From positions 186,001 through 250,000 of the forward strand of contig VWRR01000004.1 in assembly GCA_013995675.1 (NCBI GenBank): a stretch of 64,000 nucleotides of DNA. Reading direction: 5' to 3'. The stretch is from Cyanidiococcus yangmingshanensis. Taxonomy: Eukaryota; Rhodophyta; Bangiophyceae; Cyanidiales; Cyanidiaceae. Under the pieces are notes generated by a model. It worked only from the letters and a program-made list of their open reading frames with translations, had not been told where the DNA came from and did not search any database. The translations under genes were made by a program, and so were the position numbers. This document shows, piece after piece, positions 1 to 64,000 of the stretch (within the stretch, counting starts at the first letter, position 1; each line of letters starts with the position of its first letter).

Positions 1-2
1 CA

Positions 3-1261
3 CTACGATGGTTAGAACGTATCTGGGATTTCATTTGGGAGCAGGTCGGTCTGCCGACGATCGAGTCTCCACCTGATTTTGTTCTCGACGCCGTCAAGCG
101 TGCTGCCGTTACGAACTGGGAACGCGAACTAGCCGAGCGGAATCCTTTTGGGTTTGCCAATAACAACGTATCCGGACGCATGGGTCGTGATTCTCCCGCC
201 CTCGGGGCACGCTCGAGTGCATTCCTAGGAGGTGGTTCAGTGACCCTGGTTCGCACGTCGGAGACGAATGGCATCTCATCTTTTCAAAACGGCAGTGACG
301 CTTTACCGAACTCGCACGGCGTTGCAAGCTGTCGGGCTGATGCCGATGCGAGCGAGGCCCGAGACAACGGCGTAGAATCGGAACTCGCACGGGGCAATGT
401 CGTTACGAGTGCAACGGCGCCGGCACTCCCAGCGCGTTCCTTTGTGGTGCCGGAACCCCGACGCATCTCCCATGCGGTGGAGGACTCGGAACGCTGGCCA
501 ATCGCCGTTATGTCGCACGGCACGGACGCGTACGAGGCGACATTGCCTCCAATGGAAGCGGCGGATCCATGGGCGTCTGGGCGTCACGATCGTACCGCCA
601 AGGCACCAGTTCGTGATCCAAATGAGGACTCCTTGGTTGCTGCAAAGGAGGTCTCCGTGCTGTCCTATGTGAGCAAGGACGAAGAATACCCGATTTACGA
701 CCTGGTGGCCATTGGTACACCCTATGGTCCAGCGATCGTAGTTTTCGAGAACCCCGAAGATGCTTACGACTTGCGCCATGAACATGGATGAAACCCTTTA
801 TCCGCATATCACTTTCGAAACCGTAGATAAGCGGAGTGCGCTAGAATGCTGCTATTATGAAGGTAGTCACTTGTTGTGGATTCCCAGCGGAAATCGCATG
901 CCCGCCAACGTGACCATTGTGCGCAGTTTTGCTCGCAATGATGAACCGAACGCTCTGCGAGCACCGTTTGATTGGTACGTGTGCGCCGCCGAGAAAATGT
1001 ATCCTGACGATGACCTGAGTGCGGAGGAGGCGCAGCGAAGACGACGGATCCAAGCAGAAACGGACTTGCTGAATCGCGGCTTTCTCCTGGAGCCCCTTCC
1101 AGATGATGGCCGCCATCGAGCCTTCGATACTGGCGGCGGACGCTGCAAACAATCACGTTCTACTGTTCAGCGTAAGGCCTCGGAAGCCGTCCGCAGTCGA
1201 GCATGAGCACGTATCGAATACAGCGTGCGTGGACGAGGGTGCCACGAAACGGGAGACCTGA
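3..1261 (+). CDS. Unknown protein, 5'-truncated by the window edge, split by two +1 shifts
   Basis: The reading frame is open from the first bases of the window, so the start lies upstream. The frame ends at 791, but protein-like sequence continues in the next frame (to about 1107) and then in the third frame to a TGA at 1261. Each switch is explained by one extra base in a GG pair (near 785 and 1107). The visible part starts with a Trp-rich stretch (LRWLERIWDFIWEQVG), passes through a long Ser/Arg/Ala-rich low-complexity region, and then enters a more ordered part containing YDLVAIGTPYGPAIVV and FDWYVCAAEKMYP. I do not recognise the family. No signal peptide or membrane helix is seen in the visible part. 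Gene reality is likely; function is unknown. Confidence 0.55.
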
Positions 1262-1348
1262 CGCGCGACTTGATCATCACTGGCGACTCGCGGCTGCGGT
1301 ACGCATATCCCGATTTCGCACCACGAATATGATGCATGGTAGATTAGG

Positions 1349-1673
1349 ATGTTCACACCCGCGACGGGAATGAACGACAGTCGCCCTGATGGCTCGACGG
1401 CTGCAATGGAAATCTCTGAAAATGCTGAAGCAGCTCATGGGTCGGTCGCTGTCCTCGCCTCAACGAAAAAAACGTCTCGTGCCAGGAAGTCTTGACGCGA
1501 TCGGTATACCCATCAACAGGAAATCATCCGAGCAAGACAAGAGAACTGCACCGCCTGTCGTCATCGAGCCTCGCATGCCCAATGCCAGCATGCCGTGCAA
1601 CCTCTACGAACGGATCACCGATAGGTTGTCGGCAGAATGGCACCAGATCACAGGCTTGCGAAGAAGATCCTAA
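1349..1673 (+). CDS. Possible small unknown protein (~107 aa) with one +1 shift
   Basis: An ATG at 1349 opens a frame reading MFTPATGMNDSRPDGSTAAM. It runs to a TGA near 1500, where removal of one G from an AGG triplet lets it continue into LDAIGIPINRKSSEQDK and a C-terminus LYERITDRLSAEWHQITG, stopping at 1673. The C-terminal 30 residues look helical and protein-like. The rest is low in distinctive features. It lies 87 bases after the preceding gene on the same strand. No family is recognised, and a chance open frame cannot be excluded. Confidence 0.33.
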
Positions 1674-2154
1674 TCCTTCGATACACAGACAAGGACCACG
1701 AAACGCAAGCATGCTTTCTTTCATACAGGACGCTCGACTGCTCGTCGATGTGACACAATCTATCTTGATCGTTCAGCGGAGGTACAACCGGGAGACGACA
1801 CGGGGGACCAGCCTGTAGGTGTCGCCTCGAGATGGGATCATAACATGTACAAAAAGGATCTTTTTGATTCAAACTAGATCACTCCAGTAGCCAACTGGCC
1901 GCGCTCGTCCTTGGCCTGGTTGACCACATCGTCCTTGCCAGTGGCGCGACGACTCGTTACCCAGCGGCGTCAGCACTGGTCCGCGTTTAAACGCCCATTG
2001 AAGTGGCCATGTTTCTACAAGCAGCTCCAAATTACTGGGCAGCTCAGGGTACTTGGAATTCGAGCGAGATCGCATAGACAGGGGGCCGGTGATTTTGCGC
2101 GAGGTCTGACGACGACGAGCCGTCCGCGTCGCGAACAGCAACGAGTTTCGGGAC
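1674..2154. other. Intergenic, nothing recognised
   Basis: Neither strand shows a convincing protein, RNA gene or repeat. It presumably holds the 3' end of the upstream gene and the promoter of the SDR gene at 2155. Confidence 0.5.
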
Positions 2155-3111
2155 ATGATCGCATCTAGCACCGACAGTGTCTCTACTTTTGATGAACGAG
2201 GTCTTTTGGTCGTGGGGCCTGGTGTTTTGGGCCGTTTGGTGGCGACCCTTTGGCACGAGCAGTTTCCAACCGCGCACGTGGTTGCCGAGAGCCGCACGCC
2301 AGCCTCGCACGGTGCCCTGCGATCGACGTTGCCTTTTTTGGAGTTGCGTCTCGCCCAGGCCTCAGCAGTGAACGTGCCTCGCTTTCGTCACGTTGTATTT
2401 TGTGCTCCTCCCAGCCAGAACGAGGACTATGTTGGTGCGGTTCGTCGAGCGGTGGAGCAGTATTGGAGCGGCGCCGAGTCGCCTGAGGACACGGCCACGT
2501 TTATTTTCACCTCCTCCGTGGGCGTCTATCGTGAGCCGACAACACCCGCCACCGTCCTACGCGAGGACTCACCGGTGGTAACGGAGCCAACGGAGCCGGG
2601 TGCATCGCCCTCGGCTCTAAAACTTCTGGCTTGTGAAGAGGCTGTCCGAGCTGCAAACGGCACCGTGTTGCGTCTCGCCGGCCTCTACAACCTGGAGCGA
2701 GGCCCACACCGGTTCTGGTTGAGTCAGGGAAAAGTCCGTGGCGACCCAGAGGGACTCATCAGTCTGGTAAGCTACCATGATGCGGCACGGGCAGTCGTGG
2801 CGGCGTTACAACAACCTCAGCTACACGGTGAGACGCTTGTCGTGGTGGATGGCCAGCCGCTGTCGCGAAGACAGATCTGTGAGATTGCTCGGCAGCATCC
2901 ACTCTACGCAAACTACTCAATGCCGACTTTTGAGGATGATCAAGCATCGACCAAGTCGCGGCCGCCTGGGAAGCGCTTTGATGCGACCCAGTCGAGAGCG
3001 AAACTGGGCCAATTCAAGTACGACTTTGAGTCATTCGCTGCTTTTATGGAGCAAATGGCGGGGCGGGAAGATGTTGTAAGCGGTCATCATGCGCGGATGG
3101 ATCGCGCGTAA
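2155..3111 (+). CDS. YeeZ-like NAD(P)-binding extended SDR protein
   Basis: An intact 318-residue protein. It opens with a Rossmann beta-strand and a glycine motif (LLVVGPGVLGRLVA, glycines at about 21-26), followed by strand VVFCAPPS, the SDR strand FIFTSSVGVY near residue 120, and a GLYNLERGPHRFW segment. These match the order found in atypical/extended SDRs of the YeeZ/WcaG type found in cyanobacteria and plants. The classical YxxxK is replaced by SALKLLACEE, so the catalytic tyrosine is not evident and the protein may bind nucleotide without being an ordinary dehydrogenase. A second, more divergent member of the same family lies at about 19.0-19.9 kb. The ATG at 2155 is the first in frame and is preceded by stops. 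No clear transit peptide; location unknown. Confidence 0.75.
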   Translation: MIASSTDSVSTFDERGLLVVGPGVLGRLVATLWHEQFPTAHVVAESRTPASHGALRSTLPFLELRLAQASAVNVPRFRHVVFCAPPSQNEDYVGAVRRAVEQYWSGAESPEDTATFIFTSSVGVYREPTTPATVLREDSPVVTEPTEPGASPSALKLLACEEAVRAANGTVLRLAGLYNLERGPHRFWLSQGKVRGDPEGLISLVSYHDAARAVVAALQQPQLHGETLVVVDGQPLSRRQICEIARQHPLYANYSMPTFEDDQASTKSRPPGKRFDATQSRAKLGQFKYDFESFAAFMEQMAGREDVVSGHHARMDRA

Positions 3112-4170
3112 GGTAGCGGGGCCCTGGACCACGTTATTGGGTCGGTTGGCGTCCTCAGACCAGATCTGTGGCCCAGTATTTTGTAGAGATGCCGGCAGCT
3201 GGCTCGTTATCTGGATGAGAAACGGTCTGGTCTTGAGCCGGAATCCAACGTTGAAACGAGTGCCGTTAGAGGTATTCGCGATGTCGATGTCGATCTATGG
3301 GACACCTCCTCGAACGCGCAGGCGCAGGGTTCAGCATCATTCTGCATTGCAACACCCTGGTATCCCTTCGGTTCTGGTAGGGCATTCTCGGATTTGGACC
3401 ATTTCCGACTAGCCATCGATGTCCGTTTGTGGTGCCCTTGACTCGCCGCTGCTCGATAAATATTGGCGTGAAGCGCATAGTTCCCCGTTGAACGGATCAG
3501 TCGACGCTCTCGTGATCGCGACTAGCATAGAAATGGCATTTTCGGGGACGAGTCAAGTCCGCAAACGTGCAGCGTTGCAGAAAGCTGGGACATCCATGCC
3601 GTCCAATGCTGTCCGAACTCGCAGAGACCAGAGGAAAGGCATGTTTTCGAGGCGCGACAAGCACACAGACGATGATTAGATACCTGTCTTGCACCACGCA
3701 TGAGCGTTGGCGATGAAGAGATACTCACCTTACGCTAACTCACCATCTTTCGAATGAGTCTGTGTGCACCCGCGTCCTTGCGCTACGTCGATGAACGGCA
3801 TCAACATCTCTACCGAACGCGCTGGAGCTCTCGATTTACGTATCGTCTGCGATTCAGATGCAGGCAACATTTTATGCCAAGCTGAGTCAATCGAAATGCA
3901 TCTATGGGAAGCGTCGCGGGTCCAGAACTTGCAAGCGCCTCATTGATGATCGACGGAGGGAGCGTCCGGATACCAGTGCCCTGAAAGGGGGTAAAGTTTG
4001 TCAACCGTCGGCGCTCAAATAGTGTCTATTGGGGTCGCTACGGGGCCCGATCAACACAAGCACACCCTGGATACAATGATCGTTTCAAGAACGGGCCCCA
4101 TTTCGCCCAGCAACCGCAACAAATGGTCCATCTTCCCTATTGTCAACGCAGTGAACAAGGCTCGGCGTAC
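3112..4170. other. Intergenic, ~1.06 kb, nothing recognised
   Basis: Only short open frames on both strands, none with recognisable domains or a believable pair of frames joined at a G/C run. The region separates the SDR gene from the convergent CCB-like gene. Confidence 0.45.
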
Positions 4171-4884
4171 TCAAACGAAAGGCAAACGCTGATGCTGTAA
4201 AAAACCTAACATACCTAAATCCTTATCCAGGAATGGTCGAATCTTGTTGCAGCCGAGGACCAAAATGAGACTCGAGACCCCGGGATCCTCTGCCTCATGC
4301 GACTGCGGGTGAAACGTTCCTATCCACACCGCTTGCGTATCCGCGGGCAGCAAACGCTCCAACTCCACCTTCGCTGGAAGCGCCTTCAAGTCTGCATAGT
4401 ATCGTGCGGAATCGGATTGACCCAGATCAATGAGTCCTCGTTCACTCAAGCGTTTCAAGTCAATCAACATACCCAGTTCGGTTTTCACGACTCCTCGCTG
4501 GGCAACCACTCGACCACGCTCTGGCTCGAGCCAAACAGCGGTCGTTATGTATGGACAGCCAGCAAACATGGTATCCGTGAGCCAGACCAATGCTGATGCA
4601 GTCTGATCCCCCAGTGTACATGTCGTCGTTCGCTCTAGGTATCGACCATCGCGAACGCGGATCGGTGCAGTACTGCGAACATCGACCTGCCAAGCACTGA
4701 CTGCATAGAGGAGGAGGGCGCTGCTCGCGATCGCACCCAGAATATCAGCTCGAGCTCGCGCACCCTCCACTGTAACCAGGTTCGCCAGACGATTCCACAC
4801 CAAGGCGGTTCCCAGCAGCGTACCGAGACCGAACGCAACGCTGGGACGCGTAGTCACCTCGAGAAAAGTCCGCCGTTCCCTCAT
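4171..4884 (-). CDS. Probable cytochrome b6f cofactor-assembly protein, CCB2/CCB4 family
   Basis: An intact 237-residue protein. Two hydrophobic segments lie near the N-terminus (FGLGTLLGTALVWNRLANLV and ADILGAIASSALLLYAVSAW). They are followed by a soluble part with TASALVWLTDTMFAGCPYIT, a strand ending GRVVAQRGVV, and a C-terminal block RYYADLKALPAKVELERLLP / TQAVWIGTFHP / SSLILVLGCNKIRPFLDKD. This order (membrane hairpin, then a GAF-like soluble part ending in a 'lpp.t.avli.pl...g.lvlg.d..r.ft..d' pattern) is what I know of CCB2/CCB4. Those proteins help attach heme ci to cytochrome b6 at the thylakoid in cyanobacteria and plastids. No long transit peptide is visible, so the start could lie further upstream. 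CCB2 versus CCB4 is not decided. Confidence 0.6.
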   Translation of the reverse strand: MRERRTFLEVTTRPSVAFGLGTLLGTALVWNRLANLVTVEGARARADILGAIASSALLLYAVSAWQVDVRSTAPIRVRDGRYLERTTTCTLGDQTASALVWLTDTMFAGCPYITTAVWLEPERGRVVAQRGVVKTELGMLIDLKRLSERGLIDLGQSDSARYYADLKALPAKVELERLLPADTQAVWIGTFHPQSHEAEDPGVSSLILVLGCNKIRPFLDKDLGMLGFLQHQRLPFV

Positions 4885-5374
4885 GACGAGCGAGAGGGGT
4901 ACACGATCGCCAGGTCTCAGCCGCCTGGTGAAAACTCCATGACCGTGCCAAATCCGAGGAGCAGTGCACCTTTCAGCAGTATCGTCTAACCGAACTTGTG
5001 ATCGACACGAAACGTCGTGATGAAGTTGTTGCCCCCAACAGGGGACGCCAGCAAACGAAAACCCAAGGACGTCGACGACGGGAGTGATCCTCGCAAACTC
5101 GATCCGATTTCGACATTGCAGGCTTCAGAACCATTTCATGAAGAATACGGATGTCATGATGTACTCTAGATGGACGAGCCAGGTCTGACGCAAACGACAA
5201 GTCGAAAGTCATCGCGCTGTGGCCGCACGAGGACGAGCTGACAGAAAGCCTTGCGCTTGCCCTTGAAATGTTGGCCGCTTCTGTTCTTGTAGAATTCTTG
5301 GGGTTATCACGACTTGTCGCTCAGGGTTTCAGCGTCAACAGAGATTTCCAAGAAGGAAGATTTTCTGAATATAA
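4885..5374. other. Divergent intergenic region between CCB-like gene and eIF3d
   Basis: The two flanking genes are transcribed away from each other, so this stretch must hold both promoters. No RNA gene or further protein is evident. Confidence 0.5.
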
Positions 5375-7379
5375 ATGTTACCAGGAGCACTTTATCAACG
5401 CCTTGTCTTTTATGATAATCCTGAAGGTTGGGGGCCGCCTCTCGACCTCGCACCCGAACGTTATCGAAACGTCCCATACGCATCGTTCTCCCGTCTGGAA
5501 CGACTCGGACGGGTAGCAGACTTCACTGGAAGCGGATCAGTCCCAATGGGGACTGAGGGTTCAAGCTCGTGGGTTGCTGAGGAGGACGGACGAGACGATG
5601 ACGTCAACCGTCGCGGAAGGCGCTATCCGCGGACGTCGGCTCGCGATCGTGGACGCCAGTCCACAGCTGCCCAGCCTAGTCCTGGCGAAGACGAGAGTAC
5701 CCTGTCAATGCCAAGATCTGGGGCTGTGGGCGCTAGATCTGCCTCTGTCGATGGTTTTGCTCTCGTGGAAAGCTCTAGTCGCGATCGTGGTGGTGGAAGT
5801 GGCGCTCCCTATAGCTTCTACCGGGAGCAGCGGAATGCGAACGCTGCAGGTTATGCCGGCGGGAGTGGCCACCGCGGCGGTGTTCGACGTTCCACTGCAG
5901 CACTTGGTCGAGGTGGAATGGTTTCTGCGCAAGCAGCCAGCGCCAGCACTGGTGCCTGGAGTACCGTGGCTGGTGGGAAGCCCGCTGGAACTCCCACTGG
6001 AACAGCGATGAGCACCGCGTCGTTAGGAGGCCTTTCCACAAACGCTGGTGGTGCAGGCACACCAACACGGGACGAACGTCTCTTGAGTCCCTTCGTCGAT
6101 GCCATTCCGCTGCTAACGATTGAGGGTACAGCGCAATGGACCCTGCTGGCGGAAATTCCCTTCCAAAGACTGGCCAAGTTGGAGCTCGCTCAAGATATCG
6201 GCGAAGCGGAGACCCTCCGTGAAGCGGGTGCGGTTGGCTACTACGACAAGAGCTGTGATCGAATTTCATGCAAACAGGCCAAAGCTTTAACTTCCTTTGA
6301 ACATCGCAAGCGCTTTTACCCGATCATCAGTGAAGACCCGCTCATGCAACCCTATCGAGTTGATCCTGAAGTGACCGCCAGTCCAGCTAAGGAGCGGGAC
6401 GCAAAACGGCGCATACTTACGACCGGCACGGTCTTGGCCCTGTTGATGGCTGCACCCAAGTCTGCTTATCCTTGGGATCTGGTTGTGGAACGCAAAGGCA
6501 ATTTGCTAATCATTGACAAGCGACGCGATAGTCAGGTTGAGACGCTCACAATGTTCGAGACCATCGCCGACGGTGGTCAGCGTTCGAGTCTCGCCTTTGC
6601 TGGGGCCAACCTCCTGTTCGCGCTTCAGCAGGCTCAAAGCAACGCTATGGAAGCCGCTCGAGTCAACCACAATTTTTCTCAAGCAGTCTTGCGTGCTGAC
6701 TTGGAGCCATACCGTTTCGCAGTGGAGAATCCTTTCGCTGAACGTGGCGAGGAACTCGCATCCCAGGGTTATCGGTATCGCCGGTGGCATTTGTCGGAGC
6801 AGACGGAACTAGTTGCTCGTTGCGAAGGTGGATGCCGCCCTGGAGACCGCTGCTTCGGCCTCTGGGAGTGCTCCAGCCCTGCACTGATTATGTTGCGAGC
6901 CCTGAACGAAGTACCAGACGCGAGCGGCCGAGGGGCAGGATCGACTGGCGCTGTCTCAGCAGCTGGTACTACAGCGGGTGGCGATTGGCGGACTCGTCTA
7001 GATGCGCAGAGAGGAAGCGTGCTTGCCACCGAGCTCCGCAATCACACAGCGAAACTGGTACGCTGGACAGTGTTGGCGCTCGTGGACTGGGGCAGACCAA
7101 CTCAAGTTGGGCTTTGTCTCACGTGCAAACGCTCGTGATCCGAACAATCACGTCATCTTGGGGATGCAGGCGTACAAACCAAACGAGTTCGCCAAACAGA
7201 TTGGGGTGAATACACGGAACATGTGGGCCATTTTTCAACATCTGGTGGACGTGTGTTTCGGTCTGCTCGATGACGGAGAACGAGCCATCCTGACCAAGGA
7301 TGCACATCGGCAAGCTCTGCGGCTTTATCGAATGCCCCAGGTCCTTGAATCCGGCGAGACAACGAGTGCCAAGCCCTAG
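5375..7379 (+). CDS. EIF3D: Translation initiation factor eIF3 subunit d
   Basis: The N-terminus reads YDNPEGWGPP followed by VPYASFSRLERLGRVADFTG, the hallmark eIF3d opening. A Gly/Arg/Ser-rich insertion of about 150 residues follows. The conserved cup domain starts near IPFQRLAKLEL and ends with WRTRLDAQRGSVLATELRNH, then GADQLKLGFVSR, HVILGMQAYKPNEFAKQI and RLYRMP. The frame is broken near 7085: after RWTVLALV one base must be skipped (GTGGACTGG read as GTG ACT GGG). This gives exactly the ten residues that human eIF3d has between RWT and LKLG. eIF3d is a peripheral subunit of the cytoplasmic eIF3 complex and can bind the mRNA cap. Only the single-base discrepancy is odd, and it fits the window-wide pattern of extra G/C bases. 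Confidence 0.93.
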
Positions 7380-7683
7380 GACACGTTCGCTACTCGCTTG
7401 GCGACCGACAAGTTGCCTCAAGCGGGTGCATCCCTTTGATCGTTCGGATGCTCAATCCCGGTCCTTGGAAGATATTTTTAGAAACATTTACAGAAAAGGC
7501 CGCAAACCTTGCCAGAGAGCATTCTCTTTGTGATCACGAGAGCGCCTCGGAACGCGATCTGTTCGTATCCGTTCGAGTCTGGTGAAGGAAACCCACCACG
7601 TTGCATATGCACTGGCCGAGCGCAAGAAGAATTCGTACGGGAATACGGCCAAAGTGCATCACAGGATCTATTCCTGATGATGC
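7380..7683. other. Short convergent intergenic region
   Basis: Lies between the 3' ends of eIF3d and the large minus-strand gene. No feature recognised. Confidence 0.5.
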
Positions 7684-10641
7684 TCATGGCAGGACGAGTC
7701 CATAAATGCGATAGATAAATTCGAGACGTTCTCGAAACGAAGATACGCCAGCGCGAATCCATCCGAGATCGTCTGAGGCACGAATCGTCTCTGGGTCAGG
7801 TGCCTGCCCTGGGGATGCGCTTGATGACGACAACATCGAAACTGCGAGCCATTCTTCAAGTTGACGGCGTACAGAGACTGGTAAGGTTTGATCAGCGCCG
7901 CTCGAAGGGCGTTTCATTCGCGTCGCGATGTTATCGTGCGAATCGGTTCGTCGACAACGCTCGATGATCGCCACTCGAGCCCATGAGATGATATCCAAGG
8001 TACCGTTCAGGGTGACGAGGTATCGATCCGGAAGGGCGGGCTGGCTTTGTACCCGCATCTGAAAGCGTGCTCCCAAAATTGTCTCAATGGAGATATCCCA
8101 AGGCTCCGACCGAGTCGCCGCTGACCAGCGCGTTCCGATGAGATCGCGCAACACGGCAGGAGGCACATCGGTCACTTGGCGCTGACCCCGTCGCACCACA
8201 AGCGCAGTCCGCTTTGGATGAATTGCTACTCCGAGTACCTGCCTGAAAATGCATCGACAAGGGAGCCTGTTGTGATGTCGCTCGTATCGGAGATTCGCTG
8301 AATGAGATCGAACAAGTCTAGCTGACGATCATCGAGCATCAGCCACCAAGCGTCCTCGCTGAGCAGGAAAGGTTGCAAGTCACTCGTCATGGAGTGTGCT
8401 TCTTCGATCGTGGACGTCTCGAGCTGGCCATGAAAACAGAGTAACGAGCAGAGGCGCAGCGGAGCGTGAGACGATCTGCGCAGGGGTATGTACATGACGC
8501 ATTCATCAGCTGGGCTCGTCAAAAATCCCGCCGGGGCACTTTGGATGACACTCCAGTGCTCATGGAACATGTTCGGCAGCGCGGCCAACCGTCTGAGCCG
8601 GAGCCGGACATAACAGGGCCACAAAACTACAACCGTCAGTCAGTGGAGGCGGATGATTCATCGCCGCTTGCGCCGGCTCCGTACCGGTCGACAAGCGAAT
8701 TGCGAGGCGGAGAGCGGGCGCGCCCGCGTGGTCCCGCTCCAGTCCAATGTTGACCGAGAAGAGCGCCGCAATACGCTCTCGTTGATAATCTGCTCTGGCA
8801 AGCAGATAGGCATACTGGGCAGCTGGACGAAGCGCCATTAGTGTATGATCCAGATGCTCTTGTTGCCCTTGCAGGTTCGTCTGGCGATCTCGCGAGACTT
8901 GAGTGATGACGTCCAGCATAAGCTCCAATGTACATGGCGGCGAGAACGGCCACGACCGTGGCACTTGTCGGAGGATCAGCTCGTCGAGCACGCCCCGTGG
9001 AAAGCAGCCAATGCGCTCCATGGATAGCAGATCGTTTGGCAGGCGCAGCATCGCTAGAAACACGGGATCGTCAAACAGACAGAGCGCTGTAACTGCTCCA
9101 TCCAGAAGCATGTGCTCGGTCACTTTGCCCGTCTGAATGTCGTACTGAGTAATACAAAGGCCACCTCCGGAGCGGTAGATGAAGCTGTTTGGCAGGTTAC
9201 AAGCCCCCTGGTCACGTTCGACGATCACGGTTCTTTCGGCTCCTGGTTTCAAACAAGTGGGTAGCTCTCGGTTCACGCCGGACGCACTGCTAACTTTCGT
9301 CGCCTCGATTTCCTCCGGGGGCATCTGCATTTGGGTGGGCCTTGGGTCCGCGCTCGCTCGCAGGGACAGTAGGCGGTCCCTGTCAACAATTTTGTCCGTG
9401 TTCCAGTTCGGCATTGAGCAAGTGCCACCGAAAGTATCTCCAGGTTGCAGCTCCGCATCAGTTGCACCGGCAGATCTTGGATCTCCACCTCTCGACCTGG
9501 TCGGTTCGTCCCCTTCTGGATATGGACGATGCGCGTTTCCGAGCGAGAATGGCTGGGACGTGGCCTCAAGATTCGAACACATCGCGGATTCTCGGTGGTC
9601 AAGCCAATGCACTCTCGGGAGCGGCGGTCGCAGGCTCTCAAGCTCGCCGCTGGGCATGAGTCGATATGTCGACTCTATGGGTAGTTTCCGCGCCTGACCA
9701 CGCTCGTCGATCTCAACGGGGTATACCAGTCCGTCGGTGCAATGAATGAACCACAGCAGTCTATCGCTGTTGTCGTCCCAACGAACGACACTATTGATGA
9801 GGCTCCCTGGTGTCACCACAGAGTCAAGCGCTTGACATCGCGCGGAAGGCAGTGAACAAACCTCATTGTTTCGCAGCAGAACCATTAGTTTGTCGTTCCG
9901 ATGCAGAGGGCGAACCCATCGCAACACTCGGGTAACATGATCGGGGAGCTGAACGAGCGGCTCCGAGGCTACCGAAACAGTGGCGACCGGATCAGCCCAC
10001 GACTCCCTCTCTAGCCGAAAACGCTGGAGCCACGACGACGTCAGGACATGGCCGGAAACGCAAGGACACGAATCAGTGAGTTGCACTTCTGCCCAAGCAA
10101 ATCGTGCTCTAGATGGCTCGTTTTCCACAATAATCGAGGCCGAGCCAGTACCATCCTGCCGCGGACGCAACTCCATAAAGCGCACTCGAGGACGAGCCTC
10201 TAAACGCGTCGTCCAGCGCTTCCACCACACCTCTAATGGGCGGTGCGCGCGCTCGACGAGCAACAGCGCATACACCATCAGCGTAGCGCAATCCTTTGAC
10301 TGTTCGATCCAAACCAGATGATCGACGAGGCGACCATTATCTGGAGCAACGGCCAGAATCAACATCGAGCAGGCCGTTTCAACGCAGTCCCCGGTAGGCA
10401 CTGAACCGAGAACGAGTCGCACGGCTGCGTTCTCAACACTCGTTGCTGCAACCACACTGGGTCTCGAAAGTCGAGTCGTGGCCCCCTCTAGCGATAATCT
10501 TCTATAAACAGGTACTGGATCCCACGTTCCTGGATTATTCCAGCCCGCATCTTCAGAGCCACAAACTCCTGGAGCTGGCAGACTCCAGGAACACCGCGAC
10601 AGCAAGTCCTCCTGGGGGCAGCAATTCTCCAGTGCCGCCAT
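7684..10641 (-). CDS. Large unidentified protein (~985 aa), two frame changes
   Basis: The first ATG in frame is at 10641 (MAALENCCPQEDLLSR). The N-terminal two thirds is rich in short beta-strands with aromatic ends (LVLGSVPTG, CSMLILAVAPD, LLWFIHCTDGLVYPVEID, CITQYDIQTGKVTEHMLLDG), suggesting a beta-propeller. The C-terminal third is more helical (LSEDAWWLMLDDRQLDLFDL, WARVAIIERCRR). The frame changes near 8622, explained by one extra C in CCC, and near 8263, where one T seems missing from a T run; after this the protein continues VLGVAIHPKRTALVVRRG. The second is the only clear minus-one case in the window. Families with a propeller plus helical tail (Mediator, nucleoporin or APC/C subunits) were considered, but no diagnostic motif was found. 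Confidence 0.6.
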
Positions 10642-11685
10642 CGCGGGCCCGCGGCACCACTTTGACACTAGGGCTATGTCCGAGTGTGCTCACCAGCGCT
10701 GGCTCCGGCGATCGGCAACAACACGAGCACCGCTATGGACCGACACGCTCTGGTTTGCTCCCTCGCGACAATACCTCGCAACGGTGCTGCGACCGATCCT
10801 CGCGGATCAAACAGCCCGAACGCGAATCGGGTCGCCACCGGTGGCCGCAACGCGCTGGCGCCACCACGATTCGTGACAGAGCCCCTCGCACGAAACCGCA
10901 AACAACCGACGAACAAACAATGTCTCCATCCGGGAACGCAAACCCTTTACAAGCCAAGACAGAGAACATCAATGAGAGACAATCAGTCTCTCCTTCGAGT
11001 CATCTTTGCCGTTTTCTATCCATCCCAGTCTGCAAGGTACCAAAACTCGATCCCGTATGGCGCACAAGTGCAGCCGATTGTGCAACCTTCATCGTGTCAA
11101 CAGGAGGAGCGCAGTCGAAACCAACGAGTTGCAGGCACGCGCGCATGAACAAGAAAGAAGCTGTCGCAGACCGATCGTAGGGAAGCTTCGCGAAGCATCT
11201 TGTTCCTGTCATGCATCCAGCTTCATCCCGTCCATGCGAAGATGCGTGTCCATGGACGTGTCCGCTGTGCGTGTGTGTGCGTGTGTGTTGACCATCGACG
11301 CTCGCCTGGCGAGATGCGTGCAACGCTTGCGTGGCCGTCCTCAGTCCGCGAAATCGAGAGGCAGCATCGACCGACGCAGCCGATCGGGTGGGCACCCAGC
11401 CGATGTGGTCGACCCGGATCGAATGGGCGTCAGCAGGCCGCGGGGCATGCGCGGGAATCGACGCCGCCGGACAACTGTCGTCGGTGGTGCGCGGATCGTC
11501 CGAGAACGTGCCTCTGTCTCGAGTCGGTTGCGCTGGTGAGCGCGCTCCTCCGTATGCGGCGTGAAGGCTTGTTTATTGGTGTGAACGATTGCCAGCCAAT
11601 TGATTTGGAACTTTGTTGAGGGGCTCAATAGTTCGGGTCTGCTTGGATCAGCGCGTGACAAGTGGTGGCGGTGGTGGTCTCGGAG
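10642..11685. other. Divergent intergenic region with a GT-rich tract
   Basis: About 1 kb between the divergent large gene and HUS1. Plus-strand open frames here are Arg/Ser/Thr-rich and look like chance. A GT/GC dinucleotide tract lies at about 11266-11291. An upstream extension of the minus-strand gene into this region could not be shown. Confidence 0.4.
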
Positions 11686-12723
11686 ATGCGCTTCAAGGCA
11701 GTGCTGCGTTTGGAGCGGGTGGCGGAGCTCTTGGGCCTCACAAGCGTGTTGGCCAAGTTTCATCGGCGGATAATTCTACATCTGACACCGTCCACCGATG
11801 ATCGTATCGAATTTATTGTGGCACCTGGTAGTGTGGATATCGGGGCACAGAGCGTGGACTGGGAGCGTGATAGCAACAATATGGCTGTCTGGGCATCTCT
11901 GGAACGAACGCAGTGGTTCTCCGCTTATCAGATAGAGTCAAAAGCCCAGGATCATATCGCACTGGAGCTCGACCCTTCGAGCTTGAACGGGGCGCTGCGT
12001 TCGGCATCCAGAGGGCAGCTTGCACAGTTACGGCTGCGTCGCAAGCTAGGATCCGTGCTCAGTTTAGAGATAGCGCTTCAGGAGGCCTCCACAAGCGAAT
12101 GGGATATCGTTCAAGACATCGCTGTCCAGGTGCTGTCACCGGTCCGGCTGGAGGAGCTCCATGAACCCCCGGTCGAGGCTGGCGCCCGCGGTGTGGTGCT
12201 TCCAAACCCAGAACGACTGTATGCTGCGGCCAAGCGTTTGCGTACGTTCCATCGTCATGGGGACACCGATCCTGGACCTCTTCATGCCTATCTGGAGATC
12301 GCCATGAAGCGAGCGACAGCGCAGACGGCAAATCTGCGTCTCTGGGTTCCAGCGGATACACTTCAAGTCGGCATGACGTTTACCGAGCTTAAAGTGGCCC
12401 TGATTGATGGCGATAGCGACGCTGCGCTTGCTGATACAAGGAATGACGGATCGCAACTCCATCCAGACGTTGGTGGCGGCGAAATGAGCAAACAGACGGC
12501 AAAGGTTCTGGTCCGTGCCTTGGCACGCGCCTTGGAGTCGCATGGTGTCGACCCTCGCCAGACATTCTGTTTCCTTCTGACGAACTGCGTATTACTTCAT
12601 TTCGCCGGTGATGATTTCGAAGTCTCATGTTACGTACCACATTGTCAAGAAGGGGATGAGTTCGCTGTCCGAGACACTCACGGTTTGTTCGCGGAGCCGG
12701 ACCTGAGCGGTGAGGTCCTTTAA
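11686..12723 (+). CDS. HUS1: HUS1, checkpoint clamp (9-1-1) subunit
   Basis: The start at 11686 is chosen because it gives MRFKA, the near-invariant HUS1 opening. The upstream in-frame residues lack homology. The protein (345 aa) follows the HUS1 order: LHLTPSTDDRIEFIV, then VWASLERTQWFSAYQIES, LELDPSSLNGALRSA, LRLRRKLGSVLSLEIAL, IVQDIAVQVLSP with an LQEP-like LHEPP, and a C-terminal half ending DDFEVSCYVPHC, where family members have a 'vsl.yfiPa' end. HUS1 forms the PCNA-like RAD9-RAD1-HUS1 ring loaded at damaged DNA for ATR signalling in the nucleus. It is somewhat longer than animal HUS1 (~280 aa) because of acidic inserts in the second half. Its last ~100 bases overlap a possible convergent gene. 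Confidence 0.88.
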   Translation: MRFKAVLRLERVAELLGLTSVLAKFHRRIILHLTPSTDDRIEFIVAPGSVDIGAQSVDWERDSNNMAVWASLERTQWFSAYQIESKAQDHIALELDPSSLNGALRSASRGQLAQLRLRRKLGSVLSLEIALQEASTSEWDIVQDIAVQVLSPVRLEELHEPPVEAGARGVVLPNPERLYAAAKRLRTFHRHGDTDPGPLHAYLEIAMKRATAQTANLRLWVPADTLQVGMTFTELKVALIDGDSDAALADTRNDGSQLHPDVGGGEMSKQTAKVLVRALARALESHGVDPRQTFCFLLTNCVLLHFAGDDFEVSCYVPHCQEGDEFAVRDTHGLFAEPDLSGEVL

Positions 12724-13027
12724 TCTCTTGAGAAGCGCCTGGTCACGCTCGTGGTGCTGAAGGGGATCATTGGCAAAACGATTGCACGCTGAATCCACAG
12801 AACGGGGACGCAGAACCTTCTATGATGAAGCTTGTGTCCTTAAGGCCGACAAAACCGAACATGAAGCTGATTGCTTTTCGCCTATTTTGATTGTGTTTCG
12901 CATCGGGAGCCCCGTTTTGCTCATCGAACATGAGCAGTTGGAAGCATTGACGCACGCTCGCGTGATCATGCGCAACCAGCGTTTCGAACGTTCGCACCTG
13001 ATCGTCAACGTTAACGAACGCGAGCAT
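12625..13027 (-). CDS. Possible small unknown protein (~133 aa), one +1 shift
   Basis: An ATG at 13027 opens MLAFVNVDDQVRTFETLVAH, and the frame runs to a stop at 12767. Removing one C from a CCCC run near 12798 lets it continue as RSVDSACNRFANDPLQHHER, LLKRLKDLTAQVRLREQTV and a C-terminal WYVT, stopping at 12625. The downstream part looks like an amphipathic or coiled helix. It follows the zinc-finger gene on the same strand after about 110 bases and overlaps the 3' end of HUS1 tail to tail. Family not recognised. Confidence 0.4.
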
Positions 13028-13139
13028 ACGCCGGACCCAGACGCAGGCACACGGTATCTCTCTACCGTCTGCGGGGCAAAGGAAGGAACTTTAGGGTTTG
13101 AAAGCGAGATTCCGTCTGCTGAAAATCCACCTTTGAAAC

Positions 13140-13829
13140 CTAGTTGGACGTTTCGGACGGCCTGCTCTCGATAAGGCCATGAATGCGCTTTCGATGCTGA
13201 TTCAGCTGCGATCGATGCGTGAAAGCGGCTCCACATTGATCACAGGACTGATCCCGGATTCGATCGTGTTGCGCTTTCATGTGTTTCAAGAGACCGCCCT
13301 TGCTGGTGAAGATTCGCCCGCATCCCTCGCGACCACAGACGTAATCTTTCCCTCCGTGCTGGCTATGCGCTGTCCGCAGATGATATTTAAGGCCGTTTCG
13401 GCTGGTGAACTTGGCGCCGCACTTGCCACAGATCCAGTCGAGAGCGTTCTCATGAACGACTCGAATATGCTGTTTGAGGCTGGAATTTGCCGTGAATGTG
13501 TTCCCACAGAGGTCGCAGCGATGATCGCGATGACCCTCGTGAACAGTGCGAATATGGACTGTGAGTGCTCCTTTTTGCGTAAAGCTCGAGCCGCAACGAG
13601 GACAAGAAAAGTCCCGTGCACCCTCGTGCACGGTACGAATATGTGTGGCGCAACTCTGTTTTGTTGTGAAGGTCGCACCACAGCGTTCGCAACGGTAGTC
13701 ACGTCGCCCCTCATGAACGGTCCGAATGTGACGTGTCAACTGAGAGCTCGTTGCAAAGAGCGTTCCGCAGTAGCTGCACTGGTGCGTCTTGCGTGGTTTG
13801 TGAACAGGTGTATGCTTTAGCTTAGGCAT
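13140..13829 (-). CDS. C2H2 zinc-finger protein with seven fingers
   Basis: An intact 229-residue protein made almost wholly of seven C2H2 fingers in tandem: C-x2-C-x12-H-x3/4-H in each, except finger 6, whose cysteines are four apart (CGREGC). The linkers are not the animal TGEKP type but a repeated HEGxRD(Y/F) sequence after HIRTVH, giving a regular spacing of about 29 residues. The N-terminus is basic (MPKLKHTPVHKPRKTHQ). Such an array is expected to bind DNA or 5S RNA in the nucleus. A TFIIIA-like role is possible, but TFIIIA usually has nine fingers and no diagnostic feature decides it. The ATG at 13829 is the first in frame. Confidence 0.88.
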   Translation of the reverse strand: MPKLKHTPVHKPRKTHQCSYCGTLFATSSQLTRHIRTVHEGRRDYRCERCGATFTTKQSCATHIRTVHEGARDFSCPRCGSSFTQKGALTVHIRTVHEGHRDHRCDLCGNTFTANSSLKQHIRVVHENALDWICGKCGAKFTSRNGLKYHLRTAHSQHGGKDYVCGREGCGRIFTSKGGLLKHMKAQHDRIRDQSCDQCGAAFTHRSQLNQHRKRIHGLIESRPSETSN

Positions 13830-13970
13830 AGGCGGGTCGAGACCCGCGTTTGGTTAAAAACCAGTCGGGTAAAGGGCAAAACTGCAGAAGGTGCACGTAG
13901 GCAGCGCCCGGGCTTCAGCGATAGCATTTTGGCGCACGCATCTGGTGAGACGCGTCCCGGGACGCGGGAA

Positions 13971-14084
13971 CGCGAACACGAGAACTGAATATGGTATAAA
14001 CTTGGATATCTGTCATCCGGCGCTTGGATGGCCTTGGCTTCGGCGCGCGAACACGAGAACTGAATATGGTATCAATTTGGATAT
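13971..14084. repeat. Pair of ~39-bp direct repeats, 75-bp spacing
   Basis: The sequence beginning cgcgaacacgagaactgaat occurs at 13971 and again at 14046, each copy about 39 bases and extending through a shared 'ttggatat' end with about two mismatches. It lies just upstream of the zinc-finger gene start, in a region with no recognised protein. It might be regulatory or a remnant of a local duplication. Confidence 0.8.
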
Positions 14085-14299
14085 TAAGAACAGCCGCGTC
14101 GATGCCGCCAGCGCGATCGCCATCGCTCGCGGTCGATTCGGACAGACACGCTCGTCCACTTGGGGTTCCTTGGCAAGCGTTCCCCTCATTTGATGCAGCG
14201 AAGACACCGTTGGCAAACATAAACCGGGTTGGTCGGTATATAAGCAAAATGTTTCCGGATGTTCATGAACCTCAGCAAGTGCGCGTCAAGCCATCATCG

Positions 14300-15160
14300 T
14301 CAGCTGTTCGCCGGTTTACGCGCCCGAAAGTAGACCGAACTGGGGATCGCGTCAAGTCCTTCTATTGGGGCCATTGCGATACACACAATGCCTTCAATGC
14401 CGTTAGGCCAAGGCCAATTCCGTGGCGCCCTGAGTAACTCCGTTAAGGTGCGTCGGACGTACTGGCACGGGCTTTGATCATCCGTCATATCCGGAGCAAA
14501 AAAGGCTCTGTGGCTGCAGACCAGACCACCATCTGCCCTGCGGTCTACAGAGGGCAGATTCGTGAGCAGGTGCTGCATTCGAGGGAATCGGTTTGTCAGC
14601 GTCGTGATCGCTGCAGGTGTTACGTACGGCGGTCGATCAATCGCACCGTCGCTCCAGTCTGTTGCTCCATCGGGCCCTGTCACAAACAAGAGTACTGCCT
14701 CTACCGTATCGTTCTGGCTCGGCAATGCCTGTATCGCGCGGGCTATCTCGGTCGCACCAACGACCAAATCGTTCTCCTCGAGCGACGGGTACGATGCCCA
14801 TTCCGCAATCGAAGAACTCGGGCTATGCACGATTTCTGCCCTGCATGGGATCACCTGAGCCTCGAAAAAGCCCAGAGGTGGTGGTAATTGGTGGACAATC
14901 TGCCTCATATACCGATGATGCGTGATGTGGAACACCGTCTCCGTATGCGTGCCACAGGTATGTGGAATGTAGTTTTCCAACGCTGCGCAGTTCACGCCGG
15001 TACCCCCGGCCTGCAGCACCCAACGACACCGCGGCAAGTCCATACCAAACGCCGTACATGCATCAACCGAGTCGCCTTGGAACCGGACTCGTTGGGTGAA
15101 ATCGAGCCAGTCTACCTGAGTGCGAGCGGCGTCTGCAAACATGTCCTTGACGGCACTCAT
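14300..15160 (-). CDS. Cyclase-family (kynurenine formamidase-like) metal-dependent hydrolase
   Basis: An intact protein of 286 residues from the ATG at 15160. The key motif is NYIPHTCGTHTETVFHIT, matching the HxGTHxE/D metal-binding signature of the cyclase/formamidase fold. Downstream come EAVLLFVTG, DRPPYVTPAAITTL, HLLTNLPSVDRRADGGLVCS with the following HRAFF, and a C-terminal ITEL-type segment (LTELLRAPRNWPWPNGIEGI). This is the order I know from a bacterial subgroup of the family (notably in Bacteroidetes) rather than from eukaryotic kynurenine formamidases. The substrate is unknown. The frame stays open upstream of the ATG through a hydrophobic stretch (VVLGSLLLGVGQVG), so a longer N-terminus is possible. 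No targeting peptide is clear. Confidence 0.72.
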   Translation of the reverse strand: MSAVKDMFADAARTQVDWLDFTQRVRFQGDSVDACTAFGMDLPRCRWVLQAGGTGVNCAALENYIPHTCGTHTETVFHITHHRYMRQIVHQLPPPLGFFEAQVIPCRAEIVHSPSSSIAEWASYPSLEENDLVVGATEIARAIQALPSQNDTVEAVLLFVTGPDGATDWSDGAIDRPPYVTPAAITTLTNRFPRMQHLLTNLPSVDRRADGGLVCSHRAFFAPDMTDDQSPCQYVRRTLTELLRAPRNWPWPNGIEGIVCIAMAPIEGLDAIPSSVYFRARKPANS

Positions 15161-15827
15161 TCCGACTTGGCCAACGCCTAGCAACAGCGACCCAAGCACA
15201 ACAATAGAAACTCTATATAATTACAGACCGTGCAGAACCAGCAAGCGAAAGACCCATACGAAGACAAAACTGCGCTTGAAAAACGGTGAGACCTCGCAGC
15301 GTGACGTGAGCCCAAACCCGGCTCTTTAAGCTTGTTTCCGCAAGTTACGCTGCCTTCAGAAAACCAGGCAACTCGGAGGTGCGTCGAACTCGGCTCTATG
15401 AAAACATATTTGAAGCGGATAGTGTTCAATAAAGCGGTCTCTACGCGGAACTTGCAGATACGCACGTGAGCAGTGCATGCGGCCCGGAAAACGAGCAGGG
15501 GCGGTTTCTCCCATGGCACCATCCAGTCCAGTTTCATCCCTATGAGTCTATTTATAAACAATTTTGTACCATTCTGTGCGTCCATGCGTGTTCGGCCGCG
15601 ATCCCGACTGCAACGGGTCTGAAACGTGCTCGATGAGCACAACATTCGCCCTACATCATTTCGTTGTTGTTGTTGTTGTTGCTCGGACGCGCTCGAGAAA
15701 GCCAGCCCAGTCAAGGGATAGATTTGTATCGTGTTTGACTCGTGTTTTTGACTTCTTAAAAGTAGCGTTCAGCGAGGAAACTCCAAGTGCTGTGAGGTAC
15801 ACAGAAAACGGTGTCCGACCATTCAGT
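15161..15827. other. Divergent intergenic region with a (GTT)n microsatellite
   Basis: Holds the promoters of the cyclase gene and the Nab3-like gene. A GTT/TTG trinucleotide tract (six to seven units) lies at about 15662-15681, roughly 150 bases before the plus-strand start, so probably in or near its 5' UTR. Confidence 0.55.
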
Positions 15828-18246
15828 ATGCCACGCACGCGTCGCCAACTCGCGCAAGTCGATGATGGTGAGGATCAAGCTTCCCAAGTCCGAGATGCCG
15901 CTGAGGTGAATGTCCACAAGGACGACCAGAACACCACTGATACACCAGAGCTGCCAACGACACCGCAACCAGGAGCTGTCGATCTGATGCCGGAACGGCC
16001 AACGTCGTTTTCGTCCGTTGCAGAGTCCCAGGGCGACGCCTTGGTGCCCGCTGCACGCGTGTCCGTCGAATTCGCCGCCGAGGCGCTGTCCAAGAAGGAC
16101 AAGGGGCAGGCACTGACTGGGCAAGTCGTGGCCTCAGTTTCGTTTGCTGAGCAGTCGTTGGGCAACGACACCGCAACAAGCGCGACAGCTAGCCCGCCAT
16201 TGTCCCATGCCGATCACATGGATACGAAGGCTGTGAAGCCAGCGGGGGACGTCCAGGTTGACGCATCGTCGAAGACGTTAGGGCCGACGCCTGAACACGA
16301 AACCAGCTCCTCGCAGACGATGAGTATGCCGACGATTCCAAACACAGCAGATGATGACATCAAGGCTGACCATGCCTCGACTTGTTCGGATCTTCAAGCG
16401 CCCCAACAAGCCGAACAGGACCAGCGCTGGCTTGGCGATACACAAGAACGGTCGCCGGTCCCGCCGCCCGCCGCTGACGACGATGACGACGATGACGACA
16501 TCAAGGAAGGCGAGGACGAGAGCACTGACCACGGTGACTTGTTGGACGATGATAACCTTCCGCCAGTAGTTCGGCGCAAGCGTCTCAAGCTTGCTTCAGC
16601 AGATTCAGATGAAGCGACTAGTGTCCCGACACAGACGACCAACGCTGAACTTGTCGCATCCGAGGCGGAAGCATCGATCGAGTCGCTGGTGAGCACCATT
16701 CCGCGCCGCACCAAGACGGTTGGGCCCTCGGCGGAAGCTGCCTCAACATCGCGCGACCCGCAGGATCAGGAGCACGCGGATCACTCCGACGAGCATCCTC
16801 AAGACGCAGACCCAATCTCGGAGGCGAAGGAAGGGCTCGATGACGAACAGCCTGTGACCTCTGCACCACCGTCAGAAGGGGTCAGCGAATCATGGAGTCC
16901 TGCAGAACAAGACGACTCCGATAAACTCCGTCCAGCCATGAGTCTCAAGGAAGCGGCCGAGTATTTGCAAACGCTGCCTCGACGTCACCCTGAGAGCACC
17001 AATGATGCTCGTTTGTTCATTGGGAACTTGGCATCCGAGAGCACCAGCCAAGTAGAATTATTAAGCATTTTCTCCAAGTACGGACGTATTATGGAACAAC
17101 CGCTCATGCTCCGCTCGTACGCTTTTATCCAATATGATTGTCCTGAATCGACACAGCTTGCGATTCGCTACGAACAGGGACGTCTGATTGGCGGTCGACA
17201 TCTGGACCTCAGTGTGGCCTCTGGCCGTCGAGGAAGCGGCTCCAGCAGCAACGCCAATGCCAACGACAGTCATCATCTCGGTAGCGCTGGATCTGGACCA
17301 GAGGGCAAAAGAGCTGCTTCCAACCAGGGTATGAATCGGAGAAAACGCGATGCAAGCACCATGGACATGGGCGGTCCGCGTCCACCTCCCAGACCAGGCG
17401 CTCCTTACGTACGCATTCTGGTCATCGGGACAACGTCCCGTCCAATGGCCCATGCCATGCAGAATGTGATTCGTAGTCTCGGCATCTCCACCGATGTGGC
17501 GTACATTTTTTCCACCCATTTGGGGACTGCCCTCAAAGAGGCGTATGCGCAGTGCGTTCGTTACATGATTGTGGTGACCAGCAAAGATGCATCCAAAGGC
17601 GCTTGTTCGTTGCGTACTTACGAAAAGACTGGTTACGAACATGCCGGTGGTGGTAACATCATGCCCTTCCATGAAGCACTCGCGATCATTTTCCGCGAGG
17701 AGCGCATCAACCTGCCGGTGCCTCCTGCTGCCTACACGGTGGCTGCTGCTGCTGCTGCCGCCACCACCACCATGTCTCTCCCGTCAGCCGGTGGTGGTGA
17801 TGCCACCAACATGCCCACTACATTGCCCGGCGCGGCGCCAGGTATGACGTCCGCACCCGCCACAATAGCCGCAACGACACCATATGGGTACCCGAACCCC
17901 ATGGTTTCCGCGCCTGGTCCGATGCCCTACCCGTTTGCATCGATGCCACCCGGTTATCTGTATGGTCCGCCGCCACCGTCGGCACCAAACGCCTCCGCTG
18001 GTGTATCCGTTCAGCGTGGTTATCATCCGGGGTACATGGCTGGACTGCCACCGGCTGGCATTCAATCCACCGATGATGCATCCTCAGCATACACAGGTTT
18101 CTGGGAACGCCTCGTACGCTCCAAGCCAGGGGTCTGCGGCGCCGCCAGGAGCAGATATGAACCAAGTCAAGCAGCTGCTTGCCACGTTGCAACAGTTCCA
18201 GCAGCGGAATGCTTCTGCTAGAAATAGCGGTGGTAACCCTCTGTAA
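15828..18246 (+). CDS. Nab3-like nuclear RNA-binding protein (RRM plus NCOA5-type domain)
   Basis: Start at 15828 (MPRTRRQLAQVDDGEDQ), as upstream in-frame sequence is UTR-like. An acidic, disordered N-terminus with a D/E run precedes one RRM (RLFIGNLASES, then a degenerate RNP1 around YAFIQYDCPESTQLAI, ending GGRHLDLSVASGRR). Next is a domain starting YVRILVIGTTSRPMAHAMQN with an anticodon-binding-like alternation of strands and helices, then Ala and Pro/Gly/Met-rich segments. The frame shifts near 18057 (one extra G), after which the tail reads FNPPMMHPQHTQVSGNASYA and ends with MNQVKQLLATLQQFQQRN. Acidic N-terminus, RRM and a Q-rich helical tail are the layout of yeast Nab3, a partner in Nrd1-dependent transcription termination. 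Orthology is inference; NCOA5-like proteins are the alternative. Confidence 0.62.
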
Positions 18247-18280
18247 CGACAAGTTGACGACAGTCAAGGTGCAAGTCCTC

Positions 18281-18544
18281 TCACTTGGATCGTAAACGGC
18301 GTTGATTGGCGACGACTTCCTTCCAGAGTGCGGCGACCTCTGCGAGTACTTGAGGGTCTTCGATTTCCCCTCGTCTTCCCATTCGAACCAGATTCTTCAG
18401 AACACTCAGACGAAAGTTTGCAATGTACGCCTTTTCATAGCTCGAGAGGTTTTCCCAGTGAAGAAAGTCTTTGCACTGAGGCGGTGGCTGCTCCACTGCA
18501 CAAGGAGCTCGTGTCCACCAGCTTCGCAACCTGAGACCAAACAT
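18281..18544 (-). CDS. Small unknown protein with mitochondrial-type presequence
   Basis: An intact 87-residue frame with an ATG at 18544. The N-terminus MFGLRLRSWWTRAPC is basic, lacks acids and is amphipathic, like a mitochondrial presequence. The rest (FLHWENLSSYEKAYIANFRL, then SVLKNLVRMGRRGEIEDPQV and a C-terminal helix with WKEVVANQRRL) is strongly protein-like and helical. It could be a small mitochondrial complex subunit or assembly factor, but I do not recognise it. It is tail-to-tail with the Nab3-like gene, 35 bases apart. A longer N-terminus joined through a GG run near 18535 cannot be excluded. Confidence 0.55.
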   Translation of the reverse strand: MFGLRLRSWWTRAPCAVEQPPPQCKDFLHWENLSSYEKAYIANFRLSVLKNLVRMGRRGEIEDPQVLAEVAALWKEVVANQRRLRSK

Positions 18545-19029
18545 TCGTCCAGTAACTCTTCAGCATCAAATACGACACCAGAAACGTATCTTCAGCACAG
18601 TGCCTAGCGCTTACTGATGAACGATGGGTGCACTTGATAGCAGCTGAGGTAGCGCATGCTGCGGAGCGAACCGAAAAGGACAAGACCATTTCGAAAGCCA
18701 TTAGGCATCGTTCTGCCGCGGATGTGTGTTGAAAGATGCGACCGACGTCGAGCACTTTATCAAGGTCCGAGTCTCCTGTTTTGTATATGGACTGGGGTAG
18801 GGAGTCGATTCGATGAGCGCGGACGGTGGTGCTTGGCTTCTGTTCAGAGCGTCCCGCGGAGAAACGGAGTCAAGTTGCTGGCGAGCAGCACTAGCGAGAC
18901 GACTTTGATCCAGGTGCTGCTCACGCCTTTGGGGTACGTTACCAGCGCCTGTGGCCTCTTTATGGTTGCAGTCGAGAGACAAAGAGCTTTGTTCAAACCG
19001 AACACGAGTATCGGAAATAGATCAAGTTC

Positions 19030-19926
19030 GTTTACCAACTTCGATGACGGCAGGGTACCGACACGAAACGGAACGTGCTGCTTACGATGAGCTCCTCCGC
19101 CACCAGGTGCGTCCTTTTGCCACTACATCCAATCGACTTGGATAGTTTGGAATCAATCTACGCATCTGATTATGGCTGCGGAGTATGTCGCGTGGTTGGA
19201 GCGAGCTCTCGAGGCCAAGTTCGCTACTGCGTTGCGTTGGATCGGTCTGCTCTCGAGCACGAGCCTCTACGCGGAGGCACCAGACGCTTGGCTTGATGAA
19301 AGCGCTCCGTTGGACTTGTCCAAAGAGAAAATGGCTGGACTCTGGCGAGCCGAAGTGCGCACAGCAGAGCTTGCTCGCACCTTGGGTATCCAGCTCGCTG
19401 TATTTCGTTTGGGAGCAGTTTACGGCCCGATTCCAGCTGGTATGCGTGGTCGACGTGGATGGACCCGTCGCAGTGTGCTGGACACCCTACCCGATGATAG
19501 AAAACATGGCGAAGAGAGCAATGCTTCCAGGTCGGCCGTTGAACAAGCTAGTGAATCGAATTCATGTGGGTGATGCAGCCCACCTGTTGCTAGCCGGACT
19601 CGGCCGTGGCATCCAAGGCGTCTATAATCTGGTGGACGACGAGCCAGCAACACGTTCCCTAGTAGAGGCTTATGCAAAACAATGTCAGGCAAATGAGCGA
19701 TCAACGAGAGCGTATACAAACTGGGACTGCTGCTCGCTTGAGACAGGTCCCTGGGGCAAGCGAGCTCATCCAAGGCGGCAAACGAATTTGCAACAACAGC
19801 GCAAAGATGGAACTACTTGGTGGCCGCTCGACATTGTGGTTCCCCAGTTATCGCGATGGTATCCAGGCGATCGCAGCAGGCGACTCTTTTCCGTTTCTCC
19901 CAGAGCAAAACTTTCAAGACGGATAG
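19030..19926 (+). CDS. Second YeeZ-like SDR protein, split by four +1 shifts
   Basis: Homology to the family of the gene at 2155 passes through four frame changes: AYDELLRHQ then CVLLPLHPIDLDSLESIYAS, then YVAWLERALEAKFATALRWI and GLLSSTSLYAEAPDAWLDES and AVFRLGAVYGP, then NRIHVGDAAHLLLAGLGRG and YNLVDDEPATRS, then IQGGKRICNNSAKMELLGG and FPSYRDGIQAI. The changes near 19110, 19163, 19487 and 19729 are each repaired by removing one base from a GG, GG, CCC or GGG run. The last third (NRIHV.D, NLVDDEP, GKR..N) is typical of YeeZ-type epimerase-like proteins. The N-terminal glycine motif is not resolved, so the start is approximate and may lie near 18.8 kb. It could be a true pseudogene, but the uniform shift type argues for consensus error. 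Confidence 0.6.
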
Positions 19927-21631
19927 AATTTCGTCATCCTTGGTCATGCTTTTTTTATCATCATCACCATCGGGACGATCGAAGAGGCGGTCGACTGACG
20001 AAGACAAGTGGATGCAGCGACCTGCAATGCCAGCGCTGTGCTCGACTTTGACAACCATCTACCAAGTTGATGATGCGAAGAAGTCATGAATGCCAGCAGA
20101 GACGTAGTGCGAGGAGGCCGCTCGCAACGCGATGCGTACACAACATCGCGTCTGTTCGTTGTCTCAATGGTAGCGTTTGGAGCCGACCTCGAGTTCCCAC
20201 ATCCATTGAGAGCAAGCTTTTAGAATCCAGTTAGCAAGCGTCATGCTAGCGTCGATGCAAACACATTGTCGTGTGTCGATCAGCCCGTAATCCGCTTGCA
20301 AGAATAAATCATGAACACGAGTCAACGGTGCGTCGTTATTTTGGGCAGCGTCACCGCGTTACAAGTGTTCAACAGTTCTTCGCAGACCAATTTGTCTTTA
20401 GATGGTCTCAGAGTCACCTTCCTGACACGTCGGAAGTGATCAAAAACAGCAACATTGGTATCGCTCTGGATCAGGATGCAGATCCGTAATGACCTGCAGC
20501 GTCTCGGGCAGTTCCTCATATCTGGAGCTTGTCGTCGCCGCAACTGGCACCTTGCGCGATCACTGACTTTATCCAAGATGGCTGGAGTTTAATCGGGGGA
20601 AGCTGGTGTACTCAGCAGGCTGTTGATGCCACTAAAAACAGGCTCGCTCTTATGATGATCCCGTCTCAGAACTGTACAACGACCTGTCTGTAGATTCTGT
20701 GTAGGCGTTAGCGTAGCATTTGACTCGTGCACAAATGGCAGCAATCACGTTACCATCAAGTTGCTCGTTGAATGACTTGCATCCCACCAGGAATTCATGT
20801 TGATTGAATAACCCGGTCAATGCTGCTGAGAAACCCGAGACTGGATTTGGGGAGCGCTTTTCAGCAGGTTTTAAGAAGCTGTGCGTTTCAGTGTCCGCTC
20901 AGAGAGACTGGCCGCCAGATCGAGCATGAACCTGAATTGTGTCGAATAGAGCTCCGAGATCCCAGCAGCAGCATAGACTCATGAAACGAACAAGAGGCAG
21001 TTTGGGGTCGCCAACAGGTCCACGCAAATGTTTTCGTCGCATAAAGTCAGCAACCATAAGAGAATGAAATCCACATTCAGCATATATGTCTTGGCATGGG
21101 CGTTGATATTCAGTACGCTCGTCAACCATTCTACAAGGTGCCTGGGTCGTGTGGCCTTCAAGAAGGGTCCCATAAAGTTTGCGGATACGGACGAGTCGCC
21201 CATGCGATGTATGCGAGAGTCACTCGAACTCGAACCCTGAAATAGGAAAATTAGCGGTTCATCCAGCCTGCCCGCTACTAATTGAGCAGCCACTCTTTGA
21301 ACTTGAGACATCAAGTCGCTGTTGGTCAAGAGCTGCCTTGAGTTATTCTTTGTACAGAACTCTATGAAAACTGCGCACAGCACAGAAAGCTTGACTGGGC
21401 TGCTGTATCGCCTGCAACGCCGGTTCGATTCCTTTCCTGAGAGCCACTCAAACCTTAACCTTCCTCTTGAGACAAGTTATATTCAGATCATCGCTGTTGG
21501 ACGAGAGCAGACGCGAACGCAAACGCCCAACCCGCTGCTCTACGAACGTTCACGGTGGTTGTCGGCAACAGGGGCGAGCTGCAGCCGTACACTCGGTTTC
21601 GGTTTGCGACGTTGGCTGGGTCTGTCGCCCC
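19927..21631. other. ~1.7 kb without a recognised gene; one weak minus-strand frame
   Basis: The best candidate is a minus-strand frame at 20979-21311 (MSQVQRVAAQLVAGRLDEPL, with a hydrophobic segment NVDFILLWLLTLC), about 110 aa, of unknown family and uncertain reality. No RNA gene, repeat or mobile element was seen in the rest. Confidence 0.35.
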
Positions 21632-23862
21632 ATGGCCACCATAGCGCCTCCGTCTCGTTTCGGAACCAGGTTGTTCGTCGATTACAACCAGTTAGCAATC
21701 GAAGAAAACAAGTGGGTGCGAAACATCCCGTCCGCTGCCACGGAACGGAAGTTGTCGTCGCAGGTAGCGGTCTTGAGCCTCGAGTCGGGTCCGAGTCAAA
21801 CCCTGCTCGGTCAGCGAGGATGCGAAGCAACAAGTTCGAGTGCAACGTTACTCCCATGCGCACTAGAGCAACAAAAATCGGCTATCGGGTTTCTAGGACA
21901 CTGACTTGTCAAGTGCTGTGTCGTTACGAGTCATCCTGATTGAGTCGCCGAACGTGTTTCGGGGAAAAGCGCTACAAACGAAGCGTGCTCGGCTGGCTGC
22001 TCTCGAGAAGCAGTTCGCGTCCGTATGGAATCGAGCACAAGATCAATTTAGGCCGAAAACAATCAAATATTTCTCGGCTGCGTTGGTCCTCGAACATGAT
22101 ACCGCCGACGCGTATCCAGCGTTGCGGCCGTGTCTCGGACCATCTGCAAATCAACAAGCTGCTCTTTTGGTTGGGCCTCGAGCGGTCTCTCAACCACCTT
22201 GGGATACTGCGGAGCACCCTGTCCTGCTTCCGAGGCCAATACAGGTGTCGTCTGCAGTTGCCAGTTCCGAACAACTGCCGTCTGCAGAACAAGACGAGCA
22301 AGGAGCTGCCGAGTCTCTGACTCCTCCAGTGTCCGAACAACGTCATGGCGAAGGACGTTCATCCTCGCGTTGTACAGCACTTGCCTGCGTTGTGTAGCTC
22401 AGCGGTACGACAGAGTGCGGAAACCGGGACGATGGATTCCAAAATACCTCATTTGGGGTTGCAATCCATTCATTTTGTCGTCCGAATGCGACGAAAACGT
22501 TCATCGCCGCATTGAAGCAACCTCAGACCGCTGGAGCCTCTTTGTCATCGGCAATGCAACGGAACTGGGATCATGGAACCTGAATGTCGCTCGAAAGCTG
22601 GAGTTCTCTGCACAAGAGCGCGTTTTTCGTACGACGGTTCCGTTGTTTTCCACAGCAAGCGGCACACCAACAGGCCATCCGCTACGTCTATTTCTTCTTG
22701 GACGATCGCCTGAATGATCGCTGCGCAACCGGGATCTTTTTTGAAACAGCAGAGCGAGCGGCCTACCTCGCTCGTAATTCTGACCAGACTTCAGATGATT
22801 TGTTGCTGTCGCCGAACCCAGAAACTGGGCTGGACTCGCCACGCTCGCCAGCTGTTTACCCGCGACTGCACTCGCTCTTCTCTGCAGATGCCACGAAAGT
22901 AGTCCATGTTCACGATTGCATCTATGCGGTGCAGAGCCCCGGCGGCCGTGTTCGTTTCCGAGTACGTGTCGTAGAGCCGTCAAAAGAATCAACAACCGAG
23001 CGGATTGCGAGGAAACTTTACATCACGGGTGATGTGTATCAGTTGGGATTATGGACACAACCGGGTCCTTTTACCGCTGCAGCCGTCGCCCTCCGAGCCA
23101 AATATTTGGGAACTGAGCATTGCACGACCGCCGTGGGACAATGTCGAGTATATTTTCGCGGTGGACGCTGGAACCGGTGCTGGTATTCAATACGAGCGCG
23201 CGGTCACTCGCTTTAGGGAGCTCGTCGTCGATGACTCAAGCGAGGTTGACTGCTGTGCCACTTGGGAGGATGAGGTTTATCTGCCGAGTCGCGTGCCTAG
23301 CTGGGCCATCAAGGGCCTCTCCGCTCTCCCGGCAATCACGGTCGGTCCATTCATTCCCGCGGCTGAACTGGGAGCCGGTCTCACCGCTGTCGCTGGGATC
23401 ACGGGTCGATCCCTGGGTCTGGTTATCGTCTTTTTACCCCATGAGCGCTATCACTGCACGAGCCCAACTGAACGAGAACAGCTCCAGACAAATGCGTCAC
23501 GGCTGGGCGTTCACTTGCTCCCATTATCGTTGCAGAGCAATCGACTCTTGACAACAGTCGACTGGGTGCTCGCTCCAGAGGTTTTGATCTCGCCAGCGGA
23601 ACGCGAGGCATTGGTGAAGGCGATGGTTCTCGCAGAGGCCGTGCTGCGCCGTGGAAGCGCTGTTTACCTCACCAGTGCTGGTAGCTTTCGCGTTTTGGCG
23701 ACCTTCTTGGCAGCACTATGGCATCGAGTGACCTCTGTTGGTCAAGATGAATCAACGGAACGATTTCATGACTTATTGGACGGGGTACAGAGAGAGATGG
23801 GTCTTGTTGGCTTAGCGAGCTACTCCCTGTGGCGTTTTCTAGTGCGTGTCGCGCTTCGATGA
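21632..23862 (+). CDS. Laforin-like protein: two CBM20 domains plus a degenerate phosphatase domain
   Basis: Starts at ATG 21632 (MATIAPPSRFGTRLFVDYNQ) and is read through five +1 steps near 21893, 22337, 22510, 22645 and 23067, each consistent with one extra G or C. Predicted length is about 740 aa. After an N-terminal region of ~250 residues comes one CBM20 (IHFVVRM..., LFVIGNATELGSWNLN, YVYFFLDDRLND) and a second (KLYITGDVYQLGLWTQP, IWELSIARPPWDNVEYIFAV). A C-terminal domain resembles dual-specificity phosphatases: AITVGPFIPAAELGAGL..., HLLPLSLQSN, then VLRRGSAVYLTSAGSFRVLA. The P-loop HCxxGxxR is LTSAGSFR (23668-23691), so the catalytic Cys is Thr. It is expected to bind cytosolic floridean starch without cleaving phosphate. 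Red algal laforin is the nearest known relative by layout. Confidence 0.68.
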
Positions 23863-24362
23863 CTCGTCTCTGGTCCGGAAGATTCATTTTGCGCAATCCG
23901 CTATGACTCAATGGTTCTAGAACGGTCGATCTCTTGCGTTGTATGGCAACGTAAGCGCACGATCGCGTGGCGTTGACTCCCATGTGACCATGTGGTTGTT
24001 CGTGAACATTCTGAGAACGTTGAGCGGCAATCCGTGACTTTTGTCGTTCAGAAATGCGATTCGAGTTCTTGATACTTGGTTGTTTTCACCTGATCTTGGA
24101 ACAGGAAGCGGCTCAAGATTGTTATAGATTTACTGCTTGTACAAGTCACGCCTCCTGAGTAAGATTTTCGTGCCTCGCGCAATCGTGGGCGTTGCGAACC
24201 TCGGGAGCCTGCCTTGGTGCCACAAGGACGGACCAGCGGGATGATAGCATTGGCATGGCGATAAAAAGTGCCCCGCACGAATCATGGTAGGGTAGCACCT
24301 GGATGAGGAGCGAGCTTGGTCGTTTTGCGTCAGGAAGACGATACGTTCTTCCAGAGTGCTGA
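23863..24362. other. Intergenic, nothing recognised
   Basis: No convincing protein, RNA gene or repeat on either strand. Confidence 0.5.
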
Positions 24363-24756
24363 ATGAGCACTCATCTCGCTGTGGAGCAGACGCCGAAACG
24401 GTACTCTTTGGGGTACAGGACGCGTCCCGTCGAGCTAGACCCAGTGATGAGCTCGAACCCTCTTGAACACGAAGAGACTCGACATCATACGTTGTACAAA
24501 GTCGTGGTTTTTGGCTGCTTGAGAAAGTCAGGCTTCGTATCTGCAGCTGGAGCTAGGTTATTTGGCTCGTGGGTTTCGTTCCCGCGAGCTCGGTGCCTTG
24601 TTGCCAGAGCGTGTGGAGTCACTTGAAGCGGTCCTGGCTTCATCGCAGCAGCGAGACTGTTATTCCCCAAAATTCAGGTTCGAGCACCCATCTAGCAGTT
24701 CAATGCAATCGTGCTACGTGGCGAAAAATTTCTTTACAACGCTCACGAATCGATAG
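24363..24756 (+). CDS. Possible small unknown protein (~130 aa), one +1 shift
   Basis: ATG at 24363 (MSTHLAVEQTPKRYSLGYRT) leads to LYKVVVFGCLRKSGFVSAAG. Removing one G near 24557 continues it as SYLARGFRSRELGALLPERV, ESLEAVLASSQQRDCYSPKF and a C-terminus KNFFTTLTNR, stopping at 24756. The second half is clearly more protein-like than its alternatives in other frames. Family unknown; no membrane segment or clear targeting signal. Confidence 0.38.
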
Positions 24757-25134
24757 AGCCAATAATTTGATTTACGTCAATGTCATCAATGCTGTCCGGC
24801 TCTTTCCAGGACGATGTTCGGTCGGTGCTAATGTGCGCTGGCTGCATCTCGTGCAAACTTCGCAACCCATGGTACAACAGTGCGGCTCAATAGGCCGCGC
24901 TGCACCAAGATGTATCGGATTCACCGTCCACAACGTTGTCTCGTTGAGCCCAAGCGCCGGTCTAACGTAGCTGACGCATGCCTTTTGCGGCTTTCAATGG
25001 TGCGACAGAGTCCTCGCAGATAGTTTACAAGCGGTGTACACGGAACCATAGCTCGTCTATCCGTTCCTTCGGAGTCTTTCTTTCATGCGCGTCGTCGACA
25101 GACCGGAGGTCGTCGCAGGCGTTGTCATCGTCTC
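24757..25134. other. Short convergent intergenic region
   Basis: Lies between the small plus-strand gene and the 3' end of the MPV17-like gene. Nothing recognised. Confidence 0.5.
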
Positions 25135-25983
25135 CTACGTTGCCTTGGTCGCGGTTTCTTCGCTTTTCTGCAAGTTCGCTGCCGCCACGAGGCTCAGAAA
25201 CGTATTCCAACCGACACCAACGAGGTTCGCAAAGAGTACTTGAAGTTCATTTCGAATAAACATAAAGTTGATGAGTTGCGCTGCCGGCCATATCGTCCAG
25301 TTCGCCAGGAGCGTAGGACCTGTCGTCTGCCCCGCAGTGTACAGAGCGCGCTGCAACGTGTCGTTACTTTTATCGCCAGCGACAAACTTCCGCCCGCCAT
25401 ACTCGAGATAGAAAAGCGTCACTGGTATGATTGCTGGCGCCATGAACAGTTGATCGCAGGCGACGCGCTTGCTCACTGCACTCAAGCCTGTTTGCGGAAA
25501 ACGCCTGCTGAGCCAAAGATACCAATAGTGGGAGACTGGCGCACTCACTATACCCATAAACGACGCAAACAAGATCAGTCTTTTCCAGTTGAAATGAGTC
25601 TTAATCGACTGGTTCGCTCGAGGTGGCTGCGGCGCCCTCGCTTGCGCTTCGATGAGTTGAGCGAGCGTGTCGCCTGCAGCGCCCACGGCGGCTGCTGTCA
25701 GCGACTTGGTCGCCACTGGGCGCTGCTGCAAACTGTTCAGGTATCGATGATAGGTTCCCCAGAACGTTTGAGCCGCACGCGCACCCCCAGCTGTCATGCC
25801 GGAATACTGCACACCAAAACCGAACACCGCTTTCTCATCTGGCCGTGGCGAACACTGGCCTGCTCGGCCAGTGGCAGCGCCAGCGCGTCTTTGTTGCGCA
25901 CCGAACGACGACGAGCGGTCATTTATTGGATTCAACGGACAAGAGGCGCTCCTTTCCAAAGATATGTCCTCCGCTCTGATCAT
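25135..25983 (-). CDS. MPV17/PMP22 family membrane protein
   Basis: An intact frame with a first ATG at 25983 (282 aa); an inner ATG (MTAGGARAAQTFWGTYHRYL) may also serve. Family marks: TYHRYLNSLQQRPVATKSLT, GAAGDTLAQLIE, RLILFASFMGIVSAPVSHYW, ACDQLFMAPAIIPVTLFYLE, then LLANWTIWPAAQLINFMFI and LVGVGWNTFLSLVAAANL. The WxxWPxxQxxNF and WNxFLS motifs are diagnostic. Members are four-helix proteins of the inner mitochondrial or peroxisomal membrane and are thought to form or regulate channels. The long Ser/Arg/Gln-rich N-terminal extension could target the protein to an organelle, but which one is not decided. Confidence 0.88.
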   Translation of the reverse strand: MIRAEDISLERSASCPLNPINDRSSSFGAQQRRAGAATGRAGQCSPRPDEKAVFGFGVQYSGMTAGGARAAQTFWGTYHRYLNSLQQRPVATKSLTAAAVGAAGDTLAQLIEAQARAPQPPRANQSIKTHFNWKRLILFASFMGIVSAPVSHYWYLWLSRRFPQTGLSAVSKRVACDQLFMAPAIIPVTLFYLEYGGRKFVAGDKSNDTLQRALYTAGQTTGPTLLANWTIWPAAQLINFMFIRNELQVLFANLVGVGWNTFLSLVAAANLQKSEETATKAT

Positions 25984-27077
25984 GTAGACGACGCTACCAC
26001 CAAAGCTCTGCGGTGCAACACTCACTCGGCGCGGTGGAGCGATGCATTCAGTGCTACATGATGAGCGAAGATTCGTTCAAGTTCAGCCGATTACGAGCGT
26101 TCCTTGTTTCGCCTGGACCTGGCTGATGAGTGCAGACTGCTTGACACATCCGTTTCCCTAGTATGCATCGGTATTCGGGGGCGTATCGATGTGCATGCCA
26201 ACTCGCCTCGATAACCGGATAAGCGAGAGAAAGACCAAGCCGATCGTCCCGATGTAGTGCGCTCGATGAGCGCCTGAAAACGGCGTTCCGATCGACACGG
26301 ATCGACGAGGGCGCGCGGGCACGTGTCTGAAGTTCGAATACCCGGATTGCCGGCCCAGGCTCGTCTCTGCTGGATACGGGAAAGGTGTCGGACCAGAGGC
26401 ATAGCGGCTGTGGCAGCAAGGAGCGCACCAAATGTCAGGCACTAGCAGCAACGTCGTTCTAGGAGACGATTCAATACTGTCATAGGGACGCCGTTGATCT
26501 GCTGGCTGATCACGAATCCCCCGAGGCAGATCTGTATACGGCTACGAGCATCGCTTGCTTAATCGCGGAATCAGCCCCATTCCCCTATTTCATGAATGAA
26601 CTGGTGCCTGATCGAGTATCAGCAGCCGATTGTATGCCGTGCATGCCCACTGCGTCGGGTCTAGCGTTCCAACGATCCGTTTGTCCAACGCACAGCCTCG
26701 TGCATGCGCTGGTCGCTTCCGGTCTAGCACGCCGGCGGGAATCCGACAGAATCGGAGGCGCGACTGGCGGCGGATCCCGATCTGGTACAGATCCATCGAT
26801 GTACACGGGCCAGAACGAGGATCCACCATGGAGCTCATCTTTCTGGACAATCTAATTCTTTTATGGACATTCGGTTGATCTCGCGGCGTTACGCGCGCTC
26901 GCCCCTGAAGCGGCCGGAGGTGCGTGCGCGCGGCGTCGCGACAAGGCGTTGCGTGCCCTCGTATCGGCGCGGAGGTCGCTCGTCGGTCAGTGCGGTGTGG
27001 TGCGCGTACGCTTCATACCTGTTTGATTGCGCTCTCGCGGACGGGTCGACACGCTCGCAAATAACGCCGAAAGAGTC
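25984..27077. other. ~1.1 kb divergent intergenic region
   Basis: Lies between the MPV17-like gene and apcC, transcribed apart, so both promoters should be here. Open frames on both strands are short and Arg-rich, with no recognisable content. Confidence 0.45.
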
Positions 27078-27461
27078 ATGTTCGTTCAGACAAGTTTTTT
27101 GGGGACTAGCCTTAAGACATGTTCAAAGTGTGCAGCAGGAGGTGCGCGTTTGCCGAGTAGCGTTCAGAGCTTGCTCATGACTGGGTACGACATGGACGGG
27201 AGCGGCTCGGGAAACCTCAATCCTCGGCGGATCAAGTCGTCAGGTGTATCAAACGATCGCCGCATGTTCAAAGTGACTTTTGTGCTACCTAGCGAGTCAC
27301 GTGTCTACAGTGGGCGTGAGCTTCAGAACGTGGCAACGACCAAGATGGTGCCCTTCACGTCCTGGTATCGTGAACAGCAGCGTATCATGAAGATGGGTGG
27401 CCGGATCACCAAAGTTGAACTGGCCAGTGGCACTCCTCAGCGTAACGTTGGCAATACTTGA
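27078..27461 (+). CDS. apcC: ApcC, allophycocyanin-associated phycobilisome core linker (nuclear, with transit peptide)
   Basis: Residues 61-127 of the 127-aa frame match the small CpcD/ApcC linker domain: RMFKVTFVLPSESRVYSGRE, then LQNVATTKMVPFTSWYREQQ, RIMKMGGRITKVELASGTP. The 'TK.VP...W.REQQRI.KMGG.I.KVE.A' pattern is characteristic of ApcC. The N-terminal 60 residues (MFVQTSFLGTSLKTCSKCAA and on) are Ser/Thr/Cys-rich and fit a plastid transit peptide with the red-algal early Phe. The start at 27078 gives that extension; other in-frame ATGs are possible. The product caps allophycocyanin rods in the phycobilisome core on the thylakoid. It is encoded in the nucleus in Cyanidioschyzon, which supports the organism assignment. 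Confidence 0.88.
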   Translation: MFVQTSFLGTSLKTCSKCAAGGARLPSSVQSLLMTGYDMDGSGSGNLNPRRIKSSGVSNDRRMFKVTFVLPSESRVYSGRELQNVATTKMVPFTSWYREQQRIMKMGGRITKVELASGTPQRNVGNT

Positions 27462-28447
27462 GCGCAGTTCGAGGTCCTTGTTTTCCCCGGAGGTCTTCGC
27501 TTCCGTGTAGGGTGCGGTGGGTTTGCAGTTATGCCGTTGCGCACGACGCTCCGTGTTGGTTTCTGGGTTTGTTTTTCTTTCGGCGTCGGGAGGGTTGGCT
27601 CGTCTAGCGTCACCGGCCAGCCTGGAAGACGCCTTAACCATAGACGATGGCGCTCAGGAAGCCGCCGATAGAATGGTCGATGGCTTGCGAGCTCGTACGA
27701 TGACGGAGACCTAGCGCGCAGCTGAGCTCGCCACATAACCGCGCCCATTCGTTGATACAAGCGTAGAATGATGGCGAACAGAACCGAATAAGAAGAACTT
27801 GAGGGCGTAACGGAACTAGTCATAAACAGGTACAGACCATTTCCTAGAGATACCGCCCAATCCTGCCTCGTAAAGTGTCTAGCCTTCCAACAACCGCATC
27901 CGTGTGCGTATGCACTCGCCTCCCGACGATGCGTGTCGCTCGAGCTGCGCGGGCCAGCCTCTGGCCCTTCATATCGCTTCGATTGAACCAGCCGCTGCAG
28001 CAATGCAGTCTCGCTACTTTACGAGGCATACTCGAGCATTCCACATCCGAGATGCTATGCTTCCGGCCTCTGTAGCGTAGCTGGTGCTCGCTTCCATCAC
28101 GAAATGTCTCCAGAGCCAACGGTACTGCAAGCATCGATGACAGGAACGTGGCCGTGGGACTGAGCGTCACCCTCGCACCGACGCAAACCGCATCCGATCA
28201 AATCGATCACGCATCGGCGCGCTTCGCTGTCCCACACGCTCAATCAACTGTTTCCGTCGTTCTACCGAGACAGCGCTCTTCCTCGGCGTCTGTGTTTTCT
28301 CTCAACGGTCACGCGTGCAGCCATTTTGAAGTAGGTTTGCTGGACTGCGAGCAAGCGAAGAGGAGGACTGATTTTAGAAAGATCAACCGTTGGAGCTGCC
28401 TTGGGCAAACGACCAGTCTCTGTACAGTAGACGTAACGACTGCCCGA
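27462..28447. other. ~1 kb intergenic, nothing firm
   Basis: Minus-strand frames in 27437-28170 include a hydrophobic stretch (YSVLFAIILRLYQRMG), but the surrounding sequence is Arg/Pro/Ser-rich and no family fits. Treated as non-coding. Confidence 0.4.
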
Positions 28448-28942
28448 ATGTCGTATCAATACAGTGGTTATCCGAACCCTACGTACGCTTCAGTGGCGTC
28501 AGGTCAGGCTTCCGGCGTTGTGGCTGCTCCAATGCCGCAACAATCGTACCCGATTGAGAGAGTGGAACCGTACACCGTTAGTGTTGCAGATGACACGCTG
28601 AACAAAGGGGTCAACTCAAGTACGTTGGATGCTCGCGCCGATAGCAAGCCCAACGCGCCAACGGCTGGCGCCTATTATTACTATGGGGCGCAAGCTCCAT
28701 ACCAGCCACCTCCGCCTGTTTATCAGCCAGCTGGAGTATTCCCGAACACGGCACCAGGCTATGATCCGCAGGCGGCTCGGTATCAATATGTTGGGCAGGG
28801 AGAACCAGCACAGTCGGCACCTCAGAATGCCCAATCGAATCTATCTCGGGGTATTTGTGCTGCCTGCGTCAGAGGCATGGGCTTGGGCATAGGCCTGGGG
28901 ATCGGTGAAGGCTGTGTGTTCGGGCTTTGCAACCTCTGCTGA
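28448..28942 (+). CDS. Tyr/Pro/Gln-rich small protein with Gly/Cys C-terminus
   Basis: Start at 28448 (MSYQYSGYPNPTYASVASGQ); the upstream in-frame stretch has UTR-like composition. The 164-residue protein is low-complexity: Pro/Tyr/Gln/Ala-rich segments (YYYYGAQAPYQPPPPVYQPA) followed by a short hydrophobic Gly- and Cys-rich end (GICAACVRGMGLGIGLGIGE, finishing CVFGLCNLC). The composition resembles the Pro/Tyr/Gly-rich tails of membrane-associated proteins, and the terminal Cys cluster could be lipidated or bind metal. No homologous family is recognised. The composition makes a chance frame unlikely. Confidence 0.6.
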   Translation: MSYQYSGYPNPTYASVASGQASGVVAAPMPQQSYPIERVEPYTVSVADDTLNKGVNSSTLDARADSKPNAPTAGAYYYYGAQAPYQPPPPVYQPAGVFPNTAPGYDPQAARYQYVGQGEPAQSAPQNAQSNLSRGICAACVRGMGLGIGLGIGEGCVFGLCNLC

Positions 28943-29292
28943 GCACAGCTGGATGTATTGGCGTGCGCCCATGAGAATCACTGGTCACGCATGGCCGACC
29001 CGTTCGAGAACCGTCAGCGATCTCGCGTGTGATGCTGGCCGGATGACGCTTCATCACTGGTCGAGATCGTTGCCTGTTCGACCATGGCCGGTTCCATGGC
29101 CTGGCGCTCCCGATGAGAGACTCTTGATAACTTTACATCTCGTACAATCGATAACCCCTTGCAGTGAAGCCATGTCGGTGCCCGTGGCTGCTTCCCTGGG
29201 TGGCGTTTCTTCGCCGCCATCCTTGACTGAGCGTCGAGCGTAGGACCATCGGTCAGTCGAGTCGATTCAGCAATCGGCTCATATCGTTCAAG
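28943..29292. other. Short convergent intergenic region
   Basis: Between the Tyr/Pro-rich gene and the 3' end of the minus-strand SDR. Nothing recognised. Confidence 0.5.
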
Positions 29293-30289
29293 TCACGCCA
29301 AGTAGGCGCGAACCATATTCTCACTCTCCTCCCATAAACGGTCTGCTGCGAACGTGTCTCCTTCAACGACTGCCCTGCTGGGCCGACCGTCTCGATAATA
29401 CAGAGGTGGTTTCTTTTGCGTCACTGTTGAGGCTGTGTCCGCCAATGCCGCCAGTACCGCTCGTGCGCCCTCCGCCGGGGACCGAAAGACGTGCTTGAGG
29501 ACTTTACGCAGCCGATTTTGCGTCGCTGGCGTCGCCGAGTGCCGCATGAGCTCCGTCAAGACCGCTCCAGGATTCACTGCGATGGTGCGGATGGATGGAT
29601 AGTGTCGATTACACGCGGCTGCGAAGAGCGTATTCGCCATCTTGGAGTCGGCGTAGGCCGCCATGCCATCGTACTTATCGCGCCCGCGTCGATCCCAATT
29701 CACGTCATCAACAGCATCTGTTGCGCCCATGATATAGAAACCCGAGCCGACCACGATCATCGCCTTGCGCACTTTCGCAACGAGTCGCCTAGTGAACAAG
29801 TAATGTCCGAGGTGGTTCACCGCAAAGTGCATCTCGTAACCATCAGAAGAAAGTTCCAGACTGGGAATATTCATAACGCCAGCGTTCAATATAAGGTAAT
29901 CAATATGCGCTGTCTGGGCATTGACCGGCATCTGCAGCTGCCCGCACCGACGCGAGCGACGACAGTTCGAGCTGAATAGGGTTCAACGCTCCGCGCCCGC
30001 CATGTTTCCGAATACGCTCTACAGTCTCTACACACTTCTTCTTAGTGCGACAGCACACGAAAATCGTTGCACCCGCCTGAGAAAGCGCCAACGCTATCTC
30101 GTATCCGATGCCAGTGTTACAGCCAGTCACCACAGCCACGGTGCGGCTGTCGACAAGCGGTCGCACAATCTCCAGCGCTGGCTGTTTGGGAATAGTAAAC
30201 TTTCCAAAAACATCAAAGCTCATATAAATGAACCCAATTGGACGCCAAACCAAAGCATAGATCGCCCGTTTCAGAAGCGTGAGACTCAT
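29293..30289 (-). CDS. Retinol-dehydrogenase-like short-chain dehydrogenase/reductase
   Basis: ATG at 30289 (MSLTLLKRAIYALVWRPIGF) gives a hydrophobic N-terminal anchor. It is followed by the classical SDR elements: VAVVTGCNTGIGYEIALALS (TGxxxGIG), CCRTKKKC, LELSSLASVR, then DYLILNAGVM (NAG), FAVNHLGHYLFTRRLV, IVVGSGFYIMG, and the active-site Tyr/Lys in AYADSKMANTLFAA, then VNPGAV. This is the RDH11-14/WWOX-like group, which also includes plant chloroplast members. The frame changes once near 29946, where GGG read as GG gives SVRQLQMPVNAQTAHIDYLI. Substrate unknown; likely membrane-bound and NADP(H)-linked. Confidence 0.82.
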
Positions 30290-31439
30290 GAAGCGCACAC
30301 GCACGTCCCTGAAACCAAAACATGATTCGATTCGTAATCGATCCGGCCTATCTGGGCTGGCTGAACGGAAGGGCGTCACGATCCTGCACGTGACAGACAG
30401 ACACTGGCGCGCGTGACCGCTTCGATGGCGTCGCGCATGCAGCGGCCACAGAATCAATGCGCGCAGCGCCATCGGATCCATGCGCCGCGGATCGGGAACG
30501 TCTCCCAGGCCGGCGGGATTGCAGTCGCCATGGCATCGCTGCCGGGAGACGTCGGTGATCATCTGCGTGCAAAACCATGAGTACATGCCTGCAGCTGTAG
30601 ATCTGGGTATGACAGGGTTCGTCCAATGGCGTACCAGCAGTCCAACGGCTGTTTCGGGTGTGGAATTGGGGATTCTCTCGACTGAGACAGTGCTTCGCAC
30701 GATATCGACGGCGCGATACGCGAGAACGATGAACGTAGCATGTTTGGGATTCCGCCGGGCGCAGCACAGTCGTCGCTGCCGAGACGGTGACACTCGCTCA
30801 GAGGCATCCCTGTTCCAGCACTCCTCGGTGGTCTCTGGGCGTCTCTGGGCGTTCTCGGATGGACCGGTTCTTCGTCCTACACTGGGCCAGACATTCCAAT
30901 TGACCTGAATCGATTTCGTCTGAATTCCGTTTTTGCAGAGGACTCGAGCATGCTGTTGCGGAGACACGGCTCGAGCGCATCTCCTATGATCTCCAAAGAC
31001 ATCCTCTGGGTTAGATGGCGAAAGCAACACAGCGCAGTGTGACGCTGGCCGGGCGTTCGCTCACCCCAATAGAGCGATTGTGCCGGGCCTGTCCCATGAC
31101 GGCATGGCGACACGGTGTGAATCGGCGTGCGCGTCCGGTACTACGTATCAGGATTGAGGGGTTTAAAACATACTTGTCCCACGCGACGTCTGTCGGATGT
31201 GGCCGACACCGAGGCTCCTCCATAGGTAACTGAGAGTGCGTTGGGTAGGAACAACACATTTCCTGGAGCGAACCAGGCGCGTTGCCTTGACCATTCGATC
31301 CGCGTTGCCGGAGATTTTATCAAGCCTGCACCAGATTAGATGCATCTCTGAATCGAGGCTAACTCTGAACGATCCATGAACAAGTCTCGACTTGCTGGAT
31401 GCCGAATGCCCTTCGGTAACGACGAGCGCTGTGCCCAGG
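30290..31439. other. ~1.15 kb intergenic, nothing recognised
   Basis: The frame upstream of the SDR start stays open for several hundred bases but is Arg/Ser/Pro-rich with no conserved content. Other frames are also uninformative. Confidence 0.45.
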
Positions 31440-32160
31440 TCAATGCGGGTGCCTCACTGGTTGCTCTGCAAAGGATTCGGCGCACAGTCCAAGTACCTTC
31501 TGTCCTAGGACGTCATGCAATTTCAAGATCGCTTGCGCGTGCCCCTGGCAAGGCCGGAGATCACTGCGGCGAAACCCTGCGATCCCCAATAAAATGTTAC
31601 CCGCTTTGAGAAATGGCTCTGGCACATCCCAGCCGGAAGTAATCAACCAGCCATCGGGTGTCTCGGGAGCCCGCATCGCGGTAAAGAACGACGTTCCTCT
31701 AGAGAAGGGAAGCCGCTTTCCTGAACGTTTGTCCTCGAGATGAAAGCGCACCGCACACCTACCCCGTTCTGGATCCTCGCAGACGTCGTCGATGACGAAT
31801 ATCAAGTATTGAGGCAAGACACGGGCGGCTTTGGTCAAGTGTTGATAGAGTGCCTCCCTGTTCTGCAGCGGCCTCGGATAGAGCGCATCCTCATAGTGGA
31901 CCTGAGGAGCGAAGATCGGAAGGATCGACTCGATCTGTCGTGAGTTCCACCGATCGAAGTACTTGAATACGACACTGGCCAAAGACTTGGATACTGAGCC
32001 TTCCTCAGCTTCGATGCCGGCAGTCAAGCGAGACCGATCGGCAAGCACCGCAAGCCTGTCGCGAGTGGCAGCACGCTGGCACCGACTCGAACGAGCTACT
32101 AGAAACTCGGTCTCGGAGTACCTTGAGAGGGACGTGCGTGACGAAAGCCGTTGGCACCAT
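31440..32160 (-). CDS. NTF2-like (SnoaL-type) domain protein with plastid-type presequence
   Basis: The domain reads SLASVVFKYFDRWNSRQIES, then ILPIFAPQVHYEDALYPRPL, REALYQHLTKAARVLPQYLI, CAVRFHLEDKRSGKRLPFSR and GTSFFTAM. This is a cone-shaped NTF2/SnoaL fold of about 120 residues. No ATG precedes it in that frame. An ATG at 32160 in the preceding frame gives MVPTAFVTHVPLKVLRDRVS, which looks like a plastid transit peptide with an early Phe. The two join if one G is removed near 32023 (SLDCRIEAEEGSVSKSL). Plastid NTF2-like proteins of unknown function are common in algae and plants. The C-terminal extension (GQKVLGLCAESFAEQ) is not family-specific. Confidence 0.66.
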
Positions 32161-33001
32161 ACAGCCTCCCGAAATATGCTCAAAGAGACTAGATTGAACG
32201 GTTTCCAGCGGAACGTTCGAGCGGTCGTGGTGCCACACACCCAAACCTGCACATCACTTGGACTCGAGAGCAGCACTGATCCTCACCGTTTTGTATCCGC
32301 TCTGGTCGCCATGCGGCGTCACCGAATCGTCGGGACGAGCGACTCGGACCCCAGATGGCAGCTGCTCGTGAGTGCAGGGTGTATCTTTGCATTCGAGGAT
32401 TGTGACCCCTGTGGTTGTTCTCTGTCGACGAGCGAATGCTCACGTTTTACCACTGAGCAAAGATGGTCGGTCGCTACAGCCGCATCCAATGCTCCTTCGC
32501 TCCTTCACGCTTGCGACACATGGTCGGCGCTTGTGACACCCATCCACGATTCACGCAGCACGAATACAGCAGAGCCAGCAGCCACGCATTCGTCTAGAAC
32601 GACATGTCTCATGGCACCTCGACTGCGGACATGTTCGCGGATCATCGATGAATATCACCCTGCTCTGCTTCCGTGCTTGCCTATCGCCTCGCTTAAAAAT
32701 GCTCCCTAAAACGAGTTTGGGGTGCTACCTCAAGACTTTCTGCATTCCTCAGCACGCCCCAAACTTGCATCCATGAGAGTACGACAAGTAAAGACATCTG
32801 GCTTCCACTGAATAGACTTTGCGCGTCGGATGACGAACCTGAGGCCCGACAGACGTGCATCGGCTCGCCAACGGGCGCAGGTGCCCGTCGAGTTCCAGTG
32901 CCGAGACATGGCGCAACGAAAGTTGTTCTGGACTCGTTCTTGTTGGCAGGTAACGCAGCCATCATCGAGCGTTGCGCGACAGATGCAGTCAAAAGTGTTT
33001 C
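32161..33001. other. Divergent intergenic region upstream of ELF1
   Basis: A long plus-strand frame (31963-32709) runs antisense to the NTF2-like gene and into this region, but it is Ser/Thr/Arg/Cys-rich without domain features. Otherwise nothing is recognised. Confidence 0.45.
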
Positions 33002-33274
33002 ATGGGCAAACGTAAGAAATCATCCAAACCGATAGTGAAGCGGGTCCAGCCGAAACTGGACAGGACGTTTGATTGTCCGTTTTGCAACCAGCAAAAGGCC
33101 GTCGAAGTTCAGCTGGACCGCGCTACTGTGCCGATGCGTGGTCTCTTGGAGTGCAACGTCTGCGGTGCCAGTTACCAGTGCGCCGTGAACGCTTTAAGTG
33201 AGCCAGTGGATGTGTACTCTGACTGGATAGACACCATTGAGGAGGTGAACGCCGGAGCGCCGACAGAACGTTGA
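33002..33274 (+). CDS. ELF1: Transcription elongation factor ELF1 (ELOF1)
   Basis: Start at 33002 gives MGKRKKSSKPIVKR, the conserved basic N-terminus of ELF1. The 90-residue protein has two CxxC knuckles (C25/C28 in FDCPFCNQQKAV and C51/C54 in LECNVCGASYQC) that form the zinc site, and the typical C-terminal EPVDVYSDWIDTIEEVN. Length and order match the whole family. ELF1 is a nuclear protein that travels with RNA polymerase II, helps it pass nucleosomes, and in yeast and animals supports transcription-coupled repair. No unusual residues. Confidence 0.97.
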   Translation: MGKRKKSSKPIVKRVQPKLDRTFDCPFCNQQKAVEVQLDRATVPMRGLLECNVCGASYQCAVNALSEPVDVYSDWIDTIEEVNAGAPTER

Positions 33275-34009
33275 CGCACTCGCACCATGCACATTTTTTT
33301 TACGAGACACTTCGTTCGTCGTGGAGTGGTCCACAAGTTGAGTCCGAGTCGCTGTGCGCTCGGGCGAGTCCGGGGAAAGCTGGACGATCGGCGGGTGTTG
33401 ATTTTGTGCGTCTTTCACACTTCGAAAAGGAGAGAAAACAACACGACCTGGAACAACAAAGCAACAGCCAAAGCGGTTCGGTGCAGCGACTGAATCCAGC
33501 CCATGGGACCGTTATCCAACCACGGATCATGAGCGCCTTTTTCGCACGCAAATAGAAATGAAACTGGTGTTTTCAGCCTGGGTTTCTATCCTGACGCGAT
33601 CCAAAACGCGCGCTCGAAGACGAGGATATCATGCTGGACACTTCCCTCGAAGCGAGATGTTTCATCCAGACACCACGTTCATTCCTCGAGAGCACCCATT
33701 CGACCTGCTCCCGAAGAGGTATCGACAGAGGCCAGCATCAACCGGTCGAGTGGGGAACGCAACACGGGACCGAAGTCTGTGTCCCAGGCTGACCTCTGCT
33801 ATCGACACGCACCACGGTCGATACGGATGCGAGTATACTGGCCTCAGACAACATTCGGCTTCTGTGGTGACTGCGTCAGGCGAGTATCAGCACTGCCTCT
33901 GAACATGCCGGGGGTCGATCCTGGGCGCTGGCATCTTCGGTGATTGCCGCCCCAACAACGTCCCGGCGCTCCTATCGGTTTCCATTGTCCGTGTGTGCAG
34001 TGGCGTCAT
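33275..34009. other. Convergent intergenic region, one weak frame
   Basis: A plus-strand frame at 33558-33902 (MKLVFSAWVSILTRSKTRAR) is open for 114 codons but lacks recognisable content. The tail-to-tail neighbours are ELF1 and MRD1. Confidence 0.4.
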
Positions 34010-36319
34010 TTAGACTTGCGAATACTCAATGACCAGTTTTCGACCGTAAAAGTGTGTTCCTTGGGCAAGCGCCTTCGCCCGAGCGCTCTCCTGAGGCGTC
34101 GCATAGTCGAGAAAACAGAAGCCGCGCCCACTTCCGTCGAATTTTCGCGGCAGACGGAGCGATTTGAGATGCCCGAACGAGCCAAAGAGCTGTCGGAGCT
34201 CACGTTTGCTCGCCTCAAACGCAATATTCTTGACAATGAGTTTGGTTTGATTCGGAGATTCCGACGGTGTCTCTAACTCGGTTTCGGGTGCTGTCTCTTG
34301 ACTCGCGATATGCTTCACACTCCTTGTGGCCGCTAGTCGATAGCCGTTCAACACAGAGCCGTGAATTGCATTCAGCGCTAGCCAGGCCTCTTCCGGCGAG
34401 CTGAATTCCGCAAACGCATACTTGGTTGGTGCCGTGCTAACTTTGGGTCCGTTCGGCATGTGCGCTCGATCGAGTGGAATTCGCACGACTCTTGGGCGAG
34501 CGCCCAACTGCTCGATATGATCCAGCAACATCGTTTGAGTGGTATCGAGGCTCAAATTACGAATAAGGAGAGACGTCGCCGACCAGTTGGCCGGTGCCTC
34601 TGGCGGGGTATCGTCCGAGGCAGTCGCATGCTTCCCTTCATCGGTCCCGGCGAGCAAACTCGCGCCTGTATCTGAGCCAACGGGTGGGGTTTCCGTCCAG
34701 ACATTACGAGGCGCCCATTCGAGATAGAGCGGCAGCTCGCCATAACGTGTATAAGAGAGGCTTCTGAAGGCTGCTTTCGCTTGGTTTTCGTCCGGAAACT
34801 CTACGATAGCCATGAGACCTCCTGGAGCAATCACGAATCTTCCAATGTGACCGTAACGAGCCAGCTTTGGCTGCAGATCGGATGTTGATGTGCCTGCAGG
34901 AAGATTCTTCATCACAATGGTCGTTCTCGAGAGCTGTTTTCTGTCCAGTGGTTTGTGCTGTCGTTGCTGCTGATCGAGCAGGACCTGAACGTTGACGCCG
35001 CTCTTGGTCAGATGATCCCGGACTTGGTGAAGCAGGCTCGATTCAGCAACCGCGAGCCGAACAGCAGCAGAGACGCCTGGCTCATGAGTATCCGTTCCGA
35101 TAAATTGTCCCTTGGATGCGTGCAATCTGCTCGAGGCTGTCTCCAGCACCGCGTCGGCACTGATGAAAAAAGGATTCCAGGCAACGGTGTCTTTTGTTGA
35201 GCCCGCGTCCTCTCTGCGCTGTCGTTTGCGCTCCTGGCTAAAGCTCCAATGCTGACCTCGCTCTGCAACATTTTGCTTCTGTCGTCGTTCGAATCGATCA
35301 GGTTCTGCAGGCATGATGTGCAATAGACGTCCCTGGAAAACGGTCCGGTCTAGGGTATCGATGGCTTTCTGCGCATCCGCAGCAGAGGCAAAACGTATAA
35401 ACGCGGTGCCAAGGAAACGCCCACTCTCCCGATCCTTCACCATATGAACATCTTCGGGGTGACTGATTGGTTCGAAAAGTTCCTCCAAATCTTCGACGGT
35501 AGCAGTGAAACTCAAATTTCGAATAAAAATGCGGTTGCTCTGACACAACATACCAGCAGCAGAGTCTGGAGGAACCGCTGCGACCGTCCTGGCTGTATCA
35601 TCAACCGCATCAGCCTCGATCATCATTGAAGTAGGTGTTTCTTCCGAACCCCTATCCAGATGCATTGTTTTGGATGCCGTATCCGACATGGTTTGTTTCT
35701 TCGCGGACGCAGCATCGACTGGGGGACTTGGTTCCACTAGGCGTCCCCTCACCTCCAGTGGGTCTCTGTGGCGGTGCTCGTTCTTACGATGCTCGCTCGT
35801 CCCCGGTGTCGTTTGCGGGGCCAACCTCAAGCCAGCACCAGTAACCTGGTGGAACCTCGATGACTCCGAGCGCTCAAGATCGACAGCCTCGTCACTGTTG
35901 TGTTGGTTGTCTTCAGCGACACCATTGTACGGAGCAGCAGCGAGCTCAGGGTCGTGCTCAGCCGCCGATCGCGCCTGTTCAGCACGGGCCTTTCGCAATA
36001 CCTCTCGCACAGGACCTGCACAAACGCTCTTTTTCGCGGAACGTTGTTGCGCTGCAAGCGCCGAGGCTGTAGGCGGCAACGCAAAGTCAACCGTGATACG
36101 GCGAGTATCCAAAAAAGTCAAGTGGAAGAAGGCTTTGGCCGCGGCAGCCTCCTCAGCCGTGCGAAAGCCAACAAACCCAAACTGTCTCGATTGCCCCCCC
36201 AGCGTCCGACAAACACGGGCGTCCGTCACCTCTCCGGTTTTCGAAAAATGCGCACGTAGTCGCTCCTCGTTGACGTAAGGAGCGAAACCTTTCACGATGA
36301 GTCGTGTCGTTTCTCGCAT
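34010..36319 (-). CDS. MRD1: MRD1/RBM19, multiple-RRM pre-rRNA processing factor
   Basis: An intact 769-residue protein with five RRMs: (1) TRLIVKGFAPYVNEERLRAH at the N-terminus, (2) NRIFIRNLSFTATVEDLEEL in the middle, (3) TTIVMKNLPAGTSTSDLQPK, (4) TSLLIRNLSLDTTQTMLLDH, (5) TKLIVKNIAFEASKRELRQL with RNP1 GRGFCFLDY, and a terminus close to the last RRM. Long acidic/Ser-rich linkers separate RRM1 and RRM2. The spacing and the very conserved 'KLIVKNI.FE....ELR.LF' of the last RRM are those of yeast Mrd1 (five RRMs). Mrd1 binds pre-rRNA and the U3 region in the 90S pre-ribosome in the nucleolus and is needed for 18S rRNA release. ATG at 36319 sits directly before RRM1. Confidence 0.9.
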   Translation of the reverse strand: MRETTRLIVKGFAPYVNEERLRAHFSKTGEVTDARVCRTLGGQSRQFGFVGFRTAEEAAAAKAFFHLTFLDTRRITVDFALPPTASALAAQQRSAKKSVCAGPVREVLRKARAEQARSAAEHDPELAAAPYNGVAEDNQHNSDEAVDLERSESSRFHQVTGAGLRLAPQTTPGTSEHRKNEHRHRDPLEVRGRLVEPSPPVDAASAKKQTMSDTASKTMHLDRGSEETPTSMMIEADAVDDTARTVAAVPPDSAAGMLCQSNRIFIRNLSFTATVEDLEELFEPISHPEDVHMVKDRESGRFLGTAFIRFASAADAQKAIDTLDRTVFQGRLLHIMPAEPDRFERRQKQNVAERGQHWSFSQERKRQRREDAGSTKDTVAWNPFFISADAVLETASSRLHASKGQFIGTDTHEPGVSAAVRLAVAESSLLHQVRDHLTKSGVNVQVLLDQQQRQHKPLDRKQLSRTTIVMKNLPAGTSTSDLQPKLARYGHIGRFVIAPGGLMAIVEFPDENQAKAAFRSLSYTRYGELPLYLEWAPRNVWTETPPVGSDTGASLLAGTDEGKHATASDDTPPEAPANWSATSLLIRNLSLDTTQTMLLDHIEQLGARPRVVRIPLDRAHMPNGPKVSTAPTKYAFAEFSSPEEAWLALNAIHGSVLNGYRLAATRSVKHIASQETAPETELETPSESPNQTKLIVKNIAFEASKRELRQLFGSFGHLKSLRLPRKFDGSGRGFCFLDYATPQESARAKALAQGTHFYGRKLVIEYSQV

Positions 36320-36349
36320 TGATGTTTCGTTACTCTCAATATTCTAGAC

Positions 36350-36900
36350 TCATCTCACCCATATCGCTGCATTTTCCGCAGTGGTATCGATGAAAACAGA
36401 TATGATCTTGTTCCTTTCGCAGAAATCGTCTGGTTTCTGCTCCGATCGCACCCCGTGATAACAACAAAGCAGACTGGCGATGGTGCGCCTGCAACGGGTT
36501 GGCGGCCCATCGAGCGCTGCAATCCGCTCGGCCAGCGACGTGCTCGATACTGGAGAGCCAGCCAGTTCGTGCTGCCTCCAATGCAACTCGTTTGACGCGC
36601 TCCATGAGATACGGAACACTTCACCATCCATAGATCGGGTGATCTGAAGATGTGAGCGGATGCATTCCTACATCTCAGATCCCTGAATTTCCGGAACCAG
36701 ATACGAGCAGCCAGTCTCTGAGGACGACGGAGACCGACCGATTCTCCAGCGTGCAGAGTGCCAAAAACCACGGATCTGATCAGCTCTGCGCATGGACACG
36801 CGACTGGGCGTGCCTCGGCTCGTCCAATGTCCAGATAGACCCCTGAATGCAAGACAGCATGTTTAGACTCGATCATATAGTGCACAGAGCCGATCCGCAT
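36350..36900 (-). CDS. Possible unknown protein (~183 aa), two +1 shifts
   Basis: The first ATG in the opening frame is at 36900 (MRIGSVHYMIESKHAVLHSG). Joining across extra bases in CC (near 36612) and GG (near 36532) gives ...LWMVKCS, then YLMERVKRVALEAARTGWLS and SIEHVA, then RIAALDGPPTRCRRTIASLL, EQKPDDFCERNKIISVFIDT and a C-terminus ENAAIWVR. The second half is convincingly protein-like and helical; the first half is less so. It ends 30 bases before the MRD1 start on the same strand. Family unknown. Confidence 0.4.
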
Positions 36901-37187
36901 ACGCTCGTATTGAATCAAATGGCAATGACCTCATCAATGATTGCCTCTCTGTGCAGCAGTGACTCTGGATTGATTCGTGATTGATCAGCATTCGTGTGAT
37001 GCGTTCGTGAGCATTGAACGCGAGAGGTCGCCGCGCCGAGCAGCACTTGCGAGCCGTCTCGCGATCATCGGGCGGGCGATCGCGCTCGTCGCAGCGTCTC
37101 TCGGCGCGCCGTGCGAAATGAGAACGCCTCGTTACAGCAGTAGGGCGACGATACCGCTGCATTGGTAACGGCTCGCGCTTTGCCTCT

Positions 37188-38378
37188 ATGACTCCTCATC
37201 TTCTTGGGAGTGTGGTTTCCTCAATGACGTTCATTAGTGCTGGTGTGGTGCAGTCTCGGACTATTGGCTCTAGGAAAAGTTTGAGCATCGTTTCGTCTGG
37301 CTATTCGAGAGCTAGAGTGGCTGCTGGTGTGCTCGGCGTTCGCGCCGTGCTCTCCCTACCTATGACGCTTGGCCAGTGGATTCTTCAACAGGAAAGACAA
37401 CATCCGGAGACAGCGGACCTGGCGCCGTTGATTACAGCGACTGCAACAGCAGGGAAACAGATCGCGTCGTTGGTTGCTCGAGCCGGCGTCAGCAACCTGA
37501 CTGGAACCCAGGGCTCGACGAACGTGCAGGGTGAAGAGCAGAAAAAGCTGGACGTTTTGACCAATGAGGTATTAAAGAACGCGCTTCGTTCTACAGGGAA
37601 GCTGGGGGTGCTGGCTTCAGAGGAGGAGGATGAGCCAGTCTCGCTCATGGAGGAGGCGTATGCTGGAGATTTTATCGCTGCATTTGATCCCCTGGATGGT
37701 TCCTCGAATCTGGACGCTGCGATTGCGACTGGAACTATTTTTGGGGTGATGCGCTCGGGCGAGCAGTGCCTCACAGGCCCGGATGATGCGAGCATCAACC
37801 AGAGGCAGATGCAGTGCATGGTTCAAACGCTGCAGCCGGGGGCCAATCTCGTCGCGGCAGGCTATATCCTGTACTCCTCCTCGGTTATATTCATGCTCTC
37901 GATCGGTCATGGTGTGCAGGGATTCTCACTGGACCCAGCCATCGGGGAATTCGTGCTCACACATCCGAATGTTCGCATTCCTACTCGCGGCAAGATCTAC
38001 TCCTTCAACGAAGCGAACTCAGACAACTGGGATCCAGTCCTCCAGGATTACATCCGCTCGATGAAAAAAAGAGGGTACTCTTCGCGGTACATTGGTTCGC
38101 TCGTTGGAGATGTCCATCGGACGCTCATTTACGGCGGCGTTTTCGGGTATCCAGCGGACAAGAAGAATCCGAATGGGAAGCTCCGCCTGCTCTACGAATG
38201 CGCGCCTATGGCGTTTCTCATGGAACAGGCGGGGGGCATCGCAACAACGGGCAAGCAACGGATTCTGGACATCGTTCCACAGGGTGTGCATCAGCGCGAG
38301 CCGCTTATCTGCGGAAGCTCAGCTGATGTACAGGACCTGCTGACGATGTATGAGCGTTCGGTAACCATGCGGAGCTGA
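37188..38378 (+). CDS. FBP: Fructose-1,6-bisphosphatase, plastid form
   Basis: An intact 396-residue protein. Residues 1-55 are a Ser/Val/Arg-rich transit-like region. The catalytic domain has DPLDGSSNLD (167-176, metal ligands), SSVIFMLSIGHGVQGFSLDP, GKIYSFNEANSDNWD, YIGSLVGDVHRTLIYGGVFG, NGKLRLLYECAPMAFLMEQA and DIVPQGVHQREPL. The product hydrolyses fructose-1,6-bisphosphate to fructose-6-phosphate, here most likely in the Calvin cycle. Between GVMRSGEQC and QTLQPGANLV lies an insert with Cys194 and Cys210, at the positions of spinach C153 and C173, the redox disulfide reduced by thioredoxin f. The third plant Cys (C178) is absent (QTLQPG in place of NVCQPG). Light/redox control through one disulfide is therefore plausible. 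Confidence 0.95.
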   Translation: MTPHLLGSVVSSMTFISAGVVQSRTIGSRKSLSIVSSGYSRARVAAGVLGVRAVLSLPMTLGQWILQQERQHPETADLAPLITATATAGKQIASLVARAGVSNLTGTQGSTNVQGEEQKKLDVLTNEVLKNALRSTGKLGVLASEEEDEPVSLMEEAYAGDFIAAFDPLDGSSNLDAAIATGTIFGVMRSGEQCLTGPDDASINQRQMQCMVQTLQPGANLVAAGYILYSSSVIFMLSIGHGVQGFSLDPAIGEFVLTHPNVRIPTRGKIYSFNEANSDNWDPVLQDYIRSMKKRGYSSRYIGSLVGDVHRTLIYGGVFGYPADKKNPNGKLRLLYECAPMAFLMEQAGGIATTGKQRILDIVPQGVHQREPLICGSSADVQDLLTMYERSVTMRS

Positions 38379-38799
38379 TTTTTTTGGCGGAATACCGCGT
38401 GCCAACACGTGTCCAAAGACAGGCTTCTGAGGATGCCCGGAACCGAAGCCCGTTCTCCGAACGAAAGAGGAAAAGGCTTTCTGGATATGCCAGACCAGGA
38501 GCGTGACCTCCCACAACCAGCAGTTGTGTGTGCGAGCCCCCTACAAATCTGAGGCGAGCGATCGTGGGCGCTGTCGATGGAACGACGATCCTGAACGAAG
38601 CATAGAACATATCTTTTATCTGGCGTGCACCAGCGATCGGAATGAAGTGGCTCACGTCTTTGTTGTGCGTGCGAAGCAACTCTTTCGGCCCGCTGGATGC
38701 TCCAGCGCTCTGCGGGGCTGCTGATCCTCCCTCCGTAAAGCCGAGCATGACATAGGAGCCATTTGGGATAGAACAACTAGCTGGATATCTACTGCGCAT
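38305..38799 (-). CDS. Unknown protein (164 aa), overlapping the FBPase 3' end
   Basis: ATG at 38799 opens MRSRYPASCSIPNGSYVMLG. Further blocks are ELLRTHNKDVSHFIPIAGAR, QIKDMFYASFRIVVPSTAPT, IARLRFVGGSHTQLLVVGGH and YPESLFLFRSENG, a pattern of beta-strands that looks like a real globular domain. The last ~70 bases lie antisense to the end of FBPase, so the true C-terminus may be in another frame. The frame also remains protein-like for ~15 residues upstream of the ATG. No family recognised. Confidence 0.48.
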   Translation of the reverse strand: MRSRYPASCSIPNGSYVMLGFTEGGSAAPQSAGASSGPKELLRTHNKDVSHFIPIAGARQIKDMFYASFRIVVPSTAPTIARLRFVGGSHTQLLVVGGHAPGLAYPESLFLFRSENGLRFRASSEACLWTRVGTRYSAKKISSAWLPNAHTSSAGPVHQLSFRR

Positions 38800-39330
38800 T
38801 GACGAGGCGCCCGAATCATCACCTGAAACGGCGACTTGGTTTGAACGATTTTCCTACTCAAGCGCGTTCATCATATGTTGATCGCATACCCGTCGGTCTT
38901 GCGGAATCCGACTGGGCCCCAATCGGATCTCTTGTGACCTTGGATACGTTTGAGCGTTTGTTTGACTCCGCTCGTTATCGACACAAGCATAGAGGTTTCG
39001 CAGAGACGAACGCTTTTGGAATCTTCATCGAAATGATGGTTCGCTCGTCCCGCCTTTGCTCCGAAGCGAGCAACATCTAGCAACCCAATGACTGTACTTT
39101 GAGACAGCGCTGGAATGAGAGCCCAAACCAGGTGAGCGCATGCAAGGCCGGAGCCCGACAGCAACATCACAGGGCTGCGACGTGACTTGGGGTCGCTGCT
39201 CTGAAAGCAGCCCGCTTCCACTGCGCTTGTCGGGTTAAGGCATTGTCGCGAATCGCTCTACAGAAAACGCTCTGCGGTTGGCAAAAGGAGAATACCGGAA
39301 GAGAGCTGATCTAGAATGAGCGATTGCGTT
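38800..39330. other. Intergenic, nothing firm
   Basis: Possible minus-strand frames are short and carry no recognisable domain. Confidence 0.4.
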
Positions 39331-39735
39331 CTATACTACCGCTGGTCTTTCTTCATATACCGCTGAATCTGAATCGATCGGGACTGAAGACATCTTCGAG
39401 GCAGAATCTCGATACTTATCTTTCAGAATCGATTGAATCCCGTTGGGGTCACTAGCGATGCATGACTCGATTGCTCGTGTCTTGGAGGCATTTTCGGTGC
39501 TGTCTACGGAATCGCCCTCCGAGAGGGGACCCCGACTGGATCGACGTTGAGCTCGCCAAGAAAACAACTTGGAAAATGCGTCCTTCAGCCGCCGAGTTGC
39601 TGGGGCCCATTCAAACACTGGTGTGCATTCTGCTCCGTTACGTTCCCGAAATCTCCCAATGAGAATGATTTGATCTGAGCACTGTGTCGACAGTGCGCTA
39701 TACAGTGCATGGCTTGCAAGTTTCGTCAACGACAC
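39331..39735 (-). CDS. Possible small unknown protein lacking an in-frame ATG near its start
   Basis: The open frame reads KLASHALYSALSTQCSDQII, then FEWAPATRRLKDAFSKLFSW, and a polar Ser/Asp-rich C-terminus. Its composition is protein-like, but no upstream ATG exists in frame before a TGA. Just upstream, the same frame holds a presequence-like MDIRRVLRSIATSVPFHASM ended by that stop. Either the gene is disturbed there or the frame is chance. Function unknown. Confidence 0.3.
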   Translation of the reverse strand: MSLTKLASHALYSALSTQCSDQIILIGRFRERNGAECTPVFEWAPATRRLKDAFSKLFSWRAQRRSSRGPLSEGDSVDSTENASKTRAIESCIASDPNGIQSILKDKYRDSASKMSSVPIDSDSAVYEERPAVV

Positions 39736-40261
39736 AGCGTAGTGCCGCTGGCTTGCTCCGATTCACTTCAACACGTTGTGCATGGAAGCGTGGAAAGGCA
39801 CACTTGTTGCAATGCTTCGTAGCACTCGCCGAATATCCATCGAGCTACCATGGCTTTCCACAAACAACACTTTGATCTCCATACGATGCGTTTTAGGGAT
39901 AGCTGTACAACTTCCTACGCAATGCCGGGTACATCAAAGTTGGTGACTGTACAGAAGTATTGGGCTGATTCCCCGGCCAGCCCTTTGCAGACCGCGTGAC
40001 GTGCGCAACTTCTTGCATATCGCTCGACGGTCCCACAGACGTCAAGATCCCTGATCGATATCGATCGCTTTCGAATGCGGTCATTACTTTTGGCTCGGAA
40101 TTGTACCTACTCTCGAAAAGTTATTGGTTATCAAATTGCTGCTCCGGCTTCGAATTCCTCGCCAGGTACACGCCTCGAGACAGTTTCAGCGGAACGGCGC
40201 CTATATCCCTTCGAGTGCCTCCTGTTCAACAACATTGACGCGAGGCCCGATGAGATGTTGC
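39736..40261. other. Intergenic, nothing recognised
   Basis: Downstream of SCO1 on the minus strand. No protein, RNA or repeat found. Confidence 0.45.
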
Positions 40262-41074
40262 CTAGGTCGCCGTCGATCCGACCTGTTGCAGATGACGCTC
40301 AATTCGCAAAGCCATCTCTTCTGCACTCACGTTCTTTCCAAAGTAGTCTAGAAGCGACCCATCCGGGCCCATCAGGTAAGTAATGATGCTATGGTCGACC
40401 AGATAGTCGCTTTCAGATTCGTCAGTTTTCATGTAGTAGACCCGGAAAGCTTTGGCTGCGGCTGCACACTGTTCAGCACTCCCAGTGAGGCCGACGAAGC
40501 GTCCATCGAAATCCTCATTACTGAGAAACTCATTCATAGCGGCGGGTGTATCCCGTTCCGGGTCGACTGAGACAAACAGCGGAACCAGTGTCGCAGAGAG
40601 GCGATCGCGTCCGACTCGCTTGTCGAGTAGCGCAAGCGCTTTGCTGATTTTGGTGATTTCATCAGGACACACATCTGGACAGTGGGTAAAACCAAAATAG
40701 ATGAGCGGAAACCGGCCTCTAAAGTCGGCGTCTGTCACCTCTCGTTGCGTGCGAGCGTCAACAAGTCGGAACGGCCCGCCGATGGCTGGCTTTCCAGCAC
40801 TCGCTGCACTGGCTTGTGCAGCTGCTTGTCGCTCAAGCTCCACGGCTTTGCGCTCCTTCTGTTGCCAGTACACGAACCCAACGCCAATGCCGACACCCGT
40901 GGCCACCGCGAGCGACCGCCAAGTGACAGGGCCTCGACGCGAAGCGCTTGAGGCAGGCTTCTGCAGCGGTTCGTTCCCCAACTCTGGCTTTGTGCTGTGA
41001 GGTCTTCGGTTGAAGCGCGCACTGATGCGACGCAGAGACCGCTGCAGACGCTGCGCAGCGCCAGCTCGTAACAT
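40262..41074 (-). CDS. SCO1: SCO1-type mitochondrial copper chaperone
   Basis: Taking the ATG at 41074 gives 270 residues starting MLRAGAAQRLQRSLRRISAR, a classical Arg-rich mitochondrial presequence. A single membrane helix follows at about 54-70 (SLAVATGVGIGVGFVYW). The thioredoxin-like domain in the intermembrane space contains GGPFRLVDARTQREVTDADF, IYFGFTHCPDVCPDE with the copper cysteines C132 and C136 (CxxxC), VSVDPERDTPAAM, and the copper ligand H228 in DYLVDHSIITYLMGPDGSLL. All three copper ligands are present. SCO proteins deliver copper to the CuA site of cytochrome oxidase subunit 2 and act in its thiol redox control. Confidence 0.95.
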   Translation of the reverse strand: MLRAGAAQRLQRSLRRISARFNRRPHSTKPELGNEPLQKPASSASRRGPVTWRSLAVATGVGIGVGFVYWQQKERKAVELERQAAAQASAASAGKPAIGGPFRLVDARTQREVTDADFRGRFPLIYFGFTHCPDVCPDEITKISKALALLDKRVGRDRLSATLVPLFVSVDPERDTPAAMNEFLSNEDFDGRFVGLTGSAEQCAAAAKAFRVYYMKTDESESDYLVDHSIITYLMGPDGSLLDYFGKNVSAEEMALRIERHLQQVGSTAT

Positions 41075-41115
41075 GAAAGCGGGTAAACGCACCAACAAGT
41101 CAATATCGTGGGAGT

Positions 41116-41653
41116 TTAGAGAGCGGTTCTCCTCGGTCGAGATCTAGAAGCTTGCTCTTCGGCGACGCGGCCCCGTGGCCTAAAGCGAAACCAAAGACAC
41201 ATTTTTGTTCCCAATGGAAGCTCGATATCGCTCATAGTGCTTTGACATGGTATTTTTCCCGTGGGTGTCCAAAGCATGTCATGTTTCTGAGAGCGAAATC
41301 TGTTGGCATGAGGGTGCCCAGTTGCTGCACCGAATGCATCGTGACGTACAAAAGTATGGACGCTCAAACGAGTGGTTCTCGCCGGGAACAAGCATGAAGC
41401 ACAGGCAGACGACACGCTCTTGAGGTATTTCTGATGCAAATGATTCGAAACGCTCTGAAGACTTTTGTGCTGAAACCTTTTCTGACGGCATGTTTCGATT
41501 GCCCATAGAAACAGCGTCGATCGACGACGGTGCAGAACGCGTGGATGTATTCGATTTCCCCTCCTGTGTGCATACCGTGTGCGACGACTCGGTAGATGCT
41601 GATCGAGCCTGTTGGCTCAACTGAAGATGTAGCAGGCAATGATTACTCAGCAT
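41116..41653 (-). CDS. Doubtful small unknown protein, one +1 shift
   Basis: Two minus-strand frames join at a GG near 41386 to give about 178 residues: ...SERFESFASEIPQERVVCLC, then LVPARTTRLSVHTFVRHDAF, GAATGHPHANRFRSQKHDML and IELPLGTKMCLWFRF. The content is moderately protein-like but has no family, and it would end about 40 bases before the SCO1 ATG on the same strand, which is tight. Reported as weak. Confidence 0.25.
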
Positions 41654-42080
41654 GACCCATGAGCCCTTTCATCAGGACGTCATGATTCAGCGCATGACTG
41701 GGCTGACCTTGCCGCAGAGCTGGTCATCCTATGAAGCCAACGAGTTGAAGCGCACAAGCTAGCCCGTCAACGTTATTCTTTCAGTGCGAGGTGCCACCAA
41801 ATCAAGCGCGCCGTCCAAAAGCTGTTTGCAACAAACCATTTTTTTGAAGAATCCTTGTTCGTACTTGGAAATCGTTGCGATGCATTTGTCTCCAGTCTCC
41901 GCTGGATGGTGCCAACGAAGGTTTCAAAACGAATAGCGATTCACGAATGAGCACTGCAGACTTGTATGTCCTATGGGCCAGCTCTTTATGGTCCTAGACC
42001 CGGTGTCCTCGCCGGAACATTCAGAGGAAGCATTACCTGCAACATTCATACTCAAGCCGTCCTAGCAACCCAAGGCTCTT
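41654..42080. other. Intergenic, nothing recognised
   Basis: No gene or structure recognised between the doubtful frame and the tandem repeat. Confidence 0.4.
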
Positions 42081-42272
42081 GCCAGTCATCTTTCGCCCTC
42101 AGTATTCGCAAAAACGAATAGACTTACCACAATGTCGAATGTGTCAGTTTCGTGTGTGCATCAGCATGAACAACCTGCCAGTCATCTTTCGCCCTCAGTA
42201 TTCGCAAAAACGAATAGACTTACCACAATGTCGAATGTATCAGTTTCGTGTGTGCATCAGCATGAACAACCC
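42081..42272. repeat. Two tandem copies of a 96-bp repeat
   Basis: Starting at gccagtcatctttcgccctc, a 96-base unit occurs at 42081-42176 and again at 42177-42272 with a single clear mismatch (gtgtcag versus gtatcag). The motif caacccaagg flanks the pair on both sides. 96 is a multiple of three, so a frame passes through both copies, but no protein family is evident. It lies just 3' of the RidA-type gene. Near-identity suggests a recent duplication. Confidence 0.9.
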
Positions 42273-42299
42273 AAGGTCGTCCGGCAGGTTCTCAGTTGT

Positions 42300-43322
42300 T
42301 TAGGCTTCGCCACAGCAAGCGATGCATTCGATCTCCACCTTGGCGCCTTTGGGAAGAGTTTTCACAGCGAACGTGCTCCTCGCCGGTAGACGATCCGCCG
42401 TGCATCCGCCCTCGCGGAGCCATGCTTCGTAGATACGGTTGACAGTGGCGAAATCGTCCATATCATCGAGCAGAATCATTACCTTCATGACATTTGGAAC
42501 ATTGCTGCCAGCTGCGTTGAGAATCGCTTTCATGTTGGAGAGCGCTTGTATGGTCTGGCTTTCGATGTCGGGTCCGACTAGGTCGTTATGCGGTGGCGGA
42601 CGCAGACCGATGCAGCCACTCACATAGACGGTTGCGCTACTCGGTAACTTGACTGCTTGCACATACGGCCCAACTGCCTGCGCAGCCTGCATGGTCGTGA
42701 CGGTTTGCGGCACGCGCCAGCCAGCCACTTGTTGTTGTTGTTGTCGTCGTCGTCGTTGACCAGCCACGGCCTCGATAAGCACATCTCGCCCTGGAGCGAG
42801 CGGTCGGACCTCTAACCAAGTCACAGTAGGCGCCTGGTCATGATCGTTTGACCACTGCTCGTAGACCCTTTGAATAGGACCCTGGTCTTGTCCTGGCGCA
42901 ACAAAAACCCGTACGGAAGCTATTTCGTAGTCCTCGTAGGAGCTCAGCCACGAGTCAAGCTGGTGCAGGCAACTGCGGAGCTGCTCAGCACCGTCCAAGT
43001 GATCTCTATCCGCAACCAAGACCGGCAAGAAGATCGTACTACTGAACGCCCTGAGCGAAGGAGTTGACTCCGAACGAATCGTCTGTCTCAGTGAGCATAA
43101 ATTGCGAGGTCCGTGTCCGAGTCGGTCGGTTCGTGTCGCGGTTCGTCTCCAGCACCGAATCGAACCGACCGCTGCCTCGACCAAGCTGCCTCGTTGCCAG
43201 GAAAACTGCGGTACACAGAACAAACCAGAGCGGCGTGGACTTGATCTTATCACGTCCACGCCAGAGCACTGCCTTGAGTATGCACAAAGATCAAGAGCAA
43301 ACGCGAGCTTGCTTCGTGCCAT
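42300..43322 (-). CDS. Tandem RidA/YjgF-domain protein
   Basis: From the ATG at 43322 (MARSKLAFALDLCAYSRQCS) the protein is 340 residues: an Arg/Ser-rich presequence-like N-terminus of ~95 residues and two RidA folds. The first (ADRDHLDGAEQLRSCLHQLD, IASVRVFVAP, VTWLEVRPLAPGRDVLIEAV) is divergent. The second is canonical: GPYVQAVKLPSSATVYVSGC, IGLRPPPHNDLVG, QTIQALSNMKAILNAAGSNV, and LPARSTFAVKTLPKGAKVEI, keeping the Arg that binds the imine intermediate in RidA deaminases. A Q/R repeat from a (TTG)n(TCG)n tract separates them. Two such domains also form the C-terminal half of eukaryotic Dph6; here the ATP-pyrophosphatase half is missing. Confidence 0.82.
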   Translation of the reverse strand: MARSKLAFALDLCAYSRQCSGVDVIRSSPRRSGLFCVPQFSWQRGSLVEAAVGSIRCWRRTATRTDRLGHGPRNLCSLRQTIRSESTPSLRAFSSTIFLPVLVADRDHLDGAEQLRSCLHQLDSWLSSYEDYEIASVRVFVAPGQDQGPIQRVYEQWSNDHDQAPTVTWLEVRPLAPGRDVLIEAVAGQRRRRQQQQQVAGWRVPQTVTTMQAAQAVGPYVQAVKLPSSATVYVSGCIGLRPPPHNDLVGPDIESQTIQALSNMKAILNAAGSNVPNVMKVMILLDDMDDFATVNRIYEAWLREGGCTADRLPARSTFAVKTLPKGAKVEIECIACCGEA

Positions 43323-43411
43323 CCCTGTTCTAGCGGGAGCGCTCTCGGACCTCACCCTGCCGAGGGAGATTGCGGAATCCTCCGAGTGCAGTCTCTCCGA
43401 CCGCTTGGCGT
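43323..43411. promoter_or_regulatory. Short divergent promoter region (89 bp)
   Basis: The RidA-type gene (start 43322, minus) and the glycosyltransferase (start 43412, plus) diverge from this short stretch, so both promoters or 5' UTRs must overlap each other or the neighbouring coding sequence. No specific element was identified. Confidence 0.4.
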
Positions 43412-44362
43412 ATGAGGACAAGTGTGCAGCTGGGTCATTCCCTGTCACCCGTGACGTTATCACAGACAAGTTCGCCCTTGCATCTCTCTGTCATTATACC
43501 CGTGCTCAATGAAGCGGATAAGATCAGCGACGTAATTCAACGTGTTTACGAACGAGCCTCGGGCGCTCAGTCGGAGGTCAAGGTCAAAACGCTGGCGCTC
43601 GATCGCTCATTGTCACTCTTCGAAGTCATCGTTGTAGACGGTGGTTCCATGGATGCGACCTGTGCCAGCGCTCGCAAGCAGGCCCGCGGTCGCGCTGGAC
43701 AAACCCTTCGAGTTGTGCAACTGCCTTCGGAGCAACGGGTGTGTCGCGCAAACCAACTGAACTGGGGTGCGCAACTCGCGCGCGGAGACGTATTGCTCTT
43801 TCTGCACGCTGACACCACACCTCCAAACGCTTATCCTGATATTATCGCTCGCGTCCTATGTCTAGAGCGGTGTCAAGACCTCAGGCGCGACCCAGGACTC
43901 CAGTGTATCCCAGCGGTCGGAGCGTTCTCGCTTCAGTTTGCTGAGCGTTCGTGGAAGCTCCGGCTTGTGGCATGGGGTGCGAACATGCGCTCGCGGTTGC
44001 TACATATGCCCTATGGAGATCAGGGCATGTTCCTTCGAAGAGATGTATTTGATGCATTGGGGGGGTTTCCTCCGGATTGGCCACTTCTCGAGGATGTTTC
44101 CCTTGTGCGTCGAGCGCATCAGCGTTTCGGCTGGCCCGGTGCTGTCTCATTGGCACCCGAAGCAGCCCAGACGAGTGCTCGCCGATACCAACAAATGGGC
44201 GTGCTTAGAACTGTGCTCTTGAATCAGTGTATTTTGCTCGGACACGCCTTGGGCATATCAGTGGAAACGCTCGCGCGTTGGTATCGCTCACTCTGCGGTA
44301 GGGTGTCGACTCCGACGCAAAGGTGGATACGTCCAAAGACCGCGCACCTCCCCAGTTGCTAA
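43412..44362 (+). CDS. Family 2 glycosyltransferase of the bacterial TIGR04283 type
   Basis: ATG at 43412 gives about 316 residues. GT-A marks: LSVIIPVLNEADKISDVIQR, FEVIVVDGGSMDATCASARK, RANQLNWGAQLARGDVLLFL with HAD as the DxD-type site (LFLHADTTPP), then LRLVAWGANMRSRLLHMPYG, DQGMFLRRDVFDALGGFPPD, WPLLEDVSLVRRAHQRFGWP and TSARRYQQMGVLRTVLLNQC. The run 'N.RSR....YGDQ..F.RRD.F...GGFP..PL.ED..L.RR' and TSARR-W/Y match the TIGR04283 subgroup, common in cyanobacteria and other bacteria. The short N-terminal extension (MRTSVQLGHSLSPVTLSQTS) could be a plastid transit peptide. Acceptor sugar unknown. Likely of endosymbiont or bacterial origin. Confidence 0.85.
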   Translation: MRTSVQLGHSLSPVTLSQTSSPLHLSVIIPVLNEADKISDVIQRVYERASGAQSEVKVKTLALDRSLSLFEVIVVDGGSMDATCASARKQARGRAGQTLRVVQLPSEQRVCRANQLNWGAQLARGDVLLFLHADTTPPNAYPDIIARVLCLERCQDLRRDPGLQCIPAVGAFSLQFAERSWKLRLVAWGANMRSRLLHMPYGDQGMFLRRDVFDALGGFPPDWPLLEDVSLVRRAHQRFGWPGAVSLAPEAAQTSARRYQQMGVLRTVLLNQCILLGHALGISVETLARWYRSLCGRVSTPTQRWIRPKTAHLPSC

Positions 44363-44861
44363 TATCGAATGTCTAAACTATTCCCTTCAAACTTAATCTT
44401 CATGATTGCCGGCGCCAAAATTCGCTCAGGCGCAATGCACTCGAATTGTCTGAAGCGACCAGATAACACGCAGGAGTGCGTGCAGCATGCTAAAGAGTTC
44501 GGCAGGTGAACTGCGTTTCCATGGATACTCAAAACAATCCAGCTTTCGTCACGACTAGAGAACGGGATCAATGCGCTTGGCATGACCGCCATTGAACATT
44601 TGCCACCATAGCTCCCGAAATAGAAACGATTTTTCTCCAGAGGCCGCTTGTTGAAACAGATGTAGGAAGCCGAAGCTCGAGGTGCCCAGCACCTTCTCTT
44701 ATGCTCGCACCAGAGTCCCAATCTGGCGAGTCCTGCCCTCTTATGCTTTCCGCAATGCAGGACTTTTTATGATGTCCAGCATATTGTAGCTCTGTTTCCT
44801 GACAACTGATGGGTCGTTGCAAGACAAGAGCCCTCACGCAAGCGCCGAGCCCCCGATCGTC
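44363..44861. other. Intergenic; one minus-strand frame of doubtful value
   Basis: A minus-strand frame at 44359-44721 (with NRFYFGSYGGKCSMAVMPSA) is open but begins without ATG and has no family. Otherwise empty. Confidence 0.35.
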
Positions 44862-45008
44862 TTATCATCATGCCACCACCTCTGTTCCATGATCTCCTGT
44901 TTCCGTTCCAATCCGTGTCTAATGATCAAATCGTTTTATCATCATGCCACCACCTCTGTTCCATAATCTTCTGTTTTTGTCGCTGATGATCAACCGTCTC
45001 ATCATCAC
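44862..45008. repeat. Direct repeats of ~41 bp with 74-bp period, plus a partial third copy
   Basis: The sequence ttatcatcatgccaccacct begins at 44862 and 44936. Each copy runs about 41 bases through 'ctgttccat.atct.ctgttt' with about three mismatches. A shortened, more diverged copy (gatgatcaaccgtctcatca) starts near 44985. The repeat lies 220 bases before the CDT1 start and may be part of its promoter. Confidence 0.8.
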
Positions 45009-45228
45009 ATTCACTGAATCGGACGAAACGTAGACAGCATGGCCTGATCAACGGCCCCGATAAAGCCGCCGGCGCACCCCCGTGGCGTTACAGTGGCTCG
45101 GGCAGGCGAGGCGCATCCGATGGGGCGCGCCTCGTCTTCGTGCGCGGGAACAAAGCCCGTGATCATGTTGCTTCGCCAGACGTATACCAAGGCCATTTTT
45201 CTTGAACGACGCCGTTTAACTATCCTCA

Positions 45229-46993
45229 ATGCTTACGAACTATTTTACCAATGTGAAAAGCAAGCGAGTTCAAGCTGTTTGTCATCGTAAGCACACTGAT
45301 TCTGATCCAGGGCATACGAAAAACTGCGGCACGCCTGCTGGCGAAGCGTCTCGGAAGCAGGCTGTGTCTGGTGTGGGGTCTCCGTCCCTCGGTTTTCGGC
45401 TCGGAGGGTTTCGTGTTGGCGAGCTCGGACCAGGTGGAGGAATCGGCGCTTCCGAAAAGTGATCAAGCGACAAGATGCGTGCCGTCAACTGTTTTGGAGT
45501 TTCTTGACTCGAAACTAGAGGACGAAGCTGGCCGGGAGGCGTCGAGGACGCCTTACCGAAGAGATAGTGCTCCCTGGACGTCCGCTGATGAACCCCTTTC
45601 GTCGATCTCCGAAGAGGACTGGGCGCCACTTGTTGAAATTATGGATGGAATCGAGAGCGCTCGGCTTTTGTTGCGGGCGCGAAGAATGCGATCGACGTTC
45701 GAGCACATCCGAGCAGTGGTCCAACAGAAAAGTCGACGCGAGCTGACAAGAAAGCGTTTGGGTCAGCTGCTCGCCCTAGTACCTGAGTGTTTCTATCTGG
45801 AACACTTTGGTCCCGGTGCGGACGATTTTTGTATCGACTTGCGGGATGATGCACTTGTCGAGGGCTCTGTATCGGCACCAAGCAGCGGCTCGTCCGTTGG
45901 TTTCGGCGACGCCTACGCGATCATGCAACGTCGGTCGCTACTCCGTGAACGCCTTCAGCACCCTGAGAGACGGCCCGCATTGAAATCTGGTCAACAGACA
46001 GAGCCGATGTCCTGCTCATGCGCTGGAATCAGCGATGCGACGATGGTGTTGAACACTTCATCGACATGCTCTCCTTCACCGCAAACACGCTGCGCCCGAA
46101 AACGTTCGCTTCCCGACAATGGCGATGACTACTGTGAACATGCCATGAACTCTGAGCCTTTGGTGAAAAAGACGCGTTTGGATATTTGTCCCGCAATCGA
46201 CACGACAGAAGCAGAACGTGGAATGCGCTCGGAGCCACGACATGACAATACCTCCATTCCCACGAACGATGGCGTCAATACGTTCGTTTCGCATCCCGTG
46301 TCTTGGACAAATCCCACGCGTGCACATGCAGACCCCCAGGCATGTGCTTCACCAATGTCGCGGATCACGTCCGAAGAGTCGCCTTCGAAATCCTCATGGG
46401 CGCTTTCGAGCGTGCAGCTAGGCCATACCCGGGTGCACGCTCGAAAGCCAACTGCATCTTCTATCGCTGATAGTGGCTGCTCGGGCTCTTTTGATGATTT
46501 CCTGCCAACTGAGCTCATCGAGAGAATTCGTGAGCGAGCTTCCGAGCGCGACTATTTGGAGTCCTGTCGCCCTTTCGACGAAGCGTGTCTCAACTTTCGA
46601 CGTCTCGTTCACACCGCTGATCTCGTCTACAGTTTCTTTCAATCGACATCAGCGCTGGGCCGACCTCGTCGTTGCGCTGAGCTGGATCACTTGGTCGCAT
46701 TTGTGTGTCAGCATCACGAAAGTGCCCCTTTGAGTCACTCAGAGGCCGTGCTGCAGCTCCAGCGACTCGCGGCTCACAGCCAGAACTGGTGCAGCATCGA
46801 ACGAGGCCGCACCAGCGGTAGAGTGCTCTTCCGCATCAGCCCCGATCGCGAGTCTTTTCGCTGCACGAGACAGCACTTGGAGTCGCTGCTCGTCCAAGCC
46901 CGCAAACAGGCTGCCCTGAATAATAACCCCTATGAACTGGATTCAAACTCGCTGTCACTTCACAAACGAGCCCCAGTGACTCGGACGCCGTAG
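45229..46993 (+). CDS. CDT1: CDT1, DNA replication licensing factor
   Basis: The long frame carries no ATG before the conserved domain. The preceding frame has an ATG at 45229 giving MLTNYFTNVKSKRVQAVC, which resembles the Cdt1 PIP degron (TD-F/Y-F/Y with a basic residue at +4; here TNYF then Lys at +4). One +1 step between about 45265 and 45460 joins the two. The middle domain matches the Cdt1 winged-helix/geminin-binding region: VEIMDGIESARLLLRARRMR, STFEHIRAVVQQKSRRELTR and LGQLLALVPECFYLEHFGP. The linker is long and Ser-rich with a basic NLS-like stretch (RKRSLPDNG). The C-terminal part (LPTELIERIRERASERDYLE, VAFVCQHHESAPLSHSEA) fits the MCM-binding end. Cdt1 loads MCM2-7 at origins and is destroyed in S phase. 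Confidence 0.72.
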
Positions 46994-47358
46994 AAACACT
47001 GTCTGGGTGGGCTCGTCACCCAGAACGAGGTCGCCTGGACCACCCCGCCTCCGGGACCCAAACCCTAAACCATGTGAATGAAACCTGCTCCTCTATCCTT
47101 CATGCGTGACTGAGGAGCTCTTAAAGTAGGTTGTAGCTGCCAGGCCTGAAAGCGTTCTCTTGCGACGACGCTCGCAACTCATGCCATGGCTTAGCATTCT
47201 CGGATCGCGTTCGCGTCAAGGGACATTGTAGTGACTCGCTGCCTTCGACAACGACGATTCGTCCCATCGAGAGTGGCCTTTCGTGTCGAAACAAGTCAAG
47301 TGGACAATACTTTTGAACGAACGCAATCGTGCGTGAGTGCACATAGAGTTGTAGCGGC
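46994..47358. other. Intergenic, nothing recognised
   Basis: Between CDT1 and RRP1 on the same strand. An upstream extension of RRP1 into this stretch could not be shown. Confidence 0.45.
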
Positions 47359-48379
47359 ATGTTCGCGGAAGGACGACCATCAGCTGCACTGGCACAAGCC
47401 TGGCCTCCTCTGATGAGCAGGTGCGTTGCCGAGCGCTCCGTAAAGTCGAGCGACTCCTGCGACGTCGAAAGCCCAGCACCGCTGACAGAGCAGGCCATGC
47501 GACGACTCTGGAGAGCGCTTTATTACTTGCTCTGGTTTGCAGATAGTCCGCCTTTGATTGATCGAACGATCGAGCGGCTCTGTTCTTGGATGCGGGTATC
47601 GGTCGACACCTGGCTTTACTTTCAGGTCTTGTGGGAGACGGTCTGTCGATACTGGTTGGAGATCGATCACTTGCGCCTCGATAAGTATTATGCGCTGTTG
47701 AACAGGGCACTCGGCATGGCCTGTTCAAGTCTGTGGTGACCGAGTCGAGGAGTGGCGCCACTTGGCGCGGATCATCGAACAGGTAGTGCTCGGACCTGTA
47801 GCCGGCACGTCTACAACACAGACGCTGAACGACTCGCCCAACGCTCTTGGCGTGGCCCTCCACCTGTGTGACAAGTGGCTTGATACCGTGCTCCTGCAGA
47901 CGCCAGGTGGGCCTCGAACGCTCACCTTTATGAGTAACTCGGATCGACCCGCTGATCTGGTTATGGAGCCGTTTTTGCGCCTATACGTAGCAGAGAGCGA
48001 GCGTGCGAGTGTGCTTCAGCTCCGGAATCGCAAACTGTTGATGCAGCGAGCCTTTGATCGAATATGGCAACCGCTTGTACGTCCGCCGCCGTCGCCTCCC
48101 TTATCCACTGGTGAGCACTCAAAACATCCAGTTTACTTGACGGACACTGAACATCGTCAACAACTCGCGACGCGTCTCTTCAAACGCGCGGCTGGTGCGT
48201 CTGTTCCGCCTCTGGGACGCAAGTTGGCATACGCCTGTGTGCGCTGGTTACATAGGGAAGCAGATTCGCCAATGTCCGACAAAAATATCATCGGGCGGGT
48301 CATGAATACGAGGCAACGTCGAAGACGACGACGAGGGCGAGGACGACAAAGACGAGGACGACACCATCTGCGGTCCTGA
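47359..48379 (+). CDS. RRP1: RRP1 (Nop52), ribosomal RNA processing protein 1
   Basis: The conserved core reads AMRRLWRALYYLLWFADSPP, then LIDRTIERLCSWM, TWLYFQVLWETVCRYWLEID and HLRLDKYYALLNRALGMACS, matching the RRP1/Nop52 pattern 'LWkgLfY..W.sDkp..q..La..i' and 'nrEW.giDrlRLDKFY.L.R.vl'. The frame then meets TGA at 47737. One extra base in TGGTGACC explains this, and the protein continues DRVEEWRHLARIIEQVVLGP, ALGVALHLCDKWLD. The C-terminus is a short Arg-rich tail (TRQRRRRRRGRGRQRRGR) suited to the nucleolus. The protein, about 340 aa, is shorter than animal RRP1. The product acts in 27S/ITS1 pre-rRNA processing for the 60S subunit. The TGG-TGA-C context superficially resembles the bacterial RF2 +1 site, but the window-wide pattern favours a base-call error. 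Confidence 0.82.
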
Positions 48380-48439
48380 GACCTGTATGCCTGAGACAGA
48401 GAGGACATCACCAGCGACTCGCTACATCTCTGCCGCCGT

Positions 48440-49624
48440 CTAGGATCCTTTGGGGGGCTCCTTCTTCTCCGCAGTTTCCGGTCGCTGCTTCTCTGTCTCG
48501 CCAGGTTGGGCACGTGCTTCCCGTTGTGGCCCGTGCGTCGTCGATGCCTCCTGTTTCGAGAGTTCAATAGCAAGGCGCAGTTCTTCATCCAATTCGTCGG
48601 CATTGTCGCCCATCTCAGTGTCCATGGTTGCCCCGGTAGAGGACAATGGTCGGCTGCTGCTACCATCGGTGTTTGGCATATTCGCGATCTCGAGCGGTGG
48701 CTCACCCATGGGTGTATCGGTAACAGTAGCGCCGCGGTCCGGAGATGATGTGGTTGCTGTATTGTTGCCACCTGCTGCTGCTGCTGCCGCTTGCCGGTTA
48801 CGTTCCTCTTCCAGCGACATTTGCAGCGCGAGAGCGAGCTCGGGATCTGCGTTGGGATCAAAAGGAAAAGCACCCATTCCACTTGAACCAACAGGAGCTG
48901 ATGTTGTGCCAGTACCGCCGAGGGAACCATCAACCATGGTAGAACCTGTCATGAGCGCATGTTCGCCTTGGATGAGTGGTGTAGACATGAGCGCCTCTGC
49001 CAATAACGCAGTCCCAGGTGGAACAATCACCAAGTGCGCATTGTCATTAACGTTCACACTAGCTATAAATGCCTTCATTTTCTCTTCGTTTTCAGACCAT
49101 TCACTCCCAAAGAGCACCACATCCACGGCAACGTTGTTCTTTTTCAGGGCGCGGCCCAGTTGTACGAGCTCTTCAGCGGTGGCGGCCACCGGGCTTGCGA
49201 CAAAACAAATGATCCGTTGCCGCTGGTTCTTGTTTTGACGATGTTTCAGTGCAAGCTGAGCTTTCTGAAGACCACCAACGAGGTCTGCTTCGCCCTCTAC
49301 GGTCGTTTGGTGCATCGCAGTCAGCACCCGACCGGGATCGCGGGTCTGGGTGATCAACACTCGACATACAGCACCAGTGCCCAGCCATCGAGGTCTCCCG
49401 TCATCCGAGCTGGTTGAACTTCGAGCACCGACCCACAGAGCGCCACTACTCGGTGTCCCTGCTAGCGTGAGCAGACCAACCGCGTTTTCTGGGTTCTCGT
49501 CGAGCTTGACGTTGCAGAGCAGGTTCACGGCATCAAGCTGGGCGTCCATTCGACTAGGGGCAACGTCGCCGTTCCGCATCCATTCAGAGTTATCAATACA
49601 GATCATAGTGGCTTCGAGAACCAT
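48440..49624 (-). CDS. RPN10: 26S proteasome ubiquitin receptor RPN10 (PSMD4)
   Basis: Start at 49624 gives MVLEATMICIDNSEWMRNGD, the invariant RPN10 opening (the next residues, VAPSRMDAQLDAVNLLC, continue the vWA domain). Further marks: ENAVGLLTLAG, VLTAMHQTTVEGEADLVGGL, KAQLALKHRQNKNQRQRIIC, EELVQLGRALKKNNVAVDVV and HLVIVPPGTALLAEALMSTP. Two ubiquitin-interacting motifs follow: DPELALALQMSLEEERNRQ and LDEELRLAIELSKQE. Between them lies a poly-Ala run from a GCT/GCA repeat. A Gly/Ser/Trp-rich insertion (GARSSTSSDDGRPRWLGTGA) interrupts the vWA loop before VLITQT. The protein (394 aa) links the proteasome lid and base and binds ubiquitin chains. Confidence 0.95.
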   Translation of the reverse strand: MVLEATMICIDNSEWMRNGDVAPSRMDAQLDAVNLLCNVKLDENPENAVGLLTLAGTPSSGALWVGARSSTSSDDGRPRWLGTGAVCRVLITQTRDPGRVLTAMHQTTVEGEADLVGGLQKAQLALKHRQNKNQRQRIICFVASPVAATAEELVQLGRALKKNNVAVDVVLFGSEWSENEEKMKAFIASVNVNDNAHLVIVPPGTALLAEALMSTPLIQGEHALMTGSTMVDGSLGGTGTTSAPVGSSGMGAFPFDPNADPELALALQMSLEEERNRQAAAAAAGGNNTATTSSPDRGATVTDTPMGEPPLEIANMPNTDGSSSRPLSSTGATMDTEMGDNADELDEELRLAIELSKQEASTTHGPQREARAQPGETEKQRPETAEKKEPPKGS

Positions 49625-49887
49625 CTTGGCTGGATAGAGACCGCTGAAACGAGAACGCAGCTGCTCGAACGTCGAATGAGTCACCGGTCTGTGATGAACA
49701 AAGCGTCATCGTTGGCAGACTCGGTTTTGAATGCATCCACGAAGACGTTTGCGCTGCGACTCACTCGGGTTTTTTGTGAACGAACTATTTCCAGAGGATC
49801 GGTTTAAGTAGCATCGACTTCACTCTGGATCTTTAGTAGAGATCTCTCCTGGCACTGCGCTTTTTTGTTTCGGTGCTTCTGGTGCGA

Positions 49888-50511
49888 ATGGAGACTGGGC
49901 GTGAAACCAGTGCTCGCACGCTGGCTGAGCAGGCGGCAAGACGTCGTGAGCGCATCTTGGCGAATCGAAGAAGGCGAATGGCCGTAGCAAGTGGCTATAC
50001 GGCCGAGGAGGTAGCAGAAGCGGCACGGCAAGACCGAGTGACAGTTACTCGTCCGCTGCAGGCCAGTAAGGCGGGGAGCAATGGCGGCCAGCTCGCAAGT
50101 GCAGAATCAGCGTCTGTAGCACGAGACCTGGCTTCAAAAAGACAGCTTTATTTGTTTCATGGAGCTGAACGTTGGCGGTTGTTATCCTGGGAAATTGTTC
50201 TGGTGCTTGCGGCTGCCCTCTGCGGATTTGGAACGTGGACTCAGGTTCGCAGCCCGAACACCAGTTTGCTACCCGCAGTGCCAAGACTATCTGCACCACT
50301 CGTGTTCATGACACTTGAACTTGCTGGGTTTGGCAGTGCTCTCATGCAGCGCTGGCTAGAAAACCGTCCCTGGCGGATGATATCGGAATGCTGGTGGCTC
50401 CTCACTCGCTTGCGTCGCTGGTCCGTTGATGCAGCTCTTTTCTTCTTTCTCTACTTTGCGAGCTATATGATGCTCATGACCATGGAAACCTGTCTCGTGC
50501 GCATAGACTAG
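49888..50511 (+). CDS. GET2/CAML-like receptor subunit for tail-anchored proteins
   Basis: From ATG 49888 (METGRETSARTLAEQAARRR) the protein is 207 residues. The N-terminal cytosolic helix has the basic RRRERILANRRRRMAVASG motif, which in GET2, CAML and plant GET2 binds the ATPase GET3/TRC40. After a polar linker come three membrane helices: LLSWEIVLVLAAALCGFGTW, LSAPLVFMTLELAGFGSALM and AALFFFLYFASYMMLMTM, with a short C-terminus. Topology and length agree with GET2/CAML proteins, which diverge strongly outside the motif. The ER membrane is the expected location. Identification rests on the motif and layout. Confidence 0.62.
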   Translation: METGRETSARTLAEQAARRRERILANRRRRMAVASGYTAEEVAEAARQDRVTVTRPLQASKAGSNGGQLASAESASVARDLASKRQLYLFHGAERWRLLSWEIVLVLAAALCGFGTWTQVRSPNTSLLPAVPRLSAPLVFMTLELAGFGSALMQRWLENRPWRMISECWWLLTRLRRWSVDAALFFFLYFASYMMLMTMETCLVRID

Positions 50512-50986
50512 AAGCAAGAACATGACCGCAGTCATCACGATCTGCGTGAGGAGAGGTCACTCAAGCTCGTGTGCGTTGCCAGTTTGCAGGCTAGCGAGAC
50601 AGTCGCTGTCAGCGCAGTATTCCATAAGGTTGCTCCCGACATCACAGAAAGAGATTTCCACGAGGATGACGACCGGAGTCCTGGCTCGGATTGCGATCAC
50701 CATCTTTGCTGTCATTCATATATGCTGGTCCGATACGAGCATGTACAGACGCCATCTAGTCTACAATCGGAACGGGAACGGGAAGAAATACCACTCGATG
50801 GCCTCTCGCACTGCCTTCAATGCAAACCCAACCTAGACGAATACCGATAGAATAATGAAACAGAGTCCAAACATGTGCACGAGCCGCGTGACCCAGTGAG
50901 AACAGCGTCGTTGGGCCAGTGATGGCTTGCGCTGCTGCCGCACTCGAAAGTGCGTCTATCCAGTCCTCTTGGAATAGAGTTGGCGT
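50512..50986. other. Convergent intergenic region, nothing recognised
   Basis: Short frames on both strands without recognisable content. Confidence 0.45.
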
Positions 50987-51725
50987 TCAAAATCTCTTTT
51001 GGAGGAGGTATCTGTCGGATTTTGGGGATTTCGATAAGTTCCTTTCGAGGAACACAGTGCTGCATCTCTTCATGAATTCGACTGTGCTGGCACACGGGTA
51101 AACGTTTCGTGAAAGGAGCATCAGTTGACAAGAATCCGCGTGCTCGATGGCGTCCTCGTAAGCGGTGTTGTACAAAGAGTGCACGGTTGGGGCATTCGTC
51201 GTTATCCTTTTTTTGGTGTTGTCACTGTATGAGATGTTGTCTGGCATCCTGACCGAGGTCTCACATCCCTGGCCCAGAGTCATTCAGTCTCGCTTCCTTT
51301 TGATAGGCATCAAATGCGCACTCGGAATACCAGCGATCATGATATGCGTCCATCATGAAAAATAACCCCAGAACAATCACCTGCGTCTCTATAGACTCGT
51401 CTCCTTTGAGTGGCTCGGTCCTGACTCGCCACCAGGATACCCGCCTCGTCCATTCACCGTGCTTCGTGCTGTGCTTCATACGAATCAAGCGATATCCGCA
51501 GCATGATATCGCATCATCATGCTCCGCTGCAGTCACCATACCACTGAGGCACTGGTGAGAAAAGAAACGATGCATCGTCTCAAAGAAACGGACCAAGGGA
51601 CGGTTCACTAGTTGGCGACAAGAAGATGCATCCGCGACAAGCAGGTCGCCGTGTACCATCGCGATATCATTTTCTGGTGAACGGAAACGGTAGAGACGGT
51701 TGTTCACCAGAACTGCTACTACCAT
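50987..51725 (-). CDS. Unknown protein (~245 aa), one +1 shift
   Basis: The first frame runs from an ATG at 51725 (MVVAVLVNNRLYRFRSPEND) through LVADASSCRQLVNRPLVRFF, ETMHRFFSHQCLSGMVTAAE and DESIETQVIVLGLFFMMDAY to AFDAYQKEARLNDSG. Removing one G from GGG near 51257 continues it as QGCETSVRMPDNISYSDNTK, VHSLYNTAYEDAIEHADSCQ and a basic C-terminus. Sequence quality is high throughout, so a real gene is likely, but no family is recognised. The ATG overlaps the ATG of the RING-LON gene on the other strand within one CATG. The next Met is about 22 residues in and may be the true start. Confidence 0.5.
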
Positions 51726-52992
51726 GCAGCCGGTCGTTGAAGCTAGTGTGGAAAGTTATGGTCTCGACTGTCCACTCTGTCTTCGTCTGCTGTACGAACC
51801 ACTGACAACGCCGTGCGGGCATACGTTCTGTCGCGACTGTCTCGCTCGCTCTATGGATCACGCCTCGTACTGCCCGTTGTGTCGAACTGTGCTACACATG
51901 GACCCGGAAAAGCATCCCACGACCGTTGCGGTGGAAAAAGTCTGTGAACAGCTTTTTCCTGACTCGTATAGGCAACGTGCCTGCGAGGAGGAGCGCGAGC
52001 GAGCTCATGATCTGGACAGTCTCGAGGTTGTTGGTCAACAGTCGACGCTTCCCGCTGACCAGTCGAGTTCCCGGGACGCTGGGACGATCTCTGAAACGCC
52101 TCCAAACATTTATAATGGAGTTTTGCGGACTCCTGGGGCACGTTGGATGCCTCTATTTCTGATGGATGAGGCCCTCTTCCCTGGACAACAGATACAGATG
52201 CATATCTTCGAGCCGCGATATCGCCTCATGCTTCGCAGAGCGATGGCAGGTTCACGTCAGTTTGGATTCGTGGCAGTATTCAGACAGGCGCCATCAGGAC
52301 TCGACTCTATACGAGTGGAGGGTGGCCACCGCTTCATGGCGACCGCCGGAACCGTGTTAGAGGTCACAGACTGCGAACGACTCGGCGATGGTCGCAGCCT
52401 GATCGATACGGTCGGGAGATCCCGTTTTCAGATTATTCCCGACACCCTGCATACCATGGATGGATATTTGGTGGCTCGGGTCGATCTCTGGGACACTGAG
52501 ACGGAACCTGAATCGGCGGACCCCGATGCCATATACATTCAGGGCACGGGACCGGATGCTCAACGACAGGCGAATATCACCTCGCTGCTGCAGGAGGCGT
52601 GGTCGTTTGCGGAGAATGCCAAACGAGCAGGGCTGTTCTCGCATCCGATGTACGCTGGCGGAATTTTTGGTTCTCATGGCGTCAGTCCAGTGCTTGGCTC
52701 CATGGAAGCCCCCCGTATGGAGCAACAGGTACGAGAAACGTTTCCATCGCGTCGTCGGCGACGTTCGACACCAACTCGCCACGAGACCGATCGTGGTTAT
52801 TCGGTGACGTCGGTCGTGAAGCTGAGTTTCTGGCTTGCACATTACACAACTACAGAGACTGCTGAGCGTCAGCGCCTATTGGAAATGCGTCGTGCCATTC
52901 AACGTATTGAGACGGTCATGGAGCGAATCCAGGCCCGTGGACTGGATACCCTGCTTCAACGACTCATTTCAGCGGAGCGTCTACCAAGCTAA
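51724..52992 (+). CDS. RING finger plus LON-substrate-binding domain protein (LONRF-like)
   Basis: ATG at 51724 gives 422 residues. A C3HC4 RING lies at 16-54 (CPLCLRLLYEPLTTPCGHTF with ligands C16, C19, C31, H33, C36, C39, then C50 and C53 in YCPLCRTVL), as expected for a ubiquitin ligase. After a polar linker the Lon N-terminal (PUA-like) domain begins at RWMPLFLMDEALFPGQQIQM and IFEPRYRLMLRRAM, continues FGFVAVFRQ, GTVLEVTDCERLGDGRSLID and DGYLVARVDLWD, and ends with a helical part (SVVKLSFWLAHYTTTETAER, RRAIQRIETVMERIQ). This is the LONRF arrangement found in plants and animals. No Lon ATPase or protease part is present. Substrates are unknown. Confidence 0.9.
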   Translation: MQPVVEASVESYGLDCPLCLRLLYEPLTTPCGHTFCRDCLARSMDHASYCPLCRTVLHMDPEKHPTTVAVEKVCEQLFPDSYRQRACEEERERAHDLDSLEVVGQQSTLPADQSSSRDAGTISETPPNIYNGVLRTPGARWMPLFLMDEALFPGQQIQMHIFEPRYRLMLRRAMAGSRQFGFVAVFRQAPSGLDSIRVEGGHRFMATAGTVLEVTDCERLGDGRSLIDTVGRSRFQIIPDTLHTMDGYLVARVDLWDTETEPESADPDAIYIQGTGPDAQRQANITSLLQEAWSFAENAKRAGLFSHPMYAGGIFGSHGVSPVLGSMEAPRMEQQVRETFPSRRRRRSTPTRHETDRGYSVTSVVKLSFWLAHYTTTETAERQRLLEMRRAIQRIETVMERIQARGLDTLLQRLISAERLPS

Positions 52993-53640
52993 GTGCCGGC
53001 GAGCTGGCGGCTGCCCCGGAGCAGATCACTTTCCGTTCAACTGCTCGAAACGAAAGCACGCGGATTCAATCAACCTATCGGACCGTTTAGGTAACGAGCA
53101 ACGCAAGGCCATAGCATTTGTAAGGAGTCGAAATACCAGTCCGCGTTTTCCCAAGTTCGTGTCGCCTGGACGCATGGATGATAGCATTGTGTGCGGCAGG
53201 CACCTCCGCGGCATGAGAGCAGTCATCTCTCCGGACGCTGCCTATGAACAGGATCTTTTCCCATATCCTTCATTCATGATGTAAATACAGGTCCATTGAG
53301 CGCGCGGAACGTGGGACGCAAACCCACAGACTTGACAGCGCAAGGTAGGGCACACGGAAGCGTCGCAGCTTCTCCGGTAGCGGCACCCTGACCGGGCAAG
53401 TGCTCGCGATAGCGCCTCTCCTTTGCGTTGCAAGCGCAACTTCAACTCCTATTTTCGGTCTCAGCATAGTTGCGGGCAGTAGAGAGACCTGGCGGCGTTT
53501 GCACCCAGCGTCACTGTACGAAAACGAACAGTGCTCTCGGTGACGATATGCGAAGCGCCTTCAACCGGAAGGCCAGGTGAGTCTGATGCAGTGCTCAGCG
53601 CACCAGCTCCTTCTCGACATCGCTTAAACAACCGAAGAAC
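52993..53640. other. Intergenic, nothing recognised
   Basis: Both strands lack convincing coding content. The start of the following plus-strand gene may lie at the right end. Confidence 0.45.
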
Positions 53641-54226
53641 ACAAAACTAGCCAAAAATCGAACTGGTGCTGAAAGAAAAACGACAAGTGCAAACCTCCGC
53701 AGCGACCACAAGAGTTGGAGACGCACTCGCAACGACCAGGTACCCGAGCCAAGCGAACGAAGTTTCGGAAGAGGCAACCAACCAGAAACCCACCAGACCA
53801 ACCTCTTGACGTGCACGAACCCTCTATAGAATCAAGAATCCTTCATCGCTATCAGCGTCTTCATAGAGGGTGCCGTCCAACTATACTGCACCCTCACAGC
53901 AACGTCGGTGTTCAAAGAGAAACCTGTAGAGACGTTTCGCCCAAAACAGCTCGACCAAGCGCGACGCTGTCTCCGAGGCCTATGCTGTTGGTTTCGAAGA
54001 ACACCCATCAGCGTATCCTGCAATCAGAGAATTATTCATACTCTCTGGTTTTTACGGTATCATCGACCGGCTTACAAGCTCGTACAACGTAGCGTGGATA
54101 GTGTTAGGGACTAGCTCGTTCATATCGCTACTGCTTCGCTGTCTGCGGTTTCCTCTCCCCGGAGACGTGGCTGCAGTTGGGTCTCGCTCCCTCTCTACGA
54201 ACACGAGTTGTCTCTCGTTTGACTGA
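53641..54226 (+). CDS. Unknown membrane protein, several +1 shifts, start unresolved
   Basis: No single frame shows this gene. Joining at a CC (near 53841) and a GG (near 53977) gives EPSIESRIFIAISVFIEGAV, then QLYCTLTATSVFKEKPVETF, PKQLDQARRCLRAYAVGFEE, HPSAYPAIRELFILSGFYGI, IDRLTSSYNVAWIVLGTSSF and ISLLLRCLRF before a short Ser/Thr-rich tail ending at a TGA at 54224. Two to three hydrophobic segments suggest a small integral membrane protein. The N-terminal basic region (RAKRTKFRKRQPTRNPPDQP) has no ATG, and a further shift upstream is likely, so the left end is approximate. Family not recognised. Confidence 0.5.
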
Positions 54227-54366
54227 GCTCGATATTTTTACGAGGTTTCTGGGCTGGCCTCGAAGTTGGGGTTGCGGAACGTTCGGGTCGACTGACCCTG
54301 GCTCGGTGAACTTGTTTGGGTGCACGAGCCCGAACAAGGGCCCAGCGTTCCCACACGACCAACTGA

Positions 54367-55068
54367 ATGTCCAGCGAGCTCACCTATGCAAGGGTAGTGG
54401 GTGCTGGGTCATCAAGGCAAGTGGGCACCGCGGCGAGGAGTGTCGAGAATGACCTCCATGTCTCCGTAATCGACGGAGAACACTCTCTAACGGCTCCCGA
54501 GACTGAGGCTCCTGGCCCTGCCGATGAAGTGCAAGGGACGCCTGCAGACAACGATCGACCTGGCACTGAACAAGTGACCACTGTACTAGAGCGTGTGCGT
54601 TTGAAAGTTGACAAGAATGGAGAGCAAGTGTTCACGACGCGTGAACAGGGAGCTGAAGACTCAGAATCCGGAGCGTTCACCTCGACGAGATCCGTAGAGG
54701 ACTGGAATACGGAAGAGATCGAGCGTCTTTCGATCACAGAGCTCTTACGAGTGGAGCCGTCCTCTCTGGAGGACTATGAGCGCCTTCTCGTCGAGACGAA
54801 AGTCGCAGCCGCGTATGCCGAATCCGAGCGGGAGCGTCTCGAGCATGAGGTGCAGTCGCTTCGCAAGCGACTGAATGACCTTGAGCGTGTCCTGAACGCA
54901 ACCCAAGAGGCTTACGAAGCGCTGAAACAGAAATCAATTCGCTTGTCGGACGAGCTTGAAAGTATGCAGCGACGGAACCGTGTCCTTGGAGCTGCGTCTA
55001 CGGGATCTCGATGGGGAATGGAATCGAGGACAAGCAGTCCATCGGAGGGCGTCTCCGAAAGAGACTGA
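54367..55068 (+). CDS. Unknown coiled-coil protein
   Basis: An intact 233-residue protein (MSSELTYARVVGAGSSRQVG). The first half is acidic and disordered (Glu/Asp/Pro/Thr-rich). The second half is a long helix with heptads: LLVETKVAAAYAESERERLE, HEVQSLRKRLNDLERVLNAT and EAYEALKQKSIRLSDELESM, a coiled coil of about 75 residues. The end is Ser/Gly-rich. Such proteins may act as tethers or cytoskeletal adaptors, but nothing specific is shown. Composition and the regular heptads make a chance frame improbable. Confidence 0.72.
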   Translation: MSSELTYARVVGAGSSRQVGTAARSVENDLHVSVIDGEHSLTAPETEAPGPADEVQGTPADNDRPGTEQVTTVLERVRLKVDKNGEQVFTTREQGAEDSESGAFTSTRSVEDWNTEEIERLSITELLRVEPSSLEDYERLLVETKVAAAYAESERERLEHEVQSLRKRLNDLERVLNATQEAYEALKQKSIRLSDELESMQRRNRVLGAASTGSRWGMESRTSSPSEGVSERD

Positions 55069-55261
55069 TTTATAGCGCTGCAACCGAGGTATGCAATCGA
55101 TATCGACCGGGCGGGTGCTGTGCTGCGGATATCGCTCTGGTACATCTTGCATCCGAATCAACTCAATGATCACGAAGCGATTGTCTTTAAAAATTAGGAA
55201 AAGAGCACGCGAATCAGCCCACGGTAGCCGAACTGGCGACGAGCTTTGCGTTTGAACCTGC

Positions 55262-55574
55262 ATGGATCACAGTTCGATCGAAACCATGTACTTCGCATGG
55301 CTTGAACCTGCCTCTATCCTTGGTGGATTCCTCCTTATGGTCTTTGTGGTGCTGGTCACTGGAAAGCTTCCGGCAGCATCCTCCCTAGTGAGCTCGGTAT
55401 CGACTGACTGGGAACGCACCGAATGCCTGGTGCACCGGCAGCGACCAGCAAGTACATCGCAAGTCTCTTTACGGCTCGCTGATCGGTGCATCCGAATGCG
55501 ACAGCGCTGAAGATTTCCTACTGCTTGACTGCTGGCAGCGGACCGGTTGGCTTGTTTTCATGTCACGTGTATGA
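55262..55574 (+). CDS. Possible small single-span membrane protein (~103 aa), one +1 shift
   Basis: ATG at 55262 gives MDHSSIETMYFAWLEPASIL followed by a membrane helix GGFLLMVFVVLVTG and TDWERTECLVHR. Removing one G near 55436 leads into SDQQVHRKSLYGSLIGASEC, DSAEDFLLLDCWQRTGWLVF and stop. Both halves read as plausible protein. A short exposed N-terminus, one helix and an acidic C-terminal part are the visible layout. Family unknown. Confidence 0.42.
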
Positions 55575-56529
55575 ACGTGGCGTTCGACAAAGTAGCCGCG
55601 CCTGTCTTTTCGTGAGCATTCGCGTATTGATGACATGGAGCGCTGCGGCTCTCGAACCAACTCGAATTCCTTATCTGATGCGTCCGTAAAGTCATGCCTA
55701 TCTTTGCAGACCGCAAAAAACTCTTCAAGCATCTATTCTTTTCGGTCGTAAGTAGATTCATACAACTCTACGAGTACGCGTTCATATTTTTGAAACATAC
55801 GACAGATTGGGCCAGATTTCATCCATACCTTGGCAACGGATCGCAACACCATAGAGACAACAAAGGAAGACATGGTTTCCTTTTAGCAGCATTTCGTTCA
55901 GGTGTCCCGTGCTGTACCAAGGTCCAGTGTGTTTCTTTCACTGCAGCTGACTTGTTATTGAACCGTCCTCGGCAAACGGCGGAGAATGGAGCCGATCAAC
56001 GTCCCCAAGCGCGAATATTGCTCAATTGTAACCTTCCGAAACGATCATGTGTATGATAAGGAGCGCAGCACCAATACACGGACCAAGGATTGCGTCCGAT
56101 GACGTTGGCGTGTCTCGGAACGCATGCTACTTCCACTCGACTCGTTTTTCTGGATCGTACCTGAGGCTGTAAACTGCAGCGTTACCGTTACCTAGAGCGA
56201 CCTGCCTCGACCATTTCTCTCGAATATTCTGACTCGATCTACAGCTTGGCTTCAGCGCTGCTCTGTCACAACAAACTTTACCGATGAGTGCAGGCTCTGT
56301 CAACGTTCTCGTAAGCGCCTGAAACTGCGACGCTCCGCTCGTGACGATATCGCGCCGCTGCGCTGATACCTTTGCTAGTCGCCACAGCCTGCAGGTAGAC
56401 TGCCTCGACAAGCTACTCCGTAGATACTGTTTTTGCGTTCCTTGAAAGACTTTCGAGCTGTAGCGGTTCCATCCAAGCCATATTCGAACAGACTATTTTG
56501 TGACTGTGATCGTTGTAGGGTCGTTGCGG
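55575..56529. other. ~0.95 kb with weak open frames only
   Basis: A plus-strand frame at 55694-56056 (MPIFADRKKLFKHLFFSVVS, then IQLYEYAFIFLKHTTDWARF) and a minus-strand frame at 56127-56411 (ending SLRYDPEKRVEWK) are the best candidates. Neither has a recognisable family, and they were not promoted to genes. Confidence 0.35.
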
Positions 56530-57246
56530 ATGCCAGACGAACGTCCGGTCGCTATCGTAGCACCGTCGCTACTCTCGTGCGACTTTGGCAACCTGGGTGC
56601 TGAAGCGAAGCGAATGCTCGCTGCCGGGGCCGACTGGCTTCACGTCGACGTCATGGACGGTCACTTTGTAGATAATCTGACGCTTGGTCCGGTCGTTTAC
56701 CAAGGTCTTCGTCGAGCTGTCGGCGACGCTGTCTTTCTCGACTGCCACTTTATGACCACTGCACCATCCTTCTGGGTTGAGGCTTTTGCTCGAGTCAACG
56801 GCCACAGTGATCAAGCCAACATGGGCTGTACCTTCCACTATGAAGTCTTCGGGGAGGATGGCCTTCCCCTGGCCTTGGAACTATGTCGTCGAATCCGAGC
56901 GTTGTCTGCTCGTCCTGCGGTTGCCATTCGGCCCAGCACGCCAGCACAAGCTGTCCTCCCACTTTTAGAGGAGGCAGCTGTAGACATGGTTCTTGTCATG
57001 ACTGTAGAGCCAGGGCATGGAGGCCAGCGATTTATGCCCGAATGCTTATCAAAGGCGGTATTTCTCCGAGAGCGCTACCCAAACCTGGATATCCAAGTCG
57101 ACGGGGGGATTACACCCGAGACTGCAAAGTCAGCAGCTCAAGCTGGCTGCAATGTACTTGTATCGGGATCGGCTATTTTCGGAGCAGGCCCCAATGCCTC
57201 TCAAGTCATTGCTGCATTGCGAGAGGCAGTGGAACGAGTTCATTAA
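56530..57246 (+). CDS. RPE: Ribulose-phosphate 3-epimerase, likely cytosolic
   Basis: ATG at 56530 gives 238 residues (MPDERPVAIVAPSLLSCDFG). The TIM-barrel marks are complete: LHVDVMDGHFVDNLTLGP (metal ligands His38 and Asp40, catalytic Asp43), FLDCHFMTTAPSFW (His73), MTVEPGHGGQRFMPECLSK (phosphate/active loop), IQVDGGITPETAKSAAQAG (second catalytic Asp) and NVLVSGSAIFGA. It interconverts ribulose-5-phosphate and xylulose-5-phosphate in the pentose phosphate pathway. No transit peptide is present, so a cytosolic form is inferred; the Calvin-cycle isoform would be another gene. The position usually GMxIxPxT reads VAIRPSTPAQAV. Confidence 0.94.
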   Translation: MPDERPVAIVAPSLLSCDFGNLGAEAKRMLAAGADWLHVDVMDGHFVDNLTLGPVVYQGLRRAVGDAVFLDCHFMTTAPSFWVEAFARVNGHSDQANMGCTFHYEVFGEDGLPLALELCRRIRALSARPAVAIRPSTPAQAVLPLLEEAAVDMVLVMTVEPGHGGQRFMPECLSKAVFLRERYPNLDIQVDGGITPETAKSAAQAGCNVLVSGSAIFGAGPNASQVIAALREAVERVH

Positions 57247-57771
57247 GAGATACAGATCGGACGATTTCGTTCATGGACCAAGAGTCGTCAGGTAGAGTGA
57301 TTCCCGCTCGGGGTGCTCGACCGCATCCGCCACTCGTTGGGACGAAATTCCTCTCAACAATAACACAACTCATGTTGAATGGGTCATGTTCAAGACCGCC
57401 ACAAGGTAAGCTTTTGGTCGCGACCGTTGCTGCTGCTGCTGCTGCTGCTGCCAGCTGGGCTTCAGAGGACCAGAGCATCATGCCCGAGGGCAATGCATCC
57501 CTGGGCGGAGTATCTCAAGGCCCTGGTTCGTGAGCCAACACCCAAGAGCGCATGGGTCCATTCTAGCCTTCACGAAACAGCAAAACACACACTGTGAAAT
57601 AATCCAAGCGATTTCATAACCATCCACCAATACGAATAAACGGCATGCAGCTGCACGTGACGATGCATCCAGCGCGTGGTCGACACTATCGAGACGTTCA
57701 AGTCCATCTCAACATCGATTCACACCCGCTACACTGAGATGCGAGGAGCAAACCCTTGCCTCAGGCGGCAC
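57247..57771. other. Convergent intergenic region with a (TGC)n microsatellite
   Basis: A TGC/GCT tract of about eight units lies at 57429-57453, outside any recognised gene. Nothing else is seen. Confidence 0.55.
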
Positions 57772-60700
57772 TCAATCGTCGCTGGCACCTCGAAAGTAGA
57801 TCTTGGCCTCGAGGTGTTGCTCGCCTGTCTCTCGCTTCTCATACTCCATTTTGATTCGTTCCCATGGACGGTACGAAATTGACGTGATTCCCAGACCCTG
57901 CATATCACGCGAGAACGAAAGCACGAATCGTCCGCTCTCCAATTCACCATAAACACCGAGCTGCTCCGAGAAGAGGCCTGCATCCACTAGTGATGATCCA
58001 TCTCCAGCTGCGGTCAGGTTTGGACTCAGACGCCACAGCGTTCCACCGCGACCGAGTGAGCCACCCACGCTGTATGCATTGAGGAAGGAACGTAGCGCCA
58101 GTGATCCGCCACGACGTAACTGTAGGTTCGCAGAGACGTTCCCAAGACGTTCATTCAACATCGCTACCAGCTGACTGCGCTCAAGTGGTGTCCCTTGTGC
58201 ATCCAGTACCTCGAGTCCGTTCTCCCATTTGCTAGCACGAAGATTCCGTAGCCGGACGGTGTACTTGCGTCGATCTGATAACGATACATGGAGGATGGGA
58301 TCCAAGGGAGCGCCAAGCTCGGCATCGGGACTAAAACTGACCGTGTTCGTGACAGAACGATTCAAATAGAAACGGGTAGTCAAGAGGTTCAAAGAGCCGT
58401 CGTGAATTCGGAACGAGCCGTTTGGTCGTAGATCGCTCAACGGACCGTTGAGTTCAACGTCTCCCTGCAGATGCAGACTCAGCACCAATGGAAACACGAC
58501 TCTGGTGCGCGATCCCAAACGTAACTGGAACTGTTCAAAGGTCACATCGGGGAAACCTTGCTCGACAAGCTCCAAAAACGGATTCACAAACTGCTCATCG
58601 GACTCGTAGGTCCGCATGTCGAGTTCATTCTCAGGACGAAGCGTCGATGCAGCCGGACGTTGGTCGCTCCGGTTCGATGGCCCAGGCAGGAGCATCATCG
58701 AGCCATCGTGAAGGGTCAGGGAGCCACGAACAACCGGTTGAACTGCACTGCCATGGACGAGCACCTGTCCCGTTGCAAAACCATGATAGCGGTCGCGTAG
58801 ATGGATAGGAAGACTCTCGAAATGCAACGTCAAGGGTTCGTGTTCTCGAGCGCTCTCCACATCGCTCTGATCTGCATACCATGTTGACGATGAGCTCGAC
58901 CAGACCGGCAGCATACCTTTCAGGGACCAGACTCGACCTTGAATCAGCCCGGTCATCGAGTGCACGTGAAGCGCCCAGTCACGCAACTCCGCTTCACCGT
59001 AGACGCTCTCAATAGGGTGTCTCCAGGTCGGGAGGCGAGATGCGCACGTCAGAGAGACTACAACGAGCAGTGACCTGCGGATGCAGCGGAGTCCCTCTGA
59101 GACGAATCCGCAAATCAGCACTACCACCAGAAACAGGCAACTGAGGGAAAAAGGCGGTGGCGAGAGCGACACCGCTTCGTTTCACTTGCACATCCAGATG
59201 CATCGAGTCCGAGGGGTGCCCACCACGAAAGACTTGTGCAAAGGACCAGCCCTCGAGACGTTCATTCCATGGCCGATTCATGTCCATAAATCGTTCCAGT
59301 ATACTAGATAGTCGAAACGGAACCGATCCATTCAGTCGAATACCACTCAGTGGCATGCTGGAGCCGAGTGCAGTCGATGCGCTCGCCCTGGTGCCAGATG
59401 TACCGGACCGCGCTTGTTTTGCAGTCTCCGGGTCCTCCTCGTGATCAAGCCATCGTTGCTGAGCAGTGTTCGCTGTCGATCGTTTCCAAAAGCGCCAACG
59501 AGGGCGCACTGGTCCCCAGTTACGTTGCTGCACTGGCACGGCTGCAGTTGCAGAAACTCGACAGCGTCCAGCCTCACAGACTAGCTCCGCCAGTGTATCG
59601 CGCATTCGTAGACCGTTCACAGATGCATCTTGCCAGAGAGCCTTCAGGCGAAGCATTGGCTCTTGCACGGTGCCTGCGAGCTCAACCGAGGCGTTCAATG
59701 CACCAGCAATCCGAAAAGGAGTCCATCCGTATTCGCTCATGAGATGAAGCGGAATTTTCGCGACCTGGACGGATGCCTTCACTGAACCAGCTGGCTCTGC
59801 TGTGCCATTCAGATGCACCATGGTACCCGTGGTCGGTGCTTGGAAGGATAACTGTTCCAGGTTGATGATCCCTTGACGCATGCCACCACGAGCGCGCATT
59901 GTACCGAGTTCATGCGGTCCGAGTGCCCATTTTTCACCCGAAAGGTCGAAGCTTAGACGCTCCACGCCGCTGCTGAGGGTGATGGTGCCACGGTAGGTAC
60001 CGCGTAGGTCGGCAAGGCTTGGCGGCTGTTCGGTGTTTTTCGACCCCATCCGAGCATTCCTTGTTGGTACTGATACAGCCCGCGACGTTGATGAGGAAGC
60101 GCTGGTATCACGCTCTCCAGCTGCACTCGACGCGGAATGACGCTGATGAGCACGACCGATAGCCATTTGAGGGTCCTCGTCCGCACTCGCGGACCAGTAT
60201 TCAGCGAACCATAGGATTTGATCCTCCAACGACAGGTGTGGAGGAATCTCCCAAAAGGACAGAATCGTCGGATCAAGTTGACCATCGAAAGCCTGCGTCA
60301 AGCACGCGAGTTCAGCAATGTCACCTCGGGGGATGACAATCTTGGTCTGCCAGTTCGGCAGCGTCTGCGGAGAATCATCAAGACGCGGTTTGTTGTCGGA
60401 GTAGACGCCTTCGATATGGTACTCAGAGCGCTCCTGCTGGAGCACGCTGTTCTGCAGAAAGACAGTCTTGTCGAGCCAGTACATCTCGCCGGTAAATTCC
60501 CGACATCGAAAATGACGAAAATAGGCATCGCGAAGGGCAAACGAACTCGTTCCTCGTTCCTGTTCAAGGTCGATCGAAGCTCTCGCCTGAACAATGCCAC
60601 CAGCTCCATAGTCATGTCCGAGTAGTCGCTCAATCGGCATGTTTTCCATATGGGCTTCGAAACGGGTTCCCTGATGCAGCGACGCTTCCAGTCGAAACGG

Positions 60701-63398
60701 GCCATGTCGCAGGTGAACCTCAAGCTCTCGCTTAAAGGAGGGATCACTTGAGAAGCTGGCCAAATAGGATGGTTTGATTTTGCTCCTCGACCGATGATCA
60801 GGTTCAGACCGCTCATCGGTACTGCGCTCGGTCCGTTGATCATACGGAACAGCGTCAAACCTGAGGCCGTCAACTGGATGGTAGCGCAGCTCTCCAGACA
60901 AGCGTCTCGTGTAACCGAACGCGTTCAACTGAAAACGACGAAGATCCAGAGTTGCTTGAAGCTGCAACGGTCGTTGGGCTCCATTCGTTTGTGCCCGAGC
61001 GCTGGCATGTCGAGGCGCTGCTTCAGTTTTGGTTAGAGTCTGTAAGGTGACATCGGCAAACAAGCGGGTGTCCAATAGCACTTTGGGTGCCGAGGACCAC
61101 GCTGGCCTCCATAGAAAACGACGCAGATCCACGCCATAGGCATCGAGGGTGAACCGTAAACGCTGGGTTTCCGCCATATCTGCTAGCGACATCTGCAGCG
61201 TGCCGCAAGCCGCTCCATATAATTTTGCATTTGGTTTCACGGTCTCCAAAGACACTGTTTCCGCTGCCGAGCGTGCACCGAGCGGGTTCGTACCAATAAG
61301 ACGCCATCGAAGTTCTAGCTTCGTCTCGGTGAGCGGCCCTGACAGGATCAGGTTTGCTGTTATGCGACCAATGGGATCCACGCATGTCTCTGGTGGTGTC
61401 GTCTTGGGCAGGTAATGGGCAAGTAAAGGACCCGCATACGCTCTACGCAAGTTCAGTGAGAAATCAATCGATGGAGGAGCACCCAGCGACGGCGACACTG
61501 CACCGCTCTCTGACGCTGCAGCTCCTCCAGAGATCGGTGGTTTCGGCTCCGAAGACGTGGTTCGCTCCTTCGTGCTGGCTAGCCGCAACGAACCCTGTCC
61601 CGAGAGCTGACCTCCATCCTGCAGGGTCGCTTCCATGTTCATGATCTCGAGTTGCATTGAGCTGGCGTCTAGCTGGAAATCAGCACGAGCATTCTGGATA
61701 GGAATTCGGTCTGCTCGCCAGGGCGGCCCCACCGACGTCGCTGTACCTGTGAGCAACGGACTCTCCAACGGCCCGTGCATACGCACCTCTGCCTTGACGC
61801 TACCATGCAGCGGCAGCGAAGGATCCATCCGAAACGTCTGCAGAATATCCTTGATGGCAACCCGTCTCACAAAGCCAATCAGGTTATAGTCCTTGGAGAT
61901 GTCAACTGTTCCAACGACCGTGATCGGCAACTGACCGAAAAAGCCTGTTGGACCCTCGAAAATCACCATCGAGTCATCGAAACGGAGTCGACCAGAAACG
62001 TCCGTGAACGCTTGGAGCGTCTGGGGCCAGCCGCAACGCGACTCCATGCAAACGACCCGCTCCACTCATTTCTGGTGTCCTTGCCTCTGGCCTCAGCGTG
62101 AGCGATACCGTACCCTGTACCTTGCCAGCGTCGCTCTCAAAAGGCAAGTTAATGAGTGCTCCGACGAGATTTGCCGGCACCGCTGTCACCTGAATGGTGA
62201 CTTGATTCACCCCAGAACGAAAGTCGGCGTTGAGCTCACAGGAGCCGATGCCCCGCCGTTCCGTCTGAAAATGCATTGCACCAGCGAGGGTCTCCATTCC
62301 CTCTGAGAAGCGCAGACGACCATGAACATGCCTGATGGTGTAGGCACCTCGACCGTAGGCAAAGTCCCCAGCACCCACTGTATGCAGCATGAGTCTCGAG
62401 CGGTCCACATGGAGTGAGCGTATCTTCACCAATGCTGCTTCTCCGTTCGAGCTCGGCTCTTGTTCAGACGTCGCGTGTTTCGGTGCCGCTTTCTCAGGCT
62501 GACCTGCGCTCTTTCGAGACGATGGCGAGGTGTCTCTGGCATCAGCAGGAACAGGACCAGTACCAGCAGCAGCAGATACTGAAGACGCCTTAGCCATAGG
62601 GGGCGCTCGATAGACCTAGATCCCAGTCTGCTGGTCCTTGTTGGTGAACTCGCAACAGAGCGTTGCCTACGCGTGCATCCATGCGAAGTCTACCTGGACG
62701 TCGAGTGAGCCACCGTTGCGGTTCTATGGCAAGTCGCAGCTGAATATCACCAACAACACCGCTGGGTTTCGTTCCTTCTGAGGTAATCTCCACCTGTCCC
62801 TAATGCGACCCCCAGAGGCAAGACGAGACGCTTCAGACGACCGACTCTGATCGTTCGTCCCAACTGGACATGCCCGATCTCAGAAGCGAGCAAGCGTACG
62901 TGTCGGTTCATGGTCATGTAACCGATCCAGACACCAGCCGTGATCGCTATGAGCGTCGTCGCTGCAAAAATGCGAACACAGAGCACAGCCAAGTACCCAA
63001 GAAACGTTACGCTTGCTCGGGAAAGCTGCGGAAAACGTTTCTCCAAAGCTTTTCGTGCCGGTCCGTCCAAGGGTCTTGGTTCCTCGACCGCTTCCTGACC
63101 AGCTGGTGTCTTATTGGGTTCAACGTCACTCACCAGTTGCTCGGACGTGCCGTGGTTTCGGATCGAAGCCTTATCCCTGCTGGTGCGGCTCTGAGCTGGG
63201 CTCCATACCGGTCGTGCTGGCTCGTCCGCACCGTTCGACCAGTCTTCATCGTTTCTCTGCAGACACCAAATCCTTCGCCTTGCTAGACGCGTACAAGACG
63301 GTCGCCGATGCCCGAGTAAGCGTACGTACCGTCGAGTATGAAAGTTGGAAACGCCCAGCTTGCGTTCTGTCCAGTGTGTCACGAAGAACGTCTCCCAT
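57772..63398 (-). CDS. TIC236: TIC236/TamB-like plastid envelope protein (DUF490), split by about five +1 shifts
   Basis: Five frames in a row, each one step on, form one ~1,870-aa protein. The N-terminus has a membrane helix (VTFLGYLAVLCVRIFAATTL and IAITAGVWIGYM), then HVQLGRTIRVGRLKRLVLPL, repeated TamB-type beta modules (KIRSLHVDRSRLMLHTVGAG, GRLRFDDSMVIFEGPTGFFG, IKDILQTFRMDPSLPLHGSV, GTYRGTITLSSGVERLSFDL), and a C-terminal DUF490 part (GSLNLLTTRFYLNRSVTNTV, SRDMQGLGITSISYRPWERI, EYEKRETGE). Shifts near 62797, 62612, 61993 and 59010 are each cured by removing one base of a G/C run (for example LETPIESVYGE at 59010). A fifth joins a transit-like start at 63398. In plants TIC236 bridges the outer and inner envelope for protein import; TamB inserts outer-membrane proteins or carries lipid. 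Confidence 0.85.
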
Positions 63399-64000
63399 TG
63401 GCTAGGTCGCTCGTGAAGTTTGGCTTCCGTTCATCAGCAGAGGTCTCCACCTCCATCGCTGTATCGGTACATTACCATCGATAAACGACCGACGATACTC
63501 GTATAAACGCATCAGGATGCTGCAGTTTATCGAGTTAGACGAACCTTCGGACCAGAAGCGTTTGTGAGCGCCTCGAAGTCAACGCAGGGCAGATGGTGCT
63601 GCGGTTCAAAAATTTGCAGCCAAGCGGGTGTTTGGAACCCTCAGAAGATTGCTCCCGTTCAGAGGGACTTTCCGAACCGAAACATGTCAGGGATAGTCCA
63701 ATCGATCAACGTTGAAGGTACTTGGATAGATTGAGAAGGTAACTAGGTACAAATATTGGCGAGTTTGGAAGAACGTCAGCGACCCGAGACGAGCTGACTG
63801 CGTCTGGTGTCGTGCGAGCGCGTCACGTAACCGGAAGCGCCTCTGATGGACGGTGGCAGTATAGCGATTTGAAAAAGCGTATATATGGGCCTCTTTCCAG
63901 ACCTGCGCCAAGTCGATCGCTTCACAAGTAGATAACGTAACATGTGAGAGCGTATGGCAGGCCGGCACCTCTATCGCTGCTTCCTGCTCTGCCGGGGACG
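63399..64000. other. Right edge of the window, nothing recognised
   Basis: Upstream of the TIC236-like gene. A minus-strand frame at 63687-63968 is open but uninformative. Any gene further right is cut off. Confidence 0.4.

What the first reader, a model, noticed from the sequence alone, without database searches (positions are those of the whole stretch)
21632..23862. Glucan-binding pseudophosphatase: double CBM20 fused to a phosphatase fold without its catalytic cysteine
Two CBM20-type domains precede a domain that aligns with dual-specificity phosphatases of the laforin/SEX4 group, but the HCxxGxxR loop reads LTSAGSFR: His is Leu and the nucleophilic Cys is Thr, while Ala-Gly and the Arg are kept. 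The loop itself lies well inside one uninterrupted frame, so base-call errors do not easily explain it. Plants have a starch-bound, non-catalytic relative (LSF1) acting as a scaffold; a red algal counterpart with two starch-binding modules would be an independent case.
Basis: partly seen in the sequence, partly recalled or inferred. Interest (0 to 1): 0.75.

Follow-up and report, generated by a model that had tools for sequence, protein, structure and literature searches.

The report
Laforin-like dead phosphatase in alga
A gene in a hot-spring red alga encodes a protein with two starch-binding-type modules joined to a phosphatase-shaped domain that has lost its catalytic cysteine, and relatives keep the same altered loop, which suggests a dead enzyme retained for another job, probably in starch handling.

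Summary
The gene (21632-23862) is not one frame here: five +1 shifts break it. Homologue P0001 (740 aa, 684 of 735 identical) is unbroken, and most frame changes seen elsewhere in this assembly are also +1, so assembly error is likeliest; decay in this strain is not excluded.

Three relatives all keep TSAGSYR, in one of the protein's most conserved stretches. All 40 proteins found with a same-genome paralogue of the same layout keep HCxxGxxR.

The phosphatase fold is remote. Pfam misses it. Global profile alignment beats 200 of 200 shuffles, and an AlphaFold model, made with laforins in the alignment, matches PTP/DSP structures.

Glucan binding is less sure than claimed: each CBM20 keeps one of three contact residues.

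Best reading: a conserved laforin-type pseudophosphatase, perhaps a starch adaptor. It recalls plant LSF1, but LSF1 keeps Cys. Function is inferred.

The parts
21632..23862 (+). Whole pseudophosphatase gene, broken in this assembly by five +1 shifts (near 21893, 22332, 22483, 22655, 23064)
   Evidence: Frameshift-aware alignment to unbroken homologue P0001: 684 of 735 identical, no stops
21632..22127 (+). N-terminal region without known family (P0001 residues 1-165); present in P0004, not in the P0002 sequence held
   Evidence: 61 of 163 identical P0001-P0004; no Pfam match at E <= 1
22465..22760 (+). First CBM20-type domain (about P0001 residues 278-375); keeps 1 of 3 laforin glucan-contact residues
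   Evidence: Pfam PF00686, two stretches on P0001; residues
22947..23229 (+). Second CBM20-type domain (about P0001 residues 438-530); first Trp kept, Lys is Ile/Thr, second Trp is Tyr
   Evidence: Pfam best stretch 454-520 of P0001
23320..23859 (+). Phosphatase-fold (DSP-like) domain, P0001 residues 561-740
   Evidence: hhalign global 23.8 against 40 laforin-set DSP regions, 0 of 200 shuffles as high; AF2 model and structural matches
23671..23691 (+). Degenerate P loop TSAGSFR (T-X5-R) in place of CTAGMGR; Thr codon ACC at 23671-23673
   Evidence: Direct sequence; TSAGS[YF]R in 4 of 4 including the window's own protein, HC..G..R in 40 of 40 laforin-set proteins
23452..23475 (+). HCTSPTER, a C-X5-R string outside the P-loop position, after the second strand; Cys is Gly in P0002
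   Evidence: alignment and model topology

Best explanation
A conserved pseudophosphatase of laforin type: an N-terminal region of unknown kind, two CBM20-type modules, then a DSP-fold domain whose nucleophilic Cys is Thr while the loop's Ala-Gly and Arg are held fixed. Shown: the residues, their conservation in three relatives, and the matching layout of an intact laforin paralogue in the same genome. Well supported but remote: the DSP fold, and hence loss of Cys-based catalysis. Inferred: the T-X5-R loop still binds a phosphate group (on floridean starch or on a phosphoprotein) without cleaving it, and the protein acts as an adaptor at starch, placing or regulating degrading enzymes such as the single beta-amylase, or competing with active laforin.
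Against: Pfam finds no DSPc. A laforin-DSP HMM does not lift the domain out of the shuffle tail: 2 of 2000 shuffles beat the best real sequence (P0004, 5.3 bits), 6 beat P0002. hhalign's own probability is only 12-24%. Local mode: 0 of 100, 0 of 400 but 1 of 200 on the trimmed domain; 1 of 81 real pieces scored higher, over 9 columns. In global mode 0 of 225 real pieces reach 23.8 (maximum 13.8), but those are single sequences against a 4-row profile; as single sequences P0002 scores 15.8 (above all 225), P0001 11.6 (2 of 225 higher) and P0004 1.5 (below their mean of 3.1). The AF2 model had 38 laforin-set rows; the 3-orthologue model failed (pLDDT 32). CBM20 contacts are partly lost. No data on expression, binding or location.
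Confidence: 0.65

Rival explanations
1. A decaying pseudogene in this strain: the five frameshifts are real and the product is lost here, although relatives keep an unbroken gene.
For: Five frame changes in 2.2 kb, against 26 found in 86.9 kb of coding sequence in 19 control loci. The paralogue and beta-amylase genes are unbroken. The published assembly of this species (20 chromosomes, 12.0 Mb, strain 8.1.23 F7) was corrected with short reads (PMC9812998, section 23 and passages); if the window is from that one, residual errors are less expected.
Against: All five are +1, with no stop codon and 684 of 735 residues as in P0001. The same +1 excess appears in the control loci (23 of 26) and in the window (8 of 10), as long-read insertion error would give (an unvalidated script that caught 1 of the 5 here, so its rates are low bounds). 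The genome held bears F1559 locus tags, and I could not tell whether it is the corrected assembly.
Confidence: 0.17
2. Still an active phosphatase, using the other C-X5-R string HCTSPTER (23452-23475) as its catalytic loop.
For: HCTSPTER fits H-C-X5-R and follows a predicted strand.
Against: Cys is Gly in P0002 (HGTSPMER), Pro sits where the loop Gly should be, and alignment and model place it after strand 2, not at the P loop.
Confidence: 0.04
3. The C-terminal domain is not a phosphatase fold; it is an unrelated alpha/beta domain that happens to hold AG..R.
For: No Pfam DSPc match, HMM score in the shuffle tail, orthologue-only model failed, P0004 alone gives no global signal, very long tree branch.
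Against: Global profile score far above 200 shuffles; same domain order as the paralogue; strand-helix order of a DSP and PTP-superfamily structural matches.
Confidence: 0.12
4. A pseudophosphatase that no longer binds glucan: the CBM20 modules have turned to protein binding and the role lies outside starch metabolism.
For: Two of three glucan-contact residues are lost in CBM20-1; in CBM20-2 Lys is lost and Trp is Tyr. By the same motifs the paralogue's CBM20-1 keeps all three (sequence).
Against: The first Trp is kept in both modules in 3 of 3 relatives, CBM20-2 keeps an aromatic at the second Trp, and a red algal SEX4/laforin has CBM20 copies lacking such residues too (PMC8703398 passages).
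Confidence: 0.25

Closest known systems
Laforin, red algal type (CBM20-CBM20-DSP)
   Same: Two CBM20 modules before a DSP-fold domain; an intact copy lies in the same genome (P0005)
   Different: Laforin-set proteins keep HC..G..R in 40 of 40; here the Cys is Thr, one residue fewer lies before the loop, Pfam sees no DSPc, and there is an extra N-terminal region
LSF1 (LIKE SEX FOUR1) of plants
   Same: Starch-related phosphatase relative without detectable activity, proposed scaffold (PMC8968401 passages)
   Different: LSF1 keeps Cys (VTCTTGFDR, 8j5d_D); it has PDZ and BAM1/MDH interaction regions (PMC12892837 passages), not tandem CBM20 in front
STYX and other DSP pseudophosphatases
   Same: DSP fold with the catalytic Cys replaced and the loop Arg kept (STYX details recalled; STYX structure 2r0b is among the relatives of P0005)
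   Different: STYX is a signalling protein without carbohydrate modules (recalled); here Thr, behind CBM20 modules
SEX4 / LSF2 glucan phosphatases
   Same: DSP fold acting on starch
   Different: Catalytic; SEX4 has its carbohydrate module after the DSP (recalled)

Membership tests
Laforin (catalytic glucan phosphatase) | CBM20 module(s) before a DSP domain | tested here: met
   CBM20 twice by Pfam on P0001; DSP-like domain
Laforin (catalytic glucan phosphatase) | HCxxGxxR catalytic loop with Cys | tested here: not met
   TSAGS[YF]R in 4 of 4, HC..G..R in 0 of 4
Laforin (catalytic glucan phosphatase) | Pfam DSPc above cut-off | tested here: not met
   0 of 3 orthologues; the paralogue scores 75.9 bits, cut-off 33.5
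Laforin (catalytic glucan phosphatase) | General-acid Asp of the D loop | tested here: inconclusive
   Aligned column is Asp in the window, P0001 and P0002 but Glu in P0004, and only after an 8-residue insertion
DSP-fold pseudophosphatase | PTP/DSP fold | tested here: met
   Model pLDDT 75 and PDB matches; caveat: 38 laforin-set rows in the alignment
DSP-fold pseudophosphatase | Catalytic Cys replaced, in conserved fashion | tested here: met
   Thr in the window and 3 of 3 relatives
DSP-fold pseudophosphatase | No phosphatase activity | not testable with these tools
   Needs purified protein
LSF1 | PDZ domain before the DSP | tested here: not met
   Two CBM20 lie before the DSP-like domain and Pfam lists no PDZ at E <= 1 on P0001, P0002, P0004; a very divergent PDZ in the N-terminal region is not excluded
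LSF1 | Binds beta-amylase at starch | not testable with these tools
   One beta-amylase gene is present; interaction unknown
CBM20 | Pfam PF00686 above cut-off | tested here: met
   P0001 48.1, P0002 48.1, P0004 40.6 bits, cut-off 23.3
CBM20 with the laforin glucan site | Trp, Lys and Trp contact residues | tested here: not met
   CBM20-1 1 of 3; CBM20-2 1 of 3 with Tyr at the second Trp (mapped by motif, not by structure)

The most novel reading that the evidence does not exclude
A laforin duplicate in red algae became a non-catalytic reader of phosphorylated starch: a T-X5-R loop that grips the phosphate ester but cannot cleave it, marking granule regions for beta-amylase or shielding them from laforin. 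It would be a starch pseudophosphatase that arose independently of plant LSF1.
Probability: 0.25. Interest if true: 0.7.

Novelty: new variant of a known kind. Interest (0 to 1): 0.5.

Why it matters
Whether laforin matters for cleaving phosphate or for bringing partners to the polymer is under debate (PMC12834914 abstract). A conserved natural Cys-less protein of laforin layout beside an active-type one, in an algal group described as genetically tractable (PMC13353863, title and abstract start in a listing), would let the binding role be tested apart from catalysis. If it binds starch, plants and red algae each made a starch pseudophosphatase.

Tried and rejected
Orthologue-only AlphaFold model (3 rows) failed, pLDDT 32. 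A laforin-DSP HMM on the domain alone did not beat all shuffles. The CBM20-2 test for descent from laforin was inconclusive: of the genome's other CBM20 domains, L003 and L006 score above all three pseudo CBM20-2 domains and L007, L008 and L002 below. Tree: the pseudo group is 100/100 but on a very long branch with a midpoint root, so the duplication cannot be dated or placed. Pfam found no family in pieces of the neighbour at 19172-20051. The second protein search, with an alignment, returned only the same three proteins. ORF coverage of the window is like that of control loci and did not single it out. HCTSPTER as a catalytic loop was considered and set aside. Introns as the cause of the frame changes were set aside since each change is one base. 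Cyanidioschyzon merolae and Galdieria could not be tested: no protein with those names was listed, and the hosts of P0001, P0002 and P0004 are unnamed, so that they are Cyanidiales is inferred from likeness.

What I saw of papers: passages of PMC11986951, PMC2714694, PMC8968401, PMC9812998 (section 23), PMC12892837, PMC8703398; outline and abstract of PMC12834914 and PMC9844227; the rest as listings. 'Not in print' rests on searches only, of open-licence papers; Schreier 2019, Comparot-Moss 2010 and Kuchtova 2018 were not held.

Changed after a check of the calls: pseudogene odds raised from 0.12 to 0.17 (section 23 of PMC9812998 reports short-read correction), and not-a-phosphatase-fold from 0.10 to 0.12 (single-sequence scores).

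Full report
What is there. The window is part of a 12.07 Mb, 20-contig genome. Its paralogue gene is identical to a record named Cyanidiococcus yangmingshanensis F1559_004884 (P0005). The finding's loop is real: ACC (Thr) at 23671-23673 inside L-T-S-A-G-S-F-R. ACC to a Cys codon takes two bases.

Is the gene whole? Not in this assembly. Aligning the DNA to it needs five +1 bases and one extra codon, meets no stop, and matches 684 of 735 residues. A home-made frame model, trained on 25 long ORFs of the control loci and not otherwise validated, finds +1 changes in excess in 19 control loci (23 of 26 changes in 86.9 kb coding) and in the window (8 of 10 in 32.5 kb); it detects one of the five in this gene, so its rates are low bounds. 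I read this as assembly insertion errors. Against that, the published assembly of this species was corrected with short reads (PMC9812998 section 23), and I cannot tell whether the genome held is that one. Real decay in this strain is not excluded.

Is the change conserved? Yes. To the hand-joined query P0001, P0002 and P0004 are 90%, 57% and 48% identical; the fourth listed protein, P0003, is the window's own. All three read TSAGSYR. In their alignment residues 675-693 have 16 of 19 invariant positions, against 75 of 179 for the domain and 45 of 100 for each CBM20; the highest 19-residue window, 17, lies in CBM20-2. By contrast 40 of 40 proteins retrieved with the active-type paralogue keep HC..G..R; 4 of them have no CBM20 annotation, so not all are laforins in the strict sense. 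Such constraint on a loop that cannot do Cys chemistry points to a retained binding role.

Relation to laforin. The same genome has an intact CBM20-CBM20-DSPc protein with HCTAGMGR, the natural active counterpart. Descent from a laforin duplication is likely from domain order and alignment, but the tree cannot place it and the CBM20 test was inconclusive.

Does it bind starch? Uncertain. PMC8703398 (passages) names Trp32, Lys87 and Trp99 of human laforin as glucan contacts. By motif, CBM20-1 here keeps the first only; CBM20-2 keeps the first, has Ile/Thr for Lys and Tyr for the second Trp. CBM20 copies of a Neoporphyra SEX4/laforin also lack Lys and the second Trp.

How it may work. Cys-based catalysis is very unlikely. 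The loop keeps the X5-R spacing and Arg, so phosphate binding is possible (inference). A laforin Cys-to-Ser mutant binds phosphate, long glucan chains and partners more strongly; the same abstract also finds that laforin's activity does matter in mice (PMC12834914). [quoted passage not shown] LSF1 has no detectable activity but is needed for normal starch breakdown and binds BAM1 (PMC8968401 passages). By analogy I propose an adaptor or phosphate reader at floridean starch; the one beta-amylase gene found is a candidate partner. This last step is untested.

Novelty. Pseudophosphatases and LSF1 are known; a conserved Cys-less protein of laforin layout was not seen in my paper searches, which cover open-licence papers and were mostly seen as listings. 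I rate it a new variant of a known kind.

Noticed in passing
window 19172-20051: A likely epimerase/SDR-type gene (recalled resemblance) seems split between two overlapping frames (ORFs 19172-19573 and 19185-20051), again a +1 type change; Pfam found no family in the pieces.
   Followed up: partly
window 15564-18221: Long ORF with RRM_1 (32.5 bits) and an HGTP_anticodon match just over its cut-off (21.4 against 21); by eye its last part may continue in another frame (ORF 17884-18246).
   Followed up: partly
L011 1480-2802 minus strand (G000:C1; CBM20 and DSP matches at 705220-706314): Intact double-CBM20 laforin of the same genome, named in NCBI only hypothetical protein F1559_004884.
   Followed up: yes
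window 21632-22127 (P0001 residues 1-165): N-terminal region of unknown family, 61 of 163 identical between P0001 and P0004, no Pfam match.
   Followed up: no
control loci L017-L035 of G000: Apparent excess of single-base insertions in coding frames (23 of 26 changes are +1), which may have broken other gene models.
   Followed up: partly
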